From Bacteroidales bacterium (GTDB taxonomy: Bacteria > Bacteroidota > Bacteroidia > Bacteroidales > P3), in the NCBI GenBank assembly GCA_017446745.1, contig JAFSQF010000002.1, positions 1-39,619 of the forward strand: a stretch of 39,619 nucleotides of DNA, written 5' to 3'. This document shows, in pieces, positions 1 through 39,619 of the stretch (position 1 is the first letter of the stretch; each line of letters opens with the position of its first letter). The notes under the pieces are model-generated. The model saw only the letters and a program-made list of their open reading frames with translations, did not search any database and was not told where the DNA came from. Made by a program: the position numbers and the translations under genes.

Positions 1-1
1 C

Positions 2-943
2 ACCACCCCCGTGCCCATGACCCTCAGCGGCACCACGGAGCGTAGCGTGAAGAACGCCGACATGAGCAAGCCTTTCTACTGCCTCCTCGCCGCCGAGGCG
101 GGCTACAATTTCCCCATCGGCGACGCCACGAGCCTGGCCTTGGGCGTCTTCGGACGCTATGCCCCCATAGCCCACAAGACCGACAACGACGTGGACATCT
201 ACGCCCTGAGCCCCAAAGCCACCTACAGCGCCACGCAACCCTCCACCTCGGCGCAGGTGGAGAAGATGGGCTACTATGAGGTGGGCGTGAGCCTGGGCCT
301 CAACTTCGCCCTGGGCCGCAAACAGCCCAAAGCCCCCGCCGACCAGGCGGCCACCCTGCAGCCTGCCGACAACCAGGCCATGACGCAGATGGCCTCGGAT
401 CTGGCAGCCATGAAGGCAGCCCAGAAGAAAGCCGCTGACGAGCTGGCCTCCGTGAAGGCCGCCCAGAAGAAGGCCGAGAGCGAGCAGGCCGCTACGCGCA
501 ACGCCCAGCAGCAGCCGACGCAGAACATGCAGCCGGCGCAGAACATGCAGCCCGCCAGCCAGGGCGCGCAGAATTCGCGGGGCGCGCAGACCTACGTCCA
601 GACTGACGAGGAGGGCATCACGGTCTATTTCGACTTCAACAGCCGCCGCCCGCTGACCGACGAGGCCACGGAGGCCAAGCTCCGCAACCTCTGCTCGGCA
701 ATGCAGGCCGACACCACGATTCGTGTGGTGGTGACCGGATATGCCGACAACGTGGGCACCAAAAGGAACAACCGCAAGATCGGCTACAAACGCGCCAACG
801 CTGTGAAGCGCAAGATGGTGGAGTGGGGCGCCCCCGCCCAGAACATCAAGTGCGAAAGCAAGGGCGAGGCCTACCCCGCCGACAGCAACGCCTCCAAGGA
901 AGGCCGCGCACAAAACCGCCGCGCCACGGTGAAGAGCGAATAA
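2..943 (+). CDS. OmpA-family outer membrane protein (5' end outside window)
   Basis: The reading frame is open to the left edge, so the true start lies upstream. What remains is the end of a probable beta-barrel region (first ~105 residues), then an Ala/Lys/Gln-rich stretch (nt ~380-560) with heptad-like MKAAQKKAADELASVKAAQ repeats that should form a coiled coil. A C-terminal OmpA/MotB peptidoglycan-binding domain follows (nt ~610-943), with FDFNSRRPLTDEA, the GYADNVGT loop and the closing GRAQNRR motif. Such proteins anchor the outer membrane to peptidoglycan. A strong terminator follows the stop codon. The class is clear; the precise family cannot be settled without the N-terminus. Confidence 0.9.
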   Translation, partial: TTPVPMTLSGTTERSVKNADMSKPFYCLLAAEAGYNFPIGDATSLALGVFGRYAPIAHKTDNDVDIYALSPKATYSATQPSTSAQVEKMGYYEVGVSLGLNFALGRKQPKAPADQAATLQPADNQAMTQMASDLAAMKAAQKKAADELASVKAAQKKAESEQAATRNAQQQPTQNMQPAQNMQPASQGAQNSRGAQTYVQTDEEGITVYFDFNSRRPLTDEATEAKLRNLCSAMQADTTIRVVVTGYADNVGTKRNNRKIGYKRANAVKRKMVEWGAPAQNIKCESKGEAYPADSNASKEGRAQNRRATVKSE

Positions 944-965
944 GGAATCATTAGTTTGCTGCAAA

Positions 966-993
966 GGGATGCCCGAGGGGTGTCCCTTTTTTT
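966..993 (+). terminator. Intrinsic terminator after OmpA gene
   Basis: A 9-bp stem (GGGATGCCC with GGGTGTCCC, two G-U pairs) closes a 3-nt GAG loop and is followed at once by seven T residues. It lies 23 nt after the stop codon at 943. Confidence 0.85.
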
Positions 994-1002
994 ATGGGTT
1001 TT

Positions 1003-1046
1003 ATGGGGTTAATGGGGTTAATGGGGTTAATGGGCGGGATGGGCAT
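1003..1046 (+). repeat. 9-bp G-rich tandem repeat (short copy)
   Basis: Three ATGGGGTTA units are followed by ATGGGCGGG and ATGGGCAT, all in 9-bp register. This is a short member of the ATGGGCGGN family also found at 5050-5166 and 15351-15449. The G-runs are spaced so that a G-quadruplex is possible. It lies between the terminator of the OmpA gene and the start of the next gene. Confidence 0.8.
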
Positions 1047-1114
1047 AGCTATTGAAAAAAAAATAAAACTTTTTTGGGTTTTGAAGTACACTATAGAATT
1101 ATAAAAAAAACGTT

Positions 1115-4096
1115 ATGCTGAAACGCGTAGTCATAATCATTGTCTTTGCTATGCTGGCAGGGGGGAGGCTGGCGGCGCAGGACACCCAGGACACCATAGA
1201 GCTGCCACAGTTGGGCAGCATGACAGTGCGCCTACGGCCAGGCGAAAGCGTCGTGGTGCAGGACCCCGGAGGCAACGGCAACTATCCTCCTCAATGCGAC
1301 ACGCGCCTCAATGTCGTCTCCGACAGTGGCACTGCTTTAGTCATTAGCGGATGGGTGGCACTCGACAGCCCCAACGACCTGGTAGGGGTTTTCAACTACC
1401 GCCAGGATGTGTTCTACAATGTGGTGACCCGCACCGGCAACCAGACCATCGATGTCAGTGTTGGCACTGGCATGGCAATCATCTATTTCTTTTCCAATGA
1501 CTTCATAGAGAACCGAGGTTTCCAGCTCACTGTGAGGGCCTGTGGCCTTGACGGCATTGATATCAACAGTTTCCACGTTGATACGGTGACGGCCACCACT
1601 GCCGGGCTTAGTTGGACAGACGCCAGCAGTGCCTCGGAATGGACGGTGCGCTATGGCGAGAATCCTGCCCAGCTCATCACCGAGGTGGGTACTCGTCAAC
1701 CCAACGTAACCCTGACGGGGCTGCGTCCGCACAAGAATTACTACGTCAAGGTCTTCAACAACCGCACCTATACCATGCCCGACTCGCTGACCCGGATATG
1801 GAACTTCAAGACCGTGGGACCTCCGCCGGTGGAATGCATCCCTTTCGACCAGTTGGAGTCGGAGTGGGTTACCTGTCGTTACGGCAGATTCAACAATCCC
1901 GACCAGAACGAGGGGGTCATCAATTCCGTTCTTCTCCCCATGGAGGAGCGCCGTCATGTGGTGATTGATGACACCACGTTGCGCGACCCGAACACTGGAG
2001 GTCTGTTGCGTATGGTGCCCGAGGGCTTTGCCACCTCGGTGCGCCTTGGCAACCCCAATATAGGTGCACAAGCTGAAAGCATACACTATGAGTATATTGT
2101 TGACACCGCGATAACGCCGCTGCTTATCCTGCGCTATGCCGCAGTGCTTCAGAACCCGTCGCACATCGCCTCAGCCCAGCCCAAGTTCAGCTTCGACATC
2201 TTCGACATCAACGGTTTGTCGGTCGACAGCCGTTGCTATACCGCCACATTTGTGGCAGACACCAGCCTGGGGTGGAATGTCTACGTGTCGGACGAGATAG
2301 GCGACACCGCCTTGTGGAACGACTGGACAGCTGTGGGCATCGACTTAGCCCCCCTTCATGGACAGACCATTTTCATACGCCTAAGCACCTACGACTGTGC
2401 TGGAGGTGCCCATTTTGGCTACGCCTACTTCACCCTGGAATGTGGCGCCAAAGCGGTGCGTGCCGAGAACTGCGGCGATGCCGAGGAGAATGTTTTCTAC
2501 GCCCCGGAGGGATTTGTCTATAGCTGGTTTGAGAATAGCGCGCCCGGTGACACCCTGGGACGAGAGCGCTCGCTGACGGTGAATCAGACGGGCGAATATG
2601 TATGCACGTTGGGTTTTGTAGGGGCCGGCAGTGGCGAGCAGTGCTCGTTCGATGTCAGTGCCAGCAGCGGCTACCGCTATCCTCAGGCCGCCTACGAGGT
2701 ACGCGTGGCCGGCACCAGCGACTGTCAGAGCTTCGTACGGCTTGTGAACCTCAGCGAGGTGACCACCGATGCCGAGGGCTTGGAGCCCACGGGAATGCCT
2801 TGCGAAGAGGTCTGGTGGTCAGTGGATGACGGTGCTTTTGAATCCTCCAGTTTCAGTCCCCTGTTCCTTATGCCCCCCGGGCTTCACCGTGTGACTATGG
2901 TGGCCATGGCCGGAGGCGGCTCCTGTGCCGATACCGCCAGCGGCACGTTCTGGCTGAGCAACCCATGCAACGACACCCTCTACGCCCACGCCTGCGCGGG
3001 TACGGGTTACCGCTTTTTCGACACCGTGCTATACCTGCCGGGTGTCTACGAACGCGACAGTGCCATGCTGCACCGTACCCTCTTCCTCGATTTCGGCCAG
3101 ACATACGACACCGCCTATGTGCATATCACCATTCCGAGCTCGCAGCTTCCTTTCCGCTGGGGTGGCGAGACGTTCCTCGACAGCGTCAGTCACCACGTGA
3201 TGAACCTCCGCGACCGGTGGGGCTGCGACAGCATTGCGGTGCTTGACCTAACGGTTGTCGATCAAGATACGTATCATGTGGATACCGTACTGTGCAATAG
3301 CCAGTTGCCGATGCTTTGGGGCGACACGGTCATAAACCAAGGTGGTCTATACAGCATGACGTTTCAAAACGTGTGGGGCTACGACAGCATCGTCGAGATG
3401 CAGGTCAGCGTGATGCCCGATTGGGATGTGGTACAGTATGCGTCGGTCTGCAAAGGCCTGGGATACACATGGGTGGACGGGCATACCTATTATGAGCCCA
3501 CCACGACGCCTTATGTGGTGCTTACCTCTTCTGCCGGGTGCGACTCGGTGGTGCACCTGCACCTCTCGGAGGCTCCTGGCGTAGTGGCCGCCATGGATAT
3601 CACCCCTGAGATAGTGGACTTCGACGACGACCTGGTGGAGCTTCGCGACGTCTCATCCCATGCCACGTCAAGGCTGTGGCATTATGGTGAGGAAACGGAT
3701 ACGCAGCGTGTGGTGCTGTTCCGGTTCCCTCGTGATGTCGACAGTCTCCGTGTGCTTCTTGTGGCGAAGCACAACGATGGGTGCCTTGATTCGGCCTGGG
3801 GCGTTGTGGTTGCCGACCATGCCACGGTGTGGGTGCCCAATGTCTTCACTCCCGACGAGGAGCAGAACCGCGACTTCGGCATCTCCGCCACGGGGCTTCT
3901 CGCCGCCCGGCTGTGCATCTTCAACCGTCAAGGCCTGCTGGTGGCCTGCCTCGACGCCCTTGAGCAGAGATGGGATGGCACCAGCAACGGCGTAGCATGC
4001 CCACAGGGGGCCTACGTGTGGCAGCTCGACTACACCACCCAAGCCCAGCCCCGCAACACCCTTCATGCCAAAGGCACAGTCCTCTTGTTACGGTAG
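1115..4096 (+). CDS. T9SS type B sorting domain surface protein with fibronectin III domain
   Basis: A 993-residue exported protein. Residues 1-21 form a signal peptide ending LAAQ. A fibronectin type III-like domain lies at ~152-233, with TAGLSWTDASSASEWTVRYG. The middle resembles surface proteins of Bacteroidales and ends in repeats with GCDSI-V-L-L-V motifs (WGCDSIAVLDLTV, WGYDSIVEMQVSV, AGCDSVVHLHLSE). The C-terminus from ~905 (VWVPNVFTPDEEQNRDF ... WDGTSNG...PQGAYVW) is a gliding-motility-associated/type B T9SS sorting domain, which directs outer-membrane passage and cell-surface attachment. The start is the first ATG before the signal peptide; no Shine-Dalgarno is seen. Its last 9 nt overlap the convergent rarD gene. 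Ligand or activity unknown. Confidence 0.88.
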   Translation: MLKRVVIIIVFAMLAGGRLAAQDTQDTIELPQLGSMTVRLRPGESVVVQDPGGNGNYPPQCDTRLNVVSDSGTALVISGWVALDSPNDLVGVFNYRQDVFYNVVTRTGNQTIDVSVGTGMAIIYFFSNDFIENRGFQLTVRACGLDGIDINSFHVDTVTATTAGLSWTDASSASEWTVRYGENPAQLITEVGTRQPNVTLTGLRPHKNYYVKVFNNRTYTMPDSLTRIWNFKTVGPPPVECIPFDQLESEWVTCRYGRFNNPDQNEGVINSVLLPMEERRHVVIDDTTLRDPNTGGLLRMVPEGFATSVRLGNPNIGAQAESIHYEYIVDTAITPLLILRYAAVLQNPSHIASAQPKFSFDIFDINGLSVDSRCYTATFVADTSLGWNVYVSDEIGDTALWNDWTAVGIDLAPLHGQTIFIRLSTYDCAGGAHFGYAYFTLECGAKAVRAENCGDAEENVFYAPEGFVYSWFENSAPGDTLGRERSLTVNQTGEYVCTLGFVGAGSGEQCSFDVSASSGYRYPQAAYEVRVAGTSDCQSFVRLVNLSEVTTDAEGLEPTGMPCEEVWWSVDDGAFESSSFSPLFLMPPGLHRVTMVAMAGGGSCADTASGTFWLSNPCNDTLYAHACAGTGYRFFDTVLYLPGVYERDSAMLHRTLFLDFGQTYDTAYVHITIPSSQLPFRWGGETFLDSVSHHVMNLRDRWGCDSIAVLDLTVVDQDTYHVDTVLCNSQLPMLWGDTVINQGGLYSMTFQNVWGYDSIVEMQVSVMPDWDVVQYASVCKGLGYTWVDGHTYYEPTTTPYVVLTSSAGCDSVVHLHLSEAPGVVAAMDITPEIVDFDDDLVELRDVSSHATSRLWHYGEETDTQRVVLFRFPRDVDSLRVLLVAKHNDGCLDSAWGVVVADHATVWVPNVFTPDEEQNRDFGISATGLLAARLCIFNRQGLLVACLDALEQRWDGTSNGVACPQGAYVWQLDYTTQAQPRNTLHAKGTVLLLR

Positions 4097-5002
4097 CTTC
4101 ATCTTTTTCACCACGGTGTGGCCGTCTGCTGTTTTCCGGTGTCTTAGCAGGTCGATGGTGAAGAAAGAGAGCCCAGTCCAGATGCATGCGAAGCAGACTA
4201 TGTGGGCTATCGTGAAACTCTCTTTATAGACCAAGATGCCGATGAGGAACTGGCCGGTGGGCGACACATATTGTAGAAATCCCAGGTCGGTGAGGGTGAT
4301 GCGTTCGGCGGCCTTGCCGTAGAGCAGCAAAGGGATTGCTGTGACGGCTCCGGCGAGGAGCAACAAAAGCCATGTCCACCAGTCGACGACGTTCAGTGCC
4401 GACTGCCCTTTAGCGCAGAGGAATGTGATGTAGGCAAGAGCTGCCGGCATCATCCAGATGGTCTCAACAGTCAGTGCCGGGGTGGCGTTGAGGCCCATCT
4501 TCTTCTTCAGCAGTCCATAAATGCCGAAGCTGAACGCCAGACCTAAAGAGATGATGGGGAACTGCCCGTTATCGACAGTGAAATAAAGTACCCCGGCGAG
4601 GGCAAGGATAAGGGCTATGGCTTGGGCTCGGTTGAGGCGTTCGTGAAGGACGAGGCTGCCTAATAGCACGTTGACCAATGGGTTGATATAGTAACCCAGG
4701 CTCGACTGCAGGATGTAACCATGGTTGATGGCCCAAATGTACAGTCCCCAGTTGAAAGAGATCAAGGTCCCGGTGAGTAGCAGCATGAGCCATTGCCGTC
4801 GATGCTGTATGTGGTCGCGCAGACGCATGTGGCGTAGCCCCACAAAGAGGGTTACCATAAAGACGCCTGACCACAGCATGCGGTGTGCCAGAATCTCGAT
4901 GCTGTCCACATGGTCCAACAGCCGCCAATAAAGAGGGAAGAGTCCCCAGATGCAATAGCATAACAGTCCATATATAAGTCCTTTGCGATACTCGGATTTC
5001 AT
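4088..5002 (-). CDS. rarD: EamA-family permease, RarD type
   Basis: A 304-residue inner-membrane protein with about ten hydrophobic helices and the typical RarD start (GLIYGLLCYCIWGLFPLYWRLL) and core (FNWGLYIWAINHGYILQSSLGYYINPL). The two EamA repeats and the length fit RarD, a drug/metabolite-superfamily transporter named for chloramphenicol sensitivity; its natural substrate is not firmly known. The gene follows mutL and the rhomboid gene on the same strand, but a 220-nt gap filled with G-rich repeats separates it from the rhomboid gene, so shared transcription is uncertain. Its stop overlaps the 3' end of the convergent T9SS gene by 9 nt. Confidence 0.9.
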   Translation of the reverse strand: MKSEYRKGLIYGLLCYCIWGLFPLYWRLLDHVDSIEILAHRMLWSGVFMVTLFVGLRHMRLRDHIQHRRQWLMLLLTGTLISFNWGLYIWAINHGYILQSSLGYYINPLVNVLLGSLVLHERLNRAQAIALILALAGVLYFTVDNGQFPIISLGLAFSFGIYGLLKKKMGLNATPALTVETIWMMPAALAYITFLCAKGQSALNVVDWWTWLLLLLAGAVTAIPLLLYGKAAERITLTDLGFLQYVSPTGQFLIGILVYKESFTIAHIVCFACIWTGLSFFTIDLLRHRKTADGHTVVKKMKLP

Positions 5003-5049
5003 CTTGGCAGTACTTTGATACGATTAAAAGGGATTATTATATTATCGGT

Positions 5050-5166
5050 ATGGGCGGGATGGGCGGGATGGGCGGGATGGGCGGTATGGGCGGAATGGGC
5101 GGGATGGGCGGGATGGGCGGAATGGGCGGAATGGGCGGAATGGGCGGAATGGGCGGTATGGGCGGG
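5050..5166 (+). repeat. 9-bp tandem repeat ATGGGCGGN, 13 units
   Basis: Thirteen head-to-tail 9-bp units ATGGGCGGN, where only the last base varies (G G G T A G G A A A A T G). The periodic sequence keeps several frames open on both strands, but this is a by-product of the repeat and not coding evidence. On the strand of rarD it is C-rich and lies within 120 nt of that start. The closest relative is at 15351-15449. Confidence 0.95.
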
Positions 5167-5178
5167 ATGGGGGAGGCT

Positions 5179-5215
5179 TATTGAACGGTATCCCCTACGG
5201 GGATTGGGATGGGAT
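5179..5215 (+). repeat. ATTGAACGG/TCCCCTACGGGGA palindromic repeat
   Basis: TATTGAACGGTA is followed by the hairpin TCCCC-TAC-GGGGA and then TTGGGATGGGATG. The same element occurs at 15315-15350, 15462-15497, 39265-39300 and 39322-39360, twice beside the 9-bp ATGGGCGGN repeat. Confidence 0.85.
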
Positions 5216-5222
5216 GTGGTGG

Positions 5223-6044
5223 TTATACCTTTCTTCTCCATAGCATTATTAGGATGAAACCCACCAGCATGCCGCCGAGATGTGCGAAATGAGCCACGCC
5301 GTCGTTGGTGCCCAGTACGCCAGTCAGGAGCTCGATAGCGGCATAACCTATGACGAACCATTTGGCCTTGATGGGGAAGAGGAAATAGAGGTAGATGCGT
5401 TCTTCGGGGAACATCATGCCGAAAGCGAGCAGTATGCCGTAGACAGCTCCTGAGGCCCCTACGGTGGGTATGCCTATTATATATTTGTTGTAGAGCTCCA
5501 TGAACGAGTTGGTGGTCATGTAGCCGTAGTCGGTGCCTATACCTGTGTCGGCGCGCCAGGCGTTGGTGACCTCCGTCACCCATTGAGGGTTCATGATGTT
5601 CTGGAAGTGCTCGTTGTAGAGAGCTATCAGCGCGTCGGGTGTCGGGTTGGCGGCATATTGGTTGATGTCGTTGAGCACGGGGATGGAGGTGAGCCCAATC
5701 ACGGCGGTGTGCACCAGACCGGCCCCAATGCCGCACAGCAGGTAGAATATCAGGAAGCGGCGAGTGCCCCAGTAATTCTCCAGGATATAGCCGAACATCC
5801 ACAGAGCAAACATATTGAAGAAGATATGTTCGAAGCTGCCGTGCATGAACATATAGGTGATATACTGCCAAGGGCGGAAGCTGTCGCTGCCCACATAGTA
5901 CAGCGCCAGGTATTGGTCGAGGTCTATGCCTAATGAGCCGCGGAAGACAAGTGCGGCGAGATAGAAAAGCACGTTGATTATCAGCAGGTGCTTCACGCCT
6001 TGCGGCAGCACCCTGAATCCTTGTGGTGAATATTGTTCTGACAT
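5223..6044 (-). CDS. Rhomboid-family intramembrane serine protease
   Basis: A 273-residue membrane protein with six or so hydrophobic segments. The catalytic serine motif GASGAVYG is near residue 198 and the catalytic histidine (HFAHLGG) is near residue 255, as expected for the Ser-His dyad of rhomboid proteases, which cleave single-pass membrane proteins within the bilayer. HGSFEHIFFNMFALWMFG in the first third is the conserved helix-2 region. About 70 polar residues (around TSIPVLNDINQ to LYNKYI) are inserted before the catalytic helix. It starts 60 nt downstream of mutL on the same strand, suggesting co-transcription. Substrate unknown. Confidence 0.92.
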   Translation of the reverse strand: MSEQYSPQGFRVLPQGVKHLLIINVLFYLAALVFRGSLGIDLDQYLALYYVGSDSFRPWQYITYMFMHGSFEHIFFNMFALWMFGYILENYWGTRRFLIFYLLCGIGAGLVHTAVIGLTSIPVLNDINQYAANPTPDALIALYNEHFQNIMNPQWVTEVTNAWRADTGIGTDYGYMTTNSFMELYNKYIIGIPTVGASGAVYGILLAFGMMFPEERIYLYFLFPIKAKWFVIGYAAIELLTGVLGTNDGVAHFAHLGGMLVGFILIMLWRRKV

Positions 6045-6104
6045 GATGGCTGAAGGGTTTATAGTGTTTTATTAGAATGCACGCGGAGGGGCGTGCTGTC
6101 CGGC

Positions 6105-8009
6105 TCACCTCATCTTCTCGGCAATATCTTGTTCGGTGATGATGAACATGATGCGTTGACCGGAGGGCGACTGGTCGGGCACTTGGCAGCTGAAGAGGTC
6201 GGCGATTAATTGCTGCATCTCCTGGGGTTTCAGTACTTTGCCCGCCGGGATGGCCATGTGGCGTGCCAGGCTGAGGCAGATGCTTCTGTCGCCGTCAGAA
6301 TGACGTTGCAGCATGTTGCTCTTGTGGTCTGCCAGGGTCTGCTCCAGCAGGGGTTGAATGTCGTCGGGGTGCACGTCGGGAGGGGTGGCGGTGACCACGA
6401 AGGTGTTTTGACCCAGCGTGGCGATGGCGAAGCCGAGTTTCTGCAGGTCGGGGGTTATTTCGGCGAGCAGCTCGCTGTCGGACGAGTTGAAGCGGCAATT
6501 GACGGGGAAGAGCAGTTGTTGCGACGAGGGTTGCGCCGCCTCGCGGCGTGCCATGAGCCGTTCGTAGAGTATACGTTGGTGTGCCCGATGCTGGTCGATC
6601 ACCACCACGCCGGATTTCAGTGTTGTTATCACGTAGCGTGCCGCATACTGGAACGGAGGGTTCTGAGTGGCGTTGAGCGTTGTGGCGTAGCTGTCGTCGT
6701 GCGCTGTCTGTCGGCTTGCTTCACCGGGGAGCGAGGAGGCTCCCGACGACGGCATTTTCGCCGGTGCGCTGTCGCTGTCGCTGTCGCTGTCGCCGCCGCT
6801 GCCGCCGCCGATATCGTCGCCGTCGCTGTCGCTGCCGTCGTTCCAGAAATTCCGCAGCTGGCTTTGGATGCTTTTCTGCGAGGGGGTGCTGGAGCCGTGC
6901 TGCCCGCTGTTGTAGAAAGGGTTGTAGTTGGGGTTGATGGACACCGTCGGGGCAGGAGGGGTGTAGCCTTTCGGCACGGGGTCGAAGTTCAGGTCGGGTG
7001 ACGGGTTGAATTCCAGCTCGGTGGCGAGGGAGAACTGTCCCAGGGCTTTCTTCGTTGCGGCACGCAGAATGGCGAAAATCACATGTTCGTCGATGAAGCG
7101 CACCTCGGTCTTCGTGGGGTGGATGTTGATGTCGATGCGCGAGGGGTCGACAGAGAGCAGCACGAAATAGGAGGGGTAGGTGCGTTCGGGAATCAGCTCG
7201 TTGTAGGCTTTCTCGATGGCGGCAGAGAGCCCTAAGTGTTTGATGAATCGTCCGTTGACGAATAGGTATTGCTCGCCGCGTACTTTTTTCACGTATTCCT
7301 CCTTGCCCACATAGCCGAAGAGGGAGACCGGTTCGGTCTGCTCCTCGATATGGTAGAGCCTGGCGCTGAAATTGTTGCCGAAGATGCTGGCGATGCGCTG
7401 AGCGAAATTGCCGCCTTTGAGGTCGTAGAGCAGCTTGCCGTTATGGTGGAAGCTGAAAGCCACGTTGTAGTTGGGCAGAGCCACGCGGCGGAACACCTCC
7501 TCGATATGCGAGAGCTCGATGGAGTCCTTCTTCAGGAAATTGCGTCGTGCGGGGATGTTGAAGAAGAGGTTCTTGACGGCAATGGAGGTGCCGGGAGAGC
7601 AGGTGCAGGGGTTTTGCTCCTTGACGTCGGAGCCTTCGATGATGACCTGCGAGCCCAGTTCCTCGTCGTGGAGGCGTGTCTTCATCTCGACCTGAGCCAC
7701 GGCGGCTATGGATGCCAGGGCCTCGCCGCGGAAGCCCATAGTATGTATGTCGAAGAGGTCTTCGGCCCGTTTGATTTTTGATGTGGCATGCCGTTCAAAA
7801 CAGAGACGGGCATCGCTGTCGCTCATGCCCGACCCGTTGTCGATAACCTGTATGAGGCTTCGCCCGGCATCTTTTATTATCAGTTGTATCTCTGTGGCTC
7901 CGGCATCCAACGCATTCTCGAGCAGCTCTTTCACTGCCGAGGCTGGTCTGTCGACCACCTCGCCGGCTGCAATCTGGTTGGCTACCGAGTCGGGTAGTAT
8001 GTTGATCAA
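6105..8009 (-). CDS. mutL: DNA mismatch repair protein MutL
   Basis: A 634-residue protein with a standard GHKL ATPase N-terminus: IAAGEVVDRPASAVKELLENALDAG, DNGSGM and GFRGEALASI. The C-terminal dimerisation domain begins near 450. A low-complexity acidic Ser/Asp/Gly linker (~389-415) joins them; it is encoded by GTCGCT-like 6-bp repeats. At ~471 the sequence DQHRAHQRILYE sits where endonuclease-type MutL proteins have DQHA-x2-E-x4-E; the first Glu is Gln, so nuclease activity is doubtful. The start is TTG at 8009, since the family N-terminus begins there and no upstream ATG fits. A run of eight G (8061-8068) lies 52 nt upstream of the start. Confidence 0.96.
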   Translation of the reverse strand: MINILPDSVANQIAAGEVVDRPASAVKELLENALDAGATEIQLIIKDAGRSLIQVIDNGSGMSDSDARLCFERHATSKIKRAEDLFDIHTMGFRGEALASIAAVAQVEMKTRLHDEELGSQVIIEGSDVKEQNPCTCSPGTSIAVKNLFFNIPARRNFLKKDSIELSHIEEVFRRVALPNYNVAFSFHHNGKLLYDLKGGNFAQRIASIFGNNFSARLYHIEEQTEPVSLFGYVGKEEYVKKVRGEQYLFVNGRFIKHLGLSAAIEKAYNELIPERTYPSYFVLLSVDPSRIDINIHPTKTEVRFIDEHVIFAILRAATKKALGQFSLATELEFNPSPDLNFDPVPKGYTPPAPTVSINPNYNPFYNSGQHGSSTPSQKSIQSQLRNFWNDGSDSDGDDIGGGSGGDSDSDSDSAPAKMPSSGASSLPGEASRQTAHDDSYATTLNATQNPPFQYAARYVITTLKSGVVVIDQHRAHQRILYERLMARREAAQPSSQQLLFPVNCRFNSSDSELLAEITPDLQKLGFAIATLGQNTFVVTATPPDVHPDDIQPLLEQTLADHKSNMLQRHSDGDRSICLSLARHMAIPAGKVLKPQEMQQLIADLFSCQVPDQSPSGQRIMFIITEQDIAEKMR

Positions 8010-8099
8010 TGTTTTCGGTTTATTGTTTTTGTTCGTACTGCGTATTGAAGGCTGTTTTTTGGGGGGGGTGGGGTAGGGCGTCGGGGGCTGCTTAGGCCG

Positions 8100-9452
8100 T
8101 TATTTGCTGATGCCTGTGATTATGAGCTCCACCTTGGTGTCCTTGAAAGCCTGCCGTTTGTTGAGGGCTGCCGCTGCCGAGCGTTTGATTTCGTTCTGTG
8201 TCATCCCGGCAATGGTAATCTGGTCGGCGTTGAAGCCGTGCTTGACGAAGAAATCCTTGACGCTCTGAGCGCGAGCTATGGAGAGTTTCTGGTCGCTCTC
8301 GATGTCGACGGCATAGGACTGCACGTAACCTTTGATTTGGAACGTCACCTCGGGGTAGCCTTTGAACATCTGTATGTAGTTCATCAGAGAGGTGTCGCTC
8401 TCGGGCAGCAGGTGGGCGTCGTCGTCGAAATAGATGTCGGCTATGGGGAACACGGTGCCTTTCTCAGAGCGGTTCATGTTGACGCGAAGCAGGGTGTCTT
8501 CTTTGAAGATGTTGGAGTTGAATTCCTTGAAGAAGGGGAAGTAGCCGGTTTTCTTGGCGTAGAGCGAATATTGGAAGCCCGGCACAAACTTCACCTTGCT
8601 GCCGCGGAACGAGGGGGACTTCACCACGGGGCGGTTGTCGGTATTTTTCTCGAGGATAAGGAGGTCGACATCGATGTTTTTCTTTGCCACGGGGTCGTAG
8701 AATACCACGAGAGGCTGGTAGGATTCAACCTGGATAGAGACCTTGATAGAGTGGCCGTCGCCCTTGCTGCTCTTGTTGTCGAGGACTATGTAGTATACCT
8801 CGCCCTTGCGTACTGGTATGGATTTCAGGAATTCGTCGTTTTCTGCTGGCGAGAGGAAGAGTTTTTTGCCGTCGGCGCGCATACCCATGGTAGGCGTTGT
8901 CATGCGTCGGCTGCGGGGTTTGTCTTTGACTTTGCCTTTCGAATCCTTGGGAGTGGCGGCGAAGATGCCTGCGGTGTCCTTCATGGCCAGCGAGGCTGCC
9001 ACGGGTTTGATTTTGTTTTGTATCAGGTGGTTGGAGAAGTATACGTCGGTGTAGCGGTAGACGAGGAAGTCGTAGTCGTCCCATTCGCTGTTGGGTGTGA
9101 TGTAGATCTCGAGGTTGCCGGAGTAGGGCACCACGAATTTGTACCAGGTGGAGTTATGCTCGTATTCGAAGACGTTTGGGTTGCTCTTGTCGCGCATCAC
9201 CTCCTGGATGCGTCCGGCACCTTGCGGAGCTGTTGTCGGGCCGTAGGTGACGTCGGGCATGAGCTCGATGGCGAAGAGGCAGTCGTTGCTCTGAGCCGGG
9301 AGTTCCAGGTTCTCGACTTTTTGAGGAACGGGTTTGTTTTTGTTGTTTTTGTTGTTTTTTTTGCTTTTTGTACCCCTATTCTGTGCTTGAATGTCGACGG
9401 CACCGGCAAGCATTACGGCGGCGACAAGCAGGAAGATGAGTTTGTGTTTCAT
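8100..9452 (-). CDS. Exported protein with C-terminal OmpA domain
   Basis: A 450-residue envelope protein. A signal peptide (MKHKLIFLLVAAVMLAGAV...AQ) is followed by a Lys/Asn-rich stretch (SKKNNKNNKNKP). Then comes a beta-rich N-terminal domain with STWYKFVVPYSGNLEIYITP and DDYDFLVYRYTD, like the pre-peptidase or jelly-roll domains common in Bacteroidota surface proteins. The last ~120 residues are an OmpA-like domain (IADIYFDDDAHLLPESD, LSIARAQSVKDFF, NKRQAF), which should bind peptidoglycan. It resembles OmpA-domain proteins near T9SS and gliding loci, but I cannot name the exact family. It is transcribed divergently from thioredoxin and has its own -7 box at 9507-9500. Confidence 0.8.
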   Translation of the reverse strand: MKHKLIFLLVAAVMLAGAVDIQAQNRGTKSKKNNKNNKNKPVPQKVENLELPAQSNDCLFAIELMPDVTYGPTTAPQGAGRIQEVMRDKSNPNVFEYEHNSTWYKFVVPYSGNLEIYITPNSEWDDYDFLVYRYTDVYFSNHLIQNKIKPVAASLAMKDTAGIFAATPKDSKGKVKDKPRSRRMTTPTMGMRADGKKLFLSPAENDEFLKSIPVRKGEVYYIVLDNKSSKGDGHSIKVSIQVESYQPLVVFYDPVAKKNIDVDLLILEKNTDNRPVVKSPSFRGSKVKFVPGFQYSLYAKKTGYFPFFKEFNSNIFKEDTLLRVNMNRSEKGTVFPIADIYFDDDAHLLPESDTSLMNYIQMFKGYPEVTFQIKGYVQSYAVDIESDQKLSIARAQSVKDFFVKHGFNADQITIAGMTQNEIKRSAAAALNKRQAFKDTKVELIITGISK

Positions 9453-9499
9453 TGATATATAGGTTTTTCAGTGTCCTAAGTTTTATATATAATTTGTTG

Positions 9500-9507
9500 C
9501 AAAAATA
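9500..9507 (-). promoter_or_regulatory. Bacteroidota -7 promoter box for the OmpA-domain gene
   Basis: TATTTTTG on the minus strand fits TAnnTTTG, 48 nt upstream of the start at 9452, in a T-rich spacer. No clear -33 TTTG at the usual distance. Confidence 0.65.
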
Positions 9508-9560
9508 GTATTTTTTTTTCACATGAGACGTATTTTTTTTTCAATTTGGGAAAAAATGGT

Positions 9561-9568
9561 TATTTTTG
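9561..9568 (+). promoter_or_regulatory. Bacteroidota -7 promoter box for thioredoxin
   Basis: TATTTTTG followed by CA, 39 nt before the ATG at 9607. A TTTG lies at 9545-9548, closer than the usual -33 position. Confidence 0.7.
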
Positions 9569-9606
9569 CACTCGCTTTTTTATAAACCAATTAATAATAA
9601 AATGCT

Positions 9607-9921
9607 ATGGTAGTAGAAGTTAAAGATGACAATTTTGCAGAGTTCAGGCAGTCAAACCTCCCTATTCTTCTTGATATCGGAGCCACATGGTGTGGTCCCT
9701 GCAAGGCCCTTGCCCCTATAGTGGAAGAGATCGCTGCCGAATATGAAGGGCGTGCGGTGGTTGGCAAGGTAGATGTCGACGAGGCCCCCGGCATAGCCTC
9801 CGAGTTCCGCGTCCGCAACGTCCCCACGGTGCTTTTCATCAAGAACGGAGCCGCTGTTGACAAGTCTGTAGGTCTCGTGGCCAAAGCCACCCTCACCGAA
9901 AAACTAAATGCGTTGCTGTAA
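9607..9921 (+). CDS. trxA: Thioredoxin
   Basis: A 104-residue cytoplasmic thioredoxin with the active-site motif WCGPC (residues 28-32), the cis-proline stretch NVPTVLFIKNG and standard length for the family. It reduces disulphides in cytosolic proteins with electrons from thioredoxin reductase. The ATG at 9607 is chosen because the earlier ATG at 9602 is in another frame. It is divergent from the OmpA-domain gene with its own -7 box. The spacer to the following DUF58 gene is 87 nt and consists mainly of CAC-rich repeats. Confidence 0.97.
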   Translation: MVVEVKDDNFAEFRQSNLPILLDIGATWCGPCKALAPIVEEIAAEYEGRAVVGKVDVDEAPGIASEFRVRNVPTVLFIKNGAAVDKSVGLVAKATLTEKLNALL

Positions 9922-9939
9922 CCCTGAGGAGTGACCAGT

Positions 9940-10000
9940 GACCCGAAGTGAGTGACCCATCACTAATCACCCATCACTAATCACCCATCGCTAATCACTA
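9940..10000 (+). repeat. CAC-rich direct repeats upstream of DUF58 gene
   Basis: The unit CACTAATCACCCAT is repeated about three times and runs to within 8 nt of the TTG start at 10009. Similar tracts precede the starts at 22876, 26222, 30243 (minus) and 31435 (minus). Confidence 0.8.
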
Positions 10001-10008
10001 CTCAGACC

Positions 10009-10935
10009 TTGTTTGAAGAAATAGAGAAATATAAGCGGTTGGACTTTTTTGCACGCCAGGTGGTGGAAGGCTTCATCACCGGCTTGCATAAAAGTCCTTT
10101 CCATGGTTTCTCGGTAGAGTTTGCCGAGCATAGGCTCTACAATGCCGGCGAATCGACGCGCAATATCGATTGGAAGCTATATGGCCGCACCGACAAACTA
10201 TTCGTCAAACGCTACGAGGAAGAGACCAACTTGCGTTGTCAAATCCTTATCGACCAGTCGTCGTCGATGTTCTTCCCGCTGGAGCGTCAGGGCGACTATG
10301 CCCAGCCCAACAAGCTGACTTTTGCGGTCTACGGTGCCGCCCTTATTGTCGAGCTCCTTATGCGCCAGAGGGATGCCTTCGGCCTGACCCTATTCTCGGA
10401 GGGCATCGACATGATGACCGAGGTGCGGAGCAGCGTGGTCCATCAGAAGTACGTCTACGGCCTATTGGAGCAGATGCTCAAGCCCATGAAAGGCGAGGAG
10501 CTGAAAAAGCGGGGCAGCAACATCGCCGAGACGCTGCACCTGGTGGCGGAGAAACTCCACCGCCGCTCGATGGTGGTTATCTTCACCGATGCCTTTGTGC
10601 ACCCCGAGCAGCGCGAGCCCCTCTTCGATGCTTTGCGCCACCTGCGCCATAATAAGCACGAGGTGCTGCTTTTCCACACCTACGAGCAGGACAAGGAGAT
10701 AGACCTTGACTTCGGCAATAAGCCATACTATTTCATTGATATGGAAAGCGACCGTCGCATCAAAGTGTTCCCTCACGAGATTGCCGACCGCTACCGCGAG
10801 GAGATGAGTCGCGACGTGGCCGAGGTGAAACGGCGAGCCATGCAATACCGTATCGACTACGTGGCCGTAGACATCGGCAAAGGATTCCAGCAGGTCATGG
10901 AGCCCTATATCCTCAAACGTGGCCGGCATTATTGA
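10009..10935 (+). CDS. DUF58 / von Willebrand A-like protein
   Basis: A 308-residue protein of the DUF58 family (related to YeaD). The N-terminus (EIEKYKRLDFFARQVVEGFITG) and the core NAGESTRNIDWKLYGRTDKLFVKRYEEE are diagnostic. A vWA-like metal site motif DQSSSMFF follows at ~84. These proteins usually accompany a MoxR AAA ATPase and aerotolerance (Bat) genes; no MoxR gene is in the window. Their biochemical role is poorly defined. The start is TTG, because the family's N-terminal helix starts there and no ATG is available; the leader is rich in CAC repeats. It may be co-transcribed with trxA upstream. Confidence 0.9.
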   Translation: MFEEIEKYKRLDFFARQVVEGFITGLHKSPFHGFSVEFAEHRLYNAGESTRNIDWKLYGRTDKLFVKRYEEETNLRCQILIDQSSSMFFPLERQGDYAQPNKLTFAVYGAALIVELLMRQRDAFGLTLFSEGIDMMTEVRSSVVHQKYVYGLLEQMLKPMKGEELKKRGSNIAETLHLVAEKLHRRSMVVIFTDAFVHPEQREPLFDALRHLRHNKHEVLLFHTYEQDKEIDLDFGNKPYYFIDMESDRRIKVFPHEIADRYREEMSRDVAEVKRRAMQYRIDYVAVDIGKGFQQVMEPYILKRGRHY

Positions 10936-11013
10936 ACGGCAGCAGAAAGGAACGGGCAATGTGCCCATCTCCTGCCGCTGCACAGTGGTCAAATCTAAAC
11001 ACACAAACCAACA

Positions 11014-12093
11014 GTGCCCATATTCGAAGCATCATCAGTAAGCCGTGTGGCCCTGCACCGCGTTGGCAACAAAGAAACCGACGAGGGCTACGTCCTCTCC
11101 GGGCGCGAGGCAACGCTCACCGAAGCCTTGCAGGACCTCCTGGTGCGTTACCTTATCTCGCCCTTCAAGGTGGAGGAGTATTATCATCTGTGGCATGAGG
11201 ACGGGCTGGAGATGAATGCGCTCTGGACTGCGGCGCGCGCCATCTTCAGCGACCCCGAGAGCCTGCTGGAGGAATCGCAGCATATAGCGCGCCATCTCTA
11301 CGATGCCTGCACCCATCCCAACATCAAGAGCGGCGACCTCTTCGTGGTCTACTTCAGCCAGTGTCAGCTCAATGGGGAGAGTATGGATGCCCTCGGCATC
11401 TTCAAGTCGGAGAATAAGAGCCAGTTTCTGAAGGTGATGCACGACGAGGAGGAGTGGAGCCGCGAGGCGGAGAACCGCAGTTCCAGTGCGGTGTTCCGCA
11501 TGGAGATAGATAAGGGCATCGATATCGGCAAGCTCGACAAAGGAGCCCTCATTTTCAATAGCGAGGGCGACAAGGGCTTCGTGGTCAGCGTGGTGGACAC
11601 CACTAACCGCGGTATGGACGCCATCTACTGGAAAGACAATTTCCTCGGCGTGAAGCAACGGCAGGATGAATATTACAACACCCACCAGGTGATGCAGGCC
11701 TACAAGAAGTTCGTCACCGACGAGTTGCCCACCCAGTTCCAGGACGTCAGCCGTGCCGACCAGGCCGACCTGCTGAACCGTAGCGTGGACTTCTTCAAGC
11801 AGAACGACATTTTCGAGATGAGCGACTTCGAGCGCGACGTGCTGGGGCAGGAGGAGGTTATAGAGAGCTTCAAGCAGTACCGCGAGCAGTTTGAAGAGGA
11901 GCATGGCGTGGAGATAGCCGATTCGTTCGCCATCAGCGAAGGGGCGGTAAAGAAGCAGGCCCGCTCGTACAAGAGCGTCATCAAGCTCGACAAGAATTTC
12001 CACATCTATGTGCATGGCGACCGCCGGCTGATAGAGCAGGGCGAAGACGAGAAGGGCAAGTTCTACAAGGTCTACTATGAAGAAGAGAGCTGA
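11014..12093 (+). CDS. 37-kDa nucleoid-associated protein (NdpA/YejK family)
   Basis: A 359-residue protein with the features of the nucleoid-associated family (PF04245): FEASSVSRVALHRVGNKETDEGYVLS at the start, YLISPFK...EYYHL, and the central GDLFVVYFSQCQLNGESMDALGIFKSE block, where the family has a conserved (D)ALGIFK-type strand. Members bind DNA in E. coli, but their role in Bacteroidota is not established. The start is GTG at 11014, preceded by a G-poor leader (AAACACACAAACCAACA). The gene follows the DUF58 gene by 78 nt and ends 46 nt before the META-domain gene. Confidence 0.9.
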   Translation: MPIFEASSVSRVALHRVGNKETDEGYVLSGREATLTEALQDLLVRYLISPFKVEEYYHLWHEDGLEMNALWTAARAIFSDPESLLEESQHIARHLYDACTHPNIKSGDLFVVYFSQCQLNGESMDALGIFKSENKSQFLKVMHDEEEWSREAENRSSSAVFRMEIDKGIDIGKLDKGALIFNSEGDKGFVVSVVDTTNRGMDAIYWKDNFLGVKQRQDEYYNTHQVMQAYKKFVTDELPTQFQDVSRADQADLLNRSVDFFKQNDIFEMSDFERDVLGQEEVIESFKQYREQFEEEHGVEIADSFAISEGAVKKQARSYKSVIKLDKNFHIYVHGDRRLIEQGEDEKGKFYKVYYEEES

Positions 12094-12139
12094 GCCGGCA
12101 GCAGCCAATGTTTCCGTTCATCATTTCAAGTGCTATCTG

Positions 12140-12580
12140 ATGAGAAGAGCTCTATTATACATCCTTTTGCTGACGTCATTTCTCGCCGGTGCATGCCATG
12201 CGTCAAGCCCGGTGGTGATCAACGCGCCAGATGTCGATTTCGAGACCTCAGAGGTGTGGACCCTTGTGGCGGTCCGCGGGAAAGAGATAAGCCGCGGGGA
12301 AGAGGCCTCCCCCATCACCATCCAGGTCAACCCCGAGGCCGGCACCTTTGTAGGCAGCAGTGGCTGCAACCGCTATTCAGGCAATTTCGCCAACCTCGGC
12401 GAGGGACGGATGCGGCTTTCCGATATCAGCGCCACGCGCATAGCCTGCCCGGAGCATGTGATGCGCGACGAGGCCACATACCTCCAGCTCCTGCGGCGGT
12501 GCGACCACTACAGCCTCGACCACTACACGCTCGTGCTGCTCCAGGGCGACAAGCCGCTACTTAGTTTTGAAAAAATGTAA
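12140..12580 (+). CDS. META-domain (HslJ-like) exported protein
   Basis: A 146-residue small exported protein. An in-frame ATG exists at 12077, but the ATG at 12140 is preferred because the signal sequence MRRALLYILLLTSFLAGACHA starts there. The Cys after LAGA could be a relaxed lipoprotein site. The rest is one META domain: WTLVAVRGKEI, SGCNRYSGNF and the downstream MACPE-like RIACPEHVM, then LQLLRRCDHYSLD. HslJ in E. coli is linked to novobiocin resistance; the role here is unknown. It lies between the nucleoid-associated gene and priA on the same strand. Confidence 0.85.
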   Translation: MRRALLYILLLTSFLAGACHASSPVVINAPDVDFETSEVWTLVAVRGKEISRGEEASPITIQVNPEAGTFVGSSGCNRYSGNFANLGEGRMRLSDISATRIACPEHVMRDEATYLQLLRRCDHYSLDHYTLVLLQGDKPLLSFEKM

Positions 12581-12627
12581 TTTTACCCCGTTTAGAGACC
12601 GCCAGTTAGCGTCAAAACCCAAATCCG

Positions 12628-15096
12628 ATGGACCGAGCGACCTACTTTGTTGATGTTCTTCTGCCGTTGCACCTGCCGGGCACCTATACCTACCGAGTGC
12701 CGCAGGAGTATGAGGAAGCCATTGCCGTAGGGCAACGCGTGGTGGTGCAGTTCGGAGCCAAAAGGCTCTATTCCGCCCTTGTGCGGCGCATCCATCAGAC
12801 GGCGCCGGACTATCGCACCAAATATGTGCTCTCTATTCTCGACATCAGTCCCATAGTCGGCGAGCTTCAGATCCAGTTCTGGGAATGGATGGCCTCGTAT
12901 TATATGTGCTATGCTGGCGACGTGATGGGCGTGGCCCTGCCCTCGGCATTCCGGCTGGCCAGCGAATCATACATCGTGGTGCATCCCGACTTCGAGGGCG
13001 AATATGGCGACCTCAGCCCTGACGAGCTCAAGATTCTCGATGTCCTGTCGCGCAAAGGGCGCATAGAGATTGGCGAGGTGGCCGACATCACAGGGCATCA
13101 GAAAATCATGCCTATCATCAAAACGATGATAGAGAAGCGCGTAGTCCTGATGGACGAGGAGCTGAAACAACGCTACACCCCGCGCAAGGCAGCCTGGCTG
13201 AACTTGGCGCCACAGTATCAGGACGATGAGGCGAAGAAAGAACTGTTCGACAGCCTCGAACGCCGTTCGACGCTCCATAAGCAGCTCTTGGTCCTCATGC
13301 AATTCATGCAGCTCAGCGGCATGGGCATTAAGCCCGTGAAAAAGAAAGAGCTGACCGACAACAAAGAGCTGTCGGTGTCGGCATTGGAGACGCTGATCAA
13401 GAAAGGGGTGTTCGAGGTCGACATGGTGGAGGAGAGCCGTCTGAGCAGTGGCACGCGCTGTGACGACGCTGCCGACATACAGCTCAACGACGAGCAGCAG
13501 GCGGCCTACGAGGCGCTGCGCAGCAGCCGGCAGAGTGTGGGGCTGCTGCATGGCGTCACTTCAAGTGGCAAGACAGAGGTTTACATCAAACTGATCAATG
13601 ATGCCCTCAGGGACGACAAGCAAGTGCTTATGCTTCTTCCCGAGATAGCCCTGACGGCTCAAGTCATCAACCGGCTGCGGCGCTATTTCGGGCAGCAGGT
13701 GGGGGTGTATCATTCGCGATTCAGCACGCAGGAGCGCGCCGAAGTGTGGAACCGCACCATGGACAAAGGGCCGGGAGGCTTCCGGCTTCTGGTGGGAGCC
13801 CGGTCGGCATTGTTCCTGCCTTTCTGGAACCTGGGGCTGGTGATAGTGGACGAGGAACACGACGGCAGCTACAAACAGAACGACCCCGCGCCGCGCTACA
13901 ACGGACGCGACAGTGCCATCTGGCTGGCCAACCAGTGGGGTGCACGAACGGTGCTGGGCTCAGCAACGCCGGCCATAGAGAGCTATTTCAATGCCGCAAG
14001 CGGCAAGTATGCCTATGCCCAGCTGCGCCACCGCTATGGCGGCATACAGATGCCCGAGGTGATGTGCGTGGACATGAAGGAGGCACAGCGGCGCAAAGAG
14101 GTGAAGATGAACCTGTCGGACTTCCTTATCAGTCATATTAACAAAGCTCTTGAGGCCAACGAGCAGGTTATACTGTTCCAGAACCGGAGGGGTTTCTCGC
14201 TGAGGGTGGAGTGCGACGTATGCCATTATGTGCCACAGTGCCGCAACTGCGACGTGTCGCTGGTGTACCACAAGGCCACCGCCAGCCTACGGTGCCACTA
14301 TTGCGGCTATAGCATCCCCGTGCCGCAGGAGTGCCCCGCCTGCCATTCGTCGCGTCTGAAGATGCGCGGCTTCGGCACGGAACGTATAGAGGACGACCTG
14401 GCCATCCTGTTCCCCGATGCCCGGGTGGCGCGCATGGACCTGGATTCCACGGCGCAGAAGAGCCGCTATATGGAGATTATCAACGATTTCGAGGACCACA
14501 AGATCGACATTCTGGTGGGGACGCAGATGGTGACCAAGGGGTTGGATTTCGCCGGCGTCAGCGTGGTGGGCATCCTCTCGGCCGACAACCTCATCTCGTT
14601 TCCCGATTTCAGGGCCTACGAGCGCAGCTTCCAGCAGATGACGCAGGTCAGCGGCCGGGCCGGACGGCGTGGGAAGCGCGGGAAGGTGATAATCCAAACC
14701 TACCAGCCATACCACCAGGCCATCCGCGATTCGATGGATAACAACTACGAGTCGATGTATAAGAGCCAGATCGTAGAGCGGCGTGTGTTCAAGTATCCGC
14801 CTTACTATAGGCTGATCAACATCACCGTGCGCCACGCCGACGAAGAGACCGTGAGCCGAGCCGCCGCCATGTTGGCGGCCCTGCTGCGGCAGCAGTTCGG
14901 GGGGCGCGTCCTTGGTCCCGAGTTCCCCAGCGTGTCGCGCGTCCGCAACCAGTACATCAAGAGGATAATGCTGCGCTTTGCCCAAGGCGAGGCCATTGCC
15001 GAGGCCAAACGTCTCATATTGAAGCAGGCCGACGCCGTTATGGGCGAGAAGAGCTTCGGCCGTGTGCAGATAATCTTCGATGTCGACCCCTGCTGA
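12628..15096 (+). CDS. priA: Primosomal protein N' (replication restart helicase PriA)
   Basis: An 822-residue superfamily 2 helicase that reloads replication forks. The N-terminal DNA-binding domain starts YFVDVLLPLHLPGTYTYRVP. Walker A is GVTSSGKTEVY (~309) and Walker B is DEEH (~408), followed by GSYKQNDPAPRYNGRD. The zinc-binding region (~530-575) has paired cysteines (CDVC, CRNC, CHYC, CPAC). Helicase motifs V and VI are GTQMVTKGLDF and QVSGRAGRRGKRG. Length is normal for Bacteroidota PriA. The ATG at 12628 gives the expected N-terminus. It is the last gene of a run that begins with trxA; the spacer beyond holds only repeats. Confidence 0.97.
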   Translation: MDRATYFVDVLLPLHLPGTYTYRVPQEYEEAIAVGQRVVVQFGAKRLYSALVRRIHQTAPDYRTKYVLSILDISPIVGELQIQFWEWMASYYMCYAGDVMGVALPSAFRLASESYIVVHPDFEGEYGDLSPDELKILDVLSRKGRIEIGEVADITGHQKIMPIIKTMIEKRVVLMDEELKQRYTPRKAAWLNLAPQYQDDEAKKELFDSLERRSTLHKQLLVLMQFMQLSGMGIKPVKKKELTDNKELSVSALETLIKKGVFEVDMVEESRLSSGTRCDDAADIQLNDEQQAAYEALRSSRQSVGLLHGVTSSGKTEVYIKLINDALRDDKQVLMLLPEIALTAQVINRLRRYFGQQVGVYHSRFSTQERAEVWNRTMDKGPGGFRLLVGARSALFLPFWNLGLVIVDEEHDGSYKQNDPAPRYNGRDSAIWLANQWGARTVLGSATPAIESYFNAASGKYAYAQLRHRYGGIQMPEVMCVDMKEAQRRKEVKMNLSDFLISHINKALEANEQVILFQNRRGFSLRVECDVCHYVPQCRNCDVSLVYHKATASLRCHYCGYSIPVPQECPACHSSRLKMRGFGTERIEDDLAILFPDARVARMDLDSTAQKSRYMEIINDFEDHKIDILVGTQMVTKGLDFAGVSVVGILSADNLISFPDFRAYERSFQQMTQVSGRAGRRGKRGKVIIQTYQPYHQAIRDSMDNNYESMYKSQIVERRVFKYPPYYRLINITVRHADEETVSRAAAMLAALLRQQFGGRVLGPEFPSVSRVRNQYIKRIMLRFAQGEAIAEAKRLILKQADAVMGEKSFGRVQIIFDVDPC

Positions 15097-15130
15097 ATGA
15101 AGTCCAAACGAGGCTTCTTTTGCCGGCAAT

Positions 15131-15223
15131 GTAGGAGGCAAAGCTTCCCAGCTTTGCCAATATAGGAGGCAAAGCTTCCCAGCTTTGCCAATGTAGGAGG
15201 CAAAGCTTCCCAGCTTTGCCAAT
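15131..15223 (+). repeat. Three tandem 31-bp hairpin elements (REP-like)
   Basis: Three near-identical 31-bp units. Each begins GTAGGAGG or ATAGGAGG and holds a perfect inverted repeat, GGCAAAGCT - TCCC - AGCTTTGCC, then AAT. A GTAG tetranucleotide at the foot of a hairpin is the layout of REP sequences recognised by RAYT transposases. Members with different arms are at 35121-35151 and 35175-35205. Confidence 0.9.
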
Positions 15224-15228
15224 TCAAA

Positions 15229-15256
15229 GTGGTACGCGGGCGTCCCCGCCCGCGCC
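15229..15256 (+). repeat. Single GTACGCGGGCGTCCCCGCC element
   Basis: GTGGTACGCGGGCGTCCCC followed by GCCCGCGCC; one unit of the hairpin family that forms an array at 35610-35830 and a pair at 21446-21508. Confidence 0.75.
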
Positions 15257-15314
15257 GGATGCCGGTTCGGTAAATAGGAGGTGACCGTATTATTACGCAT
15301 TATTATATTACCGC

Positions 15315-15497
15315 TATTGAACGGTATCCCCTACGGGGATTGGGATGGGGATGGGCGGTATGGGCGGAATGGGCGGTATGGGCGGAATGGGCGGAATGGG
15401 CGGAATGGGCGGAATGGGCGGTATGGGCGGTATGGGCGGTATGGGCGGAATGGGCGATGTCTATTGAACGGTATCCCCTACGGGGATTTGGATGGGG
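15315..15497 (+). repeat. Composite repeat: palindrome, 11 x ATGGGCGGN, palindrome
   Basis: An ATTGAACGG/TCCCCTACGGGGA element (15315-15350), eleven ATGGGCGGN units (15351-15449; last bases T A T A A A A T T T A) and a second palindrome element (15462-15497). The rest of the 15097-15635 spacer holds the 31-bp hairpins, a GTGGGCGCAAGCCCAC hairpin (~15515-15535) and the promoter of the next gene. I see no gene in it. Confidence 0.9.
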
Positions 15498-15592
15498 GAG
15501 AGATTATCGGGTTCCGTGGGCGCAAGCCCACGGCTAATATAGTCCGTCACTAAAATTAATTATTAATTTTTAACTGTTTTGATTATTTTTTG

Positions 15593-15600
15593 TATCTTTG
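15593..15600 (+). promoter_or_regulatory. Bacteroidota -7 promoter box for acyl-CoA synthetase gene
   Basis: TATCTTTG followed by CA fits TAnnTTTG, 36 nt before the ATG at 15636, in an AT-rich tract. Confidence 0.75.
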
Positions 15601-15635
15601 CATTTTCTTGTTAAAAATATTTAAATTCTAATAAA

Positions 15636-17708
15636 ATGATAGCTAAAGAATTACTTAATCCCCGCAGCATCGTTATCTGCGGTGCATCAAGCGATATTCA
15701 CAAACCTGGCGGCAAATCGCTGAAGAATTTGCTCGAAAGTCCTTTCAAGGGCCAGGTGTATGCCGTCAACCCCAAAGAGACCGAAGTGCAGGGCGTGAAA
15801 TGCTATGCTAAGGTCGACGACCTGCCGCAGGTGGACTGCGCCATACTCTGCATCGCCGCCAAGTTCTGCGCCCAGACCGTCGATGTGCTGGCCAAGGAGA
15901 AAGGCTGCAAGGGCTTTATCATCGTCAGCGCCGGCTTCTCGGAGGAGAATGCAGAGGGTGCTGCCATAGAGAAACATATAGTGGATACCATCAACAGCGT
16001 TGGAGGCTCTCTTATAGGTCCCAACTGCACCGGTTTCCTCAATGTCAACTACGCCGGATGCTTCGACACCCCCATTCCGCCCCTTGACCCTCAGGGCGTT
16101 GACTTCATCACCGGTTCTGGAGCCACGGCAGTGTTCATTAAGGAATACGGAATGAGCAATGGCTTGAAATTTAATAGTGTGTGGGCTGTTGGCAACAGTG
16201 CCCAGCTCGGCATTGAGGATGTGTTGGAGCACCTTGACGAGACTTTCGATCCCGTGAAGTCGTCGCACGTCATCATGCTTTATATGGAGAAGATTGGCGA
16301 CCCGCAGCGCCTGCTGAAGCACAGCCGTTCGCTCATCAATAAAGGCTGCCATATCGCCGCCATCAAGAGCGGTGGCTCCGCCGCCGGCAGCCGTGCCGCC
16401 AGCAGCCATACCGGAGCCCTTGCCACCAACGATGCCGCCGTCGATGCCTTGTTCCGCAAGGCCGGCATAGTGCGTTGCCAGAACCGCCAGGAGCTCACCA
16501 CTGTCTGCGCCGTCTTCATGCATCCCGAGCTGAAGGGGAAACGTTGCGCCGTCATCACCCATGCCGGCGGCCCCGCCGTGATGCTTACCGACGTGCTTAG
16601 CAACGGCGGTATGGAAGTGCCATCGCTGAAGGAGCACCCCAAGGCACAGGCCCTGCTCGAGAAGCTCTTCCCCGGCTCGTCGGTGGGCAACCCCATCGAC
16701 TTCCTCGCCACCGGCACCGCCGAGCAACTGGGCTATATCATCGACGCCGTCGAGAACGACTTCGACGAGATTGACTTCTCGGTGGTTATCTTCGGTTCGC
16801 CCGGACTCTTCTCCAACAAGGAGGTCTACGACCTTCTGGACCAGAAGATGAAGACCTGCAAGAAGCCCATCTTCCCCGTGCTGCCAAGCATTATCAACGT
16901 CAAGGACGAGATCAACGACTTTATCGCCAAGGGCCGCATCAACTTCCCCGAGGAATGCGTGCTGGGCAACGCCATCTGCAAGGTTTACAACACCCCCAAG
17001 CCGCAGCCCGAGAATGTGGAGCTGCCGAAGATTGACGTGGAGCGCATCCGCAAAACCGTGGAGCGTTGCAAGGACGGCTACATGGAGATTGCCGACTATA
17101 ACGAGTTGCTCGATGCCGCTGGCATCAGCCGCAAGAAGAGCGTGGAGGTCAGCAAGAAAGAAGACGCCCTGGCTTTTGCCAAGGAGGTGGGATGCTCGAA
17201 GGATGTGCCCCTGGTTATGAAGGTTGTCGGGCCGTTGCATAAGAGCGATGTGGGTGGTGTGACCCTCGGCGTGAAAGACCTCGACACCGTGGCCCGCGAG
17301 TTCGACCGCCTTATCGTCATTCCCGAGACCTATGCTGTGGAGATGTACCCCATGCTTGACGGTACCGACGTCTATATCGGTGCCATCCGCGACCCGAAGT
17401 TCGGCCATCAGATTTTCTTCGGACTGGGCGGCATCTTCATCGAGGTGCTGAAGGATGTCCAGAGTGCTCTGGCTCCCATCACCGCCGCCGAGGCCAAGGA
17501 GATGCTCACCAAGCTGAAAGGCTACAAGATCCTGCAGGGGGTGCGTGGACAGGAAGGCGTGAACATCGACCTTTATGCCGACCAGGTGGCACGCGTCAGT
17601 GCCCTTGTGCAGGCCGCTCCCGAGATTGCTGAGATGGACCTCAACCCCCTCCTTGGCAATCCGCGCTACGTCACTGCCGTCGATGCCCGCATACGCCTTG
17701 AGAAATAA
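15636..17708 (+). CDS. ADP-forming acetate/acyl-CoA synthetase (fused subunits)
   Basis: A 690-residue enzyme that interconverts an acyl-CoA plus ADP and phosphate with the acid plus ATP and CoA, giving substrate-level ATP in anaerobes. Domain order: CoA-binding Rossmann domain (1-~125; NPRSIVICGASSD, ...VYAVNPKE), succinyl-CoA-synthetase-like domains with GPNCTGFLN and the phosphohistidine loop ASSHTGALA (His258), then an ATP-grasp domain (~475-690; PLVMKVVGPLHKSDVGGV, ...EMDLNPLL). Both subunits are in one chain, as in many bacterial ACD proteins. The acyl substrate cannot be read from sequence; acetate is the default and branched or aryl acids are alternatives. It has its own promoter and is monocistronic. 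Confidence 0.9.
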   Translation: MIAKELLNPRSIVICGASSDIHKPGGKSLKNLLESPFKGQVYAVNPKETEVQGVKCYAKVDDLPQVDCAILCIAAKFCAQTVDVLAKEKGCKGFIIVSAGFSEENAEGAAIEKHIVDTINSVGGSLIGPNCTGFLNVNYAGCFDTPIPPLDPQGVDFITGSGATAVFIKEYGMSNGLKFNSVWAVGNSAQLGIEDVLEHLDETFDPVKSSHVIMLYMEKIGDPQRLLKHSRSLINKGCHIAAIKSGGSAAGSRAASSHTGALATNDAAVDALFRKAGIVRCQNRQELTTVCAVFMHPELKGKRCAVITHAGGPAVMLTDVLSNGGMEVPSLKEHPKAQALLEKLFPGSSVGNPIDFLATGTAEQLGYIIDAVENDFDEIDFSVVIFGSPGLFSNKEVYDLLDQKMKTCKKPIFPVLPSIINVKDEINDFIAKGRINFPEECVLGNAICKVYNTPKPQPENVELPKIDVERIRKTVERCKDGYMEIADYNELLDAAGISRKKSVEVSKKEDALAFAKEVGCSKDVPLVMKVVGPLHKSDVGGVTLGVKDLDTVAREFDRLIVIPETYAVEMYPMLDGTDVYIGAIRDPKFGHQIFFGLGGIFIEVLKDVQSALAPITAAEAKEMLTKLKGYKILQGVRGQEGVNIDLYADQVARVSALVQAAPEIAEMDLNPLLGNPRYVTAVDARIRLEK

Positions 17709-17740
17709 TACCGTGTTGCGCCATGCTGGTGCCTTGTCTT

Positions 17741-17775
17741 TAGCAATAAATAAAAAATAAGTTGATACAATCAAC
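17741..17775 (+). repeat. TTAGCAATAA/GTTGATACAATC interspersed repeat, copy 1
   Basis: TAGCAATAAATAAAAAATAA is followed by GTTGAT-ACA-ATCAAC, a perfect 6-bp inverted repeat in this copy. Other copies, all in + orientation: 28426, 34905, 35537 and 39013. Confidence 0.85.
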
Positions 17776-17800
17776 ACTTCGGTAATTTTTTACCGTTACT

Positions 17801-17895
17801 TAATATGTCGCCCCTACAGGGCTCATATAGGATAGGGTAATTCGAGTCCCGTGGGCTCGCGCCCACGGCTAATATATGCCGCCCCTACGGGGCTC
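17801..17895 (+). repeat. Composite CCCCTACGGGG / CCGTGGG..CCCACGG repeat
   Basis: CGCCCCTACAGGGCTC, then CCGTGGG-CTCGCG-CCCACGG with GCTAATATATG, then GCCGCCCCTACGGGGCTC. Nearly the same 95-bp composite lies at 28651-28745, and the array at 30307-30661 is built from the same two hairpins. The rest of the 17709-18025 gap holds repeat copy 1 and the terminator. Confidence 0.9.
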
Positions 17896-17943
17896 AGTTA
17901 GGTTAGATTATCGTTACATCTTATTTTTTTAATGTCACTAAAT

Positions 17944-17983
17944 AAAAATCCCGACGAGAATTTTCCTGCCGGGATTTTTTTTT
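17944..17983. terminator. Bidirectional terminator
   Basis: AAAAATCCCG pairs with CGGGATTTTT around a 16-nt loop. Runs of A before and nine T after make it usable in both directions, as fits its place between the convergent acyl-CoA synthetase and thioredoxin-fold genes. Confidence 0.85.
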
Positions 17984-18025
17984 GAGCCCCGTAAGGGCTG
18001 CCTATTACAGAATGAACGAGAGCGG

Positions 18026-18508
18026 CTATTTAACCTCAGCTTCTACGGCCTGTTTGGTCCAGAGCTGCAGGAAGCGTTCCACGCGCTTGCGGCTGTAGCC
18101 TTTGCCCTCCTCCAGGCTTTCGGATTCCTGGATGTGGATGGGCTGCCCTTTCTGGTCGAGCACCACGAAGGCGGGGTAGCCGAAGCGTCCGGGATTGCCG
18201 AGGAACTTCATGGCTTCCAAGTTCTTGTTTTGCTTCGAATAGTTGATATGGACGTAGACGAAGTTCTTTTCCAGCAGGGGCGCTATGACGCTGTCGGTGG
18301 TGGCGAACTGGGCGAAGCGTAAGCACCAGGGGCACCAGTTGCCGCCCACTTGGCACAGCACGTAGCGGTCGGTCTGCTGTGCCAGCACTACGGCGGCTTT
18401 TATTTGCTTCATGGCGTCGAGGCCTTCGTCGTAATATTTCTTCTCTTGTGCAATGGCGGAGACGGCGACCATGACGACAAAGAAGAGCGATAGGGCTATT
18501 TTTTTCAT
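18026..18508 (-). CDS. Exported thioredoxin-fold protein (WCPWC)
   Basis: A 160-residue protein with a signal peptide (residues 1-20, ending VSAIA) and a thioredoxin-like domain. The redox motif is WCPWC (Cys59, Cys62), with GNPGRFGYPAFVVLDQKGQP as the cis-proline region. It resembles periplasmic thioredoxin_7/DUF255-type domains rather than TlpA. It should act in disulphide exchange in the periplasm; the partner is unknown. It lies 39 nt downstream of galE on the same strand, so it is probably co-transcribed with it, although no functional link is apparent. Confidence 0.88.
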   Translation of the reverse strand: MKKIALSLFFVVMVAVSAIAQEKKYYDEGLDAMKQIKAAVVLAQQTDRYVLCQVGGNWCPWCLRFAQFATTDSVIAPLLEKNFVYVHINYSKQNKNLEAMKFLGNPGRFGYPAFVVLDQKGQPIHIQESESLEEGKGYSRKRVERFLQLWTKQAVEAEVK

Positions 18509-18547
18509 GTAAGTTAAGCGTTTGGCGGTTGTTCCCAGATTTATATG

Positions 18548-19567
18548 TCAGGCCCCCCTGTATCCATTAGGGTTCTTTCGTTGCCAGTTCCAGCTGTCGC
18601 GGCACATCTCCTCGATGCCGTATTGAGCGTGCCAGCCCAGCTCGCGTTCGGCCTTGGCGGGGTTGCTGTAGCAGGTGGCTATGTCGCCGGCGCGGCGTGG
18701 TTTGATAGAGTAGGGGACGTCGACCCCATTGGCTTTCACGAAGGCTTTCACCACGTCGAGGACGCTGTAGCCGTGGCCGGTGCCGAGGTTGTAGATGGCC
18801 AGGCCGCAGTGGCGCTCGATGGCCTGGAGAGCGCTGACGTGTCCCCGCGCCAGGTCGACGACGTGGATGTAGTCGCGCACGCCGGTGCCGTCGTGGGTGT
18901 CGTAGTCGTTGCCGAACACGCCAAGCTCGGGGCGCATGCCGATGGCCACCTGGGTGACGTAGGGCATCAGGTTGTTGGGGATGCCGTTAGGGTCTTCGCC
19001 CATGGTGCCGCTGGTATGAGCTCCGATGGGGTTGAAGTAGCGCAGCAGCACCACGTTCCATTCCGGGTCGGCTTTCTGCATGTCCATCATTATCTGTTCC
19101 AGCATGCTCTTGGTCCAGCCGTAGGGGTTGGTGCACTGCCCTTTGGGGCATTCCTCGGTGATGGGGATTTCTACGGGGTCGCCATAGACGGTGGCCGACG
19201 AGCTGAAGATGATGTTTTTGCATCCGTGTTGGCGCATCACGTCGAGCAGCGTCAGGGTGCCACCGATGTTGTTCTCGTAGTATTCCCAAGGTTTCTCCAC
19301 TGATTCGCCTACGGCCTTGAGGCCGGCGAAGTGGATGCAGGCGTCGCAGTGGTGCTGGCTGAGGATGGCGTCGAGGGCCTGCCGGTCGCGAATGTCGGCT
19401 TCGAAGAAAGGAACGGCCTTACCGGTGATGGCCTTGACGCGGTTGAGGGATTCGCGCGACGAGTTGCTGAGGTTGTCGACAACCACCACATCGTGGCCGG
19501 CCTGTTGCAGCTCGACCAGTGTATGAGAGCCGATAAAGCCGGCTCCTCCGGTTACTAGTATGTTCAT
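18548..19567 (-). CDS. galE: UDP-glucose 4-epimerase
   Basis: A 339-residue short-chain dehydrogenase-type enzyme that interconverts UDP-glucose and UDP-galactose (or the N-acetyl forms). The NAD-binding motif GGAGFIGSH starts at residue 7. FSSSATVYGDP holds the catalytic Ser/Thr region, and Tyr and Lys of YGWTK (~148 and ~152) complete the catalytic triad. The GalE-specific RYFNPIGAHTSG and GTGHGYSVLDVVKAF motifs are present. It supplies galactose units for glycans and galactose catabolism. No clear TAnnTTTG box was found upstream; the spacer is shared with the divergent dnaX. Confidence 0.96.
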   Translation of the reverse strand: MNILVTGGAGFIGSHTLVELQQAGHDVVVVDNLSNSSRESLNRVKAITGKAVPFFEADIRDRQALDAILSQHHCDACIHFAGLKAVGESVEKPWEYYENNIGGTLTLLDVMRQHGCKNIIFSSSATVYGDPVEIPITEECPKGQCTNPYGWTKSMLEQIMMDMQKADPEWNVVLLRYFNPIGAHTSGTMGEDPNGIPNNLMPYVTQVAIGMRPELGVFGNDYDTHDGTGVRDYIHVVDLARGHVSALQAIERHCGLAIYNLGTGHGYSVLDVVKAFVKANGVDVPYSIKPRRAGDIATCYSNPAKAERELGWHAQYGIEEMCRDSWNWQRKNPNGYRGA

Positions 19568-19660
19568 GATGTGAGCTTGAGTTTTTGGAGTTCATAACGT
19601 CCCATGTCCTTTTTTTATTGTATGAAAAAAGAAAATAATGTTCCATTGAGATTTTTTGTG

Positions 19661-19668
19661 TAAATTTG
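19661..19668 (+). promoter_or_regulatory. Bacteroidota -7 promoter box for dnaX
   Basis: TAAATTTG followed by CA, 27 nt before the ATG at 19695. The expected transcript would begin near 19675, so the ATG at 19695 fits better than the GTG at 19683. Confidence 0.7.
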
Positions 19669-19694
19669 CAAATTGAAATTTAGTGACATTATTT

Positions 19695-20813
19695 ATGGAA
19701 AACTTCATAGTATCAGCACGTAAGTATCGTCCGACGACATTCGAGAGTGTGGTGGGGCAGAGCCATATCACCACCACGTTGAAGAATGCCATCCGCTCGG
19801 GGAAGCTGGCACAGGCTTTTTTGTTCTGCGGTCCCCGCGGGGTGGGCAAGACCACCTGTGCCCGTATTCTGGCAAAGACTATCAACTGCACCAACCTTAC
19901 GCCCGACACCGAGGCCTGCAACGAGTGCGAGAGCTGCAAGTCGTTCATCGACGGAGCCTCGATGAATATCTTTGAGCTCGACGCCGCCTCGAACAATTCT
20001 GTTGACGACATCCGCGAACTGGTGAAGCAGGTCTACATCCCACCCCAGACAGGACGCTTCAAGGTGTACATCATCGACGAGGTGCACATGCTCTCGCCGG
20101 CAGCTTTCAACGCATTTCTGAAAACCCTTGAGGAGCCTCCGGCCTACGCCAAATTTATTCTCGCCACCACCGAGAAGCACAAGATTATACCCACCATCCT
20201 TTCGCGCTGCCAGATTTTCGACTTCAAGCGCATTGGCGTGGAAGATATTGTGAAACATCTTGAATATGTGGCGAAAAGCGAAGGTGTGAGCTACGAGCCC
20301 GAGGCCATCCACGTCATAGCCCGGAAGGCCGAGGGGGGTCTTCGCGACGCCCTCTCCATCTTCGACCAGATGGTGAGCTTCACACAGGGCAACCTGACGC
20401 ATAAGGCCATTCTCGAGAATCTGAATATGCTCGACAGCGACTATTATTTTCGTTTCGTGGACTTCTTCCGGGCCGGGAACCTGTCGCAGACGCTGCTCAT
20501 GTATCAGGAGATTATAGACAAAGGTTTCGACGGGCAGCATTTCCTGACGGGCTTGTCGGAGCATTTGCGCAGCCTGCTGGTATGTATCGACCCTGCCACG
20601 CTTAAGTTGCTCGACGCCACGGAGGCCACCCGTCAGCGCTTTGGCCAGCAGGCGCAGTCGTGCGGCCTGCCCCTCATCATGCGTTACCTTGAGCTTGCCT
20701 CGGATGCCGAATATCGCTACCGTGATGCCAACAATAAACGTCTCTTTGTCGAGGTGTTGCTTATGAAGCTCAGCATGGTGCTGAGTGCCATGCAGCAGCA
20801 AGCCGCCGGATAG
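19695..20813 (+). CDS. dnaX: DNA polymerase III subunit gamma/tau, N-terminal part ending at an in-frame TAG
   Basis: A 372-residue AAA+ clamp-loader subunit. It begins MENFIVSARKYRPTTFESVVGQ and has Walker A GPRGVGKTTCARILAKT, a four-Cys zinc module (CTNLTPDTEACNECESC), Walker B IIDEVHMLS, and the sensor/arginine-finger region TTEKHKIIPTILSRCQIFDF. Domains I-III are complete. The frame then ends at TAG (20811-20813) in the Ala/Gln/Pro-rich linker, but the same frame continues without another stop to 21431. The product as read would be a gamma-like protein without the tau C-terminus. TAG ends other genes here (27334, 34667), so a general recoding of TAG is unlikely. An earlier in-frame GTG at 19683 is possible. 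Confidence 0.93.
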   Translation: MENFIVSARKYRPTTFESVVGQSHITTTLKNAIRSGKLAQAFLFCGPRGVGKTTCARILAKTINCTNLTPDTEACNECESCKSFIDGASMNIFELDAASNNSVDDIRELVKQVYIPPQTGRFKVYIIDEVHMLSPAAFNAFLKTLEEPPAYAKFILATTEKHKIIPTILSRCQIFDFKRIGVEDIVKHLEYVAKSEGVSYEPEAIHVIARKAEGGLRDALSIFDQMVSFTQGNLTHKAILENLNMLDSDYYFRFVDFFRAGNLSQTLLMYQEIIDKGFDGQHFLTGLSEHLRSLLVCIDPATLKLLDATEATRQRFGQQAQSCGLPLIMRYLELASDAEYRYRDANNKRLFVEVLLMKLSMVLSAMQQQAAG

Positions 20814-20861
20814 ATAGCAAGAGCGCCACAAGCGGAACATACGACCCCTACGCCTGCCGGC

Positions 20862-21431
20862 ATGGCGCCGGCAGCCACCGCCCCGCAACAGGGCGCTACT
20901 GCCATGCAAGGCTCGGAGGCGTTGGGTGCTACCATTGTGGATGCTTCTCAGCAGCAGGCTAATGCCGCGCCACGTCCGGTGGCAGGCATACCCAACATAA
21001 GCCTTTCGGGAATAAACATCTCGGCACAGCAAAATATTAAACCTATCAAGCCATTGGAGAACCGCGAGATAGAGCAGCTGACCCAGGAAAGGCTGGAGCA
21101 GTTGTGGCAACAGCTGGTGGAGCAGAGCAAAGATGACCGGGACCTCTTCGAGCTCATCAACGGCAAAGTGGTGGAGCTGAAGAACAACAACCTGTTCCAT
21201 ATACAGGTGCCCAACTTGCTGTTAGACGGGAAGCTTCGCAAATATCAGACCCGCATTCTCGGGTTCCTGCGCGAGCAGACGGGAAACGATATGCTGCAGT
21301 ACAAGGCCGTGGTGGTTGTCCCCACTGTTGCTGTCAAGGCCTATCTTCCGCGAGAGAAATTTGAGGAGATGGCACAACGTAACCCCGCCATGTACGCACT
21401 GAGAAAGATTTTTCCGGATATTGACTTTTAG
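20862..21431 (+). CDS. dnaX: C-terminal (tau-like) part of DnaX, separated by the amber codon
   Basis: 189 residues in the same frame as the upstream dnaX part. The first in-frame ATG after the TAG is at 20862; the 16 codons between (PQAEHTTPTPAG-type linker) are also open. The sequence starts as a low-complexity linker (Ala, Gln, Pro, Thr) and ends in a folded domain (LTQERLEQLWQQLVEQSKDD ... FEEMAQRNPAMYALRKIF), which matches the C-terminal tail of Bacteroidota DnaX. It is therefore the lost tau domain, made by readthrough, by separate initiation, or not at all. A sense-to-TAG substitution (for example CAG to TAG) or an assembly error would each explain it. Confidence 0.85.
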   Translation: MAPAATAPQQGATAMQGSEALGATIVDASQQQANAAPRPVAGIPNISLSGINISAQQNIKPIKPLENREIEQLTQERLEQLWQQLVEQSKDDRDLFELINGKVVELKNNNLFHIQVPNLLLDGKLRKYQTRILGFLREQTGNDMLQYKAVVVVPTVAVKAYLPREKFEEMAQRNPAMYALRKIFPDIDF

Positions 21432-21445
21432 ATGTTGTGGGAACT

Positions 21446-21508
21446 GTCGCGGGCGGGGACGCCCACGTACCAAAATGATCGCGGGCGGGGACGCCCACGT
21501 ACCAAAAT
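21446..21508 (-). repeat. Pair of GTACGCGGGCGTCCCCGC elements
   Basis: Two units of CGCGGGCGGGGACGCCCACG followed by TACCAAAATGA, the reverse complement of the family at 15229, 35610-35830 and 39082. It lies in the 5' leader of the antiporter gene and is followed by a G-poor, CAACCCAA-rich leader. Confidence 0.85.
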
Positions 21509-21553
21509 GAACAACCCAAAGTACCGAAATAAACAACCCAACAAAATAAACAC

Positions 21554-22816
21554 GTGGGAACCCTCTTCATATCTTTCGGCGTTCTGATCTTCTGCGCTCA
21601 CCTCTTCTCGTTCTTCTTCAGCAAGAGGAGGATTCCCGACGTTTTGTTTCTTGTGGGTATAGGAATACTGTTGGGGCCGGTGCTGGGGCTTGTCACCACC
21701 GAGAAGATAGGCGACGTCGGGGCGGTCTTGGCGTCGCTGACGTTGGTGTTTATCCTTTTCGACAGCGGTACTGACATGAGTATCGACGACTTGCGACGCT
21801 ACTGGGTCGGTATGGTGCAGGTGACACTCTATTCGTTCCTGCTCTCTATGACTGTGGTGGCTCTGATGGGGCATTATATGGCCGGACAGGGTTGGTCGTC
21901 GGCAATCCTGATGGGTAGCATGGTAGGAGGCACGGGGTCGGCTATCGTTATCCCTATGGTTAAGCAGATGAAAGTCAGCGAGAAAACACGTGTTGTCCTC
22001 ACTCTCGAGTCGGCGCTGTCGGGTCTGCTCTGCATAGTGGTGACCTTGGCTATCTTGGAGGGCTTCAAAATGGGTCAGTTCCAGCTGTGGCGTGTTGCCG
22101 GCACCGTGTTGGCCTCGTTCTTTATGGCACTGCTGCTCGGCGTTCTGGGGGGTATGTTGTGGGCCGGTCTGCTGCATAAAGTACGACGCCTGCAGCACTC
22201 TATGTTCCTCACGCCTGCTTTCGTCTTCATCGTCTACGGCCTCACCGAGGCTTTGGGCTACAGTGGCGCCATAGCGGTGCTGGCCTTTGGTCTGGTGCTC
22301 GGCAACGCCTCTTATTTTGAATTCCCTTTCATCAAGAAACTCTTCAAGAAGCGACCTCTTCGGATGGTGTCGCTCGAACGTGAGGAGAAGTCTTTCTTCA
22401 AAGAGATGGTCTTCATTCTCAAGACTTTCTTCTTCGTCTACATTGGCATCAGCATCCCTTTCACCGACGGGTGGGCTCTGCTATATGGCTTTATCATTGC
22501 TGCCGCCATGTTTGTGGCACGCTTTGTACTTATCTCCGTCGTCGGGCGAAAGAACACCCGCATCGACCGCCATATTGTCTCTATCATGATCCCCAAAGGC
22601 CTTATCTCGGCAGTCCTCGCCTCCACACCCCACCAAATCAATCAAGCTGCCGGCCATGTCATTATCCCTTATGCCGAACGCATTGAATGTGTTGTCTATT
22701 CTATCATCTTCTTTTCCATAGTCATCTGCTCTGTCCTGGTGCTCTTCTCGCGCAAAACCATTATCAATGAAGATTATGATATGTCGCAGCAGCAGGAAGT
22801 GTATGATTATGAATGA
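21554..22816 (+). CDS. Cation:proton antiporter (CPA-type)
   Basis: A 420-residue inner-membrane protein with about 12-13 hydrophobic helices. The first helices (FISFGVLIFCAHLFSFFF...RIPDVLFLVGIGILLGP) and FILFDSGTDMSIDDLRRYW are typical of monovalent cation/proton antiporters. GSMVGGTGSAIVIPMV corresponds to the first half of the unwound-helix ion site. In the next motif, E-S-A-L-S-G (Glu152 to Gly157), the Asp found at the last position in most relatives (ESxxND or ESxLSD) is Gly. The start is GTG at 21554 after a G-poor leader. The last ~30 residues are a cytoplasmic tail. It likely exports Na+ or K+ in exchange for protons, if the altered site still works. Confidence 0.85.
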   Translation: MGTLFISFGVLIFCAHLFSFFFSKRRIPDVLFLVGIGILLGPVLGLVTTEKIGDVGAVLASLTLVFILFDSGTDMSIDDLRRYWVGMVQVTLYSFLLSMTVVALMGHYMAGQGWSSAILMGSMVGGTGSAIVIPMVKQMKVSEKTRVVLTLESALSGLLCIVVTLAILEGFKMGQFQLWRVAGTVLASFFMALLLGVLGGMLWAGLLHKVRRLQHSMFLTPAFVFIVYGLTEALGYSGAIAVLAFGLVLGNASYFEFPFIKKLFKKRPLRMVSLEREEKSFFKEMVFILKTFFFVYIGISIPFTDGWALLYGFIIAAAMFVARFVLISVVGRKNTRIDRHIVSIMIPKGLISAVLASTPHQINQAAGHVIIPYAERIECVVYSIIFFSIVICSVLVLFSRKTIINEDYDMSQQQEVYDYE

Positions 22817-22830
22817 TTTTTTTAAACCAT

Positions 22831-22873
22831 ATTCACAATTCACCAATCACTAATCACAATTCACTAATCACTA
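22831..22873 (+). repeat. CAC-rich direct repeats upstream of dapF
   Basis: ATTCACAATTCACCAATCAC and further TAATCAC and ATTCACTAATCACTA units run to 3 nt before the ATG of dapF at 22876. Same type and orientation as the tract at 9940-10000. Confidence 0.8.
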
Positions 22874-22875
22874 CC

Positions 22876-23679
22876 ATGCATTTTTTCAAATTCGACGGTG
22901 CCGGCAACGATTTTGTACTGATTGATATCAGAGATACTGCTTTTGACTTGACTACAAGTCAGATTGCTCATATATGCCATCGTCGCTTCGGTGTCGGTGC
23001 TGATGGCCTAATGACCCTCTCGAAGGGCGAGAGCGACGAGTACGACTTCGTTATGCGATACTATAACAGCGACGGCCGCATAGGCTCAATGTGCGGCAAT
23101 GGAGGACGTTGCATTGCCGCTTTTGCCCGCAGGCTTGGCATAGCCCCCTCGTCGTCAACCGGTATTTACCGTTTCCTCGGTTCCGATGGTCCCCACGAGG
23201 CTGAGATACTGATGTGGGATGCTGGGAGCGAGGTGGGTCTCGTGCGTCTTGGAATGCGCGACGTGGCTTGTGGCGAGGTGCGGCGCTGCCTCGACGGCTG
23301 GTTTCTCGACACCGGGTCTCCGCACTACGTGCAACGAGTGGAAGGTCTGCGGGATTTTGATGTGGTAGGAGAGGGGAGACGTCTGCGCCACATGACGGAA
23401 GTTTTCCCCCATGGCACCAATGTCGATTTCGTTGAGGATATGCCCGACGGACGGCTCATGGTGCGAACCTTCGAGCGCGGCGTTGAAGACGAGACTTGGG
23501 CCTGTGGCACTGGTGTCACTGCCGCCGCTATCGTGACGGGTAACCAACGCCTTTCTACGCGCGGCGGCGACTTCAAGGTGACTTTCGATGCAGACGGCAA
23601 TACCTACAGGAATGTCCGCCTGACAGGCCCCGTTTCGTTCAATTTCGAGGGTAGCATCAATCAACCCCACACTGCGTGA
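22876..23679 (+). CDS. dapF: Diaminopimelate epimerase
   Basis: A 267-residue enzyme that converts LL-diaminopimelate to the meso form for lysine and peptidoglycan synthesis. Both catalytic cysteines are present: Cys73 in MCGNGGRC and Cys210 in ACGTGVTAAA. The N-terminus FFKFDGAGNDFVLID and the GTNVDFVE motif are standard. The frame is open further upstream (to 22813), but the ATG at 22876 begins exactly at the family N-terminus and follows the CAC-rich leader. The last codons overlap a terminator-like hairpin. It follows the antiporter by 59 nt. Confidence 0.96.
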   Translation: MHFFKFDGAGNDFVLIDIRDTAFDLTTSQIAHICHRRFGVGADGLMTLSKGESDEYDFVMRYYNSDGRIGSMCGNGGRCIAAFARRLGIAPSSSTGIYRFLGSDGPHEAEILMWDAGSEVGLVRLGMRDVACGEVRRCLDGWFLDTGSPHYVQRVEGLRDFDVVGEGRRLRHMTEVFPHGTNVDFVEDMPDGRLMVRTFERGVEDETWACGTGVTAAAIVTGNQRLSTRGGDFKVTFDADGNTYRNVRLTGPVSFNFEGSINQPHTA

Positions 23680-23692
23680 GGGGTGTTTCTTT
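23664..23692 (+). terminator. Terminator-like hairpin at the dapF stop
   Basis: ACCCC-A-CAC pairs with GTG-A-GGGGT around a TGC loop, then GTTTCTTT. The stem contains the TGA stop (23677-23679). Confidence 0.6.
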
Positions 23693-23709
23693 GAACAGGA
23701 ATTGCCAGA

Positions 23710-23865
23710 AATTAACCGGAAATATTTTTTCTTTTAACGGCAATTTTCAGCAATTAAACAGCAATTTTCAGCAATTAGACAGCAATTAGACAGCAATTTC
23801 TTTTTAGAACGTGAATGACCGTAAATTATCATAAATGTCGAATAAATTTGACTAATTACTATCTT
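23710..23865 (+). repeat. Promoter-bearing interspersed repeat, copy 1 (upstream of ligA)
   Basis: Several CAGCAATTA iterons (about 11-bp spacing) are followed by TTTAGAACGTGAATGACCGT, AAATTATCATAAAT and the near-palindrome GTCGAATAAATTTGAC (23837-23852). The box TAAATTTG (23843-23850) is a consensus -7 element 85 nt before ligA. Copies 2 and 3 are at 26035-26155 and 28495-28615. Confidence 0.85.
23837..23852 (+). promoter_or_regulatory. -7 box within an operator-like inverted repeat (ligA)
   Basis: GTCGAAT-AA-ATTTGAC has 7-bp arms with one mismatch. TAAATTTG inside it fits the Bacteroidota -7 box. Confidence 0.65.
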
Positions 23866-23922
23866 AGTTTCACTGTTTTTTTTCAGTAGCTCCTTAATTC
23901 TATTTTTTCAGAATCACATTAA

Positions 23923-26016
<2,094 letters not shown>

Positions 26017-26034
26017 CGAACAGCATATTCTTTT

Positions 26035-26155
26035 AACAGCAATTAACAGCAATTAACAGCAATTAAACAGCAATTATCCAGAAATTATTTATAGAACGTG
26101 AATGACCATGAATGCCCGTGAATTATCATAAATGTCAAATAAATTTGACTAATTA
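26035..26155 (+). repeat. Promoter-bearing interspersed repeat, copy 2 (upstream of PagL-like gene)
   Basis: Four AACAGCAATTA iterons, then TTTATAGAACGTGAATGACC, GAATTATCATAAAT and the perfect inverted repeat GTCAAATAAATTTGAC (26134-26149). Confidence 0.85.
26134..26149 (+). promoter_or_regulatory. -7 box within a perfect inverted repeat (PagL-like gene)
   Basis: GTCAAAT-AA-ATTTGAC, perfect 7-bp arms. The -7 box TAAATTTG is 26140-26147, 75 nt before the start at 26222. Confidence 0.68.
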
Positions 26156-26159
26156 CTTA

Positions 26160-26207
26160 CTACAAATCACTAATCACAAATCACAAATCACAAATCACTA
26201 ATCACTC
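26160..26207 (+). repeat. CAC-rich direct repeats upstream of PagL-like gene
   Basis: Five to six units of AATCACAAATCAC and AATCACTAATCAC end 15 nt before the TTG start at 26222. Confidence 0.8.
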
Positions 26208-26221
26208 CTAATTACAGATAA

Positions 26222-27334
26222 TTGAATAGAAGTTTTTTTATTATTCTCGTGGTTGTTGGGCTGTGTGCCTTCGATGCCCGTGCGCAGGTTACTCCCGAGG
26301 TGTCGGTGCTTAGCGGCTATACAATCCCCAATTCCGCCGAGTACCGCTATATTGCCGACGTGCCTGTCGGCGTTGATGTGGCTGCCATGTGGCGGCAGGA
26401 ATGGGTATGGCAGGAGGGGCTGTATACCCATCTGCTGCGCAGACCTTTCGATGTCGGCTTGCGCTGCAATTTCACCTATTTCCCCAACGATATCGCCGGC
26501 CACCGCATAGGAGTGGCGGGGATGCTTAGCGAACCCGTGGCCTATTTAGGCAACAATGTGCTGAATCTTGAATACAACCTGGGATTGGCGTGGTATACAA
26601 ATCCTTATCGGCGCACTCCCAATCCCCGCAATGTATTTATAGGGTCGTATACCAATTGCTTTATCAATGTGGGACCCACGCTGCGGCATTCGTTCCGCGA
26701 CGGGTCGGCTTTGGTGTTGGGTGCCAAGCTGGTGCATTCCTCCAACGGCTATCTGAAGAAACCTAACAAAGGGTTGAACTATCTGCAGGCCGAGTTGGGG
26801 TGGCTCCTGGCCAATCCCAACGCGCGAGTGTACCAACGCATCTATCGTTGCGACACGTCGCTTTTCCGGGGAGGAAATATGCTCATGAGTGCTTCGGCGG
26901 GATATGTGCAACCGCGGTTTTCCCATGCCGACCGCGACTATTATTTTGCCAGCACCGTGCGTCTTGGATGGCTCTACGACTTCAACCCGGCACGTTCGGT
27001 GGGCTTCGATGTCGACCTGACCTATAATTTCAGTTTCGAGGAGCTTAATGCGCGGTACGGCGAACATTATCCGCCGTTTTATGTTGCTCTGGCTGGCATT
27101 TACGAGACCAACTGGCACCGGCTGACGCTCCATACAGCGTTGGCCTTCTATCTGCTGCGCAGCGAGCACGGCACTACGCCCATCTACGAGCGCGTGGGGC
27201 TCTTCTACAATATAGGAAACCCCAACAATTCCGTGCGGCAGTTTGTTGGGGTTTCGCTGAAGTCGCATTATGCTCATATCGACTTCATCGAGTTGCATTA
27301 TGGAGTGAAAATCAGGTCGTCGTATCTGCGATAG
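26222..27334 (+). CDS. PagL-like / acyloxyacyl hydrolase family outer-membrane protein
   Basis: A 370-residue exported protein. A signal peptide (to ARA, ~residue 21) leads into a beta-barrel region. The motif H-S-S-N-GYLKKPNKGLNYLQ (His172, Ser174, Asn175) matches the H-x-S-N catalytic signature of PagL, a lipid A 3-O-deacylase. PagL itself is about half this length, so this is the longer Bacteroidota form, with extra strands on both sides. It may trim lipid A acyl chains and so change host sensing or membrane permeability; this is inferred from the motif only. The start is TTG, fixed by the signal peptide. It ends 2 nt from the convergent GIN-domain gene. Confidence 0.78.
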   Translation: MNRSFFIILVVVGLCAFDARAQVTPEVSVLSGYTIPNSAEYRYIADVPVGVDVAAMWRQEWVWQEGLYTHLLRRPFDVGLRCNFTYFPNDIAGHRIGVAGMLSEPVAYLGNNVLNLEYNLGLAWYTNPYRRTPNPRNVFIGSYTNCFINVGPTLRHSFRDGSALVLGAKLVHSSNGYLKKPNKGLNYLQAELGWLLANPNARVYQRIYRCDTSLFRGGNMLMSASAGYVQPRFSHADRDYYFASTVRLGWLYDFNPARSVGFDVDLTYNFSFEELNARYGEHYPPFYVALAGIYETNWHRLTLHTALAFYLLRSEHGTTPIYERVGLFYNIGNPNNSVRQFVGVSLKSHYAHIDFIELHYGVKIRSSYLR

Positions 27335-27336
27335 GC

Positions 27337-28410
27337 TTAGAGTTTCTTTATCGACGACATGTGCGATTTCGAGCAGCGCGAGGCATCTGCCGAGCCTCGG
27401 TAGGTCATGGAGCTCTGCCCCGTCAGGTCGACGGCAATGCTCTTCGAGGCGTTGAGGCTCGCCTCCGTGACCCCGCTCATATCGCCCGTCACGGTCTCTG
27501 CGGTAAGCTTGCTGGCATCAAGCTCGCTCGAGCCGCTAAGGCTGATTTCCATTGTGGTGGCAGTGCCGTCCAGCTTCATGTTGCTTGCACCGCTGAGGTC
27601 GGCCTCGACCTTGGTGGCGGTTATCGTGGCTTTCAGGTCAGACGAGCCGCTCAGGTCCAGGTCGGCTTCGTTGCCTTTCAAGGTGCCGGAGAACGACGTG
27701 GCCCCGCTCATGTCGACCGAAATTTCGCGGCTGTAGAACAGGCCTTTGCAATCCGACGAGCCTGACATATCGATGTCCAAATCGTTGCATGTCACGCCTT
27801 TTTTCAGCATACAGTCGGTGGCGCCGCTCATGCGGATATTGAAATTTGGCGTTTTGATGGGCAGGGCGGTCTGGAAAGAGGAGGAGCCGGTCAACGAAAT
27901 GCTGCGAAGCTTCAGGTTGTAGGGGAGGTAGACGTAGCCGCACCTGACATTACCCTCATAATGTACCGACCTGATGTTGTCGAGGTTCACAATGAGGGTG
28001 CCTTTGCTGAGGCGCACGTTGAGGTATTTGTTCAGCTTCTCGTTGATGCTTATCACCACGTTCTCCACGGTGTCGCACATCACCACCTTGAAGTTGTGGT
28101 TCACCTGGATTCCGCTGAAAGCCTCGATATCGAAAGAGCGGCGTATATATCTGTCGTTCTTGCCGATTTTGATTTTTTCTCTGCCATTCCCGCTTGTGGT
28201 GCTGTAAATCACAGAGCCTTCGCGGTTGTCCTCGATGCTGTCGGCCCAGTCTTCCATACTGTCGGCCCAGTCTTCCATGGCATCTTCAAATGATTCCATG
28301 CGGTCCTCAAAACGGTCGGCCCAGCGTTCAATGCGGCTCTCCGACGATGTCTGGCAGCTGCTTGTCGATAGCAAAGCTCCCAATGCGATTAGTAATGCTG
28401 TAGTTTTCAT
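27337..28410 (-). CDS. Head GIN-domain (DUF2807) lipoprotein
   Basis: A 357-residue protein. The ATG at 28410 is chosen since the lipoprotein signal MKTTALLIALGALLSTSSC starts there (lipidated Cys19). Residues ~26-60 are an acidic heptad-like segment with near-repeats (MEDWADSMEDWADS). From ~85 follows a beta-helical GIN/DUF2807 domain with many DLSGSSDL and DMSGATSF turns, forming regular parallel strands to ~340. Such proteins often lie near ECF sigma/anti-sigma genes in Bacteroidota. The function is unknown; a surface or periplasmic scaffold is likely. Its promoter is copy 3 of the promoter-bearing repeat. Confidence 0.88.
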   Translation of the reverse strand: MKTTALLIALGALLSTSSCQTSSESRIERWADRFEDRMESFEDAMEDWADSMEDWADSIEDNREGSVIYSTTSGNGREKIKIGKNDRYIRRSFDIEAFSGIQVNHNFKVVMCDTVENVVISINEKLNKYLNVRLSKGTLIVNLDNIRSVHYEGNVRCGYVYLPYNLKLRSISLTGSSSFQTALPIKTPNFNIRMSGATDCMLKKGVTCNDLDIDMSGSSDCKGLFYSREISVDMSGATSFSGTLKGNEADLDLSGSSDLKATITATKVEADLSGASNMKLDGTATTMEISLSGSSELDASKLTAETVTGDMSGVTEASLNASKSIAVDLTGQSSMTYRGSADASRCSKSHMSSIKKL

Positions 28411-28425
28411 TGTTGATGATTGTGT

Positions 28426-28462
28426 TAAGCAATAATTAAAAAATAAGTTGATACAATCAGAC
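28426..28462 (+). repeat. TTAGCAATAA/GTTGATACAATC interspersed repeat, copy 2
   Basis: TTAAGCAATAATTAAAAAAT, then AAGTTGATACAATCAGAC. It lies between the -7 box and the start of the GIN gene, so it would be part of its 5' leader (antisense to the repeat's own orientation). Confidence 0.8.
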
Positions 28463-28494
28463 ATTCAAAATAAAATAAGCTTGCTAAGTAACCG

Positions 28495-28510
28495 GTCAAA
28501 TTTAATTGAC
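28495..28510 (-). promoter_or_regulatory. -7 box within an inverted repeat (GIN gene)
   Basis: GTCAATTAAATTTGAC with one arm mismatch. TAAATTTG (28504-28497) is 87 nt from the ATG at 28410. Confidence 0.65.
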
Positions 28511-28615
28511 ATTTATGATAATTCAACTGCATTTACCGGCATTCACGTTCTATAAATGTTATTTATGGTAATTGCTGGTCATTTATGGTAATTGCTGTTC
28601 AAAGAAAATAAAAGT
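28495..28615 (-). repeat. Promoter-bearing interspersed repeat, copy 3 (upstream of GIN gene)
   Basis: On the minus strand: AACAGCAATTACC iterons, TTTATAGAACGTGAATG, GAATTATCATAAAT and GTCAATTAAATTTGAC (28510-28495). It points at the GIN-domain gene. The rest of 28411-28875 holds the two repeats given here and an imperfect hairpin (~28818-28862). Confidence 0.82.
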
Positions 28616-28650
28616 TAATTTAGGTCAGCCACTTATTTTTTTATTTTTAT

Positions 28651-28745
28651 TTAATATGCCGCCCCTACGGGGCTCAGATTAATAGAGTATTTCGATTCCC
28701 GTGGGCTCGCGCCCACGGCTAATATATGCCGCCCCTACGGGGCTC
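28651..28745 (+). repeat. Composite CCCCTACGGGG / CCGTGGG..CCCACGG repeat
   Basis: The same 95-bp arrangement as at 17801-17895: GCCGCCCCTACGGGGCTC, then CCGTGGG-CTCGCG-CCCACGG, then GCCGCCCCTACGGGGCTC. Both are followed by TATCGTTACA and a T-run. Confidence 0.9.
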
Positions 28746-28875
28746 ACTCTGACAGAATATCGTTACACCTTTTTTTTACTGTTACTAAGTGTGAATTATT
28801 TTGTAAAATACACGCGAGGGTAAAGGTGTACACGCTGGGACGCGTGCTAGTGCGGTGTACCCATTCTGAATCACG

Positions 28876-30243
28876 TCAGCTTTCCGGATTGACATTGATC
28901 ATGAAGCCTATCTTTATGGGGTAGATGTCGAGGCTGTTGATGCTTTTGAAGAGGGGCATGGTGGCCACCTGAGCGAAGATGCCGGCCCAATTGTAGCGCA
29001 CTTCCAGGCGGAGGTCGAGTTTGTAGGGCTGGGTGAATTCAGAGATGTCCTTCACCTCAAGGGCTTCAATGCCACGGGTGTCGAGCTCGTGTTTCAGGCC
29101 GGTGTGGCGCGTGTTGATGGCCAGGGCCGGGAGTGCCGTTAGGGCGATATGGAATTGGTCGTGGCGGAACTCGACGCCTATGGGCAGCGTAATGTAGCGG
29201 GTTACGAGGCGCGACGACCAGTCATCGAGGTGGGTGCCGGCAAAGAGTTGGTTGTCGGCCACGAAGTCGTCGTAGTCGCTATAGTCCAGCCGCATGGCAT
29301 CGTAGAGGATACCACCATTGGAACAGTTTACAAGAGGAGTGGTGAAACGGTAGATGTCCGACTCGTAGCCCACGCCGACGTGGAGGCTGAAATGACGTGT
29401 CATGACGATGGAGTAAGGTGCCTCGATTTGCCACGACGAGAAGGAGGTCTTCAGATTGTAGTCGCCGGAGATCTTCATCAAGCCGTTGTACCACTGGTCG
29501 CCCCAGTTGTTGAAACCCCACAGCAGGTTGGTCTTCAAGCGGTCCTCCCAGTCGTAGTAGGTCTTCCGCCTAACGGGGTTGTCTTGAAGAACTTCTTCGA
29601 TTTCGATTATTGAATCGTCGAAGTCGTCATCACCCTCTACAACATCGAAAGTGTCGGTGATTATCTCCACTCTTGACTCTTTCAGTTGTTCGCGCTCTTG
29701 CCGCAGCTGCTCGCGGGCTTCCTGCAACGCTTGGCGTGCCGATTCGAGCGACTGCTGGGTGGCCAGGTTGGCGGTGCTCAGGGCTTCCGTGGCTATGCTG
29801 TCGATGGCATCAAAGGAGGGGGTTGTACCCGTCGCAGCCTGCTGTTCGGCATCGCCGTATGTTATGGTGGACTTGCGGTCGCGGTCTATGAATTGCAGGT
29901 CGGCTTCTTTAAGGTGCACCTTATATATGGCTTCGCCTATTTTATCTTTGATGATCAAGGTGGTCCCTTTGATGACTATTGATCCGTCTTCCTCGGGGTA
30001 GCTTTCCTCTGGATTGTAGACCACATCGATATAGTTGATGCTGTCGTAAATTAGCATGACCACGCTGCTGTTCTTGACTTGCAGGCGGGTTATGGGGCGA
30101 CTGATGGTTTGCCTCAGGATGCTGATATCCTCATGCTTGGTAGTGGTGTAGACTTTTGTGGTTGTGCTGCTCTCCTGCGCATGGGTTGCTCCGCAGCAGA
30201 GTAGAAACAGGAAAAATGCGATGCTGTAGACTATTTTTTTCAT
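28876..30243 (-). CDS. Outer-membrane beta-barrel protein with coiled coil
   Basis: A 455-residue exported protein. Signal peptide 1-22 (ending THA). Residues ~25-130 form a beta-rich domain (ISRPITRLQVKNSSVVMLIYD). Residues ~150-195 are a strong coiled coil (QQSLESARQALQEAREQLRQ). From ~230 to the end, alternating aromatic strands (KTNLLWGFNNWGDQWYNGLMK; FSLHVGVGYESDIYRF) indicate an outer-membrane barrel of the PF13568 type. It is third in a run after the sigma and anti-sigma-like genes, separated from them by a 418-nt palindromic array. No promoter box was found in that gap, so read-through from the sigma promoter is likely. Function unknown. Confidence 0.82.
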   Translation of the reverse strand: MKKIVYSIAFFLFLLCCGATHAQESSTTTKVYTTTKHEDISILRQTISRPITRLQVKNSSVVMLIYDSINYIDVVYNPEESYPEEDGSIVIKGTTLIIKDKIGEAIYKVHLKEADLQFIDRDRKSTITYGDAEQQAATGTTPSFDAIDSIATEALSTANLATQQSLESARQALQEAREQLRQEREQLKESRVEIITDTFDVVEGDDDFDDSIIEIEEVLQDNPVRRKTYYDWEDRLKTNLLWGFNNWGDQWYNGLMKISGDYNLKTSFSSWQIEAPYSIVMTRHFSLHVGVGYESDIYRFTTPLVNCSNGGILYDAMRLDYSDYDDFVADNQLFAGTHLDDWSSRLVTRYITLPIGVEFRHDQFHIALTALPALAINTRHTGLKHELDTRGIEALEVKDISEFTQPYKLDLRLEVRYNWAGIFAQVATMPLFKSINSLDIYPIKIGFMINVNPES

Positions 30244-30249
30244 GATGCG

Positions 30250-30283
30250 GGATTAGTGTTGGTGATTAGTGAATGGTGAATGG
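30250..30283 (-). repeat. CAC-rich direct repeats upstream of beta-barrel gene
   Basis: On the minus strand: ACCATTCACCATTCACTAAT then CACCAACACTAATC, 6 nt before the ATG at 30243. Confidence 0.75.
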
Positions 30284-30306
30284 TATTTCAATGTTGGTCG
30301 TTTATT

Positions 30307-30661
30307 TAATATGCCGCCCCTACGGGGCTCGGAGGAGGAGGGGGGGCGCATTGTTCCGTGGGTTTGCGCCCACGGCTATTAAGTTTTGTTCTCCGCTTCG
30401 CTATCGAAAGCTCCACAGGAGCTTTCTTCACCCCTACGGGGCTCGGAGGAGGAGGAGGTTCGCGTTGTTCCGTGGGTTTGCACCCACGGCTATTAAGTGC
30501 CGCCCCTACGGGGCTCGGAGGAGGAGAGGGTTCGCGTTGTTCCGTGGGCTTGCGCCCACGGCTATTAAGTGCCGCCCCTACGGGGCTCGGAGGAGGAGGG
30601 GGGGGCGTATCGTTCCGTGGGGTTGCGCCCACGGCTATTAAGTGCCGCCCCTACGGGGCTA
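30307..30661 (+). repeat. Palindromic repeat array inside the sigma/anti-sigma/barrel cluster
   Basis: Five CCCCTACGGGGCT hairpins alternate with four CCGTGGG-n6-CCCACGG hairpins, joined by GGAGGAGG-rich and GCTATTAAGTGCCG links; the later units repeat every ~75-80 bp. One unit is interrupted by a GAAAGCTCCACAGGAGCTTTC hairpin (~30405-30428). The array starts at the stop codon of the anti-sigma-like gene. Arg-rich open frames across it are by-products of the repeats. Confidence 0.92.
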
Positions 30662-31435
30662 TTATCGGAGGACATGGGAATCAAGAACTCTCTCGGTGTA
30701 GGCCAGTTGGATGCTGTTCCACCATCCCTCGACGGTGTAGGTCCATTCCGGACGTGATGCGTATTCTGTGGCTTTGTCAGCCGTTGTCACCTCGGGCAGG
30801 TAGCTTATCAGCTTGTCGGTCTCCACAATAATGAGTTCGTCGGTGTCTTTTTCTTCATCCTCGTCGATATATGTTATCAGTCTATCTGTCTCGATGATTG
30901 ATGGTGCTTTTTCTTCAACGGCTATAACGTCATCAACAGTATTGCATTCCGGTCGGGCTATTTCCTGCCGGACATCTTGCCGGATATCCTGCTGGGCAGC
31001 ACGTGTTCCCGCGTGCAACACCTTCTGCTGCTTCTGGACATCCTGCAGGGTATCCTGCAGGGTATCCTGCCGGGCATCACGCGTCACCGCATGCAACTCC
31101 TCCTGCCCATTACTTGCCACCTGCTGCTTTCCGCCGTTGGGCTTCAGAATCCATAAGGCAAACACGGTTACCGCTATCACTACCGTGGCTGCCGCTGAAA
31201 AACGTCTCAGCCACACAAGAATGGTGTTGTGCTGTGCCTTGTAGAGCTTCTCCTTGCCAGGATAGGCCACGGCAGGGTAGGGGGGGGCTTTGAACTGTGG
31301 GTCGTAAAGGTCCGCCAGCTCGCGCCATTCCGGGTTCTTGTTGAGGAAGTCGGCAACCTGTGCGGCCTCATTCTCATCGAGCATCCCTTCTTTGTAGCGG
31401 AAAAGCATCAGCTCTATATCGTCGTTGTGGTTCAT
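30662..31435 (-). CDS. Anti-sigma-factor-like single-pass membrane protein
   Basis: A 257-residue protein. The frame is open to 31486, but the ATG at 31435 is preferred because the conserved-looking N-terminus MNHNDDIELMLFRYKEGMLDENEAAQVADFL starts there, after the CAC-rich leader. Its N-terminal ~45 residues resemble cytoplasmic anti-sigma domains without the zinc Cys/His set. One transmembrane helix lies at ~75-98 (AAATVVIAVTVFALWIL). The periplasmic part has internal repeats (HAVTRDARQDTLQDTLQDV / HAGTRAAQQDIRQDV) and an acidic region. A C8 tract (31280-31287, G on the plus strand) spans codons 50-52, before the helix. It follows the ECF sigma gene by 43 nt, so it probably controls that factor. 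Confidence 0.75.
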   Translation of the reverse strand: MNHNDDIELMLFRYKEGMLDENEAAQVADFLNKNPEWRELADLYDPQFKAPPYPAVAYPGKEKLYKAQHNTILVWLRRFSAAATVVIAVTVFALWILKPNGGKQQVASNGQEELHAVTRDARQDTLQDTLQDVQKQQKVLHAGTRAAQQDIRQDVRQEIARPECNTVDDVIAVEEKAPSIIETDRLITYIDEDEEKDTDELIIVETDKLISYLPEVTTADKATEYASRPEWTYTVEGWWNSIQLAYTERVLDSHVLR

Positions 31436-31437
31436 TG

Positions 31438-31475
31438 GCTTAGTGATTAGTGAATAGTGAACGGTGATTGTTGGT
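31438..31475 (-). repeat. CAC-rich direct repeats upstream of anti-sigma-like gene
   Basis: On the minus strand: ACAATCACCGTTCACTATTC then ACTAATCACTAAG, ending 3 nt before the ATG at 31435. It fills nearly the whole spacer after the sigma gene. Confidence 0.75.
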
Positions 31476-31478
31476 GTG

Positions 31479-31970
31479 TCACACAATCCCCCAGTTCAGG
31501 AGGGTTTTCTTCATCCTCACCCTGGCTCGGAAAGCGGTGACTTGCACCTGTGAGTAATTCATTTTCATCATTGTTGCTATTTCTTCGTATTGGTATCCTT
31601 CAAGGTCGTGCAGTGTTATGATGGTTCGCTGTTGCTCCGTCAGACGGGCCATAGCCTTTTCCAGGGCGTCGCGGAGGTCGATGGTCTCAATGGGTGTTGC
31701 CCTGTCTTCATGTTGGTGGCTTATTTTTTCATGATTTTCGCTAACCACACGGTCGTGACGGAATGTGTCCTTTAGCTTGTTTTGTACCACCATAATCAGA
31801 AACCCCTTGCATCGGCTTTTCTCTATGCTCTCGCGCATTTCCCAGAGTTTGGCGAAGGCCTCCTGCACAGCGTCGTTGCTACGGTCGCCGTCGCGACAGC
31901 AACTCAGAGCAAACCGATACACATCGTCGGCCCACGAGTCTACGGCTTCATTATATTCTTCTGGGGTCAA
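31479..31970 (-). CDS. ECF-type RNA polymerase sigma factor
   Basis: A 163-residue sigma-70 family protein with the ECF layout: region 2 (~10-75; YRFALSCCRDGDRSNDAVQEAFAKLWE) and region 4 (~100-150; LTEQQRTIITLHDLEGYQYEEIATMM...QVQVTAFRARVRMKK), the helix-turn-helix that binds the -35 element. It should direct RNA polymerase to a small regulon, probably including the downstream genes. The start is TTG at 31970, which gives the normal ECF N-terminus (TPEEYNEAVDSWADDVYRFA); the leader is C/A-rich (ACCAACCACCGAACCAACAA). The -7 box at 32041-32034 serves this gene, divergent from the sulfatase gene. Confidence 0.92.
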   Translation of the reverse strand: MTPEEYNEAVDSWADDVYRFALSCCRDGDRSNDAVQEAFAKLWEMRESIEKSRCKGFLIMVVQNKLKDTFRHDRVVSENHEKISHQHEDRATPIETIDLRDALEKAMARLTEQQRTIITLHDLEGYQYEEIATMMKMNYSQVQVTAFRARVRMKKTLLNWGIV

Positions 31971-32033
31971 TTGGTCAGCAGTTGGTTGTTGGTTCGGTGG
32001 TTGGTAGTTTTATTACAATATCGTTTCATGAAG

Positions 32034-32041
32034 CAAAAATA
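32034..32041 (-). promoter_or_regulatory. -7 promoter box for the sigma-factor gene
   Basis: TATTTTTG followed by CTTC on the minus strand, 64 nt from the TTG start at 31970. Confidence 0.65.
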
Positions 32042-32082
32042 ATACATCAGAAGAAAAATTTTTTTCTTCCACGGAAGATGAG

Positions 32083-32090
32083 TATTTTTG
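32083..32090 (+). promoter_or_regulatory. -7 promoter box for the LtaS-like gene
   Basis: TATTTTTG followed by CA, 20 nt before the ATG at 32110, so the 5' leader would be short. Confidence 0.7.
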
Positions 32091-32109
32091 CAAATTATTT
32101 CAGACTTCT

Positions 32110-33909
32110 ATGAAACAGCGATTGCTTTATCTTATACGGTTGTATATTACACTGATATTAATCTTCGTCACACAGAAGATTGTTTTCATGCTCGTCAATA
32201 TCGGCCACGCCGATGGAGCCTCGTTTGGCAGCTGCGTGGCGGTTCTGTGGCATGGACTGCGGCTGGATTCCGTGGCGGCATGCTATGTGATGATAGTCCC
32301 GCTGCTGATAGTCATCGTCAGTTGTTTCTTTCGCCGTTTCGCGCTGCGGAAGGTTCTGATGCCTTACTATGTTGTTGCTGCGCTTTTCATGACCCTGGTG
32401 TTTGCCGTTGATACAATCCTCTATTTTTTCTGGGGCTCCAAGTTCGATGCCGCTGAGCTTTTTTATGCCGCCGACCCGGCAGGGATTTTCGCCAGCCTGA
32501 AGGTATGGGTTATAGTGGTCAGCTTCGCTGCTGTCGGAGCCATTGCCTGGCACTATCTGCGGCGTCTGCGCCATGCCACGCCCGAGGGGGTCGACAGGCT
32601 CCATAACCGTTGGGCGGCATTGATGCTCATCCCGGCGGCCGCTTTGGTTTTCCTTGGTATGCGCGGCAGCGTCTCCCAGTCCACAGCCAACCCCTCCTTC
32701 GCCTATTTCTCGCAATACACGTTCTGCAACCACGCCGCCCTTAATCCGCTATTCAACTTCACCCATTCCCTCTTCAAGACGAAGGACCTCAGCAAGGAGT
32801 TCAACCTGATGCCTGCCGAAGAGGCCGAAGCGGCGGTGGCGCCGTGCTACGCTACCGACAACGGGCTTAGCGACACGCTGCTCAACAGGCAACGCCCCGA
32901 TATACTCCTCATTATATGGGAAGGGGGCGGGAAGCAAATGGTGCTCAACGACAGCGTGGCACCCAACCTGATGCGTTATTGCAACGAGGGCGTGTTCTTC
33001 TCCAACTGCTACTCCAACAGTTTCCGAACCGACCGTGGCGTGCTGTCGTTGCTGAGTGGCTGGGTGGCTCTCCCCACCACATCGCTCATGAAGATGAACG
33101 ACAAGTGCCAGCGCCTTCCGGGGCTCGCCGAGGCCTTGCACGCCAAAGGCTACGACACCCGATTTATCTATGGTGGCGACATCGACTTCACCAATATGCG
33201 GGGCTATTTGCACGAGGTAGGCTTCCAGACTGTCGGTGGCAGCAGCGATTTCCCCGAGAGCCGTGGGCTGAGTGCGTGGGGTGCTCCTGATGCCTATACG
33301 CTACGGCCCGACGTGCTTGGCTACGACGACGAGGCCCCAGCACCGCGTTTCGACGTCGTCCTCACCCTCAGCAGTCACGAACCTTGGCAGGTGCCTATGC
33401 GGCGCTTGGCCGACGAGCACCGCAATGCTTTCTGCTACACCGATTCCTGCATTGCCGTGCTGGTCGACAGCCTGAGGCGAACACCACGGTGGAACAACCT
33501 GCTCGTCGTTATCGTGCCCGACCATGGCGTCCCCACTTACGCCGGGCAGGGCACCGGCGACCCCGCAGTGGCCCCCATCCCCATGGTATGGACTGGCGGT
33601 GCCGTGCGCGGCCATAAAGAGGTAGGAACAGTTATGAACCAAAGCGACCTCGCCGCCACACTTTTGGCGCAGATGGGCATAGAGCACAGCGACTTCCCCT
33701 TCAGCCGCAACGTCCTCTCGCCGGCCTATGCCGACCAGTATCATTTCGCGCTACACAGCTTTAAGGGTGGATGCAACCTCTTCGACGAAGAAGGTGTTGC
33801 CACACTCGACTGCAACGACATCTCCATCAGCGGACCGGCCACCGAGAGCAAACGACATTTCTTTAAAGCCCTTCTTCAATATATCTATCTGAAGTCAGGC
33901 CAATTGTGA
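32110..33909 (+). CDS. LtaS-like membrane sulfatase / phosphoglycerol transferase family
   Basis: A 599-residue protein. The first ~190 residues hold about five transmembrane helices; the rest is an alkaline-phosphatase-superfamily domain outside the membrane. Motifs are DILLIIWEGGG (first metal-binding Glu), SFRTDRGVLSLLSGW with the probable nucleophile Thr307, and VPDHGVP (Asp471, His472). This is the layout of LTA synthase-like proteins. In Gram-negative relatives they transfer phosphoglycerol or phosphoethanolamine to glycans or lipids; lipoteichoic acid itself is not expected here, so the acceptor is unknown. It is divergent from the sigma gene and has its own -7 box. Confidence 0.9.
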   Translation: MKQRLLYLIRLYITLILIFVTQKIVFMLVNIGHADGASFGSCVAVLWHGLRLDSVAACYVMIVPLLIVIVSCFFRRFALRKVLMPYYVVAALFMTLVFAVDTILYFFWGSKFDAAELFYAADPAGIFASLKVWVIVVSFAAVGAIAWHYLRRLRHATPEGVDRLHNRWAALMLIPAAALVFLGMRGSVSQSTANPSFAYFSQYTFCNHAALNPLFNFTHSLFKTKDLSKEFNLMPAEEAEAAVAPCYATDNGLSDTLLNRQRPDILLIIWEGGGKQMVLNDSVAPNLMRYCNEGVFFSNCYSNSFRTDRGVLSLLSGWVALPTTSLMKMNDKCQRLPGLAEALHAKGYDTRFIYGGDIDFTNMRGYLHEVGFQTVGGSSDFPESRGLSAWGAPDAYTLRPDVLGYDDEAPAPRFDVVLTLSSHEPWQVPMRRLADEHRNAFCYTDSCIAVLVDSLRRTPRWNNLLVVIVPDHGVPTYAGQGTGDPAVAPIPMVWTGGAVRGHKEVGTVMNQSDLAATLLAQMGIEHSDFPFSRNVLSPAYADQYHFALHSFKGGCNLFDEEGVATLDCNDISISGPATESKRHFFKALLQYIYLKSGQL

Positions 33910-34013
33910 TTATGTTCAATTGCTTAACTGGTTCGCAGGCCTCTCTGCCCGCGATTATTGCCCCGCCAGCCACAACTATTTGCTTCTAACTTCAAACCAA
34001 AATTTTTTATATT

Positions 34014-34667
34014 ATGCGTAAACCAATTCTTCTATTCTGTGTTGCCATCCTTGGAATGGCAACCTTCACCTCGTGCAACAACAAGGTGGAAAGCCCCGAG
34101 GCTTCTATTGACCCCGCGGAGGCCACGATGTACACCATCCTCAACCGCAAGAGCGTGCGCTCCTACAATGGCGAGGCCATCCCCGCCGACGTTATGGAGC
34201 ATCTGCTTCGTGCCGCCGTGGCGGCGCCGTCGGGCATGGATGTGCGCCCCTGGCACATAGTGGTCATGACCGACAAAAGCAAGTATGAGGAGGCCTTTGC
34301 CGGCAATTTCAACATGGAGAAGTTCATGCAGTCGGGTGCCGTGGTGGTGTTCTGTGCCGACACCACCGTGACGCGTCCGCCGCGCGAGAACCCCGACGCA
34401 CCGGCGGTCACTGCTCCCAATCCTATCTGGCGCGACGATATGGGGGCCTGCACCGAGAACTTCCTCCTGGCTGCCGAAGCCTATGGCCTTGGCGCGGTAT
34501 GGACAGCATGCTATCCTTTCGCCGACCGCATGGCCCCCATTGCCGCCTACCTCAACCTGCCGGGCAACATCGTGCCCTACGCCATAGTTCCCGTAGGCTA
34601 TCCCACTGGCGACAACCAGCCCAAAGACAAGTGGGACACCACCCGCATCCACTACGAGCGTTGGTAG
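34014..34667 (+). CDS. Nitroreductase-family protein with lipoprotein signal
   Basis: A 217-residue protein. The N-terminus MRKPILLFCVAILGMATFTSC is a lipoprotein signal with Cys21 as the likely lipid site. The rest is a nitroreductase fold: NRKSVRSYNGEAI (FMN phosphate-binding Arg region), AAVAAPSGMDVRPWHIVVM, then ENFLLAAEAYGLGAVWTACYP and GNIVPYAIVPVGYP. Such enzymes use FMN and NAD(P)H to reduce nitro groups, quinones or flavins. An exported, membrane-anchored form would need flavin and reductant outside the cytoplasm, which is unusual. It is followed by a strong terminator. Confidence 0.9.
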   Translation: MRKPILLFCVAILGMATFTSCNNKVESPEASIDPAEATMYTILNRKSVRSYNGEAIPADVMEHLLRAAVAAPSGMDVRPWHIVVMTDKSKYEEAFAGNFNMEKFMQSGAVVVFCADTTVTRPPRENPDAPAVTAPNPIWRDDMGACTENFLLAAEAYGLGAVWTACYPFADRMAPIAAYLNLPGNIVPYAIVPVGYPTGDNQPKDKWDTTRIHYERW

Positions 34668-34741
34668 TCCGCTCCGGAACGCCGGACGGCGCATCAGCAA
34701 ATCTTCTTTTTTCGCCGAATGCGAAAAGCACCTTTTAAGAA

Positions 34742-34786
34742 CAAAGAGAACCTTTTTTCGGTAAGGGGTTCTCTTTGATTTTTTTT
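34742..34786 (+). terminator. Intrinsic terminator after nitroreductase gene
   Basis: CAAAGAGAACC pairs perfectly with GGTTCTCTTTG (11 bp) around a 14-nt loop, followed by a T-run (34779-34786). Confidence 0.92.
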
Positions 34787-34904
34787 ATTTCTGCGGAATG
34801 CCGGAAGCTTCTGTTTTCAACAGTCCTGTAGGCTCGCCGAAGCGGCTCAATAGAATAGTTATCTTGTCCGTTTTTATACGGTTTTCACGTTGGATGAACC
34901 GTAT

Positions 34905-35090
34905 TAAGCAATAAGTAAAAAATAAGTTGATACAATCGGGTAGGCGCAAAAAAGGTAAAACGATTGTTTTTTGGGGGGTCTACGAATTAGCACGAATTAG
35001 CACGAATTACATGATTTTCAAGATATGCGACACCGAATATAAAACTCTATTTTCGCTGGCGAAATGAATTTACACGAATTATAGTTGCAT
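34905..35090 (+). repeat. TTAGCAATAA repeat copy 3 plus CACGAATTA block (left flank of LRR locus)
   Basis: AAGCAATAAGTAAAAAATAA and GTTGATACAATC (34905-34950), then repeated TAGCACGAAT and a ~95-bp block from ACGATTTTCAAGATATGCGA-like sequence to GAATTTACACGAATTATAG (34985-35090). The block recurs almost unchanged at 39115-39220, right of the LRR gene. Confidence 0.88.
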
Positions 35091-35095
35091 TTTTT

Positions 35096-35205
35096 ATTGG
35101 CGAAGCTGGGAATCTTCGCAGTAGGAGGTCGGGATTCCCATCCCGACCAATGCAACGACACCCCACCACGTCGCATCGGCGAAGCTGGGAAGCTTCGCCT
35201 CCTAT
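35096..35205 (+). repeat. 31-bp hairpin elements with different arms (REP-like cluster)
   Basis: A degenerate minus-strand unit (35096-35120), a plus unit with arms GGTCGGGAT / ATCCCGACC (35121-35151) and a minus unit with arms GGCGAAGCT / AGCTTCGCC (35175-35205). Each keeps a TCCC loop, and the two full units keep [GA]TAGGAGG in front. The opposed orientation resembles mosaic REP clusters. Confidence 0.85.
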
Positions 35206-35299
35206 CCCAAGGAGTCCTTCGTATTCTGCGAAGGTGTAACTTTTTTCCGTAGCATTCACTATACAGTATGTTTACGGTGAACGCTATAAATTTTCAAGT

Positions 35300-35420
35300 T
35301 TCGCATGTATGCGAAATAATTGATATTAAGTCGCCTATGGCGAGAAATCTTACAAATCCAGTCAAATCAAACAGATAAATATTGAAAGATTTGAAAAGAT
35401 TTGCAAGATTTCTGTCGCGT
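35300..35420 (+). repeat. TTCGCAT-GT-ATGCGAA block, left copy
   Basis: TTCGCATGTATGCGAA (7-bp inverted repeat), AAGTCGCCTATGGCGAGAAA (inner 5-bp inverted repeat), then a stretch rich in AGATTTG. The same ~120 bp recurs at 39506-39619 with only a few differences. Confidence 0.9.
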
Positions 35421-35536
35421 GCTGCGGCCCGCGAGCCCGACGAGCGAAGCGACACTCATTATCACCAACATAGAACTTGCGAAAGTTGAGTATAATACAT
35501 ATCAGAAAGTTCTAAATTATTCTGGCATATTTTGAT

Positions 35537-35835
35537 TTTAGCAATCATCAAAAAATACGTTGATACAATCAGACAGGTGCAAAAAAAAGCGAAAACGACT
35601 GTGTTTATGCGACGTGGTACGCGGGCGTCCCCGCCTGCGATATTTTTTTCGCGGAATGGTACGCGGGCGTCCCCCACATGCGATATTTTTTTCGCAGAAT
35701 GGTACGCGGGCGTCCCCGCCTGCGATAGTTTTTTGCAGAATGGTACGCGGGCGTCCCCGCCTGCGATATTTTTTTTCGCAGATGGGTACGCGGGCGTCCC
35801 CGCCTGCGATATTTTTTTTCGCAGGATGCGAAAAA
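35537..35835 (+). repeat. TTAGCAAT repeat copy 4 plus array of five GTACGCGGGCGTCCCCGCC units
   Basis: Copy 4 of the GTTGATACAATC repeat (35537-35610) runs straight into five units of GGTACGCGGGCGTCCCCGCC TGCGATATTTTTT, about 47 bp each, to ~35830. Each unit has a GCGGG..CCCGC hairpin, a TGCGA..TCGCA hairpin and a T-run. The second unit has CCCCCACATGCG in place of CCCCGCCTGCG. No gene is visible in 34787-35988. Confidence 0.92.
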
Positions 35836-35988
35836 TATCCTTGTCAAAGAATCATTCACCGTAAAGCAATAAAAGCACACGAAAGACACTATCATCAGGT
35901 CGATTCTGCAACATATTGTCGCATAATACTTTTATACTTTTTCAGAAAAAAAATTTGGCTGTTTCTTCCCTGTTTTGTGAAAAATGTG

Positions 35989-35996
35989 TACCTTTG
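35989..35996 (+). promoter_or_regulatory. -7 promoter box for the LRR leader RNA
   Basis: TACCTTTG followed by CACC fits TAnnTTTG. It would start an RNA near 36003, about 340 nt before the ATG at 36341. A TTTG lies at 35974-35977. Confidence 0.7.
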
Positions 35997-36002
35997 CACC
36001 GT

Positions 36003-36292
36003 CGTTCTGACCGGAGCCGCGGCGGGATTTCTGTCTTGCCGGAGGTCGAGGGAGGACGGCAGGACATATAGAAAAGACGTTGTAACGGCGTTTTATCTGC
36101 GGCTCTGTTGAACTTCGCAACTTCAAACCTACCACCGCAATAGCGCAATGTTCCTCGTCCATAGGTTTGGTATATAGTGGCTATTACTATATCCATACGC
36201 GTGGGCTTCGGCATTGCTTATTCTGTGGTAAGGGGCAATGCGAAGGCCTAACAGAGCGGGATAAGCAATACAGTTGTTCCCGCGTTTTTTTA
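36003..36292 (+). promoter_or_regulatory. Structured leader RNA with terminator and alternative antiterminator
   Basis: Perfect or near-perfect stems in order: GAGCCGC 36014-36020 with 36099-36105, enclosing CTTGCCG 36035-36041 with 36057-36063; CAAACCTA 36124-36131 with 36162-36169; ATATAGT 36172-36178 with 36186-36192; a 13-bp stem 36204-36217 with 36235-36248 (one bulge each side); and a terminator GCGGGA 36256-36261 with 36278-36283, followed by T7. The strand 36213-36226 can instead pair for 14 bp with 36256-36269, which would remove both the preceding stem and the terminator's 5' arm. A 9-codon ORF (36148-36177, MFLVHRFGI) lies in the middle. It could be an attenuator, a riboswitch-like element or a separate small RNA; I do not recognise a known class. 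Confidence 0.65.
36256..36292 (+). terminator. Terminator/attenuator hairpin before the LRR gene
   Basis: GCGGGA (36256-36261) pairs with TCCCGC (36278-36283), then G and seven T. It lies 50 nt before the start codon, with no further promoter box in between. Confidence 0.75.
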
Positions 36293-36340
36293 TATTGTTT
36301 TTGAACAAGAAGAATTATTAACCCTTTAAAAAAAAACAAT

Positions 36341-38932
36341 ATGAAGAAATTAAAATTTACTTTTCTCGCCATCTTTCTGATGGCAATGGCAATGCCGCGA
36401 AGCGCCTTTGCCTACGATTTCTCGGCCGTCGCCCCGACAGGGCAGACGCTGTATTACCAATACGTAGAATCAGCGAACGATGTAGAACTTTGTTATCCAG
36501 GATATAATGATTATCACGCTTGGAGTGGGTATACAACACCAACTGGAGCCCTGACGATACCTTTAACGGTCACATATAATGGTACAACTTATAATGTTAC
36601 TTCAATCGGAGACTATGCTTTCTATAGCTGCAGCGGCCTGACCTCCATTACCATCCCCAACAGCGTCACTTCAATAGGCAGAGAAGCCTTCCGTAACTGC
36701 ACGGGTCTGACTACGGTAAATTTCAATGCCATAAACTGCACTTTTATGGGTCTAGAAGATGTACCTTATTTTGACAATAATAATGTTTTCCATGGATGCA
36801 CTAATATTACAACTATAAATATAGGTGATAGTGTGACAAATATTCCTAGGGGAGCCTTTTCTGGCTGCACGGGTCTGACTTCCGTTACCATTCCTAACAG
36901 TGTCACTTCAATAGGCTACTATGCCTTCTACGGCTGCAGCGGTCTGACTACGGTAAATTATAATGCCACAAATTGCACATCTGGCGGCTTTAGTGGACTT
37001 AGTAGTATTACCACCTTGAACATAGGGGACAATGTAACCGTTATTCCTGCAAAAGCCTTCCGTGGCTGCAGCGGCCTGACTTCCGTCACTATCCCCAACA
37101 GTGTCACGTCGATAGAACTAGAAGCATTCTATGGCTGCAGCGGCCTAACTTCAGTTACTATTCCTAACAGTGTCACGTCGATAGACTCATCTGTCTTCTA
37201 TGGCTGCAGCAGCCTGACTTCGGTCACTCTTCCTAACAGCGTCACGTCGATAGGCTCATATGCCTTCTCTTACTGCTACGGCCTGACTTCGGTCACTATC
37301 CCCAACAGTGTCACGTCGATAGGCGGCAAAGCCTTCCTTGAATGCTACGGCCTGACTTCCGTCACTATCCCCAACAGCGTCACGTCAATAGGCTCATCAG
37401 CTTTCTCTGGATGCTACGGCCTGACATCCGTAACGATTCCTAACAGCGTCACTTCAATAGGCTACTCGGCATTCTCTTACTGCGAAAGTCTTGCTTCCGT
37501 CACCATTCCTAACAGCGTCACATCGATTGGCGTATCTATGTTCCGCTATTGCACTGGCCTAACCACAGTTGTAGTTGGTAGTTCTGTGGATACAATCGGA
37601 TATTATGCCTTTGAAGACTGCACGTCGCTGGACACTGTAATAATGCTTTCCGAAACGGCACCGGTTATATTCTCAAACACATTCCAGAATGTCCGTACCA
37701 ATGTGCCTATCTTTGTGCCTTGTGGCTCGTCGGACGCATACAATGAGGCACCTTACTGGAATGTTTTCACTCGCATTCAGGAGGCCGACAGCTGCAACAA
37801 CGTGCTGACGCTTACCGTCAACAACAGCAATCTCGGCAGCGTTCACGGCGCCGGTATGTACAGACCGGGAAGTCTGGTCGAAATAATGGCCGTTCCCGCA
37901 GTCGGAAGCCAGTTCATCCGCTGGAACGATGCCAATACCAACAACCCGCGCACCATCACAATCAACAGTGACACCACATTCACGGCGATATTCGACACCG
38001 TGGCAGCAGCGACAGTATTCCACAACATTACAGTCACAACATCCAATATGTCGATGGGCAGCGCAATGGGCAGCGGCAGCTATGCCCACGGCACCGTGGC
38101 AACCATCGTGGCTGTGCCTGAAGTGGGCTATGCCTTCAGCAACTGGCACGACGGCAACACCACCAACCCACGCAGCATAACAGTGACAGATAATAATTTC
38201 TATATTGCAAGTTTCACTGCTTCCGAACCACCAGTCCAGCACGACACAACATACGTTGATAACTATATCTACGACACCACATACGTAGACAACTATATCT
38301 ACGACACCACATACGTAGACAACTATATTTACGACACGACATACGTCGACAACTATATCCACGACACTACATACATCGACAACTATATTCATGACACCAC
38401 ATACGTCGACAACTATATTCACGATACCACGTATGTTGACAACTATATCTACGACACTACATACATCGACAACTATATTCATGACACTACATACATCGAC
38501 AACTATATTCACGATACCACGTATGTTGACAACTATATCTACGACACCACATACGTGGATAACTATATCTACGACACCACGTATGTTGACAACTGGATCT
38601 ACGACACGACATACGTGACCGACACGCTGTGGCTGACGGAATACGACACCATCTGGCTGCACGACACCATCTGGCTGCACGACACGATCTATATCAGTCA
38701 AGAGGGTATTGCCGATGTTGTTGGCAGCAACGTTAAGGTGTACAGCAACCATGGGCAGATAGTGGTAGAAGGGGTCGAGGGCAACGCGGTGACGCTCTAC
38801 GACGCCGTGGGTCGCCAGCTGGCTGTGCGCCGCGACGTGTACGGAGCGATACGTTTCGACGTCCCAGCCTCGGGAGCTTACTTCATCCAAGTGGGCAACC
38901 AAGCGGCCAAGCGTATTGTCGCAATCAAATGA
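36341..38932 (+). CDS. BspA-type leucine-rich-repeat surface protein with T9SS type A sorting domain
   Basis: An 863-residue exported protein. Signal peptide 1-24 (ending SAFA). About eleven 23-residue LRR_5/BspA repeats (LTSVTIPNSVTSIGxxAFxxC) occupy ~80-440. Two InlB-like beta-grasp repeats follow (~485-625), each with GSxxGxGxYxxG and FxxWxDGN motifs. Then twelve exact-length 10-residue units (Y/H)DTTY(V/I)DNYI plus a degenerate one (634-763) form a stalk, followed by YDTIWLHDTIWLHDTIY. The end (~795-863, VKVYSNHGQIVVEGVEG ... SGAYFIQVGNQAAKRIVAIK) is a type A T9SS sorting domain. It is likely a surface adhesin or host-binding protein. A long structured leader precedes it and matching repeat blocks flank it. 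It is less GC-rich than its neighbours. Confidence 0.92.
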   Translation: MKKLKFTFLAIFLMAMAMPRSAFAYDFSAVAPTGQTLYYQYVESANDVELCYPGYNDYHAWSGYTTPTGALTIPLTVTYNGTTYNVTSIGDYAFYSCSGLTSITIPNSVTSIGREAFRNCTGLTTVNFNAINCTFMGLEDVPYFDNNNVFHGCTNITTINIGDSVTNIPRGAFSGCTGLTSVTIPNSVTSIGYYAFYGCSGLTTVNYNATNCTSGGFSGLSSITTLNIGDNVTVIPAKAFRGCSGLTSVTIPNSVTSIELEAFYGCSGLTSVTIPNSVTSIDSSVFYGCSSLTSVTLPNSVTSIGSYAFSYCYGLTSVTIPNSVTSIGGKAFLECYGLTSVTIPNSVTSIGSSAFSGCYGLTSVTIPNSVTSIGYSAFSYCESLASVTIPNSVTSIGVSMFRYCTGLTTVVVGSSVDTIGYYAFEDCTSLDTVIMLSETAPVIFSNTFQNVRTNVPIFVPCGSSDAYNEAPYWNVFTRIQEADSCNNVLTLTVNNSNLGSVHGAGMYRPGSLVEIMAVPAVGSQFIRWNDANTNNPRTITINSDTTFTAIFDTVAAATVFHNITVTTSNMSMGSAMGSGSYAHGTVATIVAVPEVGYAFSNWHDGNTTNPRSITVTDNNFYIASFTASEPPVQHDTTYVDNYIYDTTYVDNYIYDTTYVDNYIYDTTYVDNYIHDTTYIDNYIHDTTYVDNYIHDTTYVDNYIYDTTYIDNYIHDTTYIDNYIHDTTYVDNYIYDTTYVDNYIYDTTYVDNWIYDTTYVTDTLWLTEYDTIWLHDTIWLHDTIYISQEGIADVVGSNVKVYSNHGQIVVEGVEGNAVTLYDAVGRQLAVRRDVYGAIRFDVPASGAYFIQVGNQAAKRIVAIK
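38240..38629 (+). repeat. 30-bp tandem repeat within the LRR gene, 12 units plus one degenerate
   Basis: The unit is (T/C)ACGACACCACATACGTNGA plus CAACTATATC, in exact 30-bp steps. Each encodes ten residues, so gain or loss of units keeps the frame. Confidence 0.95.
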
Positions 38933-38961
38933 CGCGCTGCATAAACGTTCCCTTTGACATG

Positions 38962-38998
38962 GAGGGTGCCCGACCGTTGTTGGGCACCCTCTATTTGT
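38962..38998 (+). terminator. Intrinsic terminator after LRR gene
   Basis: GAGGGTGCCC pairs perfectly with GGGCACCCTC (10 bp) around a 10-nt loop, followed by TATTTGTT. Confidence 0.85.
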
Positions 38999-39012
38999 TA
39001 GTCCATAGCCTT

Positions 39013-39220
39013 TTAGCAATAAGTAAATAATTTGTTGATACAATTAGATAGGTGCAATAAAACGACTGTGTTTATGCGTCGTGGTACGCGGGCGTCCCCG
39101 CCTGCGATTTGAACACGAATCTCACGAATTACACGATTTTCAAGATATGCGACACCGAATATAAAACTATATTTTCGCGGGCGAAATGAATTTACACGAA
39201 TTATAGTTGCAATTTTTACA
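39013..39220 (+). repeat. TTAGCAATAA repeat copy 5 plus CACGAATTA block (right flank of LRR locus)
   Basis: Repeat copy 5 (39013-39080), one GTACGCGGGCGTCCCCGCC unit (39082-39108) and the block ACACGATTTTCAAGATATGC to GAATTTACACGAATTATAG (39115-39220). It matches 34905-35090 in the same orientation. Confidence 0.88.
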
Positions 39221-39264
39221 TCACTATCGTTATACCTTATTTTTTAACCGTCACTATTCATTAT

Positions 39265-39360
39265 CTATTGAACGGAATCCCCTACGGGGATTGATGGAGA
39301 TGGGTACTGGATTGGCACTGGCTATTGAACGGAATCCCCTACGGGGAATGGTATGGGTGT
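39265..39360 (+). repeat. Two ATTGAACGG/TCCCCTACGGGGA elements
   Basis: CTATTGAACGGAATCCCCTA and CGGGGATTGATGG (39265-39300), then a second copy (39322-39360). They have AATCCCC where the copies at 5179 and 15315 have TATCCCC. Confidence 0.85.
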
Positions 39361-39391
39361 TGGGATAGGCGTTGTTGTTTGTGAAAATGAA

Positions 39392-39492
39392 CGAGCCCCG
39401 GAGGGGCGGCATATAATAGCCGTGGGCGTCAGCCCACGGAACGACGCAACCATCCCCCTCCCTATCCGAGCCCCGGAGGGGCGGTATATTAC
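39392..39492 (-). repeat. GAGCCCC-GGA-GGGGC / CCGTGGG..CCCACGG composite
   Basis: GAGCCCCGGAGGGGCGGCAT, then GCCGTGGGCGTCAGCCCACG, then a second GAGCCCCGGAGGGGCGGTAT. It is the reverse orientation of the composites at 17801 and 28651, with loop GGA in place of GTA or TAC. Confidence 0.85.
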
Positions 39493-39505
39493 ATATTCAG
39501 GTTTC

Positions 39506-39619
39506 GCATGTATGCGAAATAAGATATTAAGTCGCCTATGGCGAGAAATCTTACAAATCTAGTCAAATCAAACAGATAAATATTGAAAGATTTGAAAGGA
39601 TTTGCGAGATTTCTGTCGC
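39506..39619 (+). repeat. TTCGCAT-GT-ATGCGAA block, right copy (cut by window end)
   Basis: Nearly identical to 35300-35420 and in the same orientation. The window ends inside it at CTGTCGC; the left copy goes on with GTGCTGCGGCCCGCGAG. Confidence 0.9.

Follow-up and report, generated by a model that had tools for sequence, protein, structure and literature searches.

The window analysed here, a 39,619-nt stretch of DNA from a Bacteroidales bacterium, contains a 338-nt leader (positions 36003-36340, + strand) directly in front of a gene for a BspA-type LRR protein. This raises the question of what the leader does, and for which genes. A sequence-only reading had described it as an attenuator-like leader with three mutually exclusive helices ending in a terminator, and as possibly a new regulatory RNA, controlling a T9SS LRR surface protein. 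We evaluated these claims by folding, homology searches, and covariation analyses. An attenuator-like leader is upheld as the best reading, with strong conservation and covariation, and we regard it as probable that the leader acts in cis as an attenuator.

The leader in the window

The leader has a predicted free energy of -119.5 kcal/mol and a z value of -4.92 in comparison with shuffled sequences, none of which (0 of 100) folded as well. A -7 promoter element of the Bacteroidota type, TACCTTTG, was read at 35989-35996 (+), which suggests a transcription start at about 36000-36003. The structured RNA, one copy of a family, occupies 36003-36292 (+). Its first part is a variable 5' domain (36003-36060, +), in which the copies differ in sequence, and for most copies the blast match starts at about 36044-36066. 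It is followed by a predicted 5' hairpin (36070-36098, +). The downstream gene (36341-38932, +, from the ORF list) encodes an 863-aa BspA-type protein with a signal-like N-terminus and a match to LRR_5 (E 1.5e-99). Its T9SS assignment rests on a sub-threshold match of the C-terminus to DUF6383 (22.6 bits, cut-off 23.7).

Two repeats in the neighbourhood were noted in passing. Immediately 5' of the leader promoter, positions 35601-35818 contain five direct repeats with a spacing of 41-43 nt, four of which appear as terminator-like hairpins with a T-run in a hairpin scan. Within the LRR protein gene, at about 38300-38620, tandem near-identical 10-residue repeats (DTTYVDNYIY / DTTYIDNYIH) precede the C-terminal domain.

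An RNA family of the Bacteroidota

The leader is a copy of a conserved structured RNA family of Bacteroidota that is absent from Rfam 15. Within the genus, a blast search with positions 36000-36300 hit 39 of 59 genomes, with up to seven matches per genome, whereby some copies give two; the genome counts for the family include the window's own genome. Sixty-two copies were located, including the window and L031, and 58 of them formed an alignment of the long form (A1), from which L118 (incomplete) and, by eye, L031, L102, and L111 were left out. The covariance model built from these 58 copies, R1, matched 107 of 190 genomes of the same family (8 of 12 genera, up to eight matches per genome) and 52 of 295 genomes of the same order (37 of 184 genera). 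All 80 loci found with an exact pattern carry an R1 match.

Across the phylum, R1 matched 3 of 345 genomes. Two of these, together with short matches at the order level, led to a short form with a length of about 185-215 nt. Twenty short copies, chosen by length from the phylum- and order-wide R1 matches, were aligned (A2), and the resulting model, R2, matched 53 of 345 genomes of the phylum in 28 of 155 genera. R2 also matches the window (55.2 bits, E 1.5e-6 in 43 sources), showing that the long form and the short form are homologous. R2 is partly self-complementary and gave five weak opposite-strand or second matches with E values of 0.001-0.006.

Among the exact-pattern matches listed, most carriers are rumen and gut MAGs of Bacteroidales. 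Palleniella intestinalis is a carrier with eight R1 matches, Ca. Sodaliphilus limicaballi is also among the matches listed, and Parabacteroides gordonii is represented among them by an exact-pattern match only. The highest count is 10 matches in one genome. At least six copies are present in the window's own genome, i.e. the one in the window, one on contig C67, and short-form copies on contigs C66, C96, C78, and C2 (E 1.1e-11 to 2.2e-6).

At gathering score, Rfam 15 gave no match to the leader in the window or to the copies in 35 scanned loci (15 + 20). The best sub-threshold match in the leader was whalefall-1, with 18.1 bits versus 37. Otherwise, these scans gave a single tRNA in L354 and, outside the leader, Acido-Lenti-1 in the window. 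Flavo-1 RNA (RF01705) and Bacteroidales-1 RNA (RF01693), listed in PMC2864571, are structured RNAs of the same phylum, but no match at gathering score was obtained for either one in the window or the 35 loci. According to PMC9723704, Flavobacterium psychrophilum has the RNA Rfp18 and 64 structured 5' regions; these RNAs of a flavobacterium are comparable to the leader by description. No description of the leader RNA was found in the literature covered, which includes parts of PMC7366714, PMC8040213, PMC11109978, and PMC10994844; supplements and preprints were outside this scope, and it may have been described elsewhere. Within these limits, the novelty of the putative regulatory RNA is supported.

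Covariation in a nested arm

The paired regions of the leader form one nested arm, H1-P6-H2-P7-U/M. In the 58 long-form copies, 88.3% of the cells are paired versus 80.2% after shuffling, and 357 cells are double-changed versus 120. In the 20 short-form copies, 79.1% of the cells are paired versus 63.8%. A third alignment (A5) represents 72 of 81 sources across the phylum, the remaining nine having no match at E 1e-4. Because this alignment is fitted to R2 and favours the structure, its values of 84.7% versus 59.4% paired cells and of 779 versus 262 double-changed cells are to be read in that light. Compensatory changes were found in 41 of the 42 modelled pairs of A5. Conservation and covariation in homologous leaders had been set beforehand as a check of the earlier interpretation; its outcome is strongly positive, as homologous leaders exist and arm pairs are double-changed.

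The central helix, P6, pairs CTTCGCA at 36113-36119 with TGCGAAG at 36239-36245 (+). It is paired in 99.0% of the cells in A1 and 100% in A5, where all six modelled pairs are double-changed; one pair, for example, is GC in 34 copies and CG in 32. P6 is flanked in the arm by two hypervariable helices, H1 (36103-36109 with AACAGAG at 36250-36256, +) and H2 (36130-36135 with 36225-36230, +). The 97 copies read for H1 contain 59 different H1 sequences, and 74 different H2 sequences were counted in 89 copies. When the partners were shuffled, the mean longest helix fell from 5.13 to 2.88 bp for H1 (maximum of 500 shuffles, 3.18) and from 7.21 to 4.12 bp for H2 (maximum 4.53); two of 99 copies lie outside the pattern, and H2 was readable in 89. 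In A5, 96.4% of the H1 cells are paired. P7 (5' strand GCAATGTT, 36145-36152, with 36210-36217, +) is paired in 93.9% of the cells in A1, with double changes in three of eight pairs. The tip of the nested series is formed by strand U (36157-36162, +) and its partner in strand M (36201-36206), and the six pairs of U/M form in all 58 copies of A1. In the short form (A2), U/M is 91.4% paired, with double changes in five of seven pairs. The 5' hairpin outside the arm is paired in 88.5% of the cells of A1, without any double-changed pair, and in 68.9% of the cells of A5, with double changes.

A role of the H1 and H2 variation in preventing cross-pairing between copies in one genome is unsupported. 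The cross-pairing values within and between genomes are 2.74 versus 2.80 for H1 and 4.39 versus 4.20 for H2.

One of the three helices proposed from the sequence, an upstream stem of 36204-36217 with 36235-36248, can be drawn, although with 12 pairs and a 2-nt mismatch instead of 13 pairs. As a functional helix it was rejected. Its 98.4% paired cells equal the shuffled value, the 58 copies contain no double change, and its ensemble probability is 0. Its strands belong to P6 and P7, which are better supported. Of the three helices proposed as mutually exclusive, this one lacks support; the helices with support are P6, P7, U/M, and the M/D pairing described below.

The same region contains the proposed 9-codon ORF (MFLVHRFGI), which is present with a stop codon at 36148-36177. 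It could in principle sense translation, as in a leader-peptide attenuator. T-box and leader-peptide attenuators are leader RNAs with an exchange of terminator and antiterminator. The ORF is, however, not conserved: some copies (e.g. L110 and L117) lack its ATG, which is located in helix P7. The family is thus disfavoured as a leader-peptide attenuator, a mechanism that we consider hardly credible, and it differs from both T-box and leader-peptide systems in having neither an Rfam match nor a conserved leader peptide.

The compensatory changes also bear on the idea that the element is a mobile promoter and leader cassette, spreading by insertion without itself containing a regulatory switch. 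Such a cassette could account for the unrelated genes that follow the element and for the number of matches, which varies among genomes. However, the changes in nearly all modelled pairs indicate selection on the RNA, and blastn searches of plasmid and phage collections gave no match to the leader, so that mobile carriage was rejected. The long-form pattern had no match in viral contigs, and the short-form pattern had eight, one of which (L339) has a model match. Overall, a mere cassette is very improbable.

Terminator and alternative strand pairings

The proposed terminator is fully present in the sequence, with the arms GCGGGA (36256-36261) and TCCCGC (36278-36283) and seven T residues (36285-36291). 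A consensus terminator scan with loops of 3-8 nt missed it; its loop has 16-18 nt. For comparisons between copies, three elements were defined, i.e. the local 5' arm L (GCGGG, 36256-36260, +), of which base 36256 is common with H1, the 3' arm D (CCCGCGT, 36279-36285, +), which pairs with L or M, and the U-run (36285-36291, +).

The 240 listed copies correspond to 228 unique ones, of which 221 had enough flanking sequence for the promoter and tail tests. The local L/D stem is present in 146 of 173 long-form copies (7 with a reversed-D control) and in 5 of 48 short-form copies (control 3). In the long form it occurs in the compensated types GCGGG/CCCGC, GTGGG/CCCAC, GTGGA/TCCAC, and GTGAG/CTCAC. 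A 10-nt tail with at least seven T residues follows in 161 of 173 long-form and 35 of 48 short-form copies.

Strand D has a second potential partner, strand M (GCGTGGGC, in RNA letters GCGUGGG, 36199-36206, +), which can pair alternatively with U or D. All seven M/D bases pair in 166 of 173 long-form and 28 of 48 short-form copies, compared to 5 and 2 with reversed D. In the genus of the window (A1), M/D is 100% paired yet nearly invariant and is uninformative there. In the short form (A2), it is paired in 95.7% of the cells, four of seven pairs are double-changed, and none of 500 shuffles reached the score. Across the 72 copies of A5, 90.6% of the cells are paired; four pairs are double-changed versus 2.2 by chance, a value reached by 47 of 500 shuffles, and 10 cells are double-changed versus 2.7 by chance, reached by none of 500. 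In the short form, M therefore has two covarying partners, U and D, which is the mark of a strand-exchange switch.

A 14-bp helix competing with the terminator had also been proposed. ATTGCTTATTCTGT at 36213-36226 does pair with 36256-36269 over 14 bp, with three G-U pairs and not four. Its 10-bp core, P5, joins the 5' strand TTGCTTATTC (36214-36223, +) and the 3' strand GGATAAGCAA (36259-36268, +), in RNA letters UUGCUUAUUC and GGAUAAGCAA. P5 would form a pseudoknot with H1, P6, and H2, and it engages strands of P7 together with two terminator bases in the 5' arm, or five if all 14 bp are counted. In the 58 copies, 99.7% of the P5 cells are paired, compared to 39-59% for slid controls and 99.2% for column-shuffled letters. 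Three cells in two pairs are double-changed, which is not above one of the slid controls. The high pairing in the shuffled alignments and the few double changes show that P5 is conserved, while its covariation is weak.

For the window up to position 36290, the predicted default fold contains H1 (probability 0.86), P6 (0.99), H2 (0.89), P7 (0.94), U/M (1.0), and L/D (0.64). Stepwise folding predicted that the arm forms early (U/M 0.99 and P7 0.94 by 36226), followed by the local terminator at about 0.64. The upstream stem (P4), P5, and M/D have probabilities near 0 in this pseudoknot-free model. The free fold, with the arm and the local terminator, has a free energy of -114.8, and forcing P5 or M/D raised it to -99.8, again in the pseudoknot-free model; H1 and L/D share base 36256, and the comparison uses the free fold and excludes rows with H1 and L/D both forced. 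Because the arm and the terminator coexist and P5 or M/D is costlier, the pseudoknot-free model does not give an energetic explanation of a switch. The default fold implies that the gene should be off until another pairing is favoured.

Position before genes

Downstream sequence of 400 nt or more was available for 216 of the 228 unique copies; L194, with a cut 5' end, was left out of this set, and the row for L031 has its 3' end about 36 nt too far. An ORF on the same strand starts within 250 nt in 207 and within 150 nt in 194 copies, with a median gap of 64 nt. The motif TAnnTTTG was found within 110 nt upstream of 149 of 173 long-form and 34 of 48 short-form copies, compared to 11 and 6 on the opposite strand of the same stretch. 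On the motif evidence, the downstream gene appears to lack its own promoter.

These data bear on the alternative that the RNA is an independent trans-acting small RNA with an incidental neighbouring gene. Its own promoter motif and terminator, the several copies per genome (up to eight in the family sample, 10 in one genome), and an invariant core that could act as a common seed are compatible with such a role. However, among the 190 copies with sufficient flanks for this test, 151 are followed within 150 nt by the start of a same-strand ORF of 100 aa or more, but only 30 have one in the divergent direction; at random places the value was 799 of 2893. In addition, TAnnTTTG is rare between the U-run and the gene (5 of 173 long-form and 2 of 48 short-form copies). 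A small RNA of this kind is therefore rather improbable.

The main rival to attenuation is a leader that controls translation or mRNA stability instead of transcription. After read-through, D would pair with the loop of a hairpin between the U-run and the start codon and shape the start region. Many copies have a hairpin at this place with a loop complementary to D (e.g. CGGGAATC versus GATTCCCG), suggesting that the RNA may act once the gene has been read through; GATACCC/GGGTATC is an example of the matched pairs visible by eye. The mean Watson-Crick run between D and its own downstream stretch is 5.88 versus 5.08 after swapping in the long form (maximum of 30 swaps, 5.21) and 5.56 versus 5.01 in the short form (maximum 5.23). 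The short form also has a weaker U-run and a local terminator stem hardly above the control. When G-U pairs are allowed, however, the excess shrinks to 7.21 versus a swap maximum of 6.91 in the long form and 7.17 versus 7.21 in the short form, and the window copy has a mere 6-bp match that contains G-U pairs. Moreover, the long form has a conserved U-rich tail and a conserved local GC stem with compensated changes. We consider post-transcriptional control unlikely, though more plausible than a small RNA or a cassette.

Genes downstream of the leader

The genes that follow the copies encode BspA/LRR proteins, lipoproteins, TonB receptors, response regulators, DNA methyltransferases, and many others. 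From 186 non-redundant proteins downstream of long-form copies, 123 were picked by hand (A3). LRR_5 occurs in 21 of these, a share that is understated because close BspA paralogues were left out. In total, 51 Pfam families were found, and among the best 25 of the 51, those other than LRR have at most four members each. Control of a T9SS LRR surface protein is therefore too narrow a description of the family, which precedes many unrelated genes. A crude test indicated a signal-like N-terminus in 113 of 187 downstream proteins. Three of the 37 proteins downstream of short-form copies (A4) are TonB receptors, another three are response regulators, and two are HTH_3 proteins. In the genome of the window itself, the four short-form copies (L374, L371, L372, and L373 on C66, C96, C78, and C2) lie in front of restriction or DNA-methyltransferase domains, i.e. 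ResIII, N6_N4_Mtase, MmeI_Mtase, and MethyltransfD12. A broad link to phage defence was rejected, because PADLOC families have at most two members each among the 123 long-form proteins (best 25 of 38 families). The wide gene set suggests that the leader responds to a general physiological signal.

Two further conserved features lie near the genes. A separate sequence, GTTGCGCCCGACACGnATnAGGG, is found just before the start codon, between leader and gene (e.g. L068, L071, L078, and L324). It occurs in 41 of the 59 genus genomes, including genomes that have no leader match (e.g. G037 and G040), but not in the window's genome, and a reversed control pattern gave no match. In addition, peptides of 50-60 aa after L090, L091, L097, L110, L113, L116, and L168 have the common pattern EYxxPxxE.....VERGF or a similar one.

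A possible attenuation mechanism

Attenuation remains the preferred reading, and it could operate as follows. Transcription would start at the TAnnTTTG promoter just 5' of the leader, and the RNA would fold into the long irregular arm H1-P6-H2-P7-U/M. The strand that follows the arm, GGAUAAGCAA, may invade the upper arm to form P5 and hence a pseudoknot. The 3' end would consist of strand D and then the U-run. D could pair with the local strand L in the long form, or with M in the arm in both forms, M otherwise being paired with U. This exchange of strands would decide between termination at the U-run and read-through into the gene. L/D and M/D alike place a helix before the long-form U-run, making the ON fold ambiguous. 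In the short form, the lack of the local stem, the weaker U-run, and the M/D pairing in 28 of 48 copies suggest that some copies may have an output other than intrinsic termination.

The leader resembles transcription-attenuating riboswitches in its conserved covarying 5' fold joined to a terminator and in its candidate competing helices, but its genes do not belong to one pathway and it matches no Rfam 15 model. In pseudoknot riboswitches of the preQ1 and SAM-II types, with a size of tens of nt, an arm of the expression platform becomes part of the aptamer. The leader likewise has a possible pseudoknot, P5, with its 3' strand at the 5' arm of the terminator; in contrast, it is about 185-290 nt long and has two hypervariable helices. 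As a tentative extension, for which we see somewhat less than an even chance, the family might be a phylum-wide class of large pseudoknotted sensing leaders with a ligand of their own (a metabolite, an ion, or a protein), in which one strand alternates between a partner upstream and another downstream. Through this exchange, they would switch genes for surface-exposed and phage-facing products, namely BspA proteins, TonB receptors, DNA methyltransferases, and restriction functions.

Bacteroidota dominate gut and rumen. The presence of several copies per genome and the compensatory changes, which extend beyond rumen Bacteroidales to further orders and classes of the phylum, point to a common signal for surface and accessory genes. 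This idea is directly testable in cultured carriers, and the models R1 and R2 can annotate 5' regions throughout the phylum.

Acido-Lenti-1 matches in the window

Apart from the leader, the Rfam 15 scan yielded six matches to Acido-Lenti-1 (RF01687) above the gathering score, at 17849-17894, 28699-28744, 30470-30515, 30542-30587, and 30615-30660 on the + strand and at 39394-39439 on the - strand. PMC2864571 lists this motif for Acidobacteria and Lentisphaerae; the host here is a member of the Bacteroidales. In the window, the matches are perhaps a repeat element.
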